Shown here in pieces: positions 1 through 64,000 of a stretch of 64,000 nt of DNA; positions within the stretch are counted from its first letter, which is position 1, and each line of letters starts with the position of its first letter. Where the stretch lies: contig NZ_JACJPP010000007.1 in assembly GCF_014696135.1 (NCBI RefSeq), positions 806,001 to 870,000 on the forward strand, in the 5' to 3' direction. Both the position numbers and the translations under genes were made by a program. The notes under the pieces are model-generated. The model was not told the origin of the DNA. It searched no databases and saw nothing but the letters and a program-made list of their open reading frames with translations. The DNA is from Nodosilinea sp. FACHB-141. GTDB taxonomy: Bacteria; Cyanobacteriota; Cyanobacteriia; Phormidesmidales; Phormidesmidaceae.

Positions 1-138
1 CACTTGAAATATGGATCATCCAGGTGGGCAGCGAGAGAGCGTGCATGGAGTTCAGGGCGTAACAACAGCCTCTATTGTAGAGAGGTCAGTGTAAGGCGTA
101 TAGCGTTTAACCCACGGGTTAGCCAGGGGCAGGTGAGC

Positions 139-1197
139 ATGCGAGCGGTTTTGTGTGGCTACTATGGCATGGGCAACGGCGGCGATGAAGCTCTACTCGC
201 TACCCTGCTGCAAATGCTGCCTGCGGGAGTAACGCCCGTGGTGCTGTCGGGCAACCCCGTTGAAACCGCCCAGCGCTACGGCGTAGAAACTGTGCCCCGC
301 AAGGCCCTGGGGCCAGTCATTCGCGCTCTGCGGGGGGCCGAGGTGCTGATTTGGGGCGGCGGCAGTCTGCTACAAGACGCCACCAGTCTGCAAAACCCCA
401 TTTACTATGGCGGGCTGATGGTGCTAGCCCAGTGGTTGGGGCTGAAAACTATTGCTTGGGGGCAGGGCATTGGCCCCCTCAGCCACCCTCTCAGTCAGGG
501 GCTGGGCCGCTACGCCCTGGGCCACTGCAACGCCGTTAGCGTGAGAGACAACGGCTCGGCGGCTTGGTTGGCTCGCTGGCATGTGCCGGGCATGCAGGCC
601 CCAGACCCGGTGTGGGCCTTGGACGCCGCGCCAGTAGACGGACTATGGGATTTGCCTGCCCCTCGGGTAGCTGTTGCTCTGCGCCCTCACCCCTGGCTGA
701 CCGAAAGTCGCCTAGACCAGTTCACCCAAGCTCTGGCCTCGTTTCAGAAGGCGACCCAAACCTGCCTGCTGCTGGTGCCCTTTCAGCCGATCAAAGACCT
801 GCCCATTGCCGAATATATTCAGCCACGGCTGCCTGGCCCTAGCCGCATCTATGCTTTAGATAACCCACACCAGCTCAAAGGGCTGTTTCGCGGCGTTGAG
901 ATGACGCTAGGCATGCGACTGCACGCCCTGATTATGGCGGCGGCTGAGGGCTGTCGCTGCTTTGGGCTCAGCTACGACCCCAAGGTCAGCCACCTGATGA
1001 CCGACCTCGATCTGCCAGGGTTTGACCTCAACCCCCAAGCGGTGAGCCACCGCTGGCCAGACACCCCTGAGCAGATGACCCAAGCCTGGCTGGAGGTCTA
1101 CGCCAACGGCGACCCACTGTCGCCCGAACAAATCAGTTCACGAGTGGATCGCGCCCTGATGCACCAAGACCTGCTAAGGGACGTGCTGTTGCCCTGA
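139..1197 (+). CDS. csaB: Polysaccharide pyruvyl transferase CsaB
   Basis: CsaB-type enzymes transfer a pyruvyl group from phosphoenolpyruvate to cell-wall polysaccharide, which in other bacteria anchors S-layer proteins. The 352-residue product opens with MRAVLCGYYGMGNGGDEA, the glycine-rich N-terminal signature of the family. It continues with WGGGSLLQD near residue 75, IAWGQGIGPL near residue 105, and the C-terminal MTLGMRLHALIMAA segment. The frame is open back to base 4, but those residues look non-coding; ATG 139 is preceded by an AGGTGAG ribosome-binding-like stretch and matches the usual family start. The gene faces gpx, with a long palindrome between them. Family assignment is firm; the physiological substrate is inferred. 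Confidence 0.88.
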   Translation: MRAVLCGYYGMGNGGDEALLATLLQMLPAGVTPVVLSGNPVETAQRYGVETVPRKALGPVIRALRGAEVLIWGGGSLLQDATSLQNPIYYGGLMVLAQWLGLKTIAWGQGIGPLSHPLSQGLGRYALGHCNAVSVRDNGSAAWLARWHVPGMQAPDPVWALDAAPVDGLWDLPAPRVAVALRPHPWLTESRLDQFTQALASFQKATQTCLLLVPFQPIKDLPIAEYIQPRLPGPSRIYALDNPHQLKGLFRGVEMTLGMRLHALIMAAAEGCRCFGLSYDPKVSHLMTDLDLPGFDLNPQAVSHRWPDTPEQMTQAWLEVYANGDPLSPEQISSRVDRALMHQDLLRDVLLP

Positions 1198-1251
1198 TCT
1201 TTGCCTCGAGGGAGGTTTGGGCCGATCACAAAGCTCTAACTTTGCTGTTTG

Positions 1252-1293
1252 GGTTTACAGGTTAGACCGTTCAAACGGTCTAACCTGTAAACC
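1252..1293. terminator. 42-bp perfect palindrome, bidirectional terminator
   Basis: Two perfectly complementary 20-nt arms (1252-1271 and 1274-1293) are separated by only CA. The palindrome lies between the convergent csaB and gpx genes, so a shared terminator is the likely role. There is no long T-run on either side, so the function is inferred from position and structure. Confidence 0.6.
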
Positions 1294-1343
1294 TGCTCTA
1301 AGTTGCCTCGGCCCAGGAGTGCTCGTTTGAGTGCGATCGCACC

Positions 1344-1808
1344 TTAGCCCAAAGCCTGCTCGATCGCAGCTTTGAGTTCGGGGTCGTTAGGAGGGGTTTG
1401 AGGCTCAAAGCGCCCGATCACCTGGCCATCGCGACCGACCAAAAACTTGCCAAAGTTCCAGCCGATGTCGGGGCCTTCGCCGACGAGAAACTGATAGAGG
1501 GGGCTGCGATCGGGGCCGTTGACATCCTGCTTTTCGAGCAGGGTAAAATCGACGTCGTATTTGGTCTTGGTGAAGTCTTTGATTTCCTCAGGGCTGCCGG
1601 GCTCTTGCTTGCCAAACTGGTTGCAGGGCACGCCTACAATCACAAGGCCGCGATCGCCGTAGGCCTTATCCAGCTCTACCAGGCCGCTGTACTGGGGTGT
1701 CAGGCCGCACTTGCTGGCCACGTTTACAAAGAGAATTACCTTGTCAGCTAGCACCTCGGGAGCCAAAGGGGCACCGTCTAGGGTGGCGAGGTTAGAAGGA
1801 AGAGACAT
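1344..1808 (-). CDS. Glutathione peroxidase (Cys type)
   Basis: This is a thiol peroxidase of the GPx family that reduces lipid and hydrogen peroxides; cyanobacterial members are generally NADPH- or thioredoxin-linked. The 154-residue product carries NVASKCGLTPQY with peroxidatic Cys34, VPCNQFGKQEPG near residue 60, and WNFGKFLV near residue 117, the classic GPx blocks. The ATG at 1808 was chosen over a TTG seven codons upstream because it begins at the usual MSLPSNLATLDG position. It lies downstream of the PEP-synthase-like gene on the same strand, 143 bp away. Length and motifs are normal. Confidence 0.93.
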   Translation of the reverse strand: MSLPSNLATLDGAPLAPEVLADKVILFVNVASKCGLTPQYSGLVELDKAYGDRGLVIVGVPCNQFGKQEPGSPEEIKDFTKTKYDVDFTLLEKQDVNGPDRSPLYQFLVGEGPDIGWNFGKFLVGRDGQVIGRFEPQTPPNDPELKAAIEQALG

Positions 1809-1924
1809 AGGGGGTAATGGTCTGCACAACGTTGTTATTATCGGTCATCCCTGCCGGTTGTTGGGCCAATTCCCTCCAACCCAAGCCGACGTTGCTCTAT
1901 CCCTACTGTTCTCTCAGAAACCTA

Positions 1925-1986
1925 CACCAGCGGCTTCGCAAGAACCCTCCCTCACCCCCCCACTCCCTCACTCCCCCCACCATTCT
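1925..1986. repeat. C/T-rich low-complexity tract
   Basis: A pyrimidine-rich stretch with CTCC and CCCTCACTCC units overlaps the end of the PEP-synthase-like gene. Very similar tracts occur near 16950-17050, 20030-20122, 33860-33925 and inside gcvP (37095-37170). Confidence 0.6.
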
Positions 1987-4321
1987 CCGCCTGCCAAATT
2001 GCCTCCAGCGTAAACGGTAGAGCCGCCGCTTCTACCGAGATAGAGTTAATTCCCCAGCCGACTAAATCAGCGATCAGTTCGGGGTGGCGTACCGGAGCCT
2101 GGCCGCAGATGGAGCAGAGCAGGCCGTTGCGGCGGGCCTCCTGTACCAAGTGGGCCATGGCTAGGCGCACCACCGGGTGGCGCTCGTCATAGGCGGAGGC
2201 TATGGTGGGCTGGTCACGATCGATGGCCAGCAGTAGCTGGGTGAGGTCGTTGGACCCGATGGCAATGCCCTGGATGCCAGCTTGGGCGTAGGCGGGCAGC
2301 AAAAACAGCACCGAGGGCACCTCGGCCATAATCCACAGCGCAAAGCCGGTAGTGTCAATGAGGCCAGCGCGCTCAACTCGTTGGCGGCAGGCAATGGCTT
2401 CTTCAACGCTGCGGACAAAGGGCAAAATCAGCTGTAGGTTGCTATAGCCAGCCTGTTGCAGAGTGGCTAATGCCCCCAGCTCAACCTGAAATAGGCGATC
2501 GTCAATCTCGTAGCTCAGGGTGCCGCGTAACCCCAACATCGGATTGGGTTCTACTGGAGGGCTGCCCCGCAGGGCCTGCCATTCGTGCGATCGCAGATCG
2601 AGGCTGCGGTAGCGCAGCGGTCTGGGGCCTAGGGTCTGCAAAATCGGCTCTAACTGCTGCACCAAGCGACTTTGCAGCTCTGCTTCCTGGCCTCGGTTAA
2701 CCCAGTCCCACGGGTGGCGGCCCTCTAGCACCTCCAGCAGTAGCCATTCCGATCGCAGTAGGCCAATGCCCGCGACATGGTTGAGAGAAAGGTTGGCCAA
2801 GCCCTGGCGCTGGCTGAGGTTGACCATGACCTGGGTGCGCAGCCGGTGATAGCGGCCCGGTTGATCGGTGGGTAGCGGTTCGGGGGCTGGGGCCAGCGGA
2901 GGACGAAACGAGGCGGCAGCCTCGTCAGTGAGGCCATAGACCACACCGCGATCGCCGTCTAGCCAGAGCACCATGCCGCTCTCTAGTAGCTGGGTGGCAT
3001 GGGGGGCGCCCACCACCGCCGGAATGCCTACCTCTCTCGCCAAAATAGCCGCATGGCAGGTGGCGCCGCCGCGCTCGGTGACAATGCCCGCTACCGAGGG
3101 CAGCTGAAAAAAGACATCGGGTTGCAGGTCAGGCAGCACCACAATGCAGCCCGCAGGGAGAGGTCTCGGCAAGTCTTGAGGCCGTTGGGCAACTACGGCG
3201 ACCCCTTGAATGCATCCTGCTGCAGCCCCGATACCGCGTACAACCGTGCTAGCTGAGGGCAGTAGGGGAGGCTGAGCCCTCGCCTTGGTTGGGGGTGGTC
3301 GCACCGGGTCCGCAGCCGTTATTGCTGGGTGGGGCCAGGGGCCGGCTTCGGTAATGATCAGAGTTGGCTGGTCGGGATTAGCGCTGGGATGCAGCAGCCA
3401 TTCTAGGCGTACCCCTGCTTCACCCATGGCCGTTTGAGCCCGTTCTGCAACCTGCACTAGCCGGGCGAGCTGATCGTGGCTGAGGGGGGCGCTCAGCTTG
3501 GGGCGATCGCGCTCGATCACCTGAATGGGTTGGGCACTGGCCAAGGGGCGGGGGCGATACTTAGAGGCGGGCCTGAGCTGGTAAACTCGCTCCTGAAACC
3601 CCGGCAGCCAGGTGGCCTCAGCGACTTTACCAGAGCTGGTCCAGCAGGAGGCTGGAATAGCTTCTCCCTGGGTGAGGGCCATCCCTAGCCCCGCTACCGC
3701 AGTCACGGTAATTTGCTCCTGGCTCAGAATGAGCGTGCCGGACACCAGGGCTGGATACACCGGCATAACCAGTGTGGCCAGGCTCAGATCGCGCAGTCGC
3801 TGGCAGTGAAGATCCCAGACCGGTAGACAGCGAGCCGTTAACGCTTGGCTCCAAAACTGTGGTAGCACCCCGGCCAAATCTGCCTGGTCGGCTTCGATCT
3901 GGGCCGACAATAGGCCTGGGCTGATCAATCTAGACGCTGCCTGCTCTAAGCCTAAACCATCTACCCAGAGCGATGCGCGCAGCATCCAGGCGGCGGGGAT
4001 AAAGCCATCAGGCTCTGGACAAGTTAACCCCTCAGCTGCGATCGCCTCGATTGCAGGAATGTCTCGCAGGGCCTTTTGCCATTGCTGGCTGCTCTGCTGT
4101 AGAGTCTTAAACCCGTTTTGGCACACTGGAGCCAGCCGATCGCCGTCGCCATCGGGCCAGGCCATCTGCTCCAAACCGTGGTGCCAGGCTGCTGCCGTCA
4201 GCACGCAACCCTGAGCCACGGGTAGCCCCTGCTGCTCGAGCAAGCCCAGGTAATAGGCTTTCTGCCCGACGTCCCGCAGATCAGCGATGTTCAGCGTATG
4301 CAGTTGTCGAAGCCACGTCAT
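1952..4321 (-). CDS. PEP synthase-like / PEP-utilizing enzyme
   Basis: The 789-residue protein has the architecture of pyruvate-water dikinases: an N-terminal ATP-grasp-like region, a phosphohistidine domain and a C-terminal PEP/pyruvate barrel. The phosphohistidine motif GGATCHAAILAREVGIPAVV places the catalytic His at residue 423. The barrel shows GIGLLRSEW, IAIGSNDLTQLLLAIDRD and CSICGQAP near the end. The N-terminal part is divergent from typical PpsA and it is not clear that the ATP-grasp residues are complete, so it may be a specialised PEP-utilising paralogue. The last residues (NGGGSEGVGG) and the stop codon are encoded by a C/T-rich repeat tract, so the C-terminus appears to have been redefined by repeat insertion. 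Confidence 0.8.
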   Translation of the reverse strand: MTWLRQLHTLNIADLRDVGQKAYYLGLLEQQGLPVAQGCVLTAAAWHHGLEQMAWPDGDGDRLAPVCQNGFKTLQQSSQQWQKALRDIPAIEAIAAEGLTCPEPDGFIPAAWMLRASLWVDGLGLEQAASRLISPGLLSAQIEADQADLAGVLPQFWSQALTARCLPVWDLHCQRLRDLSLATLVMPVYPALVSGTLILSQEQITVTAVAGLGMALTQGEAIPASCWTSSGKVAEATWLPGFQERVYQLRPASKYRPRPLASAQPIQVIERDRPKLSAPLSHDQLARLVQVAERAQTAMGEAGVRLEWLLHPSANPDQPTLIITEAGPWPHPAITAADPVRPPPTKARAQPPLLPSASTVVRGIGAAAGCIQGVAVVAQRPQDLPRPLPAGCIVVLPDLQPDVFFQLPSVAGIVTERGGATCHAAILAREVGIPAVVGAPHATQLLESGMVLWLDGDRGVVYGLTDEAAASFRPPLAPAPEPLPTDQPGRYHRLRTQVMVNLSQRQGLANLSLNHVAGIGLLRSEWLLLEVLEGRHPWDWVNRGQEAELQSRLVQQLEPILQTLGPRPLRYRSLDLRSHEWQALRGSPPVEPNPMLGLRGTLSYEIDDRLFQVELGALATLQQAGYSNLQLILPFVRSVEEAIACRQRVERAGLIDTTGFALWIMAEVPSVLFLLPAYAQAGIQGIAIGSNDLTQLLLAIDRDQPTIASAYDERHPVVRLAMAHLVQEARRNGLLCSICGQAPVRHPELIADLVGWGINSISVEAAALPFTLEAIWQAENGGGSEGVGG

Positions 4322-4656
4322 GCTGGGATACAGGGCTAGCCCTCAGCTGTCGTCTGAGGGAGGTGGCCAAGGTATTCGGTTTTATAACGCCAGAACCGTT
4401 GGCCCCTGCGGCTGCTTAGCCTGCCCCAACGCTAGATTGGCGGTACCGAGGAGCGATCGCAACGAAGCGCTTTATTTGAAGTCAATATCTTATATCTATA
4501 AGTTTACGCGATGGCCATCGTCTTCGCCCTCTACCCTGCTGTTGGGAATGATGCTTTCCCAACGGAGATCCCTATTTCTACCCTCGCCCCTACCCGCTGT
4601 GGCTCCGACAATGGGTCTAGTGCCATCTCGGCCATTTAGCTATTAGGGCAGATCGC
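4322..4656. other. Divergent intergenic region
   Basis: This 335-bp spacer separates the divergent PEP-synthase-like and comF genes and should hold both promoters. It contains one HIP1 site and an AT-rich patch around 4480-4510 (TCTTATATCTATAAG), the best candidate for a -10 region. No further gene or structured RNA is apparent. Confidence 0.4.
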
Positions 4657-5400
4657 ATGCACCGCCGCTCCTCCGTTCAGACCTGGCTCAGCCAGGGCAA
4701 ACGCCAGATGCTCAGCCTGTTTTTGGCCGAGCCCTGCCCTCTGTGTCAGCGAGCGACGCCCGCAGTGCTCTGCCCCAGCTGCTGTCGCCAGGTGCAGCAG
4801 TGCCAGGCGCCAACGCCCTGCGATCGCAGTATCCCAGATTTGACAGTACTGAGCTGGGGTCGCTACGAAGACAGCCTGCGTCAGGTCATCGGCAGCCTCA
4901 AATACAGTGGCCACACTGGCCTAGCTCAGTTTTTGGGCACCGAGCTGGGGCAAACCTGGCTTGATCACAACCCTCAATCTAGGGCATCATCTCGCCCAGT
5001 GGCGATCGTCCCTATTCCCCTCCACCCCACCCGATTGCAGCAGCGGGGCTTTAACCAAGCCGACCTGATCGGCCAGTGGTTTTGTCGACTAACTGGGCTG
5101 CCGCTATACAGCCATGGCCTATTGCGCGTGCAGTCCACCCAGGCTCAGCACAGCCTCAACCGCCTCAGCCGTCAGCAAAATCTAGCTCAGGCCTTTGCCG
5201 TCGCCCCAGCCCACATCAAGACCCTCCAACGATCTACGGTGTGGCTGCTGGACGATATTTTCACCACTGGGGCTACTGCTCAGTCGGCGGCCCAGGTTTT
5301 GCGACGCAGCGGCATCGCTGTAGAGGGCATCTGCACCGTCGCCCGTCCAACGATCTGGGCCACCCCCATTGAGCCCAAAAGAACTTCGCCCCTTAGATAG
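4657..5400 (+). CDS. comF: ComF family phosphoribosyltransferase-like protein
   Basis: ComF proteins pair an N-terminal zinc ribbon with a phosphoribosyltransferase fold and are needed for DNA uptake in transformable bacteria. The 247-residue product has the four-Cys ribbon (CPLCQRATPAVLCPSC, residues about 28-43). It also has the conserved PIPLHPTRLQQRGFNQA block near residue 120 and the PRPP-binding loop VWLLDDIFTTGATAQSA near residue 200. All signature parts are present and length is normal. The gene stands alone after a 335-bp spacer. A link to competence is known for the family; it fits the presence of comFB and hfq elsewhere in the window, though that is inference. Confidence 0.9.
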   Translation: MHRRSSVQTWLSQGKRQMLSLFLAEPCPLCQRATPAVLCPSCCRQVQQCQAPTPCDRSIPDLTVLSWGRYEDSLRQVIGSLKYSGHTGLAQFLGTELGQTWLDHNPQSRASSRPVAIVPIPLHPTRLQQRGFNQADLIGQWFCRLTGLPLYSHGLLRVQSTQAQHSLNRLSRQQNLAQAFAVAPAHIKTLQRSTVWLLDDIFTTGATAQSAAQVLRRSGIAVEGICTVARPTIWATPIEPKRTSPLR

Positions 5401-5504
5401 ATGCTGGCTATGGCACTCTTAGGAAATATTAATAATTTATTAGTCCTCTTGCGCCAGAAGGTCAGTGCACTAATATAAATCTAAAGAAATTATTAACAGC
5501 TGCT

Positions 5505-5714
5505 ATGAACCCCCAGCTTCTGAGACACCTGTGGTCTTTGGTAGAACGGTCCCAGAGCAGTCATCTTCTCGCACTAGATGACAACGGTTTAGTGTGCTGG
5601 CTGTTAGAGCAATTCACTGGGCAGCAGCCAATCAATCAGGCCGAAACCGATCAGCTGCATCACTACATTCGCAATAAAATTCCTCTGATTCGTGACCTAG
5701 CGCAGGAGCACTAA
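5505..5714 (+). CDS. Small conserved hypothetical protein (69 aa)
   Basis: I do not recognise a named family. The protein is 69 residues, soluble, predicted largely helical, and acidic/histidine-rich near its end (LHHYIRNKIPLIRDLAQEH). ATG 5505 follows an AT-rich stretch and the codon use resembles neighbouring genes. No transmembrane segment or cysteine motif other than a single Cys is visible. It precedes the amino acid transporter, but two inverted repeats in the 200-bp gap argue against co-transcription. Confidence 0.65.
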   Translation: MNPQLLRHLWSLVERSQSSHLLALDDNGLVCWLLEQFTGQQPINQAETDQLHHYIRNKIPLIRDLAQEH

Positions 5715-5773
5715 ACTGATTTCACTAGGCGTAAGTGTTGAGGCTCTCCTAAACCGTCAAGCAGATGGATCCG

Positions 5774-5794
5774 GGCGGGTTTAGATTCCCCGCC
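5774..5794 (+). terminator. Possible terminator after the 69-aa gene
   Basis: GGCGGG (5774-5779) pairs with CCCGCC (5789-5794) across a 9-nt loop, followed by an AT-rich stretch rather than a pure T-run. The position 60 bp after the stop codon fits a weak terminator. Confidence 0.4.
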
Positions 5795-5827
5795 ATTATA
5801 TTGTTATCTTTGATGCAAAATGAAAAC

Positions 5828-5873
5828 CCAAACCGTTGGAATGTTAACCAAGTGCAACACTCCAACGGTTTGG
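5828..5873. promoter_or_regulatory. 13-bp inverted repeat upstream of transporter operon
   Basis: The arms 5828-5840 and 5861-5873 are perfectly complementary around a 20-nt centre, 41 bp before the start of the binding-protein gene. It may be an operator, a 5'-leader hairpin or a second terminator; the sequence alone does not decide. Confidence 0.4.
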
Positions 5874-5914
5874 TTATAAGTTTTGCAGTGTCTTTTGTGA
5901 GTGAGGATTAATTC

Positions 5915-6973
5915 ATGCGCAAGTGGGGTTTTCTCGCAGCTGCCCTCGGGCTAACGCTGGCCGCCTGTGGTGGCGGAACCACTACCACCACCAACGCCGA
6001 TGGGGAAGCCGCTCCCGCTGGTGGTGGCCGTCTCGACGTTGTTAAAGGGCGTGGACAGCTAATTTGTGGCGTGGATGGTGGTATTCCGGGCTTTAGCTTT
6101 GTGGATGAAAGCGGCACCTATACTGGTCTCGACGTCGATATCTGTAAGGCCGTAGCTGCTGCCGTTTTGGGCGACGCCGAAGCTGTAGAATATCGCCGTT
6201 TAGACTCGACTGAGCGCTTTACGGCTCTCTCGGGGGGTGAAGTTGATATGCTCTCGCGCAACACCACCTGGACCATCAGCCGTGACACCAGCGTGGGTCT
6301 TGAATTTGCGCCTACCACTTTCTTCGATGGTCAGGGCATGTTGGTGCGAACCGACAGCGGCATCGCTGACCTGGAAGATTTTGCCGGTAAGGCCATTTGC
6401 GTGGAGACCGGTACCACCACTGAACTCAACCTAACTGACCAAATGCGTCAGCTCGGTGTCGATTTTGAGCCAGTGGTGTTTCAGGACGCCGACGCGGCCT
6501 ATGCTGCCTACGACGAAGGCCGTTGTGAGGGCATGACCTCTGACAAATCGCAGCTGGTGGCTCGCCGCAGCACCCTGCCCAATCCCGACGAGCACACCCT
6601 GCTCGAAGTCACCATGTCTAAAGAGCCCCTAGGCCCTGTGACCACCAACAACGACTCCAGCTGGTACGACGTCGTCAAATGGGTTACCTACGGGTTGATT
6701 CAAGCCGAAGAGTTTGGCATTACCTCTGAGAATATTGGCACCTTTGAAGCTACTGAAAACCCTGACATTGCCCGCTTCCTAGGCCAGGAAGGCACTCTGG
6801 GCACTGATATGGGGCTCCCTAACGACTTCATGGTGCAGGTGATTACCCAGGTGGGCAACTACGGCGAAGTCTACGATCGCAACGTAGGGGCTGACTCTGA
6901 GTTTGCCCTAGAGCGCGGCCAAAACGCGCTGTGGAGCGAGGGTGGCCTGATGTACTCTCCCCCCTTCCGCTAA
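5915..6973 (+). CDS. Polar amino acid ABC transporter, substrate-binding lipoprotein
   Basis: This periplasmic binding protein belongs to the AapJ/BztA/NatF family, which delivers acidic and neutral polar amino acids to an inner-membrane importer. The 352-residue precursor has a short signal peptide ending in a lipobox LAAC with Cys18, followed by a Gly/Thr-rich linker. The family block KGRGQLICGVDGGIPGFS then starts near residue 44. DVDICKAVAAAVLGD and FTALSGGEVDMLSRNTTWT follow and are characteristic. It is the first gene of a four-gene operon and is separated from the permeases by a strong hairpin, a usual arrangement that gives excess binding protein. Substrate range is inferred. Confidence 0.92.
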   Translation: MRKWGFLAAALGLTLAACGGGTTTTTNADGEAAPAGGGRLDVVKGRGQLICGVDGGIPGFSFVDESGTYTGLDVDICKAVAAAVLGDAEAVEYRRLDSTERFTALSGGEVDMLSRNTTWTISRDTSVGLEFAPTTFFDGQGMLVRTDSGIADLEDFAGKAICVETGTTTELNLTDQMRQLGVDFEPVVFQDADAAYAAYDEGRCEGMTSDKSQLVARRSTLPNPDEHTLLEVTMSKEPLGPVTTNNDSSWYDVVKWVTYGLIQAEEFGITSENIGTFEATENPDIARFLGQEGTLGTDMGLPNDFMVQVITQVGNYGEVYDRNVGADSEFALERGQNALWSEGGLMYSPPFR

Positions 6974-7043
6974 GACAGTCCTGCTGATCGGTGGGAGGCT
7001 TTAGCCCTCACCGCAGCTCTCTAACTCCGGAATAACCCCGTGG

Positions 7044-7070
7044 AAAGGCGCAGCTAGACTGCGCCTTTTT
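7044..7070 (+). terminator. Intrinsic terminator/attenuator after binding-protein gene
   Basis: AAAGGCGCAG (7044-7053) pairs with CTGCGCCTTT (7059-7068) across a 5-nt loop and runs into T residues. It lies between the binding-protein gene and the first permease, so it probably limits read-through. Confidence 0.85.
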
Positions 7071-7100
7071 CATAAATCCTTGTAACAAATTGAACTTTTC

Positions 7101-7129
7101 TTGACATCCCTCTTGGATTATTTTGCTTA
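7101..7129 (+). promoter_or_regulatory. Possible internal promoter before permease genes
   Basis: A consensus-like TTGACA occurs at 7101-7106, downstream of the terminator and 58 bp upstream of the permease start. The -10 about 17 bp later (TGCTTA, 7124) is poor, so this is tentative. Confidence 0.3.
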
Positions 7130-7163
7130 AAGCTTTTGCATTGACCCAACGCAGGTGACATAG

Positions 7164-8342
7164 ATGGTCCACGATAGCGGGAGCAGATCCTTCGACCTGA
7201 AGGCGATGCTGCGGGATGAACGCTTTTGGAAGATTGCCTTCCAGGTGATTACGCTGCTCGTTGTCCTGCTCTTGCTGAGCTTTTTCTTAGGCAACTTAAA
7301 TCGCAACCTGATTCAGCAGGGGCGGGCCTTTGGGTTTAGCTTTTTGCGGAACCCGGCTGGCTTCAGCATTGGCGAAAGCTTGATTCAATATCGCCCCAAC
7401 GACCCCTACTGGCGGGCGCTGATGGTGGGCTTGGGCAATACCTTGACCCTGGTAGTAGGCGGTATTGTGTTGACCACTGTGCTAGGCGTTGTAGCTGGGG
7501 TAGCAAGTTTTTCTAAGAACTGGCTGTTGCAAAAGCTTAGCCGTGTCTATGTGGGGCTGGTGCAGAACATTCCGCTGTTATTGCAGCTATTCTTTTGGTA
7601 TTTCGCTATCTTTGGTGCCCTGCCCAACCCGGCTAACCAGATTGGGGTACTAGGGCTGGCTTTTTTAAACAATCGGGGGGTTTATATTCCTTGGGCCAGT
7701 AGTGCGCTGCTGGCCATATTGGGCATTGCGGCTACGGTTGGGGCGGCGATCGCCGCCCTTTTCCTCTGGCGCTGGCGCACCAAAATTCGCATTGAGACTG
7801 GGGTCGGCGGCCAGGCTCAGTCCATTGCTCTGGCGGTAGTGGCGTTAGCCTGGCTGGCCATTATCACCCTGGGTATGAACTGGACTGTACCGGAGGGCGT
7901 TGAGGGAGGTGGCGTTACCGGTGGCCTGCGTTTGTCGCGGGAGTATGTCGCCTCTCTGACGGCGCTGGTGTTCTATACCTCTGCGTTTGTGGCAGAGATT
8001 GTGCGGGCCGGTATTCAGTCGGTATCGAAGGGGCAGTGGGAAGCTGCCCGCACCCTGGGGCTAAATGCGGGCATGGTAATGCGGCTGGTGGTGTTTCCCC
8101 AGGCCCTGCGGGTGATCATTCCACCCATGAACAGTCAGTACATGAACCTGACTAAAAACTCCAGCCTGGCCTTTGCGATCGCCTTTCCTGAAATTTATTC
8201 GATCGCCACTACCACCTATAACCAAACTGGTAGACCGGTTGAAGTCTTTGTGGTCATGATGGCCACCTACTTAACCCTCTGTCTACTCATAACTGTGGTG
8301 ATGAACCAATTCAACCGATCTGTGCAGTTTAAGGAGCGCTAA
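7164..8342 (+). CDS. Polar amino acid ABC transporter permease (AapQ/NatG type)
   Basis: This inner-membrane subunit belongs to the HAAT/PAAT family importer encoded here. The 392-residue product has an N-terminal membrane helix near residues 20-40 and the domain LGNTLTLVVGGIVLTTVLGVV near residue 90. VQNIPLLLQLFFWY follows, and the ATPase-contact EAA loop EIVRAGIQSVSKGQWEAARTLGLN lies near residue 275. The extra soluble/membrane insertion between the first helix and the core is typical of AapQ rather than of short HisQ permeases. It is followed 3 bp later by the second permease, so the two are almost certainly co-translated. Confidence 0.92.
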   Translation: MVHDSGSRSFDLKAMLRDERFWKIAFQVITLLVVLLLLSFFLGNLNRNLIQQGRAFGFSFLRNPAGFSIGESLIQYRPNDPYWRALMVGLGNTLTLVVGGIVLTTVLGVVAGVASFSKNWLLQKLSRVYVGLVQNIPLLLQLFFWYFAIFGALPNPANQIGVLGLAFLNNRGVYIPWASSALLAILGIAATVGAAIAALFLWRWRTKIRIETGVGGQAQSIALAVVALAWLAIITLGMNWTVPEGVEGGGVTGGLRLSREYVASLTALVFYTSAFVAEIVRAGIQSVSKGQWEAARTLGLNAGMVMRLVVFPQALRVIIPPMNSQYMNLTKNSSLAFAIAFPEIYSIATTTYNQTGRPVEVFVVMMATYLTLCLLITVVMNQFNRSVQFKER

Positions 8343-8345
8343 GCT

Positions 8346-9563
8346 ATGACCTCCGTAACGCCTGACTCTCTCTCTTCTGCACCCCCTGAAATATTGGCCC
8401 TGGGACCGGTGGCCTGGGCCAAAAAAAATCTGTTCAGTGACTGGTTCAACAGCCTCCTGACCGTCGTTATTGTCGGTATCCTCGGCTGGGGTATTTTTCG
8501 CCTTGCTTCTTGGGCTTTGACCGTCGCTCAATGGCAGGTCATACCCAATAACTTCGGTCTGTTTATGACCGGAACCTTTCCCTCAGGGCTATATGCCCGC
8601 ATTTGGGCACTGTTGGCTGTGGTTTGCGGTTTGGCAGGGCTGTCATGGGGAGTGCTGGGGCGCAATGTCTCTATCCTGTTTAGCCGCAGCGTGCTGATTG
8701 GCCTGGGGCTAGTATGTGCCTTTATTGTGCTGTTTCCGCCGACTCGGCCCAGTTCCTTAAAGCTGCTGCCGATGGTGGCGCTGGTGGCGATCGCCGCCGC
8801 AGGGGGTCGCCAGGTAGGGCGAAAATTCCCGGGCATTGGCAAATGGGTGTCTCTAGCCTGGTTTTTGTCGTACTTCGTGGCTCTGTGGCTGATTGGCGGT
8901 GGCCTCGGGCTCACCCCCGTATCCACCAACGACTGGGGCGGGCTGGTGCTGACGCTGTTTACCGCCGTGAGCGGTATTGTGCTGTGCTTTCCGCTGGGGC
9001 TGCTGCTGGCCCTGGGGCGGCGCAGTGCGCTGCCGGTGGTGCGCTTGCTATCTACCGTCTACATCGAACTGGTGCGGGGTGTGCCCCTGGTGGCCTTTCT
9101 ATTCATGGGGCAGGTGATGATTCCGCTGTTTTTGCCGATTGGGTCGCGACCCGATCGCATTTTACGGGCGGTCATTGCGCTGGCTCTGTTTAGCGCGGCC
9201 TACCTGGCCGAAAACGTGCGGGCGGGCTTGCAAGCGGTACCTCGCGGTCAGCGCGAGGCCGCTATGTCTTTGGGGCTCAATACTCCCACTACCCTGGGCC
9301 TGATTATTCTGCCTCAGGCGCTCAAGATCGCGATTCCGGCGATCGTCGGGCAGTTTATCAGTCTGTTTCAGGACACAACGCTGCTATCGATTGTGGGTCT
9401 GGCAGAGCTATTGGGTATTGGTAAATCAATCTTGGCCAACCCAGCCTATTTAGGACGCTACGCCGAGGTCTATCTGTTCCTAGCGGTGATCTACTGGTTC
9501 TTTTGCTACGCCATGTCCTTGGCCAGCCGCAAAATTGAGGAGAAGCTCAATACTGAACACTAG
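8346..9563 (+). CDS. Polar amino acid ABC transporter permease (AapM/NatH type)
   Basis: This is the second permease subunit of the same importer. The 405-residue protein has several N-terminal hydrophobic helices, then the permease core beginning GGLVLTLFTAVSGIVLCFPLG near residue 197. VYIELVRGVPLVAFLFMGQ and the EAA loop ENVRAGLQAVPRGQREAAMSLGLN near residue 293 follow. It starts 3 bp after the first permease. The ATPase gene lies 184 bp downstream, with no obvious terminator between them. Confidence 0.92.
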   Translation: MTSVTPDSLSSAPPEILALGPVAWAKKNLFSDWFNSLLTVVIVGILGWGIFRLASWALTVAQWQVIPNNFGLFMTGTFPSGLYARIWALLAVVCGLAGLSWGVLGRNVSILFSRSVLIGLGLVCAFIVLFPPTRPSSLKLLPMVALVAIAAAGGRQVGRKFPGIGKWVSLAWFLSYFVALWLIGGGLGLTPVSTNDWGGLVLTLFTAVSGIVLCFPLGLLLALGRRSALPVVRLLSTVYIELVRGVPLVAFLFMGQVMIPLFLPIGSRPDRILRAVIALALFSAAYLAENVRAGLQAVPRGQREAAMSLGLNTPTTLGLIILPQALKIAIPAIVGQFISLFQDTTLLSIVGLAELLGIGKSILANPAYLGRYAEVYLFLAVIYWFFCYAMSLASRKIEEKLNTEH

Positions 9564-9747
9564 CTGCTTTGGCAAAATATCTCTCCGTGTAACAGTTGAC
9601 AGTCTGAAATCTAGAAACCTTCTAGGGTTGAGGCAAAATAGCATTATCTTGCGCTAGCGCCCTGGCCTGTCGGGTTTAGCCATAGTGAAAACGTTCGTTT
9701 CGTGAGTTGTTAGCAGCCCTGAGGGCGCGATCAAGAGGAAACCTTTC

Positions 9748-10527
9748 ATGACACAGTTTCAGACGGAGCAACCCTCTGCCCACCACATGAGCACCGAGCC
9801 GGTGATTGTGGCCCGCGATGTGGAAAAGTGGTACGACAACGGTTTCCACGTGCTCAAGGGCGTCAACATGACGGTCTATAAGGGTGAAGTGCTGGTAGTG
9901 ATGGGGCCGTCTGGGTCAGGCAAGTCGACCTTTATTCGCACCTTTAACGCCCTGGAGCCCTATCAAAAGGGCTCCATTGAGGTCGATGGCATCACGATTT
10001 CCCACGACCTAAAAAACATCGAGGCCATCCGCCGTGAAGTGGGCATGGTGTTTCAACAGTTCAACCTGTTTCCCCACCTGACGGTGCTGCAAAACGTGAC
10101 GTTGGCCCCCATCTGGGTGCGTCGCTGGCCCAAGGCCAAGGCGCAAGAAGTCGCCATGCAGCTACTAGAGCGAGTGGGCATTTTGGAGCAGGCCCACAAG
10201 TTCCCCGGTCAGCTGTCGGGTGGTCAACAGCAGCGGGTGGCGATCGCCCGTTCCCTCGCCATGCAGCCCAAAGTCATGCTGTTCGACGAACCCACCTCTG
10301 CCCTCGACCCCGAGATGGTGCGCGAGGTGCTTGATGTCATGCGGGGCCTAGCAAAGACTGGCATCACAATGGTGTGCGTTACCCACGAGGTGGGTTTTGC
10401 CCGTGAGGTGGCCGATCGCGTCGTGCTGATGGATGGCGGCTACCTCATCGAAGAAAACACTCCCCAGGAGTTTTTCAGCAACCCCCGCGAAGACCGCACC
10501 CAAAAGTTTCTTTCTCAGATTTTGTAG
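9748..10527 (+). CDS. Polar amino acid ABC transporter ATP-binding protein (AapP/GlnQ type)
   Basis: This cytoplasmic ATPase energises the importer. The 259-residue product has Walker [10 protein letters not shown] near residue 52, the Q-loop in [13 protein letters not shown] and the signature [16 protein letters not shown] near residue 160. Walker [13 protein letters not shown] and the switch His in CVTHEVGFA complete the set. A purine-rich AGAGGAAA precedes ATG 9748. Its 184-bp separation from the permeases could hold its own promoter; in some cyanobacteria the ATPase is shared by several transporters (known for BgtA), and that is possible here but not shown. Confidence 0.93.
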
Positions 10528-10631
10528 ATATAGGACAAAACCTTGTCCTCTGCACAGTTGGTAATAGGACTTTGGTCTAGATGAGGCAAACTTAGGGTTA
10601 AGCTACGGCATTGCCCTGAGGGCTCAACCCC

Positions 10632-11018
10632 ATGGATATTCTTGAACAGATTCGCATCGACTACGAACGGTTCCCCGAAGATCAGAGCTACCACCTCTAC
10701 GCTGAGGATGTGTACTTTAAAGACCCGCTAAACAAGTTTCGCGGCGTCAATCGCTACCGGCTCATGATTGGTTTCATCAGCCACTGGTTTAAGGATGTCA
10801 ACCTGCAACTGCACGGCATTGAGTACTCTAACCCCAACCAAATTGACACCCGCTGGACGCTGAGCTGGATAGCGCCGGTACCTTGGCAGCCGCGGATGAG
10901 CATCCCCGGTCGCAGTGAGCTTGGTCTAGGGGAAGACGGCAAGGTGATATCCCACATTGACTATTGGGATTGTTCTCGACTGTCGGTGCTCAAGCAGTTG
11001 TTTGCTTTGCGAACCTAG
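10632..11018 (+). CDS. DUF2358 family protein (NTF2-like fold)
   Basis: The 128-residue protein resembles the DUF2358 family found in cyanobacteria and plastids, which has a SnoaL/NTF2-like fold and no settled function. Family features are the early IRIDYERFPEDQSYHLYAEDVYFKDPLNKFRGV block and the aromatic-rich end DGKVISHIDYWDCSRLSVLKQLFAL. No catalytic residues can be named. It follows the transporter by 104 bp on the same strand, but a functional link is unproven. Confidence 0.75.
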   Translation: MDILEQIRIDYERFPEDQSYHLYAEDVYFKDPLNKFRGVNRYRLMIGFISHWFKDVNLQLHGIEYSNPNQIDTRWTLSWIAPVPWQPRMSIPGRSELGLGEDGKVISHIDYWDCSRLSVLKQLFALRT

Positions 11019-11160
11019 GTCTTGAACTCAACCCAAGCTGCTGAACCATGAGTTAATCAACTCGGATAGCGCTTCAATGAGCCGAGACTCTGTGGGTAAG
11101 CTAGAGACGTTAACGGGCAAGATTACTGCCACAATCGATCTAGATCTGTAGAGGATACCT

Positions 11161-11574
11161 ATGCGGCTGCTACAAAAGGTGCTGGCTGGGGTTTGCCTAT
11201 CTTTTGGGCTGTTCATTGTGCTGGCCGTAACAGTTGAGATCTTTAACCCTACTAGTGACGCCGAAGACCGTTCGGGCGCGGTGGCGGCCATAGTGATATT
11301 TGGGCTGCCACCGACCGCTCTAGGTGCCTGGCTGATCTGGAACTTGCGCCAGCAACACGAGCGATCGCTGGAAACCCTCGCCGATCAGCAAGAGCAGCGG
11401 TTTCTCCAGCTCCTTCAAGACCACAAAGGCGACCTGACAGTGCTTCAGTTTGCCACCGCAACCCAACTGTCGCTCGAAGAGTCCAAAGTTTATCTCGACG
11501 AAAAAGCGCAGCAGCTAAATGCCTCGTTCGACGTTTTAGACAACGGAGCCGTAGTCTACCGCTTTCCCCTATAG
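11161..11574 (+). CDS. Two-helix membrane protein with winged-helix-like C-terminus, copy 1
   Basis: I cannot name the family. The 137-residue protein has a membrane helix at about residues 6-27, a polar acidic loop (DAEDRSG) and a second helix at about 38-58. A charged, probably coiled-coil stretch is followed by a soluble domain from about residue 85 (GDLTVLQFATATQLSLEESKVYL...GAVVYRFPL) that reads like a small winged helix. It is clearly paralogous to the next gene: same length, same helix layout, shared NASFDV and the VYRFPL end. A GTAGAGGATA ribosome-binding-like stretch precedes ATG 11161. Confidence 0.75.
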   Translation: MRLLQKVLAGVCLSFGLFIVLAVTVEIFNPTSDAEDRSGAVAAIVIFGLPPTALGAWLIWNLRQQHERSLETLADQQEQRFLQLLQDHKGDLTVLQFATATQLSLEESKVYLDEKAQQLNASFDVLDNGAVVYRFPL

Positions 11575-11763
11575 GCGTCTACGAGTCAAATAGATAGGGG
11601 CCGCCCAATAGAGTACCGGCAGGATCGGTCATAGCTTGCCAGGGCAACTGAGTTGCTTCTTATTATAAAGAGGGTTATGCGTGGCCAATCTCTGTAGGCT
11701 AGATGGAGAAACAAGGGCTACGATAACCGTCAAAGTCGAGAGCGACCGGTAGAGGAGACGGCT

Positions 11764-12180
11764 ATGCGGATGTTACAGAAGGCCTGGGCTGGAACTTGCC
11801 TGCTGTTTGGCCTATCAATTACCCTTCTAGCGACAACCCAACTAGTTAGCCCCGACGACGATGATTGGGAAGACAGGGCCGAGACTGGTTTAGCGTTGGT
11901 CATGTTTGGCGTCGCTCCCACGGCACTGGGCTCCTGGCTGGCGTGGAATCTGCGTCACGGCAATCAGCAAACATCCCAATTACTGTCACTACAGCAAGAG
12001 CAGATGTTTTTGCAGCTGCTTCAAAACCAAGAGGGAGACCTCACCATCATTCAGTTTGCTGCCGCCGCGCAGATACCGGTTGAGCAGGCCAAAGCGTTCC
12101 TCGATCAAAAAGCTCAGGTGCTCAACGCGTCCTTTGATGTCAAAGACACCGGGGCGATCGTCTATCGCTTTCCTCTGTAG
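11764..12180 (+). CDS. Two-helix membrane protein with winged-helix-like C-terminus, copy 2
   Basis: This tandem paralogue of the preceding gene has 138 residues with the same plan: helix, acidic loop (SPDDDDWEDRAE), helix, Gln-rich linker, then a winged-helix-like domain ending TGAIVYRFPL. Even the leader is duplicated, with GTAGAGGAGACGGCT before ATG 11764. The acidic loop is stronger here than in copy 1. Its stop codon is only 4 bp from the convergent serS stop codon. Function is unknown; membrane anchoring with a cytoplasmic DNA-binding or protein-binding domain is inference. Confidence 0.75.
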   Translation: MRMLQKAWAGTCLLFGLSITLLATTQLVSPDDDDWEDRAETGLALVMFGVAPTALGSWLAWNLRHGNQQTSQLLSLQQEQMFLQLLQNQEGDLTIIQFAAAAQIPVEQAKAFLDQKAQVLNASFDVKDTGAIVYRFPL

Positions 12181-12184
12181 ACGT

Positions 12185-13462
12185 CTACAGATACTCGCGG
12201 TTGAGGTAGGGTTGCAGTACCTCAGGTACTCGCACCGAGCCGTTGGCCTCCTGGTAGTTTTCGAGAATGGCGGCCATGGTGCGGCCAATGGCTAGGCCAG
12301 ATCCGTTGAGGGTGTGTACATACTGAGTGCCTTTTTGCCCGGCCTCCTTGAAGCGCAGATTAGCGCGGCGGGCCTGAAAGTCTAGACAGTTCGAGCAGCT
12401 AGAAATCTCCCGATAGCTGTCGGAAGAGGGCATCCACACTTCGAGATCGTAGGTTTTGCAACTTGAGAAACCTAGGTCGCCGGTGCAGAGCGCCAGCACC
12501 CGGTAGGGCAGCTTGAGCTGTTGCAGAATGTCTTCGGCATCACCCACCAGCGCCTCTAGCTCGTCGAAGGAGGTGTCCGGGTGAACGAATTTGTACATCT
12601 CCACTTTGTTGAACTGGTGGAGGCGAATTAGCCCGCGCGTGTCTTTGCCGTAGCTGCCGGCCTCGCGGCGAAAGCAGGGCGTATAGGCGCAGTAGTGAAT
12701 CGGCAGCTGATCAGCGGCGAGAATGTCGTCGCGGTGCAGGTTGGTGAGAGGCACCTCGGCGGTGGGAGTAAGCCACAGGTCATCGTTGCGGCACTGAAAG
12801 CTTTCTTCAGCAAACTTGGGCAGTTGGCCTGAGGCGGTCAGCGCGGCAGAGTTTACTAGGTAGGGAGGAATGACTTCGTAGTAGCCCGCTTTGGTGTGGC
12901 GATCGAGCATGAACGAAATTAGCGCCCGTTCTAGCGCTGCACCTGCGCCTTTTAGGACGACGAAGCGGCTTTGGGCAATTTTTTCGGCAGCACGCTTAAA
13001 GTCAAGAATGCCAAGGATTTCGCCAATTTCCCAGTGGGGCTTAGTGGGCTGTTTGGGCAGATACTCGTCGCCCCAGCGGCGCACTTCGACATTTTCGGTT
13101 TCGTCTTTGCCAACGGGAGTGGTGTCGCTGGGCAGGTTGGGCAAGCCCAGCAGAATAGCCTCGATCTGGGCTTTAATCTCGCGCTCCTGGGGTTCCAGAG
13201 TTTGCAGCTCAGTTTTGACCTGGTTGCCTTCGTCTTTAAGGGCGGTGACTTCTGGACCGTTGGGAGCGGCCCCGGCTTTGATGGTTTGGCCAACCTGTTT
13301 GCCGATCTCGTTGCCGCGGGCCTGAAGCTGCGATCGCACCGTTTCGATCTGGCGTTGCTGCTGGTCTAGCTCTAGCAGCGGGGTCAAATCATACTTGCCC
13401 CGCTTACCCAGAGCAGACTGCACCCGCTCCGGGTTTTCTCGTATTTGCTTTAGATCTAGCAC
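12185..13462 (-). CDS. serS: Serine--tRNA ligase
   Basis: SerRS charges tRNA-Ser. The 425-residue product shows the N-terminal coiled-coil tRNA-binding arm (residues about 25-110) and the class II core. Visible motifs are the TAEVPL motif region, [28 protein letters not shown] near residue 270 and [20 protein letters not shown] near the end. Length is normal for the family. It ends 4 bp from the convergent upstream gene, leaving no room for an independent terminator. Confidence 0.97.
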
Positions 13463-13536
13463 AGCAGCCCTCTACAATCTGAAATCTGATTTTTTGACAA
13501 AAAACTCCTTGCCAATAAATCAGAATATCAGCATTC

Positions 13537-13776
13537 CTAAAATACCTGCTCGATCTCAGCGATTTCAGGAATAAACTCGCGCAGGCGACGCTCAATGCCC
13601 ATGCGCAGCGTCATGGCCGAGCTGGGGCAAGAGCCACAGGCGCCCTGCAGACGGAGTTTGACCACTGGGCCGTCGATTTCGACCAGCTCAACATTGCCGC
13701 CGTCGGCCAGTAGGTATGGGCGCAGTTCATCCAAAACCTGTTCCACGTTGGGAGGGGTAAGTGCAAGCGTTTCCAT
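13537..13776 (-). CDS. nfu: NifU-like C-terminal-domain Fe-S scaffold (Nfu)
   Basis: This small scaffold assembles and transfers Fe-S clusters; in cyanobacteria and plastids such proteins serve photosystem I and ferredoxin maturation (family knowledge). The 79-residue protein is a single NifU C-terminal domain with [13 protein letters not shown] near residue 23 and the cluster-binding CGSC at residues 47-50. The spacing to serS on the same strand is 74 bp, so co-transcription with serS is possible. Confidence 0.93.
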
Positions 13777-13903
13777 GGGCTATAGCTACCAAAAGTATTG
13801 AGAGGCCATCTCCATTCTAAGGATTTTGGCCCCAAACCAGAGCCTGATCTAATCGACAGATCTCCCCAGTGATAAAAGCTATCTCTTCCCTAGCGCAATC
13901 TCT

Positions 13904-14395
13904 ATGGGAAACAACATGGGGTTTGATGCCAAGCAAATGGGCAGCTACACCCGCGTTTCTGAACCGGTTCCGCCGCCCCAGGATATGGCTAAGCGCAGCC
14001 AAGTCACCATTGAGGGGGTCACCAACCCTACCGTGCTGGCCTCCATGGACAACCTCAATGCCAACGACTTCAACGAGCTGATTGAACTTTTCACCCCTGA
14101 CGGTGCGCTACAGCTTCCCTTTCAGCGCCTCATTACCGGCAAAGAAGGCATTCTTCGGTTCTTTCAGGAAGATTGCCAAAATCTCAAGCTGATTCCAGAG
14201 CGCGGAGTCACCGAGCAGGCGGAAGATGGCTTTACCCAAATCAAGGTGACCGGCAAGGTGCAGACGCCTTGGTTTGGCGCTGGCGTTGGCATGAATATTG
14301 CCTGGTGATTTTTGCTCAACCCCGAGGGCAAGATTTTCTTTGTCGCCATTGACCTGCTGGCCTCACCGAAGGAACTGCTTAACCTGGTTCGCTAG
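13904..14395 (+). pseudogene. OCP C-terminal-domain gene with in-frame TGA
   Basis: The reading frame encodes the NTF2-like C-terminal domain of orange carotenoid protein: EPVPPPQ linker, DNLNANDFNELIELFTPDGAL, QNLKLIPERGV and GKVQTPWFGAGVGMNIAW. After this Trp the frame hits TGA (14306-14308). The same frame then continues as FLLNPEGKIFFVAIDLLASP to a TAG at 14393-14395. From memory the family reads AWRFLLNPEGK, so TGA stands exactly where Arg (CGA) belongs. The carotenoid-binding N-terminal domain is absent, although the MGFDAK...EPV segment looks like the end of that domain plus the linker. The Tyr expected in the NYMDN motif is Ser (LASMDN). It is either a decayed ocp or a C-terminal-domain homologue with a stop; a sequencing error is possible for the TGA alone. 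Confidence 0.8.
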
Positions 14396-14504
14396 GACGA
14401 TGGTTGTAGAGGGTGGGTTAGCCGGGCGATCGCCAGCCTGAGGGTCTAATTCAACCTAGGCTCACTTGAGGCTGGCTCATCGCTGGCTACCCGTGTATCC
14501 TTTC

Positions 14505-14547
14505 CTGGCTGTTGGGTCTCTCCCGAAACGGAAGACCCAGCAGCCAG
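14505..14547 (+). terminator. Hairpin downstream of the OCP fragment
   Basis: Arms 14505-14519 and 14533-14547 pair over 15 positions with one G-U wobble and a 13-nt loop. The T-rich tail is short (TGTTTT). It lies 110 bp after the end of the OCP-like frame and would terminate that transcript. Confidence 0.6.
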
Positions 14548-14767
14548 CATTGTTTTGGGTCTGGCCAAGGTAGGTGTAGGGCGGTGGCTAAGGCTCGCTC
14601 AGCGTCCAATCAACATTGCAAAGTTTTGCAACATGTCTCTAATATAGAAAAACGTTAAACAAAATCATTGGCTGAGTAATGGCTTAGCCGATGGCGGTTA
14701 TGGCATTTTTAACGATCTTTTCTCGAGATTCTTTCTTTAAAGTTGCAATGCATACCAGTGAACTCTA

Positions 14768-15075
14768 GTGGTATCTGAGGAAAAAGACTTGCTAAGGCAG
14801 CGATCGCAACGGCCTATAGCCGCGAGATCAACGGATTAGTCCAGGTTGTGCGCGATCGCGCCAACAGCCTCAACAGCATGGATGACCTTTGGCAACTCCA
14901 CGACTTTCTTAGCGCGCGCCGTCACGAACTCGACGGCAAATATGACGATCGCGAGTCGGCGCTGCTGTTTGTCTTTTCGAGTTTTGTGAAAGAAGGCTGG
15001 CTGAGCTTAGACGAGCTAGAGGGGCTAGACCCAGCCAAACTATCGCAGATTACTGCCCTCACCCGCATGTTCTAA
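14768..15075 (+). pseudogene. frp: Fluorescence recovery protein (FRP)-like gene, apparent frameshift
   Basis: FRP speeds return of photoactivated OCP to its resting state. The frame ending at 15075 carries the FRP core: MDDLWQLHDFLSARRHELDG, KYDDRES, and ...LDELEGLDP near the end. The usual N-terminal helix is present upstream without a start codon: LAKAAIATAYSREINGLVQV, preceded by an in-frame TGA at 14776. In the frame opened by GTG 14768 the codons read VVSEEK and would join the helix exactly if the A5 run at 14781-14785 were A6. So one base appears lost. The alternative is a short product from GTG 14848 lacking helix 1. FRP identity is from remembered sequence; the frameshift is inference. 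Confidence 0.68.
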
Positions 15076-15135
15076 TCCGGTTCGCAGATTCAGAACGGGC
15101 TGCTTAATTTTGGCAAGTTTGGAATTACATAAATG

Positions 15136-15167
15136 AAGGGGAGGCGCTAAAACTAGCGCCTCCCCTT
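15136..15167. terminator. Bidirectional terminator between frp-like gene and hli
   Basis: AAGGGGAGGCGCTA (15136-15149) pairs with TAGCGCCTCCCCTT (15154-15167) across a 4-nt loop, with a T following on the plus strand. It separates the convergent frp-like and hli genes. Confidence 0.75.
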
Positions 15168-15210
15168 TCATCTGTTATTTAGTTTTTTAACCTATGGGGT
15201 TGTAGAAACT

Positions 15211-15354
15211 TTACATGAGGCCGATTTGGGACAGAATGCCTTGCCCGGTTAGAAACTCGGTAGCTACACCAATGACGAAGCCTAGCATGGCTAGACGGCC
15301 GTTCCAGGTTTCTGCAAAGTCTACAAAGCCGAACTTGGTTTGGTTGGTTTCCAT
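15211..15354 (-). CDS. hli: High-light-inducible protein (Hlip), 47 aa
   Basis: Hlips are one-helix chlorophyll a/b-binding-type proteins that dissipate excess energy and assist photosystem assembly. This short gene reads METNQTKFGF at the start, then the signature AETWNGRLAMLGFVIGV with the chlorophyll-ligand pair E...N/R, and ends SQIGLM. It has 47 residues and a single membrane helix, typical of the smallest Hlips. Its upstream region holds a 17-bp palindrome at 15399-15415. A second hli gene lies 177 bp upstream on the same strand. Confidence 0.92.
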   Translation of the reverse strand: METNQTKFGFVDFAETWNGRLAMLGFVIGVATEFLTGQGILSQIGLM

Positions 15355-15398
15355 GGTGGATATTTCCTAAGTGATAAGAGGGCCAAAAATCAATATCC

Positions 15399-15415
15399 TG
15401 TTACTTAACGTAACA
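15399..15415. promoter_or_regulatory. 17-bp palindrome upstream of hli
   Basis: TGTTAC and GTAACA are mirrored around 5 bp, 45 bp upstream of the hli start codon. The half-sites loosely resemble the TTACA repeats of the HLR1 element bound by RpaB at high-light promoters (known), but the arrangement is inverted rather than direct, so the assignment is weak. Confidence 0.35.
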
Positions 15416-15531
15416 CAGGTGTTTTCGATTGTGGGTATGGAAACAATGACTTTTTGATTAGGGTGATTTAATCGCTAAGGCCGTTAGCGCTAGCCCAAAC
15501 TCAGCAAAGGCTTTGGCTATAGATGAGTTAG

Positions 15532-15729
15532 TCAAGTAACAATGCCGTGGCCTGTGGCTGCTTCAAACAGCACCGCCGATGCAAAGCCCAGCATCGCTAG
15601 ACGACCATTGAGCTTCTCAGGGTATTCGTTAAAGCCAAACTGCTGACTGTCATCGACGTAAACTTTTGGTTCAACGGCAAAGTTATTCAGACGACCGCCC
15701 TCTTCGGTGGTGTAACCGCTAGTGGTCAT
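15532..15729 (-). CDS. hli: High-light-inducible protein (Hlip), 65 aa
   Basis: This second Hlip has 65 residues: a polar N-terminal region (MTTSGYTTEEGGRLNNFAVE), then FGFNEYPEKLNGRLAMLGFASAV with the ExxNGRLAMLGF chlorophyll-binding motif, and a short C-terminal tail. A TCTCC (GGAGA on the coding strand) lies just upstream of ATG 15729 as a ribosome-binding site. TTTACA/TGTAAA half-sites occur 45-70 bp upstream. It is transcribed toward the shorter hli gene and may share a promoter region with it. Confidence 0.93.
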   Translation of the reverse strand: MTTSGYTTEEGGRLNNFAVEPKVYVDDSQQFGFNEYPEKLNGRLAMLGFASAVLFEAATGHGIVT

Positions 15730-15909
15730 AGGTTGTTCTCCTTTGCTTTGTGGCTCGATTGTGACTCAATGTAAACAAATATTGCAATACTCTTTACATT
15801 TTTGATGAATTAAGCTGCGCTGTACATTGGCTATAGCTGCCCTGTCCCCGGTTGCGAAGAGCAGGGCAGCGGCAAAACTCTGGGCGCTGAACTACTAACG
15901 GCAAAGGCT

Positions 15910-16674
15910 ATGACTTTGATTGATTTGCAGGGCAGCACGGTGTTGGTTACGGGAGCCTCGCGAGGAATTGGGTCTGCGATCGCTCGCACTCTACACGATG
16001 CTGGAGCGGCAGTTATTCTTCACTACAGTCAAGGTGAGGCCGAGGCTGAACAGCTCGCCACTGACCTAGGGCACGAGCGCACTCACTTGGTTCAGGCTGA
16101 CTTGGCGGTGCCGGGGGCGGCCCTAGTGTTGTGGGAACAGTCCTTGGCCTGGCGAAGCAGCGTGGATGCTGTGATTAACAATGCCGCGACGATGCCCGCC
16201 GCCTCGATTACGGCTGAGTGGGAGCAGTGGGCAACGGCCTGGCAAGACACGCTTCAGGTCAACCTTGTGGCTATGGCCGATCTGTGTCGAGAGGCGATTC
16301 GCTACTTTCAGACTCAAGGGGGCGGCACGTTGGTTAATTTGGCTAGTCGGGCGGCGTTTCGGGGTGATGGGCCAGAGTTTATGGCCTATGCGGCGTCGAA
16401 GGGTGGGGTGATCGGGTTGACTCGTACGATCGCGAAGGGGTTTGCTGCAGATGGGGTGCGGGCCTATGCGATCGCGCCGGGTTTTGTGCGTACCGATCGC
16501 ATTGAGCAGGTGATGGCGGAGCGGGGGGCAGAGTATGTGACGCGGGATATTCCGATGGGGGCGCCAGCGGAGCCGCAGGATATTGCTAATTTGGTGGCGT
16601 TTTTGGTGGCGGGGTTAGCGCCCCACGCGACGGGGGCGACGTTTGATGTGAATGGGGCGTCTTATTTTCACTAG
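15910..16674 (+). CDS. Short-chain dehydrogenase/reductase (FabG-like)
   Basis: This is an NAD(P)-dependent oxidoreductase of the classical SDR family. The 254-residue protein has the cofactor loop TGASRGIGSAIA (residues 14-25), NNAA near residue 91, and the catalytic residues Ser146, Tyr160 and Lys164 in YAASK. It ends with the typical GATFDVNGASYFH. The substrate cannot be deduced; 3-oxoacyl-ACP reductase annotation would be a default only. ATG 15910 starts four codons before the family's usual beginning. It is a single-gene unit divergent from the hli genes. Confidence 0.88.
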   Translation: MTLIDLQGSTVLVTGASRGIGSAIARTLHDAGAAVILHYSQGEAEAEQLATDLGHERTHLVQADLAVPGAALVLWEQSLAWRSSVDAVINNAATMPAASITAEWEQWATAWQDTLQVNLVAMADLCREAIRYFQTQGGGTLVNLASRAAFRGDGPEFMAYAASKGGVIGLTRTIAKGFAADGVRAYAIAPGFVRTDRIEQVMAERGAEYVTRDIPMGAPAEPQDIANLVAFLVAGLAPHATGATFDVNGASYFH

Positions 16675-17035
16675 AGGAATGCAATGAATTGCTCCCCTCG
16701 CCCTCTGGGAGAGGGATTGGGGGAGAGGGCTGTTGGTAGGGTAAGCACTGCCCACTGTTAGGATCAGGTTTTTCTAGCTAAGGATCTGGGCTTGCGGCGC
16801 ACAATCTGGGTCAAAGCCAAATCTGCTGCCGGGGCCATTTCGCTGGCCCCAGACCCCCATCGAGAAAGGCGTTCCGCCGCCCTTCACCCCACGGAAAGGA
16901 CTGGCCGATCATCGGTTTAAACCTCCATCTTGCAAATTGGCCTGTGGCTAACACTCATCCCTACTTTCTCACCCTCCTCATCCCCTCACCTTCCTCAACA
17001 ACCCATCCACCCATCCACCCTTTAACCCCCACTCC
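16675..17035. repeat. Intergenic region with dispersed-repeat and C/T-rich tract
   Basis: Near 16690-16730 is a GC-rich stretch (CTCCCCTCGCCCTCTGGGAG...GGGAGAGGGC) of the kind found as short dispersed palindromic repeats in many cyanobacteria. From about 16950 to 17050 a C/T-rich tract with ACCCATCCACCCATCC units leads into the end of the codA-family gene, whose stop codon lies at its edge. No gene is apparent. Confidence 0.5.
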
Positions 17036-18268
17036 CTACTCCCACTTCACCTCTGCCGGCTTCGTCTGCACCAGCAGTTTGCCCCGCGAGAAAACATGGG
17101 TGACGGTGGCGCGGCGGCAGATGGCGTCGTAGGGGCTGTCGGCGTCGAGAACGATGAAGTTGGCGGGTTTGCCGACTTCAAGGCCGTAGGAGTCTTTTAG
17201 GGCAAGGGTTTTGGCGCCGTTGGTGGTGATCATGTCGTAGCAGGCGGCGATTTCGTCCTGGCCGGTCATCTGGCAGACGTGGACGGCCATGGAGGCGACG
17301 TCGAGCATGTTGCCGGTGCCCAGGTTGTACCAGGGGTCTTGCACGCAGTCGTGGCCGAGGCTGACGTTGATGCCCTGCTGCCAGAGTTCTTTGACGCGGG
17401 TGACGCCGCGCCGTTTGGGGTAGGTGTCGGTGCGGCCCTGGAGGGTGATGTTAATCAAGGGGTTGGCGATGAAGTTGATCTGCGATCGCGCCAGTAGACC
17501 CATGAGCTTGAAGGCATAGGCGTTGTTGTAGCTGGCAAAGGCGGTGGTGTGGCTGGCGGTGACTCGTGGTCCTAGGTCCGATCGCACGGCGCAGGCGGCG
17601 ACTACTTCTAAAAAGCGCGATTGGTCGTCGTCGATTTCGTCGCAATGGATGTCGATCAGGCGATCGTAGCGCTGGGCTAGCTCAAAAATGCGGTTTACTG
17701 ACTGGACGCCGTCTTCACGGGTCATTTCGTAGTGGGGAATGCCGCCGGCGGCGTCGGCCCCCAGTTTGAGGGACTCCTCCATTAATTCAAGATTGCCGGG
17801 GCTGCCGTAGAGGCCGTCTTGGGGAAAGGCAACGACTTGCACGGTGATCCAGTCTTTGACGGTGTCGCGGACTTCGAGCAGGGCTTTGAGGGCGGTAAGG
17901 CTGGTTTCGCTGACGTCGGCATGGGTGCGCACAAAGAGCACTCCCTGCTGAGCTTGGAGCTTGAGGGTGGCGATCGCCCGCGCTTTGACATCTTCTAGGG
18001 TGAGAAACTGTTTGCGATCGCGCCAGATCTCAATGCCTTCAAATAGGGTGCCACTCTGGTTCCAGCGGGGCTGTCCTGCCGTCAGTGCCGAGTCAAGGTG
18101 AATGTGTGATTCTACGAAGGGTGGGCTCACCAGCTTGCCGATAAGGGCAAACTCCTGGGCGGCTGAGATGGCTAAATGGGGTTCTATTGCTCGTATGCGG
18201 CCATCTTCAAGGCCGATATCGACTGACTCGCCGCTGGGCAGCTTACCGTTTCGCAAAATCATGTCCAT
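17036..18268 (-). CDS. codA: CodA-family deaminase (cytosine or 5-methylcytosine)
   Basis: This is a metal-dependent amidohydrolase very close to E. coli cytosine deaminase in motif content. The 410-residue protein has PPFVESHIHLDSALTAGQP with metal ligands His55 and His57, and HCDEIDDDQSRF with His208 and catalytic Glu211. It also has ASHTTAF with His240, and GHDCVQDPWYNLG with Asp307. The residue after that Asp is Cys308, where E. coli CodA has Asp314. From memory, Cys at this position marks deaminases that accept 5-methylcytosine, so substrate preference may differ from CodA. The final residues and stop lie at the edge of a C/T-rich repeat. It has no partner genes and seems monocistronic. 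Confidence 0.88.
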   Translation of the reverse strand: MDMILRNGKLPSGESVDIGLEDGRIRAIEPHLAISAAQEFALIGKLVSPPFVESHIHLDSALTAGQPRWNQSGTLFEGIEIWRDRKQFLTLEDVKARAIATLKLQAQQGVLFVRTHADVSETSLTALKALLEVRDTVKDWITVQVVAFPQDGLYGSPGNLELMEESLKLGADAAGGIPHYEMTREDGVQSVNRIFELAQRYDRLIDIHCDEIDDDQSRFLEVVAACAVRSDLGPRVTASHTTAFASYNNAYAFKLMGLLARSQINFIANPLINITLQGRTDTYPKRRGVTRVKELWQQGINVSLGHDCVQDPWYNLGTGNMLDVASMAVHVCQMTGQDEIAACYDMITTNGAKTLALKDSYGLEVGKPANFIVLDADSPYDAICRRATVTHVFSRGKLLVQTKPAEVKWE

Positions 18269-18361
18269 GGCTAGCCCCTTTGGCGCAGTTTGCCCTATCG
18301 CTATGGCCTCGACTATACCAACTTCGCCCCAGCCAGAGACATCCCTAGTGGGCGACCCCTT

Positions 18362-18403
18362 ATTAAAAATCCCCGACGCTGCCGCTGAGGCAATGCCGGG
18401 GAT
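18362..18403 (-). terminator. Intrinsic terminator of the zinc-ribbon gene
   Basis: On the minus strand ATCCCCGGCATTGCC pairs with GGCAGCGTCGGGGAT around a 5-nt loop, with one mismatch and two wobbles, followed by TTTTTAAT. It lies about 70 bp after the stop codon of the 62-aa gene. Confidence 0.8.
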
Positions 18404-18470
18404 AACAAATTTGAGATTACCTAGGGGGGAAGAACCCTAGGGGGTTGCCGGTCAATTGGTCGAGCCTAAG

Positions 18471-18659
18471 CTAGCAAGCTGAAGCGGCGAATATACCTGG
18501 TGCGTGGGCTTCAATCACATTGCCGGTGACGGCGCAGGTAATCATGAGGTAGTCACAAGCGGCGCACTGAGTTTGCACCTGCTGGTCGGGGTAAGTGTGA
18601 TGCCTTTCGGCTAGGTGTCCACAGTTGGGGCAGTGTACTTGTTGAGAATGACCAATCAT
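18471..18659 (-). CDS. Small zinc-ribbon protein (62 aa)
   Basis: The 62-residue protein has two CxxC pairs (CPNCGHLAERHH and CAACDYLMITC), the layout of a single zinc ribbon. Cyanobacterial genomes carry similar short proteins, sometimes annotated as replication-related by weak similarity, but no function is established. It begins at ATG 18659 and its stop is followed by a strong terminator, so it is its own transcription unit. Confidence 0.7.
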   Translation of the reverse strand: MIGHSQQVHCPNCGHLAERHHTYPDQQVQTQCAACDYLMITCAVTGNVIEAHAPGIFAASAC

Positions 18660-19151
18660 TTTGTAACTCCGGCAGCTTTTTGACAGAACAATTAAGGGAT
18701 ATTATTGGGGTTAGATCTTATTAAAAAGAACTCCCGCAATGGACAAAACATCACGGGAATTACCTGAGTGGCACTCAAAAAATACAGGCCAAAATCTCAT
18801 CTTCCCTGATGTTTATTATCGCCTCGTTTATTAGAGGGGTAAGTTTATTTTATAAATCCTTAATCTTGGGATCAAGCTTGGGGCAATGATCCCCGCCTTT
18901 AGATAGAGCTAGCAAGCCAAGGATTGATACGGCTGTTTACAATTCTGAGTCGACGGATATCGATCGGTTATCGTGCTTACTCTTTAATCTCCGAGTTCGG
19001 ATCCCGCCTTTTTGTTCTGATTTCGGGGATCGCTAGTTTTTTGTTGACTCTTGTAGTTAGGCTCAGAAGCAGAAAACAAGTTTGTCTAGCTTGGTGTGAC
19101 GTTATTGCCTGTCTGTGCTCTGCTAGGTTTCTGCTCAATTCTTATTTGGCT
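18660..19151. other. Intergenic region upstream of transglutaminase gene
   Basis: This 492-bp AT-richer spacer separates the divergent zinc-ribbon and transglutaminase genes. A frame open from 18924 into the downstream gene encodes hydrophobic, non-family-like residues and is judged non-coding. Nothing else with clear structure is seen. Confidence 0.4.
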
Positions 19152-20015
19152 ATGCGCTATCAAATTCGCCACCTAACCCGCTACTGCTATCAGCAGCCCG
19201 TTACCTTGCGGCCCCACACCCTGCGCCTGCGACCCCGTAGTGACGGTGCTCAGCAGCTGTGGCATTTTACCCTTGAGGTTGTCCCAAAGCCAACTCAGCA
19301 GAGCGCGATCGCAGACACTGACGGCAACAGCACTGTAGGCCTATGGTTCGCGCCTAACCCAGTAGAGCAGTTTGAGATTATCACTACCGCTGAGGTTGAG
19401 ACCTACCGCACCAACCCCTTTGATTACCTGGCTGAGCCCTGGGCCACCACGTTGCCCATCGACTACCCCACCAGCCTGCGAACCACACTAGCGCCCTACT
19501 TGGCTTCAGTCAGCGTTCCCACCCTTGGGCCAGGAGTAATCGACCTGGCCCAGACGCTGGCTCACCAGGTAGAGGGCAACGTCGGCCTTTTTTTGACCGC
19601 TCTAGTGGGCCGCATCTACGAAACTTGCGAGTACACCAACCGACCGACGGGCGCTCCCTGGCCGGGGGGCATCACCTGGGGCAAAAAGCAGGGCAGCTGC
19701 CGCGACTTTGCCGTGCTGTTTATGGAGGCCTGCTGGGCGGTAGGAGTGGCGGCTCGCTTTGTCAGCGGTTATGAGGAGGGCGATCGCACAAGGCTCGATC
19801 GCGACCTGCACGCCTGGGCTGAGGCCTACGTGCCCGGCGGCGGCTGGCGCGCCTTTGACCCTACCCAAGGCCTAGCGGTCAGCGATCGCCACATTGCTCT
19901 AGTGGCTAGCCCCTTTCCGGCGCAAACTCTGCCTGTCAGCGGCACGACTCGAGAGGGGAGCCGGGTGGGGTCTAGTCTAGAGACCGAGATTCGGGTAGAG
20001 GTACTGGGGGATTAG
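19152..20015 (+). CDS. Transglutaminase-like protease family protein
   Basis: The 287-residue protein has the bacterial transglutaminase-like architecture: an N-terminal beta domain (MRYQIRHLTRYCYQQPVTLRPHTLRL) and a papain-like core. The catalytic triad is visible as Cys183 in QGSCRDFAVLF, His220 in HAWAEAYVP and Asp236 in AFDPTQG. Members are thought to act as amidases/peptidases on cell-wall or storage peptides; the target here is unknown. ATG 19152 fits the family start; the frame extends 76 codons upstream but those residues lack family character. It converges on the kinase gene, separated by a purine/pyrimidine repeat tract. Confidence 0.88.
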   Translation: MRYQIRHLTRYCYQQPVTLRPHTLRLRPRSDGAQQLWHFTLEVVPKPTQQSAIADTDGNSTVGLWFAPNPVEQFEIITTAEVETYRTNPFDYLAEPWATTLPIDYPTSLRTTLAPYLASVSVPTLGPGVIDLAQTLAHQVEGNVGLFLTALVGRIYETCEYTNRPTGAPWPGGITWGKKQGSCRDFAVLFMEACWAVGVAARFVSGYEEGDRTRLDRDLHAWAEAYVPGGGWRAFDPTQGLAVSDRHIALVASPFPAQTLPVSGTTREGSRVGSSLETEIRVEVLGD

Positions 20016-20029
20016 AAGGCGGGGAAGGT

Positions 20030-20122
20030 CAGGGAGATGAGGAGGGTGAGGAGGTGGAGAAGATGAGAGTGAAGAACTTTCCATCAACCCATTACCCCAT
20101 CACCCCGTCACCCTCATCTCCC
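20030..20122. repeat. Purine-rich/pyrimidine-rich inverted tract
   Basis: GGGAGATGAGG (20032-20042) is complementary to CCTCATCTCCC (20112-20122). The pair brackets a GA-rich then C/T-rich tract between two convergent genes and overlaps the kinase stop codon. It could serve as a terminator and belongs to the dispersed C/T-rich family. Confidence 0.5.
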
Positions 20123-21928
20123 CAGAGTTTGCCGCGCCCGCTTGCGCAACTCCTTAGCCGGACCGTAGTCGGGGTCAATCTGCAGAGCTTTCTCGAGGGC
20201 AATAATCGACTGATCGTAGCGCTGGAGATCCCAAGTAGCCTCGCCGCGCACGGTCCAGGCCTCGACCGACTCGCGGTTGCGGGCGATCGCCTGGTCGATG
20301 GCCGCAATGGCCTCGGCGGAGCGACCTAGCTTTTGCAGCACGCGACCCCGGTCGAGCCAAGCCTCAAACATGGCTGGCATCTGGCGGTTGGTGCTCTCAT
20401 ACAGCTCTAGGGCGGCCAGCAGCTTGCCCTGCTGTTCCTCTGCATTGCCCTTGCTGCGGACGGCCTCAGGATAGTAGGTGCTGTAGGCCAGAGCGTCGTC
20501 GCAGGCAACTATGGCCTCCAGGGGGCGTTTGAGGGCAATGAGGGCTCGGCAGCGCCCTAGGTAGGCTGGCGCATAGTCGGGCTGGCTCTCGACCGCTTGG
20601 TTGTAGGTAACGAGGGCGTCGGGGTAGCGGCCCTGGTAGCGCAGGCGATCGCCCTGGCGGGTTAGGTAGACTGCTTTCTCTTCGGGAGGCAGCAGCAGGC
20701 CAAAATCGGTGGTTAGGGTAGGAATTGCCGCTGCTTGAAACGGTACGGCAGCACCCGGGGTCGGTTCAAAGGCAATGGTGAGGCCGCTGCGCCAGAGCAC
20801 TAGAAGGCTAATCGCCCCAATTAAACTGCTGACCACCATCGATCGGTGGCGATGGGACTTCAACTCCTCTACTGCCAGATTTGAAGACACCAGCGGCACC
20901 GCTCCACTGGCGCCGTAGGCTAAATCGACTGGAAACAGTGAAGTGGACTCTTGATCGTCGGCAAAGGCCGTGGGCTCCGAGGTTTCGGTGGGGCCTATGG
21001 CAGTGTCGCTGTCGTCTCCCGGAAACGTTGGCCCTCGACCGTTGGCCCCCTTCATCCAGGTTTGGTAAATTTGGGTGCCCAGCAGGCCGTGCAGGGGGTT
21101 GGGCAGATTTTGTAGGGCTTCGAGGGCTTCTTGAGCAGTAGGGTAGCGATCGCGAAAGTCGTAGCGCACCATCTTGTCGAGCACTGCCGCCAGCGACGAT
21201 GACACCGTCGGGGCATGGTGGCGCCAGGACAGCTCGCTAGTGATGGGGTCTTCTTCAATTTTTTGAGGATGGATGCCAGTTAGAGCCCGAATGCCGAGAA
21301 TGCCCACGGCATACACGTCGCTGCTAAAACGAGGCTTGCCGGCATACTGCTCGTTGGGCATATAGCCGTGGGTACCAATGGCCACAGTGATGTTGGTGGC
21401 ACCAGTCTCGGCGTCTAGCAGGGGCGACGAGGTGACCTGCTTAACTGCCCCAAAGTCGATCAGCACCAGCTTGCCGTCGCGGTGGCGGCGGATCAGGTTA
21501 GAGGGCTTAACGTCACGGTGAATCACCTGCTGGCGGTGGACAAAGGAGAGAATCTCCAGAACCTCCTGGAGCAGCAGCACCACCCGCGTTTCTGACCAGG
21601 GTTTGCCCTCTTCGACCTGTCGGTTGAGGCGGCTACCCTCAATATATTCCTGAGCCAGATAAAACTCTTGGCCCTCTTCAAAGTGGGCCATCAGTGCCGG
21701 AATTTGGGGATGGTTGCCCAACTGATAGAGCACCCGAGCTTCGGTGTCGAACAGCCGTCGGGCCATATCGAGGGTGCCGGTGTCTTTGTCCTGTACCTTG
21801 AGCTGCTTGATCACACACCGAGGGTGGTTCGGCAGGTGTATATCAGTCACCAAAAAGGTGCGGCTGAACCCCCCTGACCCCAGCCGTCGGACAACTTGGT
21901 ACCGTCCTCCTAGTAATGTTTGCTCCAT
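20114..21928 (-). CDS. Serine/threonine protein kinase with TPR domain
   Basis: This is a Hanks-type kinase, anchored in the membrane. From ATG 21928 the product has 604 residues. GGRYQVVRRLGSGGFSRTF is the ATP loop, Lys41 the ATP-binding lysine, HRDVKPSN gives catalytic Asp139 and LIDFG gives Asp158. A linker leads to one membrane helix near residue 360 (SSLIGAISLLVLW). It is followed by about five TPR repeats (for example YQGRYPDALVTYNQAVESQP) that should lie outside the cytoplasm. A start 20 codons upstream at 21988 is possible but MEQTLLGGRY is the typical beginning. Domain order kinase-helix-TPR is common in cyanobacteria. Substrate unknown. Confidence 0.93.
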   Translation of the reverse strand: MEQTLLGGRYQVVRRLGSGGFSRTFLVTDIHLPNHPRCVIKQLKVQDKDTGTLDMARRLFDTEARVLYQLGNHPQIPALMAHFEEGQEFYLAQEYIEGSRLNRQVEEGKPWSETRVVLLLQEVLEILSFVHRQQVIHRDVKPSNLIRRHRDGKLVLIDFGAVKQVTSSPLLDAETGATNITVAIGTHGYMPNEQYAGKPRFSSDVYAVGILGIRALTGIHPQKIEEDPITSELSWRHHAPTVSSSLAAVLDKMVRYDFRDRYPTAQEALEALQNLPNPLHGLLGTQIYQTWMKGANGRGPTFPGDDSDTAIGPTETSEPTAFADDQESTSLFPVDLAYGASGAVPLVSSNLAVEELKSHRHRSMVVSSLIGAISLLVLWRSGLTIAFEPTPGAAVPFQAAAIPTLTTDFGLLLPPEEKAVYLTRQGDRLRYQGRYPDALVTYNQAVESQPDYAPAYLGRCRALIALKRPLEAIVACDDALAYSTYYPEAVRSKGNAEEQQGKLLAALELYESTNRQMPAMFEAWLDRGRVLQKLGRSAEAIAAIDQAIARNRESVEAWTVRGEATWDLQRYDQSIIALEKALQIDPDYGPAKELRKRARQTLGR

Positions 21929-22379
21929 GCTGCCCAGAATGTCTTTGTCAGCCTGGTCATTTAACTGCGGACCTAAAACTAGACCCATTGCCCAGCGGCA
22001 GGCCAGCTAGCTTGGTTGCCCATAGCTTCAGCAAAGCCTTTGGCAATACTAGCCGGCTTCAGGATTTCGCTTCGGCTCCGAGGTCAGTCTGTTGTGTAGA
22101 ACTGTCGCGTCAAATCTCTCCACCGATGCACCAGCTTTAGTTTAGGGCTTGACTGGCTTCCTTGAGCTGACCCCAGGGGCAGCCCCTGGCGACCTTACAC
22201 ATCCTTTACAGCACTTTATCTTAATCTCAAGCCAGATCAGGGCTTTACGCTTAAGGGAGCGATCGCCCCAGGCGAGCCCCAGCTAGTATTTTGGGCAAGC
22301 TAAATCTACCAGGTGCGATCGCCCCATCGATAGACTGGCTCTGAGTTTTCGCTACCTCCCCTTTGTTCACTTCTGCCCT
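21929..22379. other. Intergenic region between divergent kinase and GGDEF-EAL genes
   Basis: This 451-bp spacer should hold both promoters. It contains HIP1 sites near 22260 and 22316 and no recognisable gene, repeat or structured RNA. Confidence 0.35.
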
Positions 22380-24113
22380 ATGTCACAGCCCTCTTGCCCC
22401 GATGCCGAGATGTACCTGGCCGTGCTGAGCGCCCTGCCCGACGCGGTCGTTGTGGTTGACCTAAATGGGGCACTGCTATTTTGCAATGCGGCGGCCAAGG
22501 CATTGCTTCCAGGGGGAATCGCTGGGTTAGGGGGCAGCGGTAACCAGCCAGATTACCAGGTGCTCGATCCGCAGCAGCAGCCCCTAACCCCGGCTGAGCT
22601 GCCCTTAAACCGAGTGCTCGTCGGCCAGCGCCTGCACAACGAAGAATTGATCTTGGCCGTGGAGCAGCCTCCCCAAACCCATTGGGTGGCCTGTAGCGGT
22701 GGGCTGTCTTCTGGTATGGCGCTGCTGACCCTGCGCGATATTTCCGCCGCCAAACAGCAGGAAGCCAGTTTGGTGCAGCAGGCCTTCTATGACCCACTCA
22801 CAGGGCTGCCCAACCGTCATTTGTTGATCGATCGTCTCGGCCAGGCCCTAGCCTGTGCCCAGGATGACCCTCATCGGGTGATGGCGCTGCTGGTTATTGG
22901 TTTAGAGCAGTTCAAGCTGATCAACGACAACCTAGGGCACCAGGTGGGCGACGAAATGCTAGTCGAACTAGGGACCCGCCTCCAGGCCCAAGTTGGTTCC
23001 GACAACACCGTTGCGCGGCTGGGGAGAGACGAGTTTGCTGTATTGCTAGACAATTTGACCAGCCAGGCTAGCGCGATCACGCTAACTGAAACCATTCACG
23101 CGATAGTGCAGCAACCCTTTGGGCTGCAGCCGCAGCAGGTTCATGTCAACGCCAGCATTGGTGTTGCCTTTGGCTCTGAGACCTACCAAAGCGCATTCGA
23201 CTGGCTGCGCGATGCTGATGCGGCCATGGAGCAAATTAAAGAGCATCCTGACCTGGGTTGGCAGGTGTTTGACAGTTCTCTCAGGGTGCAACAAGATCTG
23301 CGCCTGCAAACCGAAGTTGACCTCCGCCAGGCCCTCGATCGCGGTGAGCTACGGCTGCACTACCAGCCCATTGTCATCATCAGCAACGAAGAAATTTGCG
23401 GCTTTGAGGCCCTGGTGCGGTGGCAGCATCCCACCCGAGGGCTGCTGATGCCGGGGGAGTTTATCCACATTGCCGAGACCAGCGGGCTGATCATTCCCCT
23501 GGGCTGGTGGGTGCTGACCGAAGCCTGTCGGCAGATGCAGGTGTGGACTGAGCAATACCCAGCTATGGCTGAGTTTACGGTGAGCGTTAACATGTCGAGT
23601 AAACAGTTTTCGCAGCAGAATATTGTTGAGAAAATCCAGAAAATTTTGGATGACACCGGCTTTGTGGCCCGTCGACTCAAAATTGAGCTGACCGAAGGGG
23701 TGCTGATCGATCACTCCGACGGCATTATTGCTACCCTCCAGCAAATCAGGGCCATAGGCATTAAGCTGCTGGTGGATGACTTTGGCACGGGCTATTCTTC
23801 CCTGAGCTATCTGCACCGCTTCCCCTTTGACTGCCTTAAGATCGATCGCTCCTTCATTGAAAACGCCGACCAAGACTTTGAAAAGCTGGAGATTTTGCAG
23901 TCGGTAGTGCGCTTAGCCTGGAACCTGGGCCTCGATGTAGTTGCCGAAGGGGTAGAGACCCCGCGCCACCACGCCCAGCTTAAGGCGCTGCGGTGCGAGC
24001 TGGGTCAGGGTTATCTGTTTTCCCGTCCCCTAGCGCCCGCCGCCGTTGAGGCTATGATGGCGGAGAAAGCCGCCTCTTTGTCCGACCTTCCCACTGTCAC
24101 CCGCCCCACCTAG
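22380..24113 (+). CDS. PAS-GGDEF-EAL protein, probable c-di-GMP phosphodiesterase
   Basis: The 577-residue protein has a PAS-like sensor (residues about 10-125), a GGDEF domain (about 135-300) and an EAL domain (about 315-560). The cyclase signature is degenerate, RLGRDEF instead of RxGGDEF, and no RxxD inhibitory site sits at the usual distance, so cyclase activity is doubtful. The EAL domain looks complete: FEALVRWQHP, the VNMSSKQF Asn, the IELTEG Glu, DDFGTGYSSLSYL, KIDRSFI and VAEGVET. Hydrolysis of c-di-GMP, possibly modulated by the GGDEF domain binding GTP, is therefore the likely role. No membrane helix is seen. Confidence 0.92.
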   Translation: MSQPSCPDAEMYLAVLSALPDAVVVVDLNGALLFCNAAAKALLPGGIAGLGGSGNQPDYQVLDPQQQPLTPAELPLNRVLVGQRLHNEELILAVEQPPQTHWVACSGGLSSGMALLTLRDISAAKQQEASLVQQAFYDPLTGLPNRHLLIDRLGQALACAQDDPHRVMALLVIGLEQFKLINDNLGHQVGDEMLVELGTRLQAQVGSDNTVARLGRDEFAVLLDNLTSQASAITLTETIHAIVQQPFGLQPQQVHVNASIGVAFGSETYQSAFDWLRDADAAMEQIKEHPDLGWQVFDSSLRVQQDLRLQTEVDLRQALDRGELRLHYQPIVIISNEEICGFEALVRWQHPTRGLLMPGEFIHIAETSGLIIPLGWWVLTEACRQMQVWTEQYPAMAEFTVSVNMSSKQFSQQNIVEKIQKILDDTGFVARRLKIELTEGVLIDHSDGIIATLQQIRAIGIKLLVDDFGTGYSSLSYLHRFPFDCLKIDRSFIENADQDFEKLEILQSVVRLAWNLGLDVVAEGVETPRHHAQLKALRCELGQGYLFSRPLAPAAVEAMMAEKAASLSDLPTVTRPT

Positions 24114-24154
24114 GTCGGCGCCGCTGGTAGAAGGGTGCTGTAACTGCCGCTGCC

Positions 24155-24523
24155 ATGCTGATTCGTAAACTGCTTGACTGCCCTGAATTTGTTGCCGGTG
24201 ACGGTACCCAGCTGCGAGAGCTGTTGCACCCCGACAAGCAAGACCTTGCCCTACGCTACAGTTTGGCCCACGCAGTATTGCCAGTGGGGCAGGTGTCTAC
24301 CCCCCACGCCCTCACCACTTCTGAGGTGTACTACATTCTGGCGGGGCAGGGGGAAATGTCTATTGACGGCGAAACTAGCTTGGTCGAGCCGGGGGACGCT
24401 GTGTACATTCCGCCCCATGCCCGCCAACATATTCGCAACACCGGAGATAGCCCGTTGGTGTTCATTTGCCTGGTTGACCCCGCCTGGCGCCAGGAAGACG
24501 AGACGGTGTTTGAGGCTGGCTAG
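24155..24523 (+). CDS. Cupin-domain protein
   Basis: This is a single conserved-barrel cupin of 122 residues. Motif 1 is partially recognisable (TPHALTTSEVYYILAGQGEMSIDG) and motif 2 reads GDAVYIPPHARQHIRNTG with the metal-binding His. Family members range from isomerases to dioxygenases and sugar-binding proteins, so no reaction can be assigned. ATG 24155 lies 41 bp after the GGDEF-EAL gene on the same strand, so co-transcription is plausible. Confidence 0.85.
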   Translation: MLIRKLLDCPEFVAGDGTQLRELLHPDKQDLALRYSLAHAVLPVGQVSTPHALTTSEVYYILAGQGEMSIDGETSLVEPGDAVYIPPHARQHIRNTGDSPLVFICLVDPAWRQEDETVFEAG

Positions 24524-24735
24524 CGTGAGCGTAGTATGAGGGGCCTCCAGACAGCTTGGTGAAGCGCAGTTTGAAGTAGCTGCCAGTAGGCTTTGACCCG
24601 CTGCCCCAGGCTGCGGCGGGGTGGTTTGAGGCTACAGCGTCTGAGCTGCCCCAGCAATTGGGCCAAGGCAGCGTCCCCCTCGGCCAGCTGGGCGGCCAAG
24701 CAGTGGGGTTTGTTTTGGCAAGAGGTGCATAACAT
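24520..24735 (-). CDS. Possible small Cys-rich protein
   Basis: From ATG 24735 the frame encodes about 71 residues beginning MLCTSCQNKPHC, a CxxC...C cluster at the very N-terminus, followed by a basic Leu-rich helical region. It fills an otherwise empty stretch and overlaps the cupin stop by 4 bp in convergent orientation. No family is recognised. A GTG two codons upstream is an alternative start. Coding status is uncertain. Confidence 0.45.
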   Translation of the reverse strand: MLCTSCQNKPHCLAAQLAEGDAALAQLLGQLRRCSLKPPRRSLGQRVKAYWQLLQTALHQAVWRPLILRSR

Positions 24736-25019
24736 GAGCACTTGAGTCTCGCTGGACTCGAATACAGAACTTGGCGGAACGGTTTCAGCGGTTGCTAGGC
24801 CGTCTAACCCTGACTATCTATATTTTGCGCCGCCAAAAATAAAAGCTGTTCGCGATGAGCTGAATACAGTCTGAAGGTTTGCGATCGCACCCAATCTCTC
24901 TCCCCAGCCAGTTCAACTTCTGGAAGGAGCAATGTTAAGGCCTATAAGCTTTAGGGCTAGCCTTGAGTCAGGCTGCGGTAGGATTACCGCAGGCTTTTTC
25001 TAAACTCTTGGTGGCCGCT

Positions 25020-26990
25020 ATGCCCGTATCTACAACTGCATTGCAAGAGGTGCGACAGCGCGATCGCGCCTGCCTAGAAGCCCACAATCCCTACGAACGG
25101 CTCCAGGCTCTGCACGAAGTTTGGCCGATTGCGGCGGAGAAATACGGCGATACGGTAGCCCTCAACGACCCCCACTACAAGCCCGCCGCCACCCTCACCT
25201 ACCGTCAACTAGCTGAGGCCATTCGCACCTTCGCCAGCGGCTTGCAGGCCCTAGGGGTTGAAAACCGCGCCCATGTAGCCCTGTTTGCCGACAACAGCCA
25301 CCGCTGGTTCATTGCCGACCAGGGCATTATGACCGCTGGCGGCATGAACGCTGTGCGCAGCGCCACCGCCGAGAAAGAAGAACTGGCCTACATCGCCGAG
25401 CACAGCGAGAGCACGGTGCTGGTGGTAGAAACCTTGGCGCTGCTGAAGCGACTGCGCGATCGCATTGAAACCCTGCCCATTCCCCTGGTGATTTTGCTGT
25501 CGGACGAGGAACCGCCCGAGGGCGATCGCCTCAAAATTCTTAACTTCGCTCAGCTAATGGCCTTGGGGAGCAATCATCCTTACACCCCAGTCCCTATCAA
25601 GCCCGAAGATTTGGCCACGCTGATCTACACCTCCGGTACTACTGGCCAACCCAAGGGGGTGATGCTCAGCCACCGCAACCTGCTGCACCAGATCAACACC
25701 CTGGAGGCGGTGGTGCAGCCCAAACCGGGCGATCGCGTGGTGGGCATTTTGCCCTCCTGGCACAGCTTTGAGCGCACCGCTGAATACTTTTTGCTGTCGC
25801 GGGGCTGCACCCAGACCTACAGCAGCATTCGCCACCTCAAGGCCGACCTCAAGGCCACCAAACCTCAGTACATGGTGGGGGTGCCCCGCCTGTGGGAGTC
25901 GATTTACGAAGGGGCGCAAAAGCAGTTTCGTGAACAAAGCCCCGGCAAGCAAAAGCTGATCTTCACCTTTTTTGGCCTTAGCCAGCGCTACGTCGAAAAC
26001 CTCTGGCGCTACCAGGATATGAAAATCGACGAGCCTGGCCTGCCATCCCTGAAGCGACTGGGTTCAGGAATAGCCGCCCTGGCCCTGTGGCCCCTGCATC
26101 AGCTGGGCAAAAAGCTGGTCTACGGCAAAGTGCGCGAGGCGACCGGCGGTCAGGTGAAGCAGCTGATCAGCGGCGGCGGCTCTCTGGCTCGGCACATCGA
26201 CATTTTCTTTGAAATCATCGGCGTACCCCTGCTAGTGGGCTACGGCCTCACCGAAACGGCGCCGGTGCTCTCGGCCCGCCGCCCCTGGCGTAACCTTCGC
26301 GGGGCCGCAGGGCAACCCATTCCCTTTACCGAAATCAAGGTGGTGGATCCTGAAACCCGCCAAGATCTGCCCCAGGGTGACCAGGGGCTAGTGCTGGCGC
26401 GGGGACCGCAGATTATGGAGGGCTACTACCGTAACCCTGAGGCCACTCAAAAGGCCATCAACCCCGAGGGCTGGTTTGACACGGGCGACCTGGGCTGGAT
26501 CAGCCGCGATGGCAACGTGGTGCTCACCGGACGGGCCAAGGACACCATCGTGCTCACTAACGGCGAAAACATTGAGCCGCAGCCCATCGAAGACGCCTGC
26601 ATTCGCAGCAAATACATCGACCAGATTATGCTGGTGGGTCAAGATCAGCGATCGCTCGGTGCTCTGATCGTGCCTAACCTAGAGGCTTTGCAGGCCTGGG
26701 CGGCCACTCACTCGCTGTTCGTGGCGGTGCCGGGCGATGACACCCCCGCCTCCGCCGACTGCACCGCCATTACCCTCGACGATGAACGGGTGCAGAAGCT
26801 GTTTCGCGATGAGCTGGGTCGCGAGGCTAAAGATCGCCCTGGCTATCGCCCCGACGATCGCGTCGGCCCCTTCCGCCTGGTTCTCGAACCCTTCTCCGTC
26901 GACAACGGCTTGCTCACCCAAACCCTAAAAGTCCGCCGTCCCGTGGTTACGGCCCGGTATCGCGATATGATTGACGCGATGTTTGTGTAG
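25020..26990 (+). CDS. aas: Long-chain acyl-ACP/CoA synthetase (AMP-forming)
   Basis: Cyanobacterial enzymes of this type reactivate free fatty acids by adenylation and transfer to ACP, recycling membrane lipids. The 656-residue product has the P-loop LIYTSGTTGQPKGVMLSH near residue 200, VGYGLTETAPVLSARR near residue 408, and GWFDTGDLGWISRDGNVVLTG followed by LTNGENIEPQPIED near residue 510. ATG 25020 was chosen because the upstream 19 codons lack family character. The enzyme is long relative to CoA ligases, with the insertion typical of the cyanobacterial/plastid group. Monocistronic appearance. Confidence 0.93.
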   Translation: MPVSTTALQEVRQRDRACLEAHNPYERLQALHEVWPIAAEKYGDTVALNDPHYKPAATLTYRQLAEAIRTFASGLQALGVENRAHVALFADNSHRWFIADQGIMTAGGMNAVRSATAEKEELAYIAEHSESTVLVVETLALLKRLRDRIETLPIPLVILLSDEEPPEGDRLKILNFAQLMALGSNHPYTPVPIKPEDLATLIYTSGTTGQPKGVMLSHRNLLHQINTLEAVVQPKPGDRVVGILPSWHSFERTAEYFLLSRGCTQTYSSIRHLKADLKATKPQYMVGVPRLWESIYEGAQKQFREQSPGKQKLIFTFFGLSQRYVENLWRYQDMKIDEPGLPSLKRLGSGIAALALWPLHQLGKKLVYGKVREATGGQVKQLISGGGSLARHIDIFFEIIGVPLLVGYGLTETAPVLSARRPWRNLRGAAGQPIPFTEIKVVDPETRQDLPQGDQGLVLARGPQIMEGYYRNPEATQKAINPEGWFDTGDLGWISRDGNVVLTGRAKDTIVLTNGENIEPQPIEDACIRSKYIDQIMLVGQDQRSLGALIVPNLEALQAWAATHSLFVAVPGDDTPASADCTAITLDDERVQKLFRDELGREAKDRPGYRPDDRVGPFRLVLEPFSVDNGLLTQTLKVRRPVVTARYRDMIDAMFV

Positions 26991-27104
26991 CTGTCGGTGG
27001 TGTAAAGACTTCACCAACCTGCGGTTGTGCCACGCAGAATAGTCCGGCCATGCCTGCTGGTGGTCGTAGTCCGTATTGGTAATTTCTTTATTGCGTCAAA
27101 GATT

Positions 27105-27554
27105 ATGGATGAGAATCAAACGCTGCTGCTCAAGCGGGTGGTCAACATTAAAGCCATTGTGACTCCCCTGTGGAAAGAAGAAGCCCAAAAGCAGCTACAG
27201 GCCCAAATTAACCAGGTTGACGGTCGTCTGCAGCAGCTCGAAATGCAGGGCCAGCGCATGGTAGCTGAGTTGCAAAAACAGGCCGAAGGGCAGCCCACCA
27301 GCGGCACCATTCAGCAGCAGATGGGCAATATTCAGAATCAGCTCAACCAAGACAAGAGCAAGCTTCTCCAGCAAAAGAACCAGAGCCTACAGCAGCTCCA
27401 GGAAGTGCAGACCATAGCGGTCGATGCCGAAGTGGAGCAGGGCAAGGTCGAGAGTTTTTTCAATGTCTCGGTGGGCGACAATCTGGTGCGCAAGCTCCAG
27501 GTCGAAATTTTGATCAAGGACGGCGTGATTCAAGAGATTCGCGGCGAACTCTAG
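27105..27554 (+). CDS. YlqD family protein
   Basis: The 149-residue protein matches the YlqD family of cyanobacteria and Firmicutes, whose function is not settled. It starts MDENQTLLLKRVVNIKAIVTP, continues with a long Gln-rich coiled coil (residues about 28-105) and ends in a small beta domain (VGDNLVRKLQVEILIKDGVIQEIRGEL). ATG 27105 is the family start; the 26 codons before it in frame are not conserved-looking. A hairpin follows 24 bp after the stop. Confidence 0.8.
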   Translation: MDENQTLLLKRVVNIKAIVTPLWKEEAQKQLQAQINQVDGRLQQLEMQGQRMVAELQKQAEGQPTSGTIQQQMGNIQNQLNQDKSKLLQQKNQSLQQLQEVQTIAVDAEVEQGKVESFFNVSVGDNLVRKLQVEILIKDGVIQEIRGEL

Positions 27555-27577
27555 TCTAGGCGCGTTTTAGCTCGCCC

Positions 27578-27606
27578 CCGTTTGAACGTTTTAAACGCTC
27601 GAACGG
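27578..27606 (+). terminator. Hairpin after ylqD-like gene
   Basis: CCGTTTGAACG pairs with CGCTCGAACGG (one wobble, one mismatch) around TTTTAAA. It has no clear T-run and sits between the ylqD-like gene and the pyruvate dehydrogenase E2 gene. Confidence 0.45.
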
Positions 27607-27683
27607 TTCAGCCTTGGGGATAGAATAAATCCTTGGCATCTCTGCTGCTCTGTCGTTTTAACTCTGTTTCGGAAGTCACCTCC

Positions 27684-29006
27684 ATGATTCGCGAAGTCTT
27701 TATGCCTGCCCTCAGCTCAACTATGACCGAAGGCAAGATTGTGTCTTGGGTCAAAGCCCCCGGCGATAGGGTGGAAAAAGGCGAAACGGTGGTGATTGTC
27801 GAGTCCGACAAGGCCGACATGGATGTGGAGTCGTTCCACGAAGGGATCTTGGCCGCCATTGTGGTGGAAGCAGGCGGCACAGCCCCAGTGGGTGAGGCGA
27901 TCGCCCTGTTGGCCGAAACCGAAGCCGAAGTTGAAACCGCTAAACAGCAGGCCGCTGCTAAATCCGGTACCGCCGGAGGTGACTCTGCCCCCAATCCTGA
28001 AGCTGCTGCCCCGGTGGCCGTGGTTGAAGCTCCGGCCCCTGCTGCCCAAAATGGAGCGTCCTCCGGCCGTAGCGGTCGAGTGGTTATTTCTCCCCGCGCT
28101 CGCAAGCTGGCCAAAGACCTCAAGGTAGACCTCACTAGCCTCCAGGGCAGCGGCCCCCACGGTCGCATTGTGGCCCAAGATGTAGAGCTAGCAGCGGGTA
28201 AAAATCCTACTGTCACCGGTCCGGTGGCAACGCCTCTAGCAGCGGTGGTGCCGCCGGTGTCTGTGGCTCCCGCTGCCGCCCCTATGACTCCCGCCGCTGC
28301 TCCAGCGGCTCCAACTCCCAGTGCGGCACCTCTAGGCCAGGTCGTGCCCTTCAACACCCTGCAGCAGGCCGTCATTCGCAACATGGTGGCCAGTCTGGCG
28401 GTGCCCACCTTCCACGTAGGCTACACCATCACCACCGACAGTTTGGATGCCCTCTACAAGCAAATCAAGTCTAAGGGGGTGACCATGACTGCGCTGCTGG
28501 CCAAGGCCGTAGCTGTCACCCTCCAAAAGCACCCCCTACTCAACGCCGGCTTTACCGACCAGGGCGTGCAGTACCACTCAGGCATCAATATCGCTGTGGC
28601 GGTGGCGATGGAAGGGGGCGGCCTGATTACCCCGGTGCTGAAGAATGCCGACCAGTACGATATCTATTCGTTGTCGCGCACCTGGGCCGACCTGGTGGCG
28701 CGATCGCGCTCCAAGCAACTTCAGCCCGATGAGTACACCTCTGGCACCTTCACCCTGTCGAACCTGGGCATGTTTGGAGTCGATCGCTTCGACGCGATTT
28801 TGCCGCCAGGGCAAGGATCGATTCTGGCGATCGGGGCCTCTCGCCCCACGGTGGTCGCCACCCCGGAGGGCTTGATGGGTGTCAAGCGCCAGATGCAGGT
28901 CAACATCACCTGCGATCACCGCGTCATCTATGGGGCAGATGCTGCCGCTTTCCTCAAGGATCTGGCCAACGTGATTGAAAACAATCCCCAGTCCTTAACC
29001 CTGTAG
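27684..29006 (+). CDS. pdhC: Pyruvate dehydrogenase E2 (dihydrolipoamide acetyltransferase)
   Basis: E2 forms the core of the pyruvate dehydrogenase complex and transfers acetyl groups to CoA. The 440-residue protein has one lipoyl domain with lipoyl-Lys43 in VESDKADMDVES, an Ala/Pro-rich linker and an E3-binding domain (ISPRARKLAKDLKVDLTSLQGSG). A second Ala/Pro linker leads to the catalytic domain ending ITCDHRVIYGADAAAFLKDL, whose His is catalytic. The DHRVIYGAD form is usual in cyanobacteria and plastids. ATG 27684 begins MIREVFMPALSSTMTEG, the standard start. An amidase gene follows after 2 bp. Confidence 0.96.
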   Translation: MIREVFMPALSSTMTEGKIVSWVKAPGDRVEKGETVVIVESDKADMDVESFHEGILAAIVVEAGGTAPVGEAIALLAETEAEVETAKQQAAAKSGTAGGDSAPNPEAAAPVAVVEAPAPAAQNGASSGRSGRVVISPRARKLAKDLKVDLTSLQGSGPHGRIVAQDVELAAGKNPTVTGPVATPLAAVVPPVSVAPAAAPMTPAAAPAAPTPSAAPLGQVVPFNTLQQAVIRNMVASLAVPTFHVGYTITTDSLDALYKQIKSKGVTMTALLAKAVAVTLQKHPLLNAGFTDQGVQYHSGINIAVAVAMEGGGLITPVLKNADQYDIYSLSRTWADLVARSRSKQLQPDEYTSGTFTLSNLGMFGVDRFDAILPPGQGSILAIGASRPTVVATPEGLMGVKRQMQVNITCDHRVIYGADAAAFLKDLANVIENNPQSLTL

Positions 29007-29008
29007 CT

Positions 29009-30460
29009 ATGAATTCAGTCGATCTTGCCTTCTTGCCCGCCCTCGAACAAGCTCGGCTGATTCGCAATAAAGACATCTCGCCCCTAGAGCTAGCGGAAAT
29101 TTATCTGGAGCGCATCGAGCGGCTCAACCCGGCCCTGGGGGCCTATGTGACGGTGATGGCAGAACAGGCCCTAGCCGATGCCAGGGCTAAAACCGAGCAC
29201 TTGGTGAGCAATCCTGAAGGTTTGCCGCCGTTGTTTGGAGTAACGGTCTCTGTCAAAGATCTGAACCCAGTGGAGGGGGTGGCCTGCGCCTATGGGCTCA
29301 AGGCCGCCTGCAATCTCATTGCCCCCGAAGACGACTACATCGTCGGCAAGCTGCGCCAGGCGGGGATGATTATTCTGGGCAAAACCGCCACCTCCCAGCT
29401 TGGTTCGCTGCCCTACACTGAGCCACCAGGCTTTCTACCTGCCCGCAACCCGTGGAATTTGAACTACACGCCAGGGGGCTCCAGCGGCGGGGCGGCAGCG
29501 GCCTTGGCGGCAGGGCTGTGCGCAATTTCCCAGGGCTCGGATGGTGGCGGTTCGCTGCGCGGCCCGGCCTTTTGCTGCGGCCTAGTGGGCATGAAGGCTT
29601 CTCGGGGACGAATCAGCTTTTCACCCATAGGAGAGCGGCTTAACGGGCTGGCGGTTAATGGCCCCCTGGGACGTACCGTGGCTGACACAGCCGCTCTGTT
29701 GGATGTGCTCAGCGGTTACGAAGTGGGTGACCCCTACTGGCTACCCGATCCAGAGCCGTCGTTCTTGGCTGGGCTGGATGCGCCGCCCAAACCGCTGCGA
29801 ATCGGTTACGCTACCCGGCTTGACCCCATTGGTGAGGTTGACCCTGTCTGCCGCCAGGCCATCTACGAAACCGTGCAGCAGGTCGAAGATCTGGGTCACA
29901 GGGCTGAAGAGGTGATTTTTCCCAACCTGGCAGACTTGATCGAGCCCTTTGTGGTGGTGTGGCAATCGGTGTTGACCGAGGTGGGCGTGCCCTGGGTAGT
30001 CATGGAAAAGATGAATCGCTGGCTCTACTGGCGGGCCTGGCGAATTAACAGCGGCGCCTATCTGCGATCGGTGACCAAGCTCCAGCAAGTGGCTCGCCAG
30101 GTCGTGAGATTTTGTCAGCCCTACGATGTATTGATTTTGCCGGTGTTTATGCACCCCACGATCAAAGTTGGTGAGTGGAAGGGGCTGCGATCGCCCAAAG
30201 TGCTTGAAAATGTCATCAACTGGGTCGCCCCCTGTCCACCCTTTAACGCCAGCGGCCAGCCCGCCCTGGCTATTCCCCGAGGCTTTGGTCCCAACGGATT
30301 GCCCCTCGGCGTGCAGCTGGTAGGTCGCCCTGCTGACGAAGCCACTTTGCTTGCTCTGGCCGCGCAGCTTGAACAGGTTAGCCCTTGGAGCAACCAGCGG
30401 CCTGCGTTTGCCACAGAAATTGGCGGCTCCGAACCCAGAGATGCCGCCCCGATCGCGTAG
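29009..30460 (+). CDS. Amidase signature enzyme
   Basis: This amide hydrolase of the GatA/AS family has 483 residues. The Ser-cisSer-Lys triad is visible as Lys83 in SVKDL, the Ser pair 158-159 in PGGSSGGAAAA and nucleophile Ser182 in GGGSLRGPAF. It lacks obvious features tying it to GatCAB and may act on small amides. It starts 2 bp after the pyruvate dehydrogenase E2 stop codon, so the two are translated from one message; a metabolic connection is not evident. Confidence 0.88.
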   Translation: MNSVDLAFLPALEQARLIRNKDISPLELAEIYLERIERLNPALGAYVTVMAEQALADARAKTEHLVSNPEGLPPLFGVTVSVKDLNPVEGVACAYGLKAACNLIAPEDDYIVGKLRQAGMIILGKTATSQLGSLPYTEPPGFLPARNPWNLNYTPGGSSGGAAAALAAGLCAISQGSDGGGSLRGPAFCCGLVGMKASRGRISFSPIGERLNGLAVNGPLGRTVADTAALLDVLSGYEVGDPYWLPDPEPSFLAGLDAPPKPLRIGYATRLDPIGEVDPVCRQAIYETVQQVEDLGHRAEEVIFPNLADLIEPFVVVWQSVLTEVGVPWVVMEKMNRWLYWRAWRINSGAYLRSVTKLQQVARQVVRFCQPYDVLILPVFMHPTIKVGEWKGLRSPKVLENVINWVAPCPPFNASGQPALAIPRGFGPNGLPLGVQLVGRPADEATLLALAAQLEQVSPWSNQRPAFATEIGGSEPRDAAPIA

Positions 30461-30744
30461 AAGTAAGATTTTACGGTCACTGTTGTTGCGGTCACTGGCT
30501 GGGGCTAACGCCAAGCCAGGTTAATTCGCAGTGCTCTCGCTGTTAAGATGAATAGAGTGAGAACCTGTTTCAATTCAAAATGAATTTCACGTCAATTGTC
30601 CTCGTCTGAAATGAGCGCTCGGCAATCCCCTTTGAAGCGGTCATCGACTCAATTCGCCGATAAGGCGGTTAGCCGTTTCAGCGATTGAGCGGGCACCATA
30701 GCTGTATTTTTCCCTGTTTGGGTAGTATCCCCGGGTAGCTTTTT

Positions 30745-32670
30745 ATGGAATACGATTCCCTCCAGGACAGGCAGCGATACGATACGTTTCTGGTTGAAAA
30801 AACGGTTCACAAGGGCGTCCTTGTCGCCGCTCTGGTCATTGGATTGGCCATCGTTGTGGGGAGTGCTCTGGGCCTAAGGCTGGTGATGCTGCCGGAGCAG
30901 CTGACCTGGGGAGGCTGGTTAACGATTGGAGTGACGCTGGGCGCTTTTTTGCTCAACGCTCTGACCACCCTGCCGGCTGATGCGATTTTCCTAGCGGCTC
31001 TGGCCATTCTGTTGCTGACCGGTGTGCTCGATACGGCTACTGCCCTGGCTGGGTTTAGCAACCCCGGCATGATGACGGTGGGCGTGCTGTACATCGTTGT
31101 TGCTGGGCTGCAGCAAACCGGCGGGTTAGACATAATTTCTCGCGCGGTGTTGGGCCTACCCAAGGGGCAAACTACAGCGCTACTGCGGCTAATTCTGCCA
31201 GTGCTGGGCATGAGCGCCTTTCTCAACAACACGCCGGTTGTGGCGATGTTTATCCCGGTGGTTAGCGACTGGTGCCGCAAGCTGCGCATTAGCCCCTCCA
31301 AGCTGATGATTCCGCTCAGCTATGCAGCGATTATGGGAGGCATGTGCACGCTGATTGGTACCAGCACCAACTTGGTGGTCAACGGGCTGCTAGTGTCTGA
31401 AACTGATTACCCAGGGCTAAAGCTGTTTGATCTGGTGCCGGTGGGGGTGCCTTGTGCGATCGCCGGTACTCTCATGCTAGTTTTGGCCCAGCGCTGGCTG
31501 CTGCCCCAGCGCAAGCCCGCCATTACCGACACTGATGACCCGCGAGAGTACACCGTCGAAATGGTGGTCGAAAACCACAGTCCCCTGGCGGGTAAAACCG
31601 TCGAACAGGCTGGGTTACGCCATCTGCCGGGGCTATATCTAACTGAAATTCAGCGGGCAGGGCGGCTGTTAACTGCCATCGGTCCCCAGGAGATGCTGCA
31701 AGAGCAAGATCAATTGGTGTTTGTGGGCATGGTCGACTCGATTGTTGACCTCAACCAAATTCGGGGATTGCAGCCTGCCACTGACCAGGTGTTTAAGCTC
31801 GATACCCCTCGCACTGAGCGTACCCTGGTGGAAGCGGTGGTGTCGAACACCTGTCCGCTGGTGGGCATCACCATTCGCCAGGGCAAGTTTCGCAGCCGCT
31901 ACGGGGCGGTGGTGCTGGCAGTGGGCCGCAATGGTGAGCGCTTGTCGGGCAAAATCGGCGATATTCGGCTTCAAACAGGTGACACCTTACTATTAGAAGC
32001 CAATCCCTCGTTTTTAGAGGAGCGTCGGGCTTCCCGTGATTTTTACCTGGTTAGCGAGGTGCCCAACTCCGACCCGCTACGCCACGATCGCGCCCCCGTG
32101 GCCCTGGTCATCTTAGTGCTTATGGTGGCCCTAGCCACCTTTGGCTGGATGGAGATGCTCAATGCCGCTACCTTAGCTGCCCTACTGATTATCATCACCG
32201 GCTGCTGCTCATTTCAGCAGGGCTTGCGCGCCATTGACTGGTCGGTGCTGCTGGTGGTAGCCGCCGCCCTGGGTCTGGGCAAGGCCTTGGAGGTCACAGG
32301 AGCCGCCGCCGTGCTGGCGAACGGGGTACTGGGCCTGGCTGGCGATAACCCCTGGGTGGCCCTAGCGATTGTCTACGGCGTAACCACCGTCCTCACCGAG
32401 GTGATTACTAACAACGCGGCGGCGGCGGTGGTGTTTCCCATTGCGCTGTCGCTGTCCCAAAGTTTGGGGGTAAGCTTCATTCCCTTTGTGGTGGCGCTGA
32501 TGATTGCTGCTTCGGCCAGCTTTAGCACCCCGATTGGTTATCAAACCAACCTCATGGTCTACGGCCCCGGTGGCTATAAATTTACCGATTTCCTGCGGGT
32601 GGGCATTCCCTTTAACCTGGCCTTTTGGGTGCTAACAGTGCTCATTGCTCCGCGGGTGTACCCGTTCTAG
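30745..32670 (+). CDS. SLC13-type anion permease with TrkA-C domains
   Basis: This inner-membrane transporter has 641 residues and the split SLC13/ArsB-like arrangement. About five to six helices carry the SAFLNNTPVVAMFIPV and GTSTNLVVNGLL signatures. Two cytoplasmic TrkA-C (RCK-C) domains follow at about residues 250-430 (NHSPLAGKTVEQAG... and NTCPLVGITIRQG...). A second membrane half then shows ITNNAAAAVVFPIAL and the Na+/substrate loop STPIGYQTNLMVYGPGGY. Homologues include sulfate and dicarboxylate transporters; the substrate is not determined here. An AT-rich leader precedes ATG 30745 after a 284-bp gap in which no gene was seen. Confidence 0.9.
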   Translation: MEYDSLQDRQRYDTFLVEKTVHKGVLVAALVIGLAIVVGSALGLRLVMLPEQLTWGGWLTIGVTLGAFLLNALTTLPADAIFLAALAILLLTGVLDTATALAGFSNPGMMTVGVLYIVVAGLQQTGGLDIISRAVLGLPKGQTTALLRLILPVLGMSAFLNNTPVVAMFIPVVSDWCRKLRISPSKLMIPLSYAAIMGGMCTLIGTSTNLVVNGLLVSETDYPGLKLFDLVPVGVPCAIAGTLMLVLAQRWLLPQRKPAITDTDDPREYTVEMVVENHSPLAGKTVEQAGLRHLPGLYLTEIQRAGRLLTAIGPQEMLQEQDQLVFVGMVDSIVDLNQIRGLQPATDQVFKLDTPRTERTLVEAVVSNTCPLVGITIRQGKFRSRYGAVVLAVGRNGERLSGKIGDIRLQTGDTLLLEANPSFLEERRASRDFYLVSEVPNSDPLRHDRAPVALVILVLMVALATFGWMEMLNAATLAALLIIITGCCSFQQGLRAIDWSVLLVVAAALGLGKALEVTGAAAVLANGVLGLAGDNPWVALAIVYGVTTVLTEVITNNAAAAVVFPIALSLSQSLGVSFIPFVVALMIAASASFSTPIGYQTNLMVYGPGGYKFTDFLRVGIPFNLAFWVLTVLIAPRVYPF

Positions 32671-32723
32671 CTTTAAAAATAAACTAGGGCCACGATCGCG
32701 CCAAGCTGGCTAGATCTGGCCCT
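32668..32723 (-). terminator. Hairpin between SLC13 and comFB genes
   Basis: AGGGCCA (32686-32692) is complementary to TGGCCCT (32717-32723), with a small inner GCC/GGC stem. On the minus strand it is followed by a T-rich stretch (TTTATTTTTAAAG), so it should end the comFB transcript and may act in both directions. Confidence 0.5.
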
Positions 32724-32769
32724 GGTAAAAACTGGGAAGTAAGCTGAGGCCACTGCCCTGGATGCCGTG

Positions 32770-33315
32770 CTATGCCTTGGGTGCCGGCTCAAACTTGTGG
32801 GCGTGGTCTTGCAGCAGCGAGCTGACTTGGCTGAGCACGTTGTCGCCAGTTTTCTTCTGAATGATTTGGCGCTCGGGGTAAAAGTCGGGCTTGTCGAGGT
32901 TGCGGGAGATGGCCTGTTGCACCTGGTCGGCAATTAGGGCAGACAGCTCACCTCGGGCATTTTCGCGCTGAAAGTTGGCGCCTTCTTCGGTGGTGGCGTA
33001 GAGGGGCGGCAGCCGGTTGAGGGCGTAGGCGGCAATATCGCCTAAATCAAGGGTTTTGTCAGAGGTAGACTCGATCTCAGCCACTCGCGAAATCGCCTCG
33101 GTCAGCACCAGTTCTTCCATCACATTGATGAACTGCTTGCGGGGCACAGCCACTACTTCGCCGGTGAGCAGAGCTCCCATTAGGCGATCGAGAGCCATAT
33201 ATTCTTCAATCGAAAGCTCGGCAGCGGTGTCGCAAATGCGACCTACTTCGGCCTCCATGGCGGGGGTAAGGTAGCCGTCTTGTAGGGCTTGTTCAACAAT
33301 TTTTTCGATAGTCAT
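32770..33315 (-). CDS. comFB: ComFB family protein (cyclic dinucleotide receptor type)
   Basis: ComFB-domain proteins of cyanobacteria bind cyclic dinucleotides and affect competence, pili or cell size (recent family knowledge). The 181-residue product has an N-terminal helical region (residues 1-60), the central ComFB motif (LGDIAAYALNRLPPLYATTEEGANFQREN near residue 92-120) and a C-terminal variable tail. The ALNRLPPLYATT block is the diagnostic element. It is downstream of hfq on the same strand with a 161-bp gap. The window also contains a probable c-di-GMP cyclase and phosphodiesterase. Confidence 0.88.
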   Translation of the reverse strand: MTIEKIVEQALQDGYLTPAMEAEVGRICDTAAELSIEEYMALDRLMGALLTGEVVAVPRKQFINVMEELVLTEAISRVAEIESTSDKTLDLGDIAAYALNRLPPLYATTEEGANFQRENARGELSALIADQVQQAISRNLDKPDFYPERQIIQKKTGDNVLSQVSSLLQDHAHKFEPAPKA

Positions 33316-33476
33316 TTGGCCAAAAGCTCCATGAAACTGGCGGATTAACGGCTTTTACTGGAAATCAGGGGACTGGAATATCAACAGGGGTAGGCATCCA
33401 CCTGGGGTTAGTTTTCCCCAATCAATTCGGCAGACCACAGGAACATGTGAAGACTGCTTGGGGGCACAGCGACGAA

Positions 33477-33689
33477 TTAAGAATATTTTAGGAAGCCAAT
33501 GGCCTGCTTCCAAATTTGGTGCTTGCTCTGGTCTTCGGTTTGTATGCAGATGCACTGGGGGTCTTGCCATACGACCCGACCAGTAATAACGTCGCCGGTG
33601 ATGAGCTTGACCTCAATCGGGGCGTTATCGCGAATTAGATTTTGAACCTGTCGCACGCTCGGCAACCCGGTGGCAAATTCTTGAGACAT
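33477..33689 (-). CDS. hfq: Cyanobacterial Hfq
   Basis: Cyanobacterial Hfq is an Sm-fold protein that binds RNA poorly and in Synechocystis supports type IV pilus function through PilB1 (known). The 70-residue product shows the typical start TGLPSVRQVQNLIRD and Sm1-like core EVKLITGDVITGRVVWQD, then a divergent Sm2 half. Length is normal. It is divergent from dapF, the usual cyanobacterial neighbour, which supports the assignment. Confidence 0.92.
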   Translation of the reverse strand: MSQEFATGLPSVRQVQNLIRDNAPIEVKLITGDVITGRVVWQDPQCICIQTEDQSKHQIWKQAIGFLKYS

Positions 33690-33968
33690 GGTACTAGGCC
33701 ACTGAACTTATGCTGGTCTTACGGTACCCCGTTTAGCAGGGCTAGGTTACAAGGCGAGGGAATTTGTTAAGGAAAGTGAGGCAACCAGAAAGGTCGGGAA
33801 GGTGAGGGGCATGGGAAAGATCGGTGCCGCCTCAATCTCAATCCGGGCTATTCCGAATCCAAATTTTTTCTATCTCCCTTAGCTTCCCTAACTCCCCCAT
33901 CCCTTCTACCTCCTCATTTCCCCACTTTGGTCGATAATTAAATTTCACTCATTCAGCAGCGGCGCGTT
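33690..33968. other. Divergent hfq-dapF spacer with C/T-rich tract
   Basis: The 279-bp spacer has a GA-rich stretch near 33770-33830 and a C/T-rich stretch near 33860-33925 (CTCCCTTAGCTTCCC... units), the same low-complexity family seen at other sites. No gene is visible. Confidence 0.45.
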
Positions 33969-34817
33969 ATGGAATTCAGCAAGTACCACGGCCTGGGCAA
34001 CGACTTTGTTTTGGTGGATAACCGTCACCAGGTGGAGCCTGTGATTAGCCCGGAGATGGCGGTGCAGTGGTGCGATCGCCATTTTGGTATTGGCGCTGAC
34101 GGGGTGATCTTTGCGCTGCCGGGGCAGGGGGACACCGATTACACCATGCGCATCTATAACTCCGACGGCTCAGAGCCGGAGATGTGCGGCAACGGCATTC
34201 GTTGTATGGCCAAGTTTTTAGAGACCCTAGAAGCTGCTGATGGCAAAGCGCCCCAGGCTCCCCACACCTACCGGATTCACACCTTGGCGGGGCTGATTTC
34301 GCCCACCCTGCAGCCGGATGGCCAGGTGACGGTGGATATGGGGCCGCCCTACCTGCTGGCGAGGGAGATTCCGACGACCCTGGCGGCGGCTGAGCAGAAG
34401 GTGGTCGCTGTACCGCTGACGGTAGCGGAGCAAACCTGGGACGTGACCTGCGTCAGTATGGGCAACCCCCACTGCATTACGTTTGTGGAGGATGTGGAGG
34501 CGATCGCGCTAGAAAATCTTGGCCCTCAGTTCGAGCACCACAGCGTGTTTCCTCAGCGCATCAATACCGAGTTCATTCAAGTCGTGCGGCCCGACTATCT
34601 CAAAATGCGAGTGTGGGAGCGGGGGGCAGGCATTACCCTGGCCTGTGGCACTGGGGCCTGCGCCTCTCTGGTGGCGGGGGTGCTGAATGGGGTGTGCGAT
34701 CGCGCCGCCACGGTCGAACTCCCCGGTGGACCCCTCTACATCGAGTGGTCAGCCGCCGACAATCGCGTTTACATGACTGGCCCTGCGGAGTTGGCCTTTA
34801 CGGGCACCAGAGCTTAG
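33969..34817 (+). CDS. dapF: Diaminopimelate epimerase
   Basis: DapF converts LL- to meso-diaminopimelate for lysine and peptidoglycan. The 282-residue protein has both catalytic cysteines: Cys73 in [11 protein letters not shown] and Cys226 in [10 protein letters not shown]. Other hallmarks are the start [18 protein letters not shown] and [11 protein letters not shown]. Length is normal. It is a single gene, divergent from hfq. Confidence 0.97.
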
Positions 34818-34872
34818 GGCGCTGGTGGCTGAGTCGTGCGGATGGGGCGGTGACGCAGAGGGTCGACCCTAC

Positions 34873-35541
34873 TCACGGCTGCCCACTCACGGGTCGTTTG
34901 ACTAGGATGCCGTGCAGCCCAGCGGCTTTGGCCCCTTCAAAATCGTCAGTTTTGCTGTCGCCGATGTGCCAGGCTTGGCTGGCGTCGCAGCGGTGCTTTT
35001 GCAGTGCGGTGGCAAAAATTAGCGGGTCGGGCTTAGCTGCCCCAGCCTCAGATGACAGCGTAACTGAACTGAAATAGGTGGCTAGATTGAGTTCTTCGAG
35101 CACTTGATACAGCCGAGTGTCAAAGTTTGAGATCACCCCCAGGGTGATGCCGCGCCGCCGCCAGCGATCGAGGGCCGGGGGCACGTCGGGGTAGAGTTCC
35201 CAGGGTGCGGCGGTGGCAAAGTAGGCGTAGAGGTCGGCAAAGAAGCTGTCAAAGTCTACGAAGCGATCGAGCACCCCGGCACTGCTAAAGGTTTGTTGAG
35301 CAATTACCCGCCACCAGCGATACTCTTGCTCGGGTACCGCAGCGGGGTCGCTGCCGGGGAAAGCCATTTCTGGGGCCGCTCTGAAAGCCTTGAAAAACGC
35401 TTGATTTAAGGCCGCAGGGTCAGCCTCAATGCCGTGGTGCTGGGCAAGGTCGGCGTAGACGGCGCCAACGCTACCCGCCACCCCAAACAGCGTGCCAACC
35501 GCATCTAAAAAAATCACCCGAGGTTGCGGAGAATTAGCCAT
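34873..35541 (-). CDS. HAD-superfamily hydrolase (HDHD3-like)
   Basis: The 222-residue protein is a Rossmann-fold HAD hydrolase. Motif I is FLDAVGTLF with nucleophile Asp12 but Val instead of the usual second Asp, a variant typical of the HDHD3 subgroup. Motif II is VISNFD, motif III includes KPDPLIFATAL and motif IV is GDSKTDDFEGAKAAG. The cap lies at about residues 20-100. The substrate is unknown; phosphatase activity may be weak given the motif I change. It converges on dapF, with its stop 55 bp away. Confidence 0.87.
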   Translation of the reverse strand: MANSPQPRVIFLDAVGTLFGVAGSVGAVYADLAQHHGIEADPAALNQAFFKAFRAAPEMAFPGSDPAAVPEQEYRWWRVIAQQTFSSAGVLDRFVDFDSFFADLYAYFATAAPWELYPDVPPALDRWRRRGITLGVISNFDTRLYQVLEELNLATYFSSVTLSSEAGAAKPDPLIFATALQKHRCDASQAWHIGDSKTDDFEGAKAAGLHGILVKRPVSGQP

Positions 35542-35633
35542 TACGGTGAACGTCTAGCAACTTAACAGCTTCAGCTTAAAGGCAAAGCCCCAGCTTGCAG
35601 CGATTTTGAGGAATTTCCGAGCGAGAAAACCTC

Positions 35634-38570
35634 TTAGGCTTCGCTGTAGGTATCCATTCCGGCGCAGGAGCAAATCAGGTTGCGATCGCCGTAGGCCTGA
35701 TCAATGCGGTTCACCGCTGGCCAAAACTTGGCGTTGCGGGTAAACGGCGTGGGAAACACCGCCTGCTCCCGGCTGTAGGGGCGATCCCAGTCAGACACCA
35801 GATCGATCGCCGTGTGAGGGGCGTTTTTCAGCAGGTTGTTGTTGCGATCGCTTTCCCCAGTCTCAATCGCGCGAATTTCCTCGCGAATGGCAATCATCGC
35901 GTCGCAGAAGCGATCTAGCTCTGCCTTTGCTTCACTTTCGGTGGGTTCTACCATCAGCGTGCCCGCCACCGGCCACGACATGGTGGGTGGGTGAAAGCCG
36001 TAGTCGATCAGCCGTTTGGCCACATCCTCGACCCCAATATCCGCCGACTTTTTAAAGGGTCGCACGTCGAGAATGCACTCGTGGGCTACCCGTCCGTTCT
36101 GCCCGGTATAGAGAATGTCGTAGTGCCCCGCTAATCTCTGGGCAATGTAGTTGGCGTTGAGAATGGCAATTTCTGTGGCCCGCGTTAGCCCCGCGCCGCC
36201 CATCATGGCAATGTACATCCACGAAATCGGCAGAATGCTAGCGCTGCCCCAGGGAGCCGACGTTACCGCGCCGATGCCCTGCTTGCCGCCGACGCCGCTC
36301 GTTAGACTGTGCCCCGGCAGATAAGGTACTAAATGCGCTTTCACCCCGATTGGGCCAACTCCCGGCCCGCCGCCCCCGTGGGGAATGCAGAAGGTTTTGT
36401 GCAGGTTGAGGTGGCAGACATCGGCCCCAAAGTCGGCGGGGCGGCAGAGACCCACCTGGGCATTCATGTTGGCTCCATCCATATAGACCTGGCCGCCATG
36501 GGTGTGGATGATCGCACAGATTTCAGCAATGCCCGCCTCAAATACCCCGTGGGTGGAGGGGTAGGTAACCATCAGCGCTGACAAATTCTCACTGTGCTTT
36601 TCGGCCTTGGCTTGTAGGTCAGTCACATCGATGTTGCCGTCTTCGTCGCAAGCAACGGGAACGACCTTCATGCCGGCCATGACTGCGCTGGCGGGGTTGG
36701 TGCCGTGGGCCGACTGGGGAATCAGGCAGACGTTGCGGTGGTAGTCACCCCGCTGCTGGTGATATTCGCGGATCACTAGCAGGCCCGCGTATTCACCCTG
36801 GGCTCCGGCGTTGGGTTGGAGCGAAACGCCATCAAACCCAGTAATTTCAGCCAGCCAGGTTTCTAAATCGGCGAACAGCTGCCGATAGCCTGGGGTTTGC
36901 TCGCTGGGCGCAAAGGGGTGAATCTGGCCAAACTCCGGCCAGGTGATGGGCACCATCTCAGCGGTGGCGTTGAGCTTCATGGTGCATGACCCCAGCGGAA
37001 TCATCGCCGTTGCTAGGGAAAGATCTTTGTTTTGCAGGCGATAGAGGTACCGTAACATCTCCGTTTCGGAGTGGTAGCGGTTGAAGGTGGGGTGGGTGAG
37101 GTAAGGGGTGGTGCGGGTGAGGGCGTGGGGGAGTGAGGGGGTAAGGGAGTGAGTGAGGTTTGAGTTTTGAATTTTGAATTCTGAATTTAGATCGCCGGTG
37201 AAGACGGTGATTAGGTCTTGAAGATCTGCTTCGGTGACAGTCTCGTCGAGGGCGATGATCAGGGTTTCAGCGTCGAGTATGCGCAAGTTAATGCGGTGAT
37301 TGGCGGCACGGGTGAGGATGGCAGCTTGGCGATCGCCCACTCCAACCCGCAACGTATCAAATACCGGCTCTTTGCCCAGCTCAAAGCCAGCCTCGGTGAG
37401 GGCGGCAGCGAGGGTTTGGGTCTGGTAATGGATGCGGGAGGCGATCGCTCTTAACCCCTCTGGCCCGTGATACACCGCATACATGCTGGCCATAATCGCC
37501 AGCAGTACCTGAGCGGTGCAAATATTGCTGGTGGCGGCGTCGCGGCGGATGTGCTGTTCGCGGGTTTGCAGGGTGAGGCGCAGGGCGGGGTTGCCGTAGG
37601 TGTCTTTAGAGACGCCCACCAAGCGGCCGGGCAATTTGCGAGCAAAGCTGTTGCGAGTGGCAAAGAAGGCGGCGTGGGGGCCGCCAAAGCCCAAGGGCAC
37701 CCCAAAGCGCTGGGTGTTGCCGACCACAATGTCAGCGCTAAATTCACCAGGGGGACGCAGCAGGGTCAGGCTGAGCAGGTCGGCGGCGACAGTGACCAGG
37801 GCATGGTTGGCATGGGCCTGGGTGACAAAGTCTTCGTAGTTGTAAATGACCCCATCGGTGGCGGGGTATTGCAGCAGCACCCCAAACACTGGAGTGTCGA
37901 AGCTCAGGGTTTGGTGGTCGCCCACAACGACCTCAATGCCGAGGGGAAGGGCACGGGTTTTGACCACATCAATGGTTTGCGGATGGCAGGCGGCGGAGAC
38001 CCAGAAGGTTTTGGCATCTTTTTGCTTGCGGGCGTTGAAGGCCAAAGTCATGGCCTCGGCGGCGGCAGTGCCCTCGTCGAGCAGGGAGGCGTTGGCAATT
38101 TCCATGCCGGTCAGGTCGGTGACCAGGGTTTGGAAGTTGAGCAGGGCTTCGAGGCGACCCTGGGAAATTTCGGGCTGGTAGGGGGTGTATTGGGTGTACC
38201 AGCCGGGATTTTCAAGCACGTTGCGCTGAACCACTGCCGGTGTGAAAGTGTTGGCATAGCCCAGACCGAGGTATGACCGCCACACTTGATTTTGGTTAGC
38301 GAGGGTTTTGAGCTGGGCTAGAGCTGTGGCCTCATCTGCCCCTTGGGGCAGCTTGAGGGCGTGTGGTAGCCGAATTGCCGTAGGCACAGTGGCGTCAATC
38401 AGCTCACTCAAAGTGGCGTAGCCCAGGGCCGTGAGCATAGCCTCTGTATCGTCAGCAGTTGGCCCCAAATGGCGTGCTGTAAAGGGGCTAAGGGGGGCAG
38501 CAGGCGCGGTGCCGTTCGTCTCTAAAGTGGCGGTATCAACGGTGCTGGTCTGGGGAAAAAGTTGCGTCAT
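35634..38570 (-). CDS. gcvP: Glycine dehydrogenase (decarboxylating), P protein
   Basis: GcvP decarboxylates glycine in the glycine cleavage system, central to photorespiration. The 978-residue protein is the fused two-domain form. The N-terminal half includes RHLGPTADD and [15 protein letters not shown]; the C-terminal half includes [10 protein letters not shown] and the PLP-lysine motif [18 protein letters not shown]. At residues about 461-487, between the halves, the coding strand reads through a repeat tract (GAATTC/AAAATTC units followed by C/T-rich repeats). It gives the low-complexity peptide [20 protein letters not shown] just before [11 protein letters not shown]. The frame stays open and all motifs remain, so the enzyme probably works with a modified linker. 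Confidence 0.96.
37095..37195. repeat. Repeat tract inside gcvP
   Basis: GAATTTTGAATTCTGAATT units (about 37165-37190) adjoin a GT/GA-rich tract whose complement has CCCTCACTCC units. Both resemble intergenic dispersed repeats of cyanobacteria, here kept in frame in a coding region. Confidence 0.6.
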
Positions 38571-38713
38571 ACCCGTTTGCGGATGGCTCCAAATGGTTGG
38601 GGTTGCCTCGATCGCGCCCAGGATCTAAGCGCCTCTTCATTCATATCTTGAAACATTGGCGATAAATTTGCTGCCCGTTGGCACCCTCAAGGGACAAGTT
38701 TCGGACTATTAGG

Positions 38714-39613
38714 TCAGGATGTGGGGACGAGTTGGGCGACAAAAGGGGCGATCGCCGCCGCCGTCTCTTGAGGTTTTTCCAGGTGGGGCACATGGCCACA
38801 GTTGGGAATCCAAACCAGCTTGCAGCCGGCGATCGCCCGCTCAAACCGCCGCGCGTCTTTTATGCCCAAAATTTTGTCCTGCTCGCCCCAGATCACCAGG
38901 GTAGGGCAGGCGATTGCGGGAATTTTGGTGGTCAAAAAGTTGTAGCCGCCGCTCTTAGTGAAGGCAATCAGGGCCTCCTGCCAGCCAGGGCACTGGAGGT
39001 GCAGGGCGGCGCACAGTTCTGCATCGGCGGTGACGAAGGTTTTGTCGAAGTAGGCCTGACGGCTAATGCTACGCCGCACCCTAGGACTGCGCAAAAAGGC
39101 CGTGGCCCAGCTATCCAGTGGCGGCACCATTAGGTTGCCCATGGCAGGGCCAGCGGCAAAGCCAGCGGCATCAATCAGCACTAGGCCAGCTACGGCCTCG
39201 GGGTAGGTCAGGGCAAAGTCGATGGCGGCGGCCCCGCCCATTGAGGCCCCTACTAACACCACCGGACGGTTGATCTGCTGTTGCCAAAAGCTGTACAGGT
39301 GCAGCTTGATGGCCCCAGGCGAGAGATTAGGGATGAGAGTGCGATCGCTAAACCCAAACCCCAGCAAATCGACGGCCCAGGCTTGGGAGCCCAGCAGCGG
39401 CAGCAGCCGGCGAAACTCAAGCAGCGAGCTGTCAAATCCAGGGATCAGCAGCAGAGGCGGTGTGTTGCCGCCATCCGTTCCTGCCACGTAGGCTGTGGGA
39501 ATAGCGACGTCAGCGAGCAGTGTGTTGATTGCCGCCACCTGTACTTGGGCTGCCATTGCGATCGAGGTGGGTTCACTTAGCCCCGCAGCGGCGGGCAATA
39601 CAGAGACAGCCAT
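38714..39613 (-). CDS. Alpha/beta-fold hydrolase
   Basis: The 299-residue protein has the alpha/beta-hydrolase core: oxyanion segment LLLIPGFDSS near residue 55, nucleophile elbow GASMGGAAAIDFA near residue 122, acid region VIWGEQDKILG near residue 243 and the catalytic His in NCGHVPHLEKP. A start at MAAQVQVAAIN (39556) is an equally good alternative, since neither ATG has a clear ribosome-binding site. The reaction is unknown. It lies upstream of gcvP on the same strand with a 143-bp gap. Confidence 0.87.
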   Translation of the reverse strand: MAVSVLPAAAGLSEPTSIAMAAQVQVAAINTLLADVAIPTAYVAGTDGGNTPPLLLIPGFDSSLLEFRRLLPLLGSQAWAVDLLGFGFSDRTLIPNLSPGAIKLHLYSFWQQQINRPVVLVGASMGGAAAIDFALTYPEAVAGLVLIDAAGFAAGPAMGNLMVPPLDSWATAFLRSPRVRRSISRQAYFDKTFVTADAELCAALHLQCPGWQEALIAFTKSGGYNFLTTKIPAIACPTLVIWGEQDKILGIKDARRFERAIAGCKLVWIPNCGHVPHLEKPQETAAAIAPFVAQLVPTS

Positions 39614-39692
39614 AGGTGAAGATAGTGCGAAACCTGCTGCCTATTCTCACGCATTCTTAGTCTCTGAGCCAGGCTACCCCAAAGATTTGTTC

Positions 39693-40550
39693 TCACTGGT
39701 GCAGGTTGATCTGGTGAGACCCAATAGCGATGCCATATTCACCGTAGACGTCCTGCCCTAGCAGGCCGTAGCTGCCGCCGATAGCGACTATCACCTGTTC
39801 GCGACGGAGGCCACCCAATTCCACGGCATCCACATAGCCAACAGGCAGGCTCACCACGCTGCCGTCAGCGATTCTGGCCTGGATTGCGCCCACAATGGTG
39901 ACCCCCACCGCCTGGGCCATCTCGGCGGTAATTAAGGTGCCGGTGGCCCCGGTGTCAAACAGCATGGGGAAGGTCTGAGCACCGCTGCTGCCCTTTAGGG
40001 TAACGGCCACAATCGGTGTGCCTCCCTGCCGCCCCTGAATCGGGATTTGGGCCGCCAACCCAGCCGGTAAAACTGCCTTGGGGGCAGGGGCAAGGGCCGC
40101 CGCTGGCACGATAGAACCCGTGGCCCGCCTCTGAGCCGCCGTCAGGTGTTGTTTATACTCCTGGGCCTTGGTTTGGGCCTGAGCGTGGTTGGGGCTGTTG
40201 CTGGGCACCTGCTCCATCAGGTTGATCGCCTGCTGCCAGCGACTGGCGGCCAGCTGCCAATCAGCCTTAGACTGGGCCGACTGACCAATGGCGACAGCGC
40301 TAGTGGCCCGATTCACCGCCTCTCGAAAGGAATCTGGGGTCGGGGCGGGTGGCACCGGAGCCGACTCGGCGGCAATGGGTAAAACGAGCGGTTCAGGGGC
40401 GGTAGCCGCCTCAGAGGCCTCAGTAGACACCTCGGCGGGACCAACCGGCAGCAATGTATTTAATGTATTGACAGACAGGCCACAGCCTACCAAACCGAAG
40501 GCCACAGTGGACAGCATGAACCTACTTGCGATCGCCCTGGCACTTTCCAT
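39693..40550 (-). CDS. Retropepsin-like aspartic protease lipoprotein
   Basis: The 285-residue product, read from ATG 40550, has a signal peptide with a lipobox ending LVGC (Cys23) and a Pro/Ala-rich region. A helical segment that may form a TPR-like hairpin follows (residues about 60-140). The retropepsin domain begins VAVTLKGSSGAQTFPMLFDTGATGTLI with catalytic DTGA near residue 205. GLLGQDVYGEYGIAIG fits the second conserved region. Such single-domain proteases work as dimers. The ORF extends 24 codons upstream to 40622 but the lipoprotein signal supports the inner start. Substrate unknown. Confidence 0.8.
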   Translation of the reverse strand: MESARAIASRFMLSTVAFGLVGCGLSVNTLNTLLPVGPAEVSTEASEAATAPEPLVLPIAAESAPVPPAPTPDSFREAVNRATSAVAIGQSAQSKADWQLAASRWQQAINLMEQVPSNSPNHAQAQTKAQEYKQHLTAAQRRATGSIVPAAALAPAPKAVLPAGLAAQIPIQGRQGGTPIVAVTLKGSSGAQTFPMLFDTGATGTLITAEMAQAVGVTIVGAIQARIADGSVVSLPVGYVDAVELGGLRREQVIVAIGGSYGLLGQDVYGEYGIAIGSHQINLHQ

Positions 40551-40766
40551 AGCTGTTGCTCCACTGTTCCAATTGCTCAACCCAAACACCAGGATTCCCC
40601 ATCCTCTCGCTATGGGTGACATGTCCCGCGCAGGAGAAGGTCAAGACCACGTTGAGCTAGCTACTAATTTGGGGAGAATTACCTCTCACTGAAATAGCGA
40701 TCAAATGGCTGAAAGCCGTCCTTTAGCCTTAGGATAATAGCGATTCTTAGCGCTGAACAAATCGCC

Positions 40767-41930
40767 ATGGTTTTTCCTGATGCCCCTCCCGCAGTGCTTG
40801 TGTTGGCCGACGGCTCGGTGTTTCGGGGCTGGTCGTTTGGGGCACCGGGCACCGTTATGGGTGAGGTCGTCTTCAACACCGGTATGACGGGATATCAAGA
40901 AGTCATGACCGACCCCAGCTACTGTGGTCAGATTGTCACCTTTACCTACCCCGAGCTGGGCAATACCGGCGTCAACCCCGACGACGAAGAGTCGAGTCGG
41001 CCCCATATTAAGGGTGCGATCGCCCGCAACATCTGCGAAATCCCCAGCAACTGGCGCTCCACCCAGTCGTTGCCCAACTACCTTAAGACCCACAAAATTC
41101 CCGGCATTTTTGGCATCGACACCCGCGCCCTGACTCGCAAGCTACGCACGGCAGGGGCGATGAATGGAGCCATTTCTACCACCGTGCTCGACCCCCAAGA
41201 GCTGCTGCGCCAGCTCCAGGATGCGCCCTCAATGACTGGTCTTAACCTGGTCGATCAGGTCACCACCGAGCAAACCTATGAGTGGACTGAGGTCACCGAC
41301 GATGCCTGGGCCTTTGGCCCCACCGTTCCAACCCCAGGCGAAGGTGCTCCACTAACCGTAGTTGCCGTTGATTTTGGGGTAAAGCGCAACATTCTGCGCC
41401 GTCTGGCTAGCTATGGCTGCCGGGTGGTTGTGGTGCCTGCCAGCGCTACTGCCGAGCAAATTATGAGTTATCAGCCCGACGGCATTTTTCTGTCAAATGG
41501 CCCTGGCGACCCGGCGGCGGTGACCAAGGCCCCAGAGCTGGTGCAGGCGCTTTTAGACTACTCGCTCCCCACCTTCGGCATTTGCATGGGCCATCAGATC
41601 CTAGGGCTCTCGCTGGGGGCATCTACGTTTAAGCTGCGGTTTGGCCATCGGGGGCTAAACCAACCCTGCGGTTTAGAACGCCAGGTGGAGATTACCAGTC
41701 AAAATCACGGCTTTGCCCTCGACGCAGCCTCAATTCCTGAAGACACGGTGACGGTGACCCATCTCAATCTCAACGATCAGACCGTAGCCGGGTTAGCTCA
41801 CAAGACTCTGCCCCTGTTCTCGGTGCAATATCACCCCGAGGCTAGCCCTGGTCCCCACGATGCCGACTACCTCTTCGCCAAGTTCGTTGATTCCATGCGC
41901 ACCCATCGCCAGCAACAGTTACCCGTCTAA
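40767..41930 (+). CDS. carA: Carbamoyl-phosphate synthase small subunit
   Basis: CarA hydrolyses glutamine to supply ammonia for carbamoyl phosphate in arginine and pyrimidine synthesis. The 387-residue protein has the N-terminal CPSase_sm domain ([28 protein letters not shown]) and a class I glutamine amidotransferase domain. In that domain FLSNGPGDP, nucleophile Cys273 in [15 protein letters not shown] and the His/Glu pair in [12 protein letters not shown] are visible. Length is normal. It is monocistronic here; carB is not in the window. Confidence 0.97.
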
Positions 41931-42153
41931 CGGTGATTATTGCCACGCCAGTTGACAGGGTTCTTAATCAGGTTGGCAAAATTTAGCCAAACCGCTATAT
42001 GCTATCTGTCTACAGTAGGGCAGCAACCCTGATTCAAATCTGACTCAGGCTATAAGCTTTGCGGTCAACCGGTTGGGGTACGGTTTCACCCCTTGCGGTC
42101 AGCAGTATCCTGACCTATATTTAACGTCGAATTGGAGCACGAGGAGGTTTCCC

Positions 42154-42531
42154 ATCGCTGAATCTCTAACCCTGACCGTAAGCTTACGAGGCACCCGCGA
42201 TGTCAGGGGAACCTATCAACTTTTTCGCCTCACGGGCTTGTTAGACGCTTTCTCAGAACCTGCTTTTCGTAAGGTAATGACCAAGTACGTCGAAGCGGGG
42301 CCGAACAACATCATTCTAGATTTGGCAACTATCGACTTTGTTGACAGCTCTGGTCTTGGTGCCCTGGTGCAGCTTGTCAAAAAAGCGACTACCGAAGGTG
42401 GCACCGTGCAGGTGGTGACAAACCCTCGCGTTACCCAAACCGTGAAGCTGGTGCGGCTAGAGAAGTTTCTGTCGTTACAGCCCTCGGTTGAAGATGCGAT
42501 CGCCCATCTCGAAAACCCGCCCAGTGAATAG
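42154..42531 (+). CDS. STAS-domain anti-sigma-factor antagonist
   Basis: The protein is a single STAS domain like SpoIIAA, which acts in partner-switching regulation. It shows TVSLRGTRDVRGTYQLFRLTG, LDLATIDFVDSSGLGALVQL with the phosphorylatable Ser in the DSSG loop, and VTQTVKLVRLEKFLSLQPS. The start is unusual: a strong ribosome-binding site GAGGAGG at 42141-42147 stands 6 nt before ATC 42154 (IAESLTLTV), where the family begins. No ATG, GTG or TTG exists nearby; the next in-frame ATG is at 42073, with no ribosome-binding site. Initiation at AUC is therefore proposed, giving about 125 residues. Confidence 0.85.
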   Translation: MAESLTLTVSLRGTRDVRGTYQLFRLTGLLDAFSEPAFRKVMTKYVEAGPNNIILDLATIDFVDSSGLGALVQLVKKATTEGGTVQVVTNPRVTQTVKLVRLEKFLSLQPSVEDAIAHLENPPSE

Positions 42532-42565
42532 CCCTAGGTCTTTATTGGCCTAGCCAGAGGTAGCT

Positions 42566-43057
42566 GTGGCTGACCTAACCCCCGAGCCTTCGGCCAGCCT
42601 GCTGCGGCTGCTACAGTTTGGTGCTTATAGTCCTGCTGGATCCCTGACCCTAGAGCAGGTCAACGCCCTATCCCCCGTGGCCCTTGCCTACATTGGTGAT
42701 GCAGTCTACGAACTCTTTGTGCGGGGGAGTTTTTTGCTACCTCCCAAACGTATTCAGGCCTTTCATCAGCAAGTCGTCAACCAGGTTCGGGCTGAGCAGC
42801 AGGCTTACCAAGTACAGCAGCTCTTGCCGCTGCTCACCGCTGCTGAACAAGATCTATTACGCCGAGGACGCAATGCCTCGTCTCGGGGTCCCCGACGGGT
42901 TGACAGCCAAATTTATCAGCAGTCCACCGCGTTTGAGGCTTTGATCGGTTATCTCTACCTAACCGATCAAACCCGTCTCGCAGAGCTGCTCAACACCCTA
43001 GAACTGTCAGTTACACCTCCTAGCTCCCAGGCTTCCCCAGAAAACTCGCATGGTTGA
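42566..43057 (+). CDS. mrnC: Mini-ribonuclease III
   Basis: Mini-RNase III matures 23S rRNA in Bacillus and in plastids/cyanobacteria. The 163-residue product has only the catalytic RNase III domain, with [22 protein letters not shown] (the catalytic Asp region) and [29 protein letters not shown] supplies the second acidic site. The usual dsRNA-binding domain is absent, as expected. Start is GTG 42566, preceded by AGAGG. It follows the STAS gene by 34 bp and may share its transcript. Confidence 0.92.
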
Positions 43058-43069
43058 GAGTGGTTTAAT

Positions 43070-45292
43070 CTATGGCTGTTGTTCCATCTGCCAAGCGGCG
43101 CGTACCAGGCGAATATCTTCGTAGCTAAAGGCGGAACCTAGGCGATCGCGCATTTCTGTCAGCGACCCCTGCTCCATTTCCGTCAGCACATCAACAATGG
43201 CCCGCTGGCGATCGGCGCTGACCAACTGATCGATATCCACCGTTTCACCCTGGCGAATTAGCTGCTCTAGATGACTGGCGACGGTGGTGACTTTGAGCCC
43301 ACGCTGGGCGGCAACCTCTTTAATAGACAGCCCTTGGCGATGCAGCTCCAGCGTTTGGCGGTGGGTGTCGCCCACGGCCTGACGGCGTTCTCGGACTGGA
43401 CGCAATCTCCTTTTAGCGGCTCCGGGAGCAGACTCTAACCCATAGTCAGCACAAAACTGTCGAATGGCGGCGGTGAACACTTCGCCGTACTGATCAAGCT
43501 TATGGCTACCCACCCCTGACATCTCGCCAAATGCCTCCAGGGTTTGGGGCCGGGTCTGAGCCATCTGCCGCAGGGCCGACTCTGGAAACACCATGTAGGG
43601 GGGCATGCTCTGCTGATCCGCTAGCCTTTTGCGCAAGGCTTTGAGCACAGTTAAGAGCTGGGCCACCTCAGGAGTGTCCTCAAGCGTGGACGCTTCGGCG
43701 GGGCCAGGGGTAAAATCCTTCGGTACGGCTACCTCTACGGAAATTTGCTTGAGTAAGACCTGCCAACTGGCGGCGTTGAGTTTGAGCACCGGGTAGCCAT
43801 CGGTAGTTTCATCGACTAGGCGCTGGTGGAGGAGCGATCGCCCCAGCAACCGCCACTCGTCTACCGATCGATCCTTGCCAATGCCGTGGGTTGAGAGCTG
43901 ATCGTGGCGCAGATCCATAATTTTCTGCTTTTTTGAGCCCCGTAGCACATCGATGATATGGGCCATGCCAAATCGCTCCTGACAGCGGGCCACGCAGGAG
44001 AGAAACTTCTGCGCCTCAACAGTCCAGTCCTCCACTGGCGGCGGGTTGGTGCAGTTATCGCACTGGTGACACGGTCCCTCTAGGTGGTCGCCTAGGGTTT
44101 CGCCAAAATAGCTCAGCTGCACTCGGCGGCGGCACACCGTGGTTTCAGCGTAGTCCACCATCTGTCTAAGCTGCTGGCGGGCAATGCGCTGCTCGGCTTC
44201 ATCGGGCTTTTGGCTGATCAAATAGTCCGCCGTGGTCACATCGCTGTAGGCCAGGTACAGCGTGCAGTGAGCCGGTTCACCGTCGCGCCCAGCCCGCCCG
44301 CTCTCCTGGTAATAGCCCTCAATGTTGCGGGGAATGTCGTAGTGGATGACAAACCGCACGTCGGGCTTGTTGATGCCCATGCCAAAGGCCACCGTAGCTA
44401 CCATCAGCCGCACATCGTCGCGAATGAACCGAGTTTGGTTTTCCCGCCGCACATCGTCCGCTAGGCCAGCATGGTAGGGCAGCACTGACTCCCCATCCTC
44501 CCTTAGTCGTTGGGCCAGCTCATCGACTCGCTTGCGGCTGAGGCAGTAGATAATTCCAGACCCTTGGTGCTGCTTAACCTGTTGCCTCAGCTCTTGATAG
44601 CCGTCGCGGCTTTTGGGGCGCACCTCGTAGAATAGGTTGGGCCGGTTGAAACTTGACACTTGCACTAGCGGGTCGCGCAGCCGCAACTGCTGGGCAATAT
44701 CGACCCGCACCCGCTCGGTGGCAGTGGCCGTTAGCCCCATCACTCCAATTTGAGGAAACTTCTCCCGCAGCACCGACATCTGCCGGTATTCGGGGCGAAA
44801 GTCATGCCCCCACTCCGACACGCAGTGGGCTTCATCAATGGCAAAGCCGCTCACACCTACGGTTTGGATCAACTGCCCCAGCAGCCCAAAAAAGCCCGGA
44901 CTCATCAATCGCTCGGGCGACACGTACAGCAGCTTAATTTTGCCCGCCAATAGGTCGGCTTCTCGCTGACGAATGGTGGCGAAGTCAAGGGAACTGTTCA
45001 GGCAGGTGGCAGCCACGCCGTTATCAGTCAGGCTATCCACCTGGTCCTGCATTAAGGCAATCAGCGGCGAGATTACCACCATCACCCCTAGCTTGAGCAG
45101 GGCAGGCAGCTGGTAGCACAGCGACTTGCCGCCCCCAGTGGGCATGATTACCAGGGCATCTTGATTCTTCAGCACCGCCTCGATCACCGATCGCTGCCCT
45201 GGGCGAAATTGGTCGTAGCCAAAATGATGTTTTAGGGCCGTTTCCAACGAAGGAAACGCCGCTGTGGGTGATGCGACCCCAACCATAGCCAA
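43070..45292 (-). CDS. recQ: ATP-dependent DNA helicase RecQ
   Basis: RecQ unwinds DNA during recombination and repair. The 740-residue product has Walker A VIMPTGGGKSLCYQLPAL, the DEAH box FAIDEAHCVSEWGHDFRPEY and motif VI HYDIPRNIEGYYQESGRAGRDG. The RecQ zinc site Cys residues (CHQCDNC) and winged helix follow. An HRDC domain (residues about 545-625) comes next, then a C-terminal helix-turn-helix extension (LSIKEVAAQRGLKVTTVASHLEQLI). The extension makes it longer than E. coli RecQ and is frequent in cyanobacteria. It converges on mrnC with a 12-bp gap. Confidence 0.96.
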   Translation of the reverse strand: MAMVGVASPTAAFPSLETALKHHFGYDQFRPGQRSVIEAVLKNQDALVIMPTGGGKSLCYQLPALLKLGVMVVISPLIALMQDQVDSLTDNGVAATCLNSSLDFATIRQREADLLAGKIKLLYVSPERLMSPGFFGLLGQLIQTVGVSGFAIDEAHCVSEWGHDFRPEYRQMSVLREKFPQIGVMGLTATATERVRVDIAQQLRLRDPLVQVSSFNRPNLFYEVRPKSRDGYQELRQQVKQHQGSGIIYCLSRKRVDELAQRLREDGESVLPYHAGLADDVRRENQTRFIRDDVRLMVATVAFGMGINKPDVRFVIHYDIPRNIEGYYQESGRAGRDGEPAHCTLYLAYSDVTTADYLISQKPDEAEQRIARQQLRQMVDYAETTVCRRRVQLSYFGETLGDHLEGPCHQCDNCTNPPPVEDWTVEAQKFLSCVARCQERFGMAHIIDVLRGSKKQKIMDLRHDQLSTHGIGKDRSVDEWRLLGRSLLHQRLVDETTDGYPVLKLNAASWQVLLKQISVEVAVPKDFTPGPAEASTLEDTPEVAQLLTVLKALRKRLADQQSMPPYMVFPESALRQMAQTRPQTLEAFGEMSGVGSHKLDQYGEVFTAAIRQFCADYGLESAPGAAKRRLRPVRERRQAVGDTHRQTLELHRQGLSIKEVAAQRGLKVTTVASHLEQLIRQGETVDIDQLVSADRQRAIVDVLTEMEQGSLTEMRDRLGSAFSYEDIRLVRAAWQMEQQP

Positions 45293-45369
45293 CGCTCAGA
45301 GAATGATCTTCGTGCGTTCAAGTGTACTCTTTTAAGAGAATGAGATGGCCTTAGTTAGACCTGAATTAA

Positions 45370-45840
45370 TCAGGATGGCTTAACCCGAGCATAGCTGGCA
45401 TAGGCGTCTTTGTATTGGCTCAGCCGGTGTAGGGCTACACCTCGGTAGAGCCAGCCCTGAGGATGGTCGGGGGCGATCGCCAAGACTCGCTCAGCTACTC
45501 CCAAAGCCTGCTGAGGCTGCCCCAAATGAATCAAACACACCGCTTGATAGACCAGAGCCGTCACCTGGTCAGGAGCAAGAATGGCGGCCTCTTCAAAGCA
45601 CCGCAGGGCGCGATCGTAGTCCCCAGCATCGGCCAGCCTTTCTCCCTCCCCATACCACTGCTGAAAGACGCCATCCTGAGGTGAAGATGGCGTGGCTACT
45701 TGGGAGCTTAGGGTAGCGGGCATACCCTGGGCGGCAGTAGGTTTCATAGCTAGTGGAGACATAGGTACAGAACAACCACAGCATTCCCTACCATCGGCGG
45801 CAGAGCCCAACTGTAGGGATTGAACTTGAGCCATGGCCAT
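45370..45840 (-). CDS. TPR-repeat protein
   Basis: The 156-residue protein has two to three TPR units in its second half, for example DAGDYDRALRCFEEAAILAPDQ, HLGQPQQALGVAERVLAIAPDHP and RLSQYKDAYASYARV. The first 50 residues are low-complexity with an odd CCGC cluster, and MSPLAMKPTA (45762) could be the true start. TPRs mediate protein contacts; no partner can be named. It lies 77 bp upstream of recQ on the same strand. Confidence 0.75.
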   Translation of the reverse strand: MAMAQVQSLQLGSAADGRECCGCSVPMSPLAMKPTAAQGMPATLSSQVATPSSPQDGVFQQWYGEGERLADAGDYDRALRCFEEAAILAPDQVTALVYQAVCLIHLGQPQQALGVAERVLAIAPDHPQGWLYRGVALHRLSQYKDAYASYARVKPS

Positions 45841-46190
45841 AGCAACGACGGCGGGAACTTTTACCCTACAAACCGATTCGCTCTGGTCACTCTAACGAGC
45901 ATATCGGCCTGCCCCAAGGAAATTCTCTGGCTGTCGTATAAGTTTACGTCCCTGCTCAAAGGGCGATTTTCTCGCTAGGGTAACTGTAACCACCTTAGCT
46001 AAACCCTATCTCTACCTAGGTTTAGAAGCACGGGCATGCTCAGTTGGTTAGGCAGTGGAAGTTAAGGAATATAGTTGTGTGTAAAGCAATGTTACAAGAA
46101 TGACGTTATGACAGTATGCTGGCTTGACAGCCTGGGGCAGGCCGCTTAAGGTGACTACATACCCGGGTCACACCTATTTAGAAAAGCGCT
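45841..46190. other. Divergent intergenic region
   Basis: This 350-bp spacer lies between the divergent TPR and ribbon-helix-helix genes. A TTGACA (46124-46129) occurs 62 bp before the downstream start but has only a poor -10. No gene or structured RNA is recognised. Confidence 0.35.
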
Positions 46191-46547
46191 ATGGAAGAGC
46201 AGAAAGCTACTAAGGTCACGCTGTATTTACCCCCCGACCTGCACCGTCAGTTAAAGATTCGCTCTGCTGTCGAGGGCGAGGCCATGTCTTCCATTGCTAA
46301 GCGCGCCATTGATTTTTACCTGGCCCACAGTGACGTAGTTGCTGAGAGCATAGAGTCTTCCTTTGGTCAGACCCATCGTATTCATAGCTGTCCGAGCTGT
46401 GCATCCCCTGTGGTGCTGCGTGAGGGTGAGCTGGTTGAGATTGCTAGCATTGGTGCGGCTCAGGGTAGTCCTTTAGGTGATGCCATTGTGCCTGAGGTTG
46501 CTGCCAATCCCGGTTCCCGAGAGGAAGGAGAGCTGGTTGTTTGCTAG
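46191..46547 (+). CDS. Ribbon-helix-helix protein with C-terminal Cys motif
   Basis: The 118-residue protein starts with a ribbon-helix-helix-like fold (residues about 6-45: KVTLYLPPDLHRQLKIRSAVEGEAM...), the type used by small DNA-binding regulators. A middle helix and a short Cys motif (HSCPSCAS near residue 65) follow, and the last residue is Cys118. Only one CxxC is present, so a zinc site would need His or dimerisation. It precedes the Ycf46 gene by 72 bp on the same strand. A regulator of that gene or of its own operon is plausible, by inference from position. Confidence 0.78.
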   Translation: MEEQKATKVTLYLPPDLHRQLKIRSAVEGEAMSSIAKRAIDFYLAHSDVVAESIESSFGQTHRIHSCPSCASPVVLREGELVEIASIGAAQGSPLGDAIVPEVAANPGSREEGELVVC

Positions 46548-46619
46548 GTACAGATTTGGCTGCTCTGGTTGTAGTTAGCTAGACAGCAGTTTCACTGCCC
46601 CACACGCCTGAGAAGGGAT

Positions 46620-48158
46620 ATGGTCATGCGAGAGGATTTGAACGTACTGGTACAAGCCCAATATCCTCTGATCTATTTGGTCACCTTCGAGGAAGAACGG
46701 GCTGAGCAAACCATCGCCGCCGTGGCGCGTCATCTTGCCAGGGACCCTGAAATTAAGGCTCCCATGCGGGTCTTTACCTGGACGATGACTCGAGGCATGG
46801 TTGAGGTTGGCTCCCCAGGAACTGGTACCCAAAACAACAACACGGTTTCCCCTGAGGCGGCGGTGGAGTGGGTTATTCGACAGCGAGAACCTGGCATTTT
46901 TATCTTCAAAGACCTGCACCCCTTCAAAGATTCTCCAGCGGTAACTCGTTGCCTGCGTGACTCCATTGTGGCGCTCAAGGGCACCCGCAAAACCATCGTG
47001 CTGATGTCGCCTGTACAGGAAATCCCCATCGAGCTCGAGAAAGAGGTTGTCCTGCTCGACTTCCCACTGCCCGATATGGCAGAACTCGACGAAGTGCTCT
47101 CCACGGAGATGAACCGTGCCCGCGGCAACAGCATCTCTACTGAAGAGCGCGAGAAGCTGCTGAAGGCTGCCTTAGGCCTTACCCGAGACGAGGCTGAGAA
47201 AGTCTACCGCAAGGCGCGGGTGATGGCTAAGCGCCTCACTGCCGAAGAGGTTGACATTGTTCTCTCTGAGAAGAAGCAGCTGATTCGCCGCAACGGCATT
47301 CTTGAGTTTATGGATGTGGATGAGACCCTAGACTCTGTAGGTGGTCTCGAAGAACTCAAGCACTGGCTTCAGCAGCGATCTGATGCCTTTACCGAGCGGG
47401 CACGGGAGTATGGCCTGCCCCAGCCCAAGGGCATGCTGATCTTGGGGGTGCCGGGCTGCGGTAAGTCGCTAATTGCTAAAACGACCTCTCGGCTTTGGGG
47501 TCTGCCTTTGCTGCGCCTCGACTTGGGTCGAGTGTACGACGGCTCTACGGTTGGCCGCTCTGAGGCTAACCTACGCAACGCTCTACGCACCGCCGAATCG
47601 ATTTCTCCTGCCATTTTATTTATTGATGAAATCGATAAAGCCTTTGGTGGAGCCGGCGGCTCATCTGACTCTGACGGGGGAACCTCAAGCCGAATCTTTG
47701 GCACCTTCCTCACCTGGATGCAGGAGAAAACCTCGCCGGTGTTTGTAATGGCCACAGCTAACCGGGTCGAAAAGCTGCCCGGTGAGTTTCTACGCAAGGG
47801 TCGGTTCGACGAGATCTTCTTTGTTGACCTGCCCAATGCCGAAGAGCGCAAAGATATTTTTCAAATCCATCTGCAAAAGCGCCGTCGCGACATTGAGCGC
47901 TTTGACCTCGACCAGTTGACCAAGGTCTGCGATGGATTTTCCGGAGCTGAAATCGAGCAGGGGCTGATTTCGGCCATGTATGAAGCGTTTGCCCAAGGAC
48001 GTGAATTCACTCAACTCGACATTATTGCGGCTATTCGCGCCACGATGCCGCTGTCGAAGACTATGAGTGAGCAGGTCACCGCCCTGCGGGACTGGGCCCG
48101 CCAGCGGGCCCGTCCGGCGGCAGCCTCCGTCGCTGAGTATCAGCGGATGGAGTTTTAA
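46620..48158 (+). CDS. ycf46: Ycf46-type AAA+ ATPase
   Basis: Ycf46 is an AAA+ ATPase conserved in cyanobacteria and red-algal plastids; roles in inorganic carbon uptake have been proposed. The 512-residue product has the family N-terminal domain (LNVLVQAQYPLIYLVTFEEERAEQ) and a C-terminal AAA+ module. Walker A is GVPGCGKSLIAK near residue 280, Walker B ILFIDEIDKAF near residue 340, and the RKGRFDEIFFVDLP box supplies the arginine-finger region. The start is ATG 46620 (MVMREDL); a second ATG two codons later is possible. Length is normal. It lies between a ribbon-helix-helix gene and ycf35 in one orientation. Confidence 0.93.
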   Translation: MVMREDLNVLVQAQYPLIYLVTFEEERAEQTIAAVARHLARDPEIKAPMRVFTWTMTRGMVEVGSPGTGTQNNNTVSPEAAVEWVIRQREPGIFIFKDLHPFKDSPAVTRCLRDSIVALKGTRKTIVLMSPVQEIPIELEKEVVLLDFPLPDMAELDEVLSTEMNRARGNSISTEEREKLLKAALGLTRDEAEKVYRKARVMAKRLTAEEVDIVLSEKKQLIRRNGILEFMDVDETLDSVGGLEELKHWLQQRSDAFTERAREYGLPQPKGMLILGVPGCGKSLIAKTTSRLWGLPLLRLDLGRVYDGSTVGRSEANLRNALRTAESISPAILFIDEIDKAFGGAGGSSDSDGGTSSRIFGTFLTWMQEKTSPVFVMATANRVEKLPGEFLRKGRFDEIFFVDLPNAEERKDIFQIHLQKRRRDIERFDLDQLTKVCDGFSGAEIEQGLISAMYEAFAQGREFTQLDIIAAIRATMPLSKTMSEQVTALRDWARQRARPAAASVAEYQRMEF

Positions 48159-48160
48159 AG

Positions 48161-48206
48161 GCTTTCCTCCCGGCGGTATCCGGGGGAAGGGCTAGCGTTT
48201 GCTAGC
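48161..48206 (+). promoter_or_regulatory. Paired hairpins between ycf46 and ycf35
   Basis: A GC-rich hairpin (CCTCCCGG with CCGGGGG) is followed by GCTAGC-GTTT-GCTAGC (48191-48206). Neither has a T-run. They may be RNA-processing or stability elements between the two cistrons rather than a terminator. Confidence 0.45.
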
Positions 48207-48294
48207 AGTTAGTATCCAGATAGCCCGTGGCTAACTGGTTTCGTCTCTCTCAAACCTCGTTGTCTCTCTCAATTTCCCTACAGGAGGAAACACC

Positions 48295-48645
48295 ATGTCT
48301 CACTTCAGCACCCTTCGCACCAAAGTGACCGATGCTGAGATTCTCAAGCAGTCACTATCTGACTTGGGTATTGCCACTAAGACCGAAGCTGATGTTCGCG
48401 GTTACAACGGCCAGCGTGTGCGCGCCGACCTTGTCGCCGTTCTGGATGGTGAGTACGATCTGGGTTGGTCTCGTAATGCCGATGGCTCCTTCGATCTGAT
48501 CGCTGACCTCTGGGGTGTTGCCAAAAAGCACAACCAGACTGAGTTGATCAACTCCATCAACCAAAAGTACGCAGTCAACAAGACCCTGGCTGAGGTTAAG
48601 CGTCCTGGTCTGCAGAACGCCAACGTCAAGCTGGTGCTTCAGTAA
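48295..48645 (+). CDS. ycf35: Ycf35 / DUF1257 protein
   Basis: The 116-residue protein belongs to DUF1257 (Ycf35), widespread in cyanobacteria and red-algal plastids and of unknown role. It shows MSHFSTLRTKVTDAEILKQSL, VRGYNGQRVRADLVAVL and DLGWSRNADGSFDLIADLWG. A strong ribosome-binding site (CAGGAGGAAAC) precedes ATG 48295, and a canonical terminator follows, implying substantial expression. It is 136 bp downstream of ycf46 on the same strand. Confidence 0.9.
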   Translation: MSHFSTLRTKVTDAEILKQSLSDLGIATKTEADVRGYNGQRVRADLVAVLDGEYDLGWSRNADGSFDLIADLWGVAKKHNQTELINSINQKYAVNKTLAEVKRPGLQNANVKLVLQ

Positions 48646-48666
48646 GTCTGCATCGCGTTCCTGAAG

Positions 48667-48702
48667 TGGGCTGGTTAGCTTGTGCTGACCAGCCCATTTT
48701 TT
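48667..48702 (+). terminator. Intrinsic terminator after ycf35
   Basis: TGGGCTGGTTAGC pairs with GCTGACCAGCCCA (one wobble, 4-nt loop), followed by TTTTTT. This is one of the strongest intrinsic terminators in the window and closes the Ycf46-Ycf35 unit. Confidence 0.9.
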
Positions 48703-48834
48703 GTATCTATGGTCGGTAGTGTTCTGCTACCGGGCCAGATTACACTAACGGAGTGATCAGATCTTCCGACTGGGCGATCGCCCCTGATCTATCTCTAACC
48801 TCCCCAGCATCGGGGTTCTGTGGTCTAGCCTGGT

Positions 48835-49725
48835 ATGCCGCCCATCCGCCCCGCCGATTTGTCGGCCCTGCATCAGCTATTGATTGCCTGTGGCGACTAT
48901 GCCAGCCAGCAGCCCAAACATTCGTTCCAGGTGTTTGAAAAAGGTGTGGACGACTATGTCACTACGGTCGATCAGCTGCTAGATCAAAAGCTGCTGGCGG
49001 GTATGCAGGCGATCTTTCCGGAAGACGGCATTATTACTGAAGAAAACCGAGCCACGGTGCAGCAGTTTCGGCAGGGCGAGGGCCAGGGGCTTTCTTCTAA
49101 CGGCGATCGCCCCCTGTGGTTCGTGGACCCTATCGACGGCACTGACGAGTTTATTCAAGGCGGGGACCATTACGCGGTGATGGTAGGGCAAGTCGTGGCC
49201 GGCATGCCCCAAGCAGGCTGGATTTATGCGCCAGTTGCGCGACATCTGGTATGGGGTGGTCCAGGCTGGGGTCTGTTTGAGCAGACGGACGGTGGCGCAC
49301 CTCAGCCCTTAATGCCCCGAGAGCCTGTTTTTGACCCAACCAATGTTTGGTCTATGGTCATTGGCGATAAGGATGAGCGCCGGTTTGGCGCTGCGATCGC
49401 CCGTCGTTTTCCTAACGTTCAGTTTCTCTCTTTGGGCAGCTTTGGACTGAAGGTGCTGGCGGTAATTACTGGCCAAGCGGGCTTATACATCTACCTCAAC
49501 GGTCGGGTCAAACTGTGGGACACTACTGGCCCCCTGGCTTTGGCCGAGGCGGCGGGGCTAATCTGCTGCGACCTGGCTGGGCAGCCGATTCGCTTTACGG
49601 AGCCCGATGTAGCTCCCCAGACCCTGGCTCACCATCAGCCCATTGTGGTGGGCTGGCCCAGCTATGTAGAGGCGCTGCGATCGCCCTTGAGTGACGTTGT
49701 CAGTGCGATCGGGCTGCCTAGGTAG
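48835..49725 (+). CDS. Inositol monophosphatase-family phosphatase (CysQ-like)
   Basis: The 296-residue protein is a Mg2+/Li+-dependent sugar-phosphate phosphatase. Metal-binding motif 1 is WFVDPIDGTDEFIQGG near residue 97 and motif 2 is WDTTGPLALAEAAGL near residue 224. EEN near residue 72 supplies a third acidic site. The preference for 3'(2'),5'-bisphosphate (CysQ) is likely given the TDEF/WDTTG pattern, but is inference. A frame open further upstream lacks family character. Monocistronic. Confidence 0.85.
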   Translation: MPPIRPADLSALHQLLIACGDYASQQPKHSFQVFEKGVDDYVTTVDQLLDQKLLAGMQAIFPEDGIITEENRATVQQFRQGEGQGLSSNGDRPLWFVDPIDGTDEFIQGGDHYAVMVGQVVAGMPQAGWIYAPVARHLVWGGPGWGLFEQTDGGAPQPLMPREPVFDPTNVWSMVIGDKDERRFGAAIARRFPNVQFLSLGSFGLKVLAVITGQAGLYIYLNGRVKLWDTTGPLALAEAAGLICCDLAGQPIRFTEPDVAPQTLAHHQPIVVGWPSYVEALRSPLSDVVSAIGLPR

Positions 49726-49823
49726 TGTCGCTATTTCGGTCAGTTTAAGATTCTGGGTACCATGGACAGGTATAGGCCGATCGTGGTCTTGTCTAGCTAG
49801 TCCTGAGCCGTCACCCTTTAACC

Positions 49824-50516
49824 ATGCCTTTTATGCAAGCCGATACGCTGAGCGAACAATATCCTCTGTTGCAAGGGGCGAGCCCCGAAACCGTAGAGTG
49901 GCTGCTGTCTGTAGCCACCCGCCATGACTATCCAGCTAACCGAGCTGTAGTCATGGAAGATGCTTGGGGCAATGCCGTTTACTTTATAGAATCCGGCTGG
50001 GTTAAGGTTCGCCGCCATGCTGAAGACAGTTCTATTACCTTAGCGGTGCTAGGCAGAGGCGACTTTTTTGGTGAAATGGCCATTCTGGACGAGTCACCTC
50101 GCTCCACTGACGTCGTCGCCATGACCGCTGTCAAGCTGATGAGCATTTCAGCACAGCGATTTCTTCAAACCCTGTTTAAAGACTCCCAGTTACACCATCG
50201 GCTGTTGCAAATTATGGTGCAGCGGCTGCGTCAGACCAACTTGCGCTTTCAGCTACGTCATCAGCCCCCTGCGGTTAAACTGGCTGCCACCATCACGGCG
50301 ATCCAGGAGGCCTACGGTGAGCCAGTAGGTGACGGTGTTGACCTGTTCAACATTCCCCGCAAAGACCTTGCCGACTTGGCCGACATCACCCCCGAAGAAG
50401 CCAACAAAATTATGGCCAAGCTAGTCGAAAAAGGCTGGATTGTTGAAGACAATGCCCGCTCAGTGCTGCACCTTAAAAATACGCGTCAGCTAGCCCATTT
50501 AGCTGGGCGGCTATAG
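49824..50516 (+). CDS. CRP/FNR-family transcription regulator
   Basis: The 230-residue protein has a cyclic-nucleotide-type sensor domain (residues about 20-140, with LGRGDFFGEMAILDESPRSTDVVAM near the phosphate cassette). It also has a C-terminal winged helix (residues about 165-225, with NIPRKDLADLADITPEEANKIMAKLVEKG). The cassette is close to cAMP-binding consensus but ends PRST rather than PRSA; ligand binding is not proven. It could be a SYCRP-type factor. It is followed by a TerB-like gene after 121 bp. Confidence 0.87.
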   Translation: MPFMQADTLSEQYPLLQGASPETVEWLLSVATRHDYPANRAVVMEDAWGNAVYFIESGWVKVRRHAEDSSITLAVLGRGDFFGEMAILDESPRSTDVVAMTAVKLMSISAQRFLQTLFKDSQLHHRLLQIMVQRLRQTNLRFQLRHQPPAVKLAATITAIQEAYGEPVGDGVDLFNIPRKDLADLADITPEEANKIMAKLVEKGWIVEDNARSVLHLKNTRQLAHLAGRL

Positions 50517-50637
50517 CAAGTCGCCCCTCATCTACCTGAATTTGTAGAGATTGCTAAAGTTAGCTAGCCTCTCTAAATCCCTATGGTAGGTTGTCATCAT
50601 CAGCTGCCCGACGTAGTTCACTACCCCGGAGATTGCT

Positions 50638-51126
50638 ATGCCTATTCAACCTCCCCTGCCTCCGTCCATCACCCCCAGCCAGATGACTCTGCTGCGCATT
50701 GCATCAACCATGGCTTGGAGCGACGGCCACCTAGCCGACGAAGAAGTCGGTGTCATGCTCGATCAGTTCAGTCGCCTGTTTGCCAGCGATGCCAAGCAGC
50801 AGGCTGCCCTGCGGGACGAGTTGCGCGACTATTTAATGCAAAACCTGCCTCTCGAAGAGCTGGTTCCCAAGCTAACCCGCCCCGCTGAGCGAGAGCTGGT
50901 GCTTAAATTAGGCCGTCAGGTGATTAGTGCTAGCGCCCGTACTCCCGGTGAAGAGCTGATCAACCAACAGGAAGCAGATGCCTACAACCGTTTGGTGTCG
51001 CTGCTCAATCTGCCCGATGAGGTCGTACAGCGCATCGAGCAAGACAGCAGTTCCCTAGATACGGACCATGACAGCCTAATTGATCATCTTGCTGCCGAGC
51101 TGAAGAGCTTTGTTCAGGGGTCCTAG
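50638..51126 (+). CDS. TerB-like protein
   Basis: The 162-residue all-helical protein resembles the TerB fold: LLRIASTMAWSDGHLADEEVGVMLDQF near residue 18-45, with the acidic metal-binding DGHLADEE segment, and a mid-protein acidic helix. TerB proteins are linked to metal or stress signalling, but the role of this isolated copy is unknown. Its ATG lies at the end of a short leader after the CRP-family gene. Confidence 0.75.
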   Translation: MPIQPPLPPSITPSQMTLLRIASTMAWSDGHLADEEVGVMLDQFSRLFASDAKQQAALRDELRDYLMQNLPLEELVPKLTRPAERELVLKLGRQVISASARTPGEELINQQEADAYNRLVSLLNLPDEVVQRIEQDSSSLDTDHDSLIDHLAAELKSFVQGS

Positions 51127-51137
51127 GGCTATCTAAA

Positions 51138-52163
51138 TTAAGGCGCACTGAGGTCTAGCATCCGCTGGATAGGCTTCAGTGCTTGGCGCTGTAGTTCTGA
51201 GTCTAAAACAATCTCGGGCTGGCGATACTTCATTGCTAGGTAAAGCTTTTCCAAGGTGTTGAGACGCATGTGGGGGCATTCGTTGCAGGTGCAGGATGCT
51301 ACGGGCGGTGCCGGAATAAAGACCTTGCCCCGGGCCTGTTTCTCCATCTGGTGAATGATGCCTGGTTCTGTCACCACTATGAACTCAGACTTAGGGCTTT
51401 GCTGAGCGTACTTAAGCAAAGCTGTTGTTGACCCGACAAAATGGGCATGGCGCAGCACCACCGCTTCGCACTCGGGGTGGGCAATCACCTCAGCTTCGGG
51501 GTGATTCATCTGAAGCTGTACCAACTTTTTTTCTGAAAACGTTTCGTGCACCATGCAGCTGCCCTGCCACAGCACCATGTCCCGGCCCGTCTGCTGCATC
51601 ACGTAGCGACCCAGGTTTTGGTCGGGGGCAAAAATAATCTTTTGCTCAGACGGCAGCTGCTGTACAATGCTGACCGCGTTGGAGCTAGTGCAAATAATGT
51701 CGCTCATGGCCTTGATGGCGGCCGTGCAGTTGATATATGAAATCACTAGGTGGTCAGGATGCGCGGCTTTAAACGCCGCAAAGGCATCGGGAGGGCAGCT
51801 GTCAGCTAAAGAGCAGCCTGCTTTGAGGTCGGGTAGCAAGACTTGCTTATCGGGGTTGAGAATCTTGGCAGTTTCAGCCATGAAGTGCACCCCGGCAAAC
51901 ACGATTACATCAGCACTGGTATCGGCTGCTTGGCGAGATAACCCCAAAGAATCGCCAATGTAGTCAGCTACATCTTGAATATCAGACTCTTGGTAATAGT
52001 GCGCTAAAACAACGGCATTCAGCTCTCGTTTAAGAGCATTGATGGCGTCAACCAAATCGTGGGTTGGGGATGCGGCAACGGGCGAAAGAGTTGTGAACAC
52101 AGGGTTGGCAGGGCAGCATGAAAGGATTTCTGAATTATAGTCCAATTCACCAAAACTCGCCAC
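51138..52163 (-). CDS. nadA: Quinolinate synthase A
   Basis: NadA condenses iminoaspartate with dihydroxyacetone phosphate to form quinolinate for NAD. The 341-residue protein shows [23 protein letters not shown] and [13 protein letters not shown] with a [4Fe-4S] Cys. HPECEAVVL supplies another and [14 protein letters not shown] the third Cys plus conserved context. The first 25 residues are variable and MASFGELDY may be a slightly long start. It converges on the TerB gene with an 11-bp gap. Confidence 0.95.
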
Positions 52164-52325
52164 AGCTGACTTTGGGGCCTATTTCTTTAGGCCGCCTGGG
52201 TACTCAACTAACCAGTCGCCCTAAGTGAATCCCAATCGCGATGCAATGGGGATTTAACCATAGTTTTATGGTGCTTGAGGCGTTGCTTTGGCTCTGCTAG
52301 CTAATTCAAGCCGCTCTAAACTGTC

Positions 52326-53075
52326 TCAACTCAAATAGGAAGAGGCTAAGGAGGCGCCAACCCGAGGGCTATGGCCGTTAGACTCGGCGGAAACGCGCTC
52401 AACATTGAAGCGATAGCCTACGTTGCGCACTGTTTGAATGATATTAGGCTGCCTCGGGTCAACCTCGATCTTCTTGCGCAGGGAGAGAATGTGGGTGTCG
52501 ACGGTTCTAGGATTGTCGATCGCATCAGGCCAAGCGCGCCGCAGTAAATCGGTACGGCTCAGGGGAGAGCCGGCCGCTTGAGTCAGCACGTATAGCAGGC
52601 TAAATTCCTGGGGGGTCAAATCGATGTAGTCGCCGCGAAAGTTGACGCGCCGCTGCACTAGGTCAATGTTCAAGTCGCCATAAGTGAGAGATGCTGGCGC
52701 ACTCATCAGCCGTACGCGCCGGGTTAGCGCCTCGACTCGGGCCAAAAATTCCTGCATGCCGAAGGGCTTGGTCATGTAGTCGTCGGCTCCGGCTCTTAGT
52801 CCGGTCACGATATCGGTTTCTGTATTGCAGGCCGAGAGAATCATAATCAGGGGTTGCCCCTGGCTGTGCAACCACTTACACAGCTCAACACCGTCCCCGT
52901 CGGGAAGTTGCGAGTCTAAAATGACTAAGTCTGGCTGTCGGCTCTGAAAAAGGTCACGAGTGCGGACAACATCTGCCGACTGAAAAACCCTGTAGCCAGC
53001 TTGCTGAAGATGCCAGCCCAGGAGCGATCGCAAATGGGGGTTGCCCTCAATAATCTGTACCGATACAGCGCCCAC
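52326..53075 (-). CDS. OmpR-family response regulator, atypical receiver
   Basis: The 249-residue protein has an N-terminal receiver and a C-terminal OmpR winged helix (LTYGDLNIDLVQRRVNFRGDYIDLTPQEFSLLYVL... through VRNVGYRFNVE). The phosphoacceptor is kept (VILDSQLPDGDG, Asp near residue 54), as is the KPF lysine. The usual acidic pair near the N-terminus is replaced by Glu-Gly (IIEGNP). Phosphorylation may therefore be weak or absent, as in NblR-type regulators; that comparison is a guess. Start is GTG 53075. The adjacent divergent gene encodes another degenerate receiver. Confidence 0.85.
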   Translation of the reverse strand: MGAVSVQIIEGNPHLRSLLGWHLQQAGYRVFQSADVVRTRDLFQSRQPDLVILDSQLPDGDGVELCKWLHSQGQPLIMILSACNTETDIVTGLRAGADDYMTKPFGMQEFLARVEALTRRVRLMSAPASLTYGDLNIDLVQRRVNFRGDYIDLTPQEFSLLYVLTQAAGSPLSRTDLLRRAWPDAIDNPRTVDTHILSLRKKIEVDPRQPNIIQTVRNVGYRFNVERVSAESNGHSPRVGASLASSYLS

Positions 53076-53453
53076 TGGGTTTCGTTATAAACGGCAAATT
53101 TTACTTGCTAAACATAGCAAAGGCCCCTAGGGGTTTTTGTAGCTAGGGTTACCCAACCATGACCTAGGGTGTGTGGCGAAATCGAGGGCTAATCGTACAG
53201 AACGTTATTAATAGCTGAATGGCCGGTAATTTTTGGCTCAATAATTTGCATAACTTAATTATAGTTTTGCTTTTGCAATGTGAGGGCTTTGGCATGCCTT
53301 TAGACAGACTAAAAAAAACGGAAGATTGAAATAAGTCTAAGTTTCTAAAATGGCGTGAAAACCCTAGTTTATAGTCCAAAAAAAGCGGCCTTATGTTGAT
53401 AAACGCTGTTTTTGGACTAGCTAAGATGGAAGTCAATTGCGTCGTTTGCAGCC
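53076..53453. other. Divergent intergenic region
   Basis: This 378-bp AT-rich spacer separates two divergent receiver-domain genes. It includes a long A/T-rich stretch (53280-53400) with poly-A runs and likely holds both promoters. No gene is recognised. Confidence 0.4.
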
Positions 53454-53843
53454 ATGACCTTAACTCGTGACTATATCCTTGTGCTCGACCCAGAGTGTGA
53501 TCACCGTGACGACGCTCATTCTTTAGAGACTGACCTGCAGTACCCCGTGTTTGTGGCTAGTTCTGCCGAGCAAGCGGTTACCCGCGTCAACCAGGGAGCA
53601 CCCTGTCTCGTTATTTTGGTCGGCAATAATTTTCAAGATTGGTCACCACCGTTAGTGAATCACCTGCGACAGCATGGGCAGGCTCCTGATATGACGATCG
53701 TGGCTTTAACAGACTCGACCAGCCCGCAATGGAACTACAGCGAAGATACTCCAGGGCTAGATGGATTGCTGGTGCAGCCGCTCAGTATGGACATTTTGCG
53801 ATCGCTAGTCGAATCTGCCTTTGCCCGCACTATTTGTCAATAA
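53454..53843 (+). CDS. Stand-alone pseudo-receiver domain protein
   Basis: The 129-residue protein has the alternating beta-alpha pattern of a CheY-like receiver: YILVLDPECDHRDD, PCLVILVGNN, TIVALTDSTSP and DGLLVQPLSMDILRSLVESAF. The phosphoacceptor Asp position is Val (VILVGNN) and the conserved Lys is Gln (LLVQPLS), so it cannot be phosphorylated in the usual way. Such pseudo-receivers act as protein-interaction modules. A divergent neighbour encodes an OmpR-type regulator that is itself atypical. Confidence 0.75.
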   Translation: MTLTRDYILVLDPECDHRDDAHSLETDLQYPVFVASSAEQAVTRVNQGAPCLVILVGNNFQDWSPPLVNHLRQHGQAPDMTIVALTDSTSPQWNYSEDTPGLDGLLVQPLSMDILRSLVESAFARTICQ

Positions 53844-53868
53844 AGCGAGTAGCTATGCCCTTACATTT

Positions 53869-53916
53869 ACCTAGTTTCAGCATTCCCTAGACCAACTGGG
53901 TATGCTGAAACTAGGT
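53869..53916 (+). promoter_or_regulatory. Perfect 15-bp hairpin overlapping a potential start codon
   Basis: ACCTAGTTTCAGCAT (53869-53883) is perfectly complementary to 53902-53916, with an 18-nt centre that could add a CCC/GGG pairing. The right arm begins at an ATG (53902) that opens the next reading frame. It may be a terminator for the pseudo-receiver gene or a translational control hairpin. Confidence 0.6.
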
Positions 53917-53931
53917 CAAGAGAGAGCTTCA

Positions 53932-54228
53932 ATGCTGCCAAAGGTTTTGCCCGAAAATCGAGTTCAGGTATTTAAGTTTTGGTTTAATGGCGCCCTGCAG
54001 GATGGCACCCATCACTACAATGAACTGTACTATCGGGCCTTAACTGTCGAAGCCGACAAACGTACAAGGCTATATCACCTAGCCTGTAAATTTTCAGAGC
54101 AGCGAGCTGGGGCGTTGGTGTCTGTTGCCGAGGACCAGTGCAGCCTGTGGATTAGCTTGCGCAGCCAGAAAATGGCCGCTCAATTGCTTCAGCAGCGAGT
54201 GGCAGGCCTACCTCGTCCTCACATCTAA
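53932..54228 (+). CDS. Hypothetical protein (98-108 aa)
   Basis: No family is recognised. The protein is soluble, with a mixed beta-alpha pattern (NRVQVFKFWFNGALQDGTHHYNELYY... then AEDQCSLWISL). The start is uncertain: ATG 53902 lies in a hairpin and lacks a ribosome-binding site, whereas ATG 53932 follows a GAGAG stretch and is preferred (98 residues). The 3' end overlaps the convergent nagA stop by 21 bp. Confidence 0.6.
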   Translation: MLPKVLPENRVQVFKFWFNGALQDGTHHYNELYYRALTVEADKRTRLYHLACKFSEQRAGALVSVAEDQCSLWISLRSQKMAAQLLQQRVAGLPRPHI

Positions 54229-55467
54229 GGGTTCTGACTGTTTTTCCAGGTCTGTTGTAGACCAAGCCAGTACGCCTTGATCAATTACCCCTTTTACGGT
54301 GAACGTGTCAGCGTCAAATAGGGTTATGTTGGCCTGGTAGCCCGGAGACAATAGCCCAAGACTGTGGTCAACTCCGATGGCTCGGGCTGGGTACAGGGTC
54401 GCCATCCGCAGGGATTCTGCCAGGGGAATGCCCACTCGACGCACGCAGTTTTCTATGGCAGCTATCAGTGTCAGCGCTGCTCCCCCAAGGGTGCCATCGG
54501 CGGAGACGCACTTGCCGTCTCGATAAAACACTTCCTGTCCGCCAATGACGAAGGATTCTAGAGTAGTGCCTACGGGGGGTGTAGCGTCGGTAACGAGCAC
54601 CAGATGGTCTTGTTTGATCCGATGCGCTAGATCTATAGAGCTGTAGTGAACATGGTGTCCATCCACAATGACGCCGGCATAGACATCGGACTGGCTCAGC
54701 GCCGCCCCAACCAGCCCAGGACTACGCCCTTGCCATCCAGACATGGCATTAAACAAGTGCGTGACCATGCCAACTCCAGCCTCAAATCCGACCAATGCCT
54801 CCTCAAAGCTAGCCTCAGAGTGCCCAGCAGATACCAAAATGCCTGCTTCAGCCAGCTGCCGAATGTATTCTGGGGAGACAACTTCAGGGGCCAACGTGAC
54901 CAGCTTGACCACCTCTGGCCCAGCCTGGACTATGCGATCGATCATGGCCCTGTCAGCAGATCGAATATGGGCTTGACTGTGAATCCCTCCCCGCTTGGAG
55001 TTGAGATAGGGGCCTTCTAAATGGAGCCCCAAGACTTGATACGGCTGCTGTTGACGGTACTGAGCTACTAAGGCCATGGCGTCGTCCATCGCCTGGTCGG
55101 TAGTTGTGATTAATGTGGGCAAAAAACTCGTAGTGCCGCTCTGGAGGTTGGTGCGGTGCATGATTTCAAGGGTGTCGGCGGTGATGGCGTCATTGAACAT
55201 CACGCCGCCGCAGCCATTGAGCTGTAGATCAATAAAGCTGGGGGCCACCGCCCAGCCCTGACCGTCGAGACAAGGTAAGTCTGACGGCAGTTGGGCCTCA
55301 GGTACAAGGTCTAAAATACGGCTACCCTTTATCACCAACGCGTAGTTTTGCAGCACCCTCCGGCCGGTGTAGAGAGTACAGTGGTTGAGGGCATAGCGAG
55401 GGTAGATGGCTTCTGTGGCGGGCCTAGAACTATTAGCGCTAGGCTCAGTCGTAAACCTAGAGGACAT
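54208..55467 (-). CDS. nagA: N-acetylglucosamine-6-phosphate deacetylase
   Basis: NagA deacetylates GlcNAc-6-phosphate in amino-sugar recycling. The 419-residue amidohydrolase has PSFIDLQLNGCGGVMFND near residue 75, LGLHLEGPYLNSKRGGIHS, SAGHSEASFEEA, HLFNAMSGWQGRSPG and VTDATPPVG. The start is constrained: ATG 55467 is the only canonical start in frame before the conserved part, and its CAT overlaps an ATG of the divergent VOC gene. So both promoters must lie inside the opposing gene. The first 25 residues are Ser/Thr/Ala-rich and not conserved-looking. Confidence 0.92.
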   Translation of the reverse strand: MSSRFTTEPSANSSRPATEAIYPRYALNHCTLYTGRRVLQNYALVIKGSRILDLVPEAQLPSDLPCLDGQGWAVAPSFIDLQLNGCGGVMFNDAITADTLEIMHRTNLQSGTTSFLPTLITTTDQAMDDAMALVAQYRQQQPYQVLGLHLEGPYLNSKRGGIHSQAHIRSADRAMIDRIVQAGPEVVKLVTLAPEVVSPEYIRQLAEAGILVSAGHSEASFEEALVGFEAGVGMVTHLFNAMSGWQGRSPGLVGAALSQSDVYAGVIVDGHHVHYSSIDLAHRIKQDHLVLVTDATPPVGTTLESFVIGGQEVFYRDGKCVSADGTLGGAALTLIAAIENCVRRVGIPLAESLRMATLYPARAIGVDHSLGLLSPGYQANITLFDADTFTVKGVIDQGVLAWSTTDLEKQSEPLDVRTR

Positions 55468-55897
55468 GGCAATGCTTCGCCCCTTTCATGTGGCGTTTCC
55501 AGTGTACGACCTGAACAGCACGCGTCACTTTTATGAAACCGTGCTGGGCTGCTCGGTAGGGCGCACGTCATCGACCTGGATTGACTTTAATCTGTTTGGC
55601 CACCAGATCACGGCTCATCAAGCTGACCCCCAATCCATCGTGTCTACTAATGCGGTGGATGGTCACAACGTGCCGGTTAGCCACTGGGGCGTTATTCTCA
55701 CCCCGGCTGAATGGCACGCCTTGGCCGATCGCCTGCGCCAAGCCCAGGTAGAGTTTTTAATCGAGCCCTACCAACGGTTTGCGGGCGAGGTTGGGGAGCA
55801 GTTTACGCTGTTTATCACTGACCCCAGCGGTAACGCCCTAGAATTCAAGGCTTTTGCCCAAGACGAAAGCATTTTTGCCCCAGCTGAGGTGTCGTAA
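55466..55897 (+). CDS. VOC-family protein (glyoxalase/dioxygenase fold)
   Basis: The protein is a VOC-superfamily metal-binding fold of about 143 residues: PFHVAFPVYDLNSTRHFYETVLGC at the start, a middle HQITAHQ and VSHWGVILT, and the C-terminal TLFITDPSGNALEFKAF. His and Glu metal ligands are plausible (HVAFPV, LEFK). ATG 55466 or 55472 could be the start; the first overlaps the nagA start codon. The specific reaction is not assignable; glyoxalase I and dioxygenase members are both possible. Confidence 0.82.
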   Translation: MAMLRPFHVAFPVYDLNSTRHFYETVLGCSVGRTSSTWIDFNLFGHQITAHQADPQSIVSTNAVDGHNVPVSHWGVILTPAEWHALADRLRQAQVEFLIEPYQRFAGEVGEQFTLFITDPSGNALEFKAFAQDESIFAPAEVS

Positions 55898-55930
55898 AGT
55901 GGGAAATATTACAGCTGATGAATTCTAGGC

Positions 55931-56326
55931 CTAGCGCTTCCAAGGCCGCCCTCGATAAATACCCTCGATTTTCTTGTCGGACAGCGGTGGCGGATTCTCG
56001 GGCTGACTGGCACTATATCGAATGCCTCGATAAATCAGCTCCTTGCTCTCAGATTCTAGGGCTGAGGAACTGTCTGTGATGCTTACTTCTGCCTGCTTTG
56101 GCTGAGGCGAAGTCGCAGTTTTCTGGGCACTCACATCGGTAGGCACTACGACACTGCCCACCTCGGCAACTGATTCAATGGCCAAAATTTGCCGCTGCAA
56201 TCCATAGAGGGCGGCTAAGAGACCAAACAGCAGTAGCTGCCAAGGAGCCTCCACTAATCCCACGACAATTAGCGCGATCGCCGAGACAATGCCGACAGCG
56301 GTTGCTAGTAGCGTAATGAAGGTCAT
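55931..56326 (-). CDS. Two-helix membrane protein with DUF4278-like C-terminus
   Basis: The 131-residue protein has two hydrophobic helices at about residues 5-25 and 30-50, a Ser/Thr/Pro-rich linker and a C-terminal segment. That segment reads LIYRGIRYSASQ...KIEGIYRGRPWKR, the paired YRG motif typical of DUF4278 small cyanobacterial proteins. Function is unknown. It lies alone, head-to-tail with the tRNA region and about 34 bp from the VOC gene end. Confidence 0.7.
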   Translation of the reverse strand: MTFITLLATAVGIVSAIALIVVGLVEAPWQLLLFGLLAALYGLQRQILAIESVAEVGSVVVPTDVSAQKTATSPQPKQAEVSITDSSSALESESKELIYRGIRYSASQPENPPPLSDKKIEGIYRGRPWKR

Positions 56327-56423
56327 AGATTCCCCTCTGCAAAAGGTTGAACCCGTTGGGTGATCCTTACAGTACTGGAAGTGATAGAGCTTGTCACCTG
56401 ACCTAGAGTCAGGTCTATACCGT

Positions 56424-56458
56424 AAAAAACAAAGCCTTGCAGTAAAAACTGCAAGGCT
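56424..56458 (-). terminator. Intrinsic terminator of tRNA-Glu
   Basis: AGCCTTGCAGT (56433-56443) pairs with ACTGCAAGGCT (56448-56458) around four A residues. On the minus strand it is followed by TTTGTTTTTT. It lies 19 bp beyond the tRNA 3' end. Confidence 0.9.
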
Positions 56459-56476
56459 CTAGCGCTATTAAAGCTA

Positions 56477-56549
56477 TACCCCCAGGGGAATTCGAATCCC
56501 CGTCGCCTCCGTGAAAGGGAGGTGTCCTAGGCCTCTAGACGATGGGGGC
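56477..56549 (-). tRNA. trnE: tRNA-Glu (anticodon UUC)
   Basis: A 73-nt cloverleaf on the minus strand: acceptor GCCCCCA/TGGGGGT with G1-U72 and A73, anticodon stem CCTCC/GGAGG with loop CTTTCAC (anticodon TTC), and T-arm with GATTCGAATTC. No CCA is encoded. It closely resembles plastid and cyanobacterial tRNA-Glu, which also feeds glutamate to tetrapyrrole synthesis via glutamyl-tRNA reductase. Confidence 0.97.
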
Positions 56550-56678
56550 CTATTTTTCAACACTCCCCAGTATAGATAACAGGTGTGCCCTTGTCAAACT
56601 GGTTTGTGTTGTTGTGGCCAACGGTGGTGACCAGCTGAATATTACTATAACTGCCTGTGGCCACTTTTAATCACGTAG

Positions 56679-57644
56679 TTAATGGTTTTTTTGTTGGCTG
56701 GCAGGCTTGCAGCTGTACATGGCGCGATCGGCGTTAGCCCAGGCCCATCGCAGCCCTTGGCTAGGGTGGCGGCCCGCAATTCCCACCGTGGCATGAAGCT
56801 GGCTTTTGCCTAAGGCTTTTTCGAGTTGGTGTTTAATCAGTTCTCCCTCAACTAAAGGACACTCCACACAGAGCATGGCAAACTCATCGCCACCAGTGCG
56901 GGCGACGGTGTCCTGTTTGCGGGTGACTTGCTTAAGCAGCTCCCCAGTGCGCTGTAAAATCTGGTCTCCAGCGGCGTGGCCTTGGCTGTCGTTAATTGCC
57001 TGGAGACCGTCGATGTCAACGACGATGATGCTGGCGGGGTAGCCATAGATGGCACAGCGTTCTTCTTCGCTGTCTAAAAGCTGGTCCCAACCGCGACGGT
57101 TGTAGAGCCCGGTGAGCCCATCGGTCAAGGCTTCTGTTTGCAAATGCTCGGCTAGTCGTGCTTGCTCTGCGGATTTTATATCGGCGTGAAGAATGCGGCT
57201 GAGTAGCTGGGCCAAAAGCTCGATTAAGGGCAGCTCCTGCTGAATAGCTTGGGGCTGAGGCAAAGGGTCGATGGCGCAGAGGGTGCCAAATAGGGTGCCA
57301 TCCTCTTTTAGCAGGGGTACGCCCACGTAGGCCCCAATTTTGACTTGTTGCCCAATGGGGGCTTCGGCGTAGGCCACTACCGCTTCAGAAGCGGGGGCAA
57401 TGCGAGGGCCTTCTCCTTTGATCATGCGAGAGCAGAAGGAGTCAGACCAGCGAAAAACGTCTCCGGCTTTGACACCATAGCCTGTGTCGTCGGCTTGTAA
57501 GACAATCCAGTCTTCACCCTCAGTGCGCGTTACCATCCACAGGTCAAATCCAAGCCGATCGTGAAGATGGTTTAAAACGGCTAGGGCTGCGGTATTAAAG
57601 TCGAGCAGTTGACTAGCATCAATACTAGGTATAAATGTCATCAA
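56679..57644 (-). CDS. GAF-GGDEF diguanylate cyclase
   Basis: The 321-residue protein has a GAF-like sensor (residues about 15-150, with IGAYVGVPLLKEDGTLFGTLCAID) and a C-terminal GGDEF domain. The domain has an intact active site, VARTGGDEFAML, and an RxxD inhibitory site just before it (RKQD). Synthesis of c-di-GMP under feedback control is expected. No membrane helix is visible, so it is cytoplasmic. The GAF ligand is unknown; no bilin-binding Cys was identified with confidence. Length is normal for this two-domain form. Confidence 0.92.
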   Translation of the reverse strand: MMTFIPSIDASQLLDFNTAALAVLNHLHDRLGFDLWMVTRTEGEDWIVLQADDTGYGVKAGDVFRWSDSFCSRMIKGEGPRIAPASEAVVAYAEAPIGQQVKIGAYVGVPLLKEDGTLFGTLCAIDPLPQPQAIQQELPLIELLAQLLSRILHADIKSAEQARLAEHLQTEALTDGLTGLYNRRGWDQLLDSEEERCAIYGYPASIIVVDIDGLQAINDSQGHAAGDQILQRTGELLKQVTRKQDTVARTGGDEFAMLCVECPLVEGELIKHQLEKALGKSQLHATVGIAGRHPSQGLRWAWANADRAMYSCKPASQQKNH

Positions 57645-58199
57645 TGGCGCTTTTAAAGTGGATTCTCAAAGCTCTATTCTCTATCAAAATATTGCCCATT
57701 GTTCAGGTAAGTTATCAAGAACAGAATCTTTTAGGCGGGCTTGCCTAAGCGTTGAAATAATTAGTAGTTGAAGCTACAGCTTTGAGTGGTTTTTGTTTTG
57801 AAATGCCTACTCAAGAAGAATTGTGATTATCTATCAGCGCTAATTTGGGCTTAGGCAAAGGTGTAAAAGCGGTAGTCGAAGATGGGGCGATCGCCAGCAT
57901 AGTTTGCTGCTTAGCGGTAAAGCTAATGACTTAAGTTAAAGATAGATATGCCAAATTGAAGAAATATTTCTCCTATAGTGTATATCTTGGTAATGGTGTA
58001 ATGATTTGTTGCGATCGCCTAGATTTTAGAGCTGTTGCGCCTTGGCCAAATCTTCCTAATCTAGCCGAGGCGGGGTGCAGAACTGTGTTGTAACGGCAAT
58101 ACAAAAGCAGGCCCAAAAACTGAGCCTGCTGCTTTCAAGATTTACTTAACCAACCAATTAGCGGTTAGCTAATTGCTAACACTAAGTTGCTACTGACTT
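57645..58199. other. Intergenic region before the giant phosphatase gene end
   Basis: This 555-bp spacer holds the promoter of the GAF-GGDEF gene (57645-57900) and the terminator of the large gene near 58105-58130. HIP1 sites occur near 57890 and 58015. No gene is recognised. Confidence 0.4.
58100..58130 (-). terminator. Terminator of the giant phosphatase gene
   Basis: On the minus strand AGCAGGC pairs with GCCTGCT around an 11-nt loop and is followed by TTTTG. It lies about 70 bp beyond the stop codon at 58200. Confidence 0.7.
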
Positions 58200-61100
58200 T
58201 CAGACAGATACGGCAACCTTCACAACGATGTCGTTAAAGTCATTGTCGCCACCGCCAAATAGATCCTCAAACCCGATCGCGCCATCGATAACGCGGATGT
58301 GCTCAACCCCATCGGCGTTGGCGCTGCCAAAGGCGAAGTACACCTCGTCAGAGTTGAATCTGTCCAAATTGCCGTTGGCGATCAGGAAGGGAGCGTAGAG
58401 GCTACCCCCCGCTACCGTAGACTCAAAGACCGACGTGGTTAGGTTAGCAGTGGTTAGGGCCACAGCCTCGGCGCGGTTGACCAGCGCCGCCTCGGTATAC
58501 CCCGATTGACCGGGTGTCACGTCAGCACCACCATCACCGTTGAGGTCAATGCCGCCGTTGAGATCGGCAATCTGGTAGAAGCCCACAAAGTTGTCGAAAG
58601 CTGCCTCCCGGTTGACGGAGAAGGTAGTGGCTACATCCCCAGTAATGTCGCGCAGGTCAAGCAAAAAATCAGATACCTCCTCGCCAGGGACATCGGGTGC
58701 CAAGGCTTCGAGGGCACTGGCGTCAAACACCGTGGTGCTGCCGCTGACCTCGTTGGCCACAATCACCAGAGGGCTACCGTTGGGACTCTCGGCAGCGGGG
58801 ATAAACACCAGTCCCTCAGCGCCTAGATCGCCAGCAGTGCCGGCTTCGGCATCGCCTGCAAAATCGCGATTGTTGACGAAATCAACGAAGAACGCTTCAG
58901 CAGGGTTGGTGATGTCGTAGGTCATGACGCCGCCAAGCCGCTCTAGGCCGATGAAGGCATAGGTGCGTCCATTGACCTCGCCAATAGTGACACCTTCGGG
59001 CTCAGGCCCTTTGTTGTCGCTGCGGCTGTCAAAGGAGTCGTTCTCAGCATTATCAGAGTTGAAATCGTCCGGAAAACGTGCGGCAATCAGCGTTTCAAAC
59101 TCCGCGCCGCTGTCATAGACCAGGTTGCCCTGGGTATTCCAGATGGAGAAGGATCGGCCCCCAAAGGCGTAGAGTTCGTCGTAGTCGCCGTCGCCGTCGG
59201 TGTCACCCAGGGTGGTCGTCACGGTGAGGCGACCCAAAACCTCATCAGCCTGAAGTTCAGCGGCGTTGGGAAATGCTACCGGATCTAGGGCTAAATCCTT
59301 CACCCGCGCTTCTTCGGCCAAGGTGTCGTACTCACGGGCATCCCCCTCATTGGCGGTGACGATGTAGGTTTCGCCACCAGCTTCATAGAGGGAAATGGCA
59401 TCGGGTAGATACAGGCCAAACACAGGGAGGTTCTGAATGTTGATGGCATCGTCGCGATCGCTGGCATCGAGACCGTTACCTCGCAGGGTGAGCAGCCCCA
59501 GAGTTGGCGTTTCCGCGTTGGGATCGGGGGTAAATGTGCCTGTGGCAGGGTCGATAGTAATACCTGCAACGGTAAAGTCGTTGTCATTGACAACAGCTAG
59601 GGTGTTGCTGTCGACAATGGTCAACCCCTCCACCTTCTCCACTGTGTTGTAACCCGCTGCCGCTAGGTCGACGTGCAGGGTTTTGTTGATGGGTTTAATC
59701 CCTGCTGCAGCTAGTTCTGCCGCAGTCATTTGATCTGCAGTCTTGCCGTCAATCGAGTCATCCAGCCCGGTAATATCGGTGGCATCACCCAGGCTAAAGC
59801 GATAGATCTTTTTCTGAATATCGCTCAAGGGGTCGCTGTCGATCGCATCATCATCCCGCTCTAGCACCAGAAATTCTCCATTGCCGATCGCCACAGCATC
59901 GCCGATTTTATCGGCCCGGCTATCCGTCTCACTCACCGCTGGCCCGTTGTCCATCTGGTAGAGAAACTGGCGCGTGGTTTGGGTGGTGGGGTCGAACTCC
60001 ACAATTCGAATATTGGTCGAGCCGTTGAGTACGCCATTGCTCAGGGTGTCCGGGTTACGGATTGGACTTTGCATAAAGGCGTACACCTTACCGTCCTGGA
60101 AGGCAACCCCTTCAAACCCTCGGTTCTGGCGGCGTTGCGCCAAAACTGCGGGTAGTGCCTCGGTGCCAAAGGTACCTGCGGGTTCTCCGGCGGCAGCCGC
60201 TGTTCCTTCAGGCACGAAGCGATCGATCAAGACCCCGCTGCTGTCAAAGTGGTAGATCGCTGGACGGTATTCATCCACCATCCAGAAGGTGCCATCCGGG
60301 GCCGTAACAATGCCCTCCAGGTCTGCCCCTAGGGCATCGCGCTCCAGAACGTTGCCTTGGAGATCAACCGGCACTTCGTCGTTGTATGGCTGGCTGGCAT
60401 TGTTGCTAATGGCGGTGTTGGGCAAACCAGTGAGCAAATCGCCCGGTGCCGCTTGCAGCTGAATGCGCTCGGTGAGGGCAAGGGTGCCGGTGCTGCGATC
60501 GAGCTCAAACCGGATGATTTCCGGTGCAAAGTCGGGCAGCAGAAAAGGACGGTTGATGCCGGTCGGTTCGCCGTTGGGGCCGCGGTCGGTATGGGTAATG
60601 AACTTGAGATTGCCGTTGTCAGCGTAGCCCTCAAAGGTGAGGCCAGAGAAGCCCCCTAGCGGAATCTCTTGGCCAGCAGCCGTGGTGCCTAAAACCGGCA
60701 GATCGGTGAACTCGTAGGTCTCTAATTTGGTCACTGTGGGCTGGTTATGGTTCTTCACACCCAGCGGCAGAATATCGGTGATAGTGCCCGATGCAGTGTC
60801 GACTACCGCCAAGGCATTGTTCTCCTGCAGCGCCACGTAGGCTGTGCTAGAGTCGCCAGTCACCGCAATGTACTCAGGCTCAACATCCTGGGCAACGGTG
60901 GCGTTGGGGCCAAAAATCCGCACGCCGTCGGCCACCAGGGCGTCACGCTGAGCGTTGAAGACGGTGAAGTCGGCGGTGGTGACATTGGCCTGCGTGAGGT
61001 TATCGACACCTCCAGACAGGTCGATGATGCTGATCGAACCCTCGGGGTCAATGGTGTAATCAGCGTTTGGTTCCCCTTCATTGGCTACCAGCACCCTAGT

Positions 61101-63464
61101 GCCATCGGGGGTAAAAGTCAGCATGTCGGGCAAAGCACCCACGGTAACGGCGTTCAAGAAATTGCCGTCGATGTCAAAGAACACCACGCTGCCGGGGTCG
61201 GTTTTTTCAGCGCTTTCAATGGCTACGGCTACGATACCGTTGCTAATTGCCACGCTGTTGGCCCCACCCCCGTAGGCCGAGGGGTCAATGTCAAACAGCT
61301 TGGTGGGGTTGGTAGGATCGCTAATATCCAAAACCTCCACGGATGGAACCTGGGCATTAACTACAAACAGCCGTTGGGAGTCCGGATCGTGGACCACGAT
61401 TTCAGCGGCGCTGGCGTCAAACACTCCAGTCTTGTAGGTGCCCAAGGGTACCAGCAGCGATGCGGGATCGACGCCGGGTTCAGTGGGTTCAGTAGGATCC
61501 GTTGGATCGACAGGGCCAGCATCGTCAACCACGCCATCGCTGCGGAATGCCAGGTTTTGAATACGGCTGTCTAGCTCGCGGCCTGTCTCAGCGGCGGCAA
61601 AAGGCGTTTCTGCACCAAAATTGTCGAACAGATACTCCGCTAGAGCATCCTGCTCGCTGAAATCGGGGGCGAAGGTAGCGTTGCCTGTGGCCGTGGCCGT
61701 CTCATTCACTAGGTCAACCCGGCTGGTGGTGTCGCCCGTGGGGAAAGGATAGCCATCGCCTCCGTCAGCCAAGAAGCTGAGGGTTACCATGCGAAAGGTG
61801 CGGCTAGGGTCGCCCACAATCTCGCCGTTTTGCACCACTACATCAATGTCGGTGCCGTCTTCAGCCTCGATCGCCAAAGATTGAACGCGGTTACCGGGCT
61901 CAGCCGTAACATCAAAGCTAAAAGAAAACCCGCCAATTTGGGGGAACTGACCGGGAGACGCGCTGTCATTCAGGCTGCTGGCCGAAACGCCGTGTTCAAC
62001 TAGCGCCAGCAGTTCCTCTGCGGTGACTGTGATCAGCGAGAGCGCGTTGTTAAACGACAGGGCATTGGCCACGTCGTTTTGAGAAATACCGCCGGCGGGT
62101 TTTACTCCAGGGATTTCTTCATTGGGCAACAGCTCAGCGTTGCCCGTACCGCCTGCGGGCACCAGCGTTTGGCCAATGTTGTTGCGGATGCCGCCGCCGT
62201 TTTTGAGCGAAATGACTGCCGCCGGGTCAACTTCCTTAGCGATCGCCAGGTTGGCATCGGCGGTGAGATTGCCGAGATTGGTTTCCTGGGTACGTACCGC
62301 ACCCCGGTTGCCGTTGAGAAATACTTCGCTAACGCCAAACACGTTGCTTTCGGTGGCAATAATTGTCTCGCGCAGGGCAGCGGTGATAGCCGCGATCGCC
62401 GGATCCGCCAGTCCTTCACCGCCTACGGCGGCAACGCCTGCCTCGTCGGTGGCGTAGGCTCCGCTGACAGTTGGGTCGTAGCTCTCGGGCAGAAGCACGC
62501 CGTTTTCGTCGAAGTCCATCACCAGGCGACCGACATACTTGTAGTTGCCGTCGGTGTTGACTACGGCGATAGGGTTGCCGTCGGCACCGGTTTGAATAAT
62601 AGGGTAAGCACCTTGGCTGGTATCGTTGGCGCGGGGGCGATCGTTCTCGTCAAAGAGACGAGTGTTGGAGCCACCGGCAACGATGATATCGACATTCGAT
62701 AGCCGCTGGGCCAGCTCTTGCTCGATGGCAATCTGCTGCATGTGGGCCAGCAGCACAACTTTGTCAATGTCGGAGTTGGCGGCTAGCAGGGCATCGACAT
62801 CGGCCTGAATTTCGGCAGCCAGGGCGTCGAGCTGTTTGGGTGTGGGGCTGCTATCAAAGGGCTGGGGCAGCACTGTGACAGTACCAGGGTTAGAGATGCG
62901 CACATTGACGTTGCTGATGGTGGGAGTTGTGGCCCCCACCACGCCGATACGCTCGCCATTGACCTCAATTACTGTGGAGGCGGCGATGCCGTTAGGTTGG
63001 GGAGCGGCGGCATCGGGCACGACTAGATCGGCCAGGTTGGCGTCGGTGCTGAAGTCGAGATTGCCGCTTAGGTAAGGAAACGCTGTTCCAGCAAATGATT
63101 CGTCGATTTCTGTAGTTGGATCGTCTTCGCTACCACCAATCAGATCGGCCACCAGAGCAGTACCTTGGTCAAACTCGTGGTTGCCAAAAGCGATCGCCTG
63201 AAACCCCAGGGCGTTTTGAATTAAGATATCGCCACGCCCGGCACCGCCAAACGCGTCAGTACTGGCATTGAAAAATACGCCAGGAATGTACGCATCCCCG
63301 GACGACAGAATCAGCGTATTGGCAAAGCCTGCTACGCCATCACCATCAATATCTTGATTTTTTAGAGCATTTAATACGGCTGAGAACCGAGGAGCATCGT
63401 CAAGGGCGGTAATATTGCCCTCTTGATCAGCGGCGTGGAAAAGTTGGAGCGTGAAGTCAGCCAT
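58200..63464 (-). CDS. Giant multidomain phosphatase (5'-nucleotidase/phytase-like/DUF4114)
   Basis: From ATG 63464 the product has about 1,754 residues. An N-terminal 5'-nucleotidase module spans about 1-640: [30 protein letters not shown] and [16 protein letters not shown] choice-of-anchor-I-like beta-propeller begins near residue 670 ([21 protein letters not shown]) and resumes near 1310. Between its halves sits a phytase-like esterase segment (about 950-1300: [42 protein letters not shown]). The end is a DUF4114-like domain ([13 protein letters not shown]). The GGHxH-type motif reads GGSNTRL, so the metal site may be altered. No N-terminal signal peptide is visible, as in type I-secreted proteins. 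Phosphate scavenging outside the cell is inferred. A start 19 codons upstream is possible. Confidence 0.88.

Positions 63465-64000
<536 letters not shown>

Follow-up and report, generated by a model that had tools for sequence, protein, structure and literature searches.

Identification of an ocp pseudogene

The window, a 64,000-nucleotide stretch of genome G000 (31 contigs, 5.9 Mb in total), contains a broken ocp gene followed by a broken frp gene. OCP is a light-switched quencher of the phycobilisome, and the fluorescence recovery protein (FRP), the product of frp, resets OCP1. The ocp frame (13904-14395, plus strand) runs for 134 codons to a TGA (14306-14308), and then for another 28 codons to a TAG (14393-14395). 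When the TGA is read as Arg, residues 4-163 correspond to the C-terminal NTF2-type domain of solved OCPs. The best match is 7ekr_A (E=1.8e-83, 281.6 bits), and the Pfam NTF2 match of the frame scores 52.8 bits. By these scores, the likeness of the remnant to the OCP C-terminal domain far exceeds chance. The re-read frame and the two matches agree with the earlier note on this DNA, which had described an OCP C-terminal domain broken by an in-frame TGA. A complete open OCP frame is absent from the locus, being interrupted by that codon. PF09150 (Carot_N) has no match at the locus, and fusion to an N-terminal domain is not seen there. In addition, NCBIfam gives no match to the remnant protein in either its shortened or its read-through form. 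On the basis of the frame, the structure-chain and Pfam matches, and the alignment, we assign 13913-14395 (plus strand) to a pseudogene that comprises the linker and C-terminal domain of ocp.

The remnant resembles OCP in the sequences of its C-terminal domain and linker, but lacks the N-terminal domain, the start, and the upstream region, as well as the 29 residues that end the frame. Like the CTDH proteins (e.g., Anabaena All4940), it is a single NTF2-type domain without an N-terminal domain. However, it is of the OCP type, scoring 281.6 bits against 7ekr and 97-102 bits against the All4940 chains. A comparison of this kind had been proposed earlier, and on solved chains it places the remnant nearer to OCP. 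Unlike a CTDH, the remnant is not a complete single domain with a tail, as the last strand and the tail of the predicted fold are missing.

Deletion of the upstream region and the N-terminal domain

Close Nodosilinea-type relatives carry an intact OCP gene at the same locus. The nearest named ones are Leptolyngbya sp. FACHB-60 (L046), Phormidium tenue FACHB-1052 (L047), Leptolyngbya ULC186bin1 (L048), and Nodosilinea sp. WJT8-NPBG4 (L049). In blastn comparisons, both flanks of the window align to one point in L046, L048, and L049, and the window is short by a net 610 bp. L047 differs from these three by a few bases. The ocp ATG lies at 9524, and residue 160 at 10001, in each of the four relatives. 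Therefore, about 130 bp of upstream DNA and codons 1-159, which include the start and encode the N-terminal domain, have been lost. The earlier statement that the N-terminal domain is missing and the linker is kept is thereby borne out. These breakpoints and the alignment place the deletion junction at 13912-13920 (plus strand); a short ACAT match at this point in L046 may have directed the event.

The DNA to the left of the junction (13777-13911, plus strand) aligns, in L046-L049, to DNA that precedes the ocp ATG by at least about 130 bp, and it contains the ATG at 13904. In L046, this ATG aligns about 142 bp 5' of the native ocp start. As judged from the alignment, it is former upstream DNA and not the native start of ocp. 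A scan with the sigma-70 consensus finds no site in window positions 13740-14000, and none ahead of the intact ocp gene of L049. The left neighbor of the locus (13537-13776, minus strand, 79 aa in the list of open reading frames) is intact. We call it nfuA/NifU-like from its sequence, and nfuA is found beside serS in 21 of the 24 genus SerS loci examined.

The TGA codon and altered residues of the C-terminal domain

The residue at the TGA site is Arg in all 80 loci compared, a selected set that consists of the best 80 of 452 named loci. This agrees with the claim that OCPs have an Arg between the Trp and the Phe. The codons used in this set are AGA (26), CGC (24), CGG (17), CGA (6), CGT (6), and AGG (1), and all 80 frames are at least 300 codons long. 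A single change from CGA to TGA had been put forward as the simplest event. However, the four nearest named relatives carry CGG at the site that corresponds to the TGA (14306-14308, plus strand), so from that codon the TGA took at least two substitutions.

Three other residues differ from this selected set. Query positions 47, 71, and 76 are Ser, Leu, and Leu in the window, and Tyr, Pro, and Pro in 80/80 of these best-scoring loci. The remark that the carotenoid-contact Tyr is now Ser thus holds at position 47. By numbering match, we take this site and the Trp preceding the TGA to be the equivalents of Tyr201 and Trp288 of Synechocystis OCP. The Trp is kept as the final residue before the TGA, and the Tyr201 equivalent is Ser; the carotenoid-contact pair of OCP is therefore incomplete. 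In OCP, Tyr201 and Trp288 hydrogen-bond the keto group of the ketocarotenoid, according to PMC9909426.

An AlphaFold model of the read-through domain, computed with 19 relatives, has a mean pLDDT of 77.5, with residues 1-27 below 50. In this model, residue 135, the site of the TGA, is positioned inside the second-last predicted strand (residues 130-138), and a strand (144-151) and a helix (155-162) are predicted beyond it.

A broken frp gene next to the ocp remnant

The frp remnant (14748-15075, plus strand) is recognized by its PF18032 match (118.8 bits, G000:C7:820782-821063) and by alignment with L046-L049. The seventh codon is TAG (14766-14768, plus strand), and it is CAG in 4/4 of these relatives. 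In addition, two 1-bp deletions relative to them follow positions of about 14772 and 14787. The remnant thus resembles FRP in its PF18032 match, but the nonsense codon and the two frameshifts leave no intact frame of about 109 aa, and the matching frame lacks an intact native start. Since frp adjoins, the dead ocp gene is most likely OCP1. FRP is present in virtually all OCP1 genomes, as stated in PMC10172135.

Evolutionary rate of the remnant

The dN/dS of the remnant is 0.051-0.063 against G019, G004, G010, and WJT8, whereas the six pairs among those four give 0.021-0.043. The comparison with G020 and G017, which are more distant, gives 0.076 and 0.077, and eight intact pairs at that distance give 0.047-0.076. 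The ratio is thus raised about twofold against the four near relatives and lies at the top edge for the two distant ones, yet it is low throughout. Because dN/dS is far below 1, and is only at the top edge against G020 and G017, most of the changes predate decay, and the test carries little weight. Nor are private amino-acid changes peculiar to the remnant. Such changes, counted at columns that are uniform in the other 19 sequences and with a second genome, G008, left out as identical, number 4 in the remnant and 0-6 elsewhere, with 6 in G002. The rate signal is weak, in the expected direction, and consistent with recent decay. The case for a pseudogene rests on the lesions and not on the rate.

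In the same comparison, G020 and G017 (L011, L013) have OCP C-terminal domains that differ strongly from those of G019, G004, and G010 (L008-L010), with dS above 1. The SerS proteins of all five are 95-97% identical to that of the window. The high dS despite this identity suggests that genomes of the genus have exchanged entire ocp alleles.

OCP and FRP across the genus

An intact OCP frame is found in 18 of the 26 genus genomes, and in 18/18 of these an frp match lies nearby. The dead allele with the TGA is found in two, G000 and G008. The earlier note had named, as a finding that would speak against decay, relatives that all carry the TGA with purifying selection on the shorter product; these counts show a different distribution. 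In G006, OCP residues 1-106 are kept and are followed by a stretch with an inverted repeat, and an open 113-aa frp is present. Neither an OCP-type C-terminal domain nor FRP is found in G014, G016, G018, G021, and G025, although the absence in G021 is uncertain because that genome is 87% complete. G016 and G025 have nfuA beside serS, with no ocp in the examined flank. G007, G009, and G015 also have nfuA beside serS without ocp there, yet carry ocp elsewhere. Absence of OCP is not rare, since OCP is present in 90% of 690 genomes by the figure given in PMC12059629.

A SerS DNA tree covers 24 of the 26 genus genomes; no full SerS match was obtained for G003 and G021. In it, G000 and G008 form a sister pair (100/99), and G006 is placed elsewhere. 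There is good support for two pairs that join an absent to an intact state, G014/G002 (100/100) and G016/G007 (100/99). The tree implies two label changes to dead and four to absent, three of the latter forced by starred branches. As the tree represents one gene, leaves 8 of 21 inner branches open, and permits regain of ocp, we confine ourselves to two statements. The disruption of ocp in G000 and G008 is independent of that in G006, and further changes of ocp state have occurred within the genus.

The stretch of about 100 bp that follows OCP residue 106 in G006 (L165, G006:C169, 6000-6102), at the point where that gene lacks its C-terminal domain, has terminal inverted repeats, AAGGGCACCTCGA, and is MITE-like. 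The 13-mer AAGGGCACCTCGA is absent from G000 and G008, and occurs once on each of two further G006 contigs.

A low-divergence tract common to two genomes

G008 carries the same ocp deletion and TGA allele and the same frp lesions, and its frp has a further nonsense change of its own (AGA to TGA). Over the window, 2,759 of 63,254 covered positions differ between G000 and G008 (4.36%). In contrast, the tract that holds both dead genes (13440-16480) contains 8 mismatches, and its edges are marked by the last mismatch before it, at 13325, and the first after it, at 16530. When the window is divided into 250-base bins, 35/253 are at or below 0.8% divergence, and the longest run, 12 bins, lies at this tract. 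A run of 12 is reached in 0/10000 shuffles of the bins, and the longest in any shuffle is 6. The shuffle shows clustering of low divergence and not its cause. In comparison with L049, the two pieces of the tract that align are about 10% and 14% divergent, so the tract is not a slow-evolving region. Since the identity with G008 extends over about 3 kb including intergenic DNA, it cannot be taken as a sign of purifying selection at the ocp remnant.

Other low-divergence runs in the window are 2-5 bins long, the next longest being the 5 bins at 38751-40000, so exchange is not special to the ocp locus. Such short tracts suggest that exchange is common between the G000 and G008 lineages. Near-identical short tracts against the 4% background are seen at 38751-40000 and at 52501-53750. 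Within the shared tract itself, small open frames lie on the minus strand at about 15212-15355 and 15532-15729; they look to us like genes of high-light-inducible proteins.

Remaining carotenoid proteins

Genome searches find no intact OCP in G000 or G008. Each genome has four PF09150 matches in open frames of 167-214 codons, which are of the HCP type, and no OCP-type C-terminal domain match lies beside any PF09150 match in either. Both have a CTDH-like gene, and the G000 copy is an open frame at G000:C22:249654. Three of the four G000 HCPs were compared with solved relatives: two are nearest to 5fcx/5fcy and 6mcj, and the third is nearest to 8qx5 with only 107 bits. In G025, which is also without OCP, an HCP matches 8qx5 at 169 bits. 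We take 8qx5 to be HCP4. If so, the quenching HCP may be absent from G000, as far as three of its four HCPs indicate.

Interpretation of the locus

The window very probably contains an ocp pseudogene, most likely of OCP1, beside an frp pseudogene, as the outcome of ordinary gene loss. Disabling lesions are present relative to intact orthologs at the same locus, and the decay is probably recent. Comparison of the locus in relatives, recommended earlier, reveals intact ocp there, and the deletion and the change from CGG to TGA in the window. The remnant is more decayed than the earlier note saw. In the proposed sequence of events, the function of OCP would have been lost before ocp and frp decayed under little constraint. 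As the alignments show, a deletion has removed the upstream region, the start, and the N-terminal domain of ocp, the TGA interrupts the second-last predicted strand of the C-terminal domain alongside altered invariant residues, and frp has a nonsense codon and two frameshifts. Homologous recombination would have carried the dead tract from one lineage to another.

The 134-aa frame with its ATG stays open, which counts against plain decay and accords with a different outcome, in which ocp minus its N-terminal domain now serves as a putative 134-residue CTDH-like carotenoid carrier. The linker and most of the C-terminal domain are retained, and a family of single-domain CTDHs exists (PMC6123778). 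However, the TGA falls within a strand, the last strand and tail helix of the predicted fold are lost, the carotenoid-contact Tyr is Ser, the upstream region is gone, frp is dead, and a separate CTDH-like open frame is present in the genome. PMC6123778 also reports that Anabaena CTDH-C103F without 11 tail residues took up no carotenoid from HCP1 and yielded about 20% holo-protein from membranes, although it still delivered carotenoid, more slowly; loss of the tail thus blocked uptake from HCP1. We consider a short carrier very unlikely. An error of sequencing or assembly at the TGA, in a gene that otherwise works, is harder still to credit. A single codon does break an otherwise good frame, but the identical TGA is found in a separate genome, G008, that is 4.4% diverged over the window, a change from CGG needs two base errors, and the deletion and frp lesions stand whatever the codon. 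The earlier note had already argued that a former ocp decayed and that no single sequencing error explains the changes; this is upheld by the deletion, the TGA, three changed invariant residues, the broken frp, and the allele in G008. Recoding or readthrough of the TGA, which would restore the full C-terminal domain, is suggested by the conserved sequence that continues to the native stop. It is just as improbable as an error, because the site has ordinary Arg codons in 80/80 of the best 80 of 452 loci, the gene has lost its native upstream region, its start, and its N-terminal domain, and the adjoining frp is broken by a TAG and frameshifts.

As for the shared tract, recent homologous exchange is suggested as the simplest reading. 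Common descent combined with a locally low mutation rate would need no exchange and fits the sister placement of G000 and G008 in the SerS tree. We regard it as improbable, given the sharp edges at 13325 and 16530, the extension of the tract over genes and intergenic DNA alike, and the divergence of about 10-14% from L049. A further idea, to which we give slightly more but still little credence, is that loss of OCP and FRP is favored in some Nodosilinea niches and spreads as a dead tract by homologous recombination, which would make the null allele a transferable adaptive trait.

The locus offers a snapshot of a two-gene photoprotection module dying, with effector and partner decaying side by side. 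Disruption of OCP has occurred repeatedly within one genus, and a dead copy seems to have been passed between lineages. The likely, predicted consequence is that the strain lacks OCP-based quenching and leans on other protection. Such natural OCP-negative strains with close OCP-positive relatives should be useful in studies of when cells can do without OCP quenching. In annotation, the fragment should not be labeled a new short CTDH. Among the OCP papers listed by literature searches, no title or abstract opening contains a description of an ocp pseudogene like that of G000. The locus has the look of ordinary gene loss, and not that of a new protein or an unusual genetic code.

Elsewhere in the window, at 11161-11574 and 11764-12180, two adjacent similar frames of 137 and 138 aa cross-match at about 72%, and are likely to be a tandem duplication.
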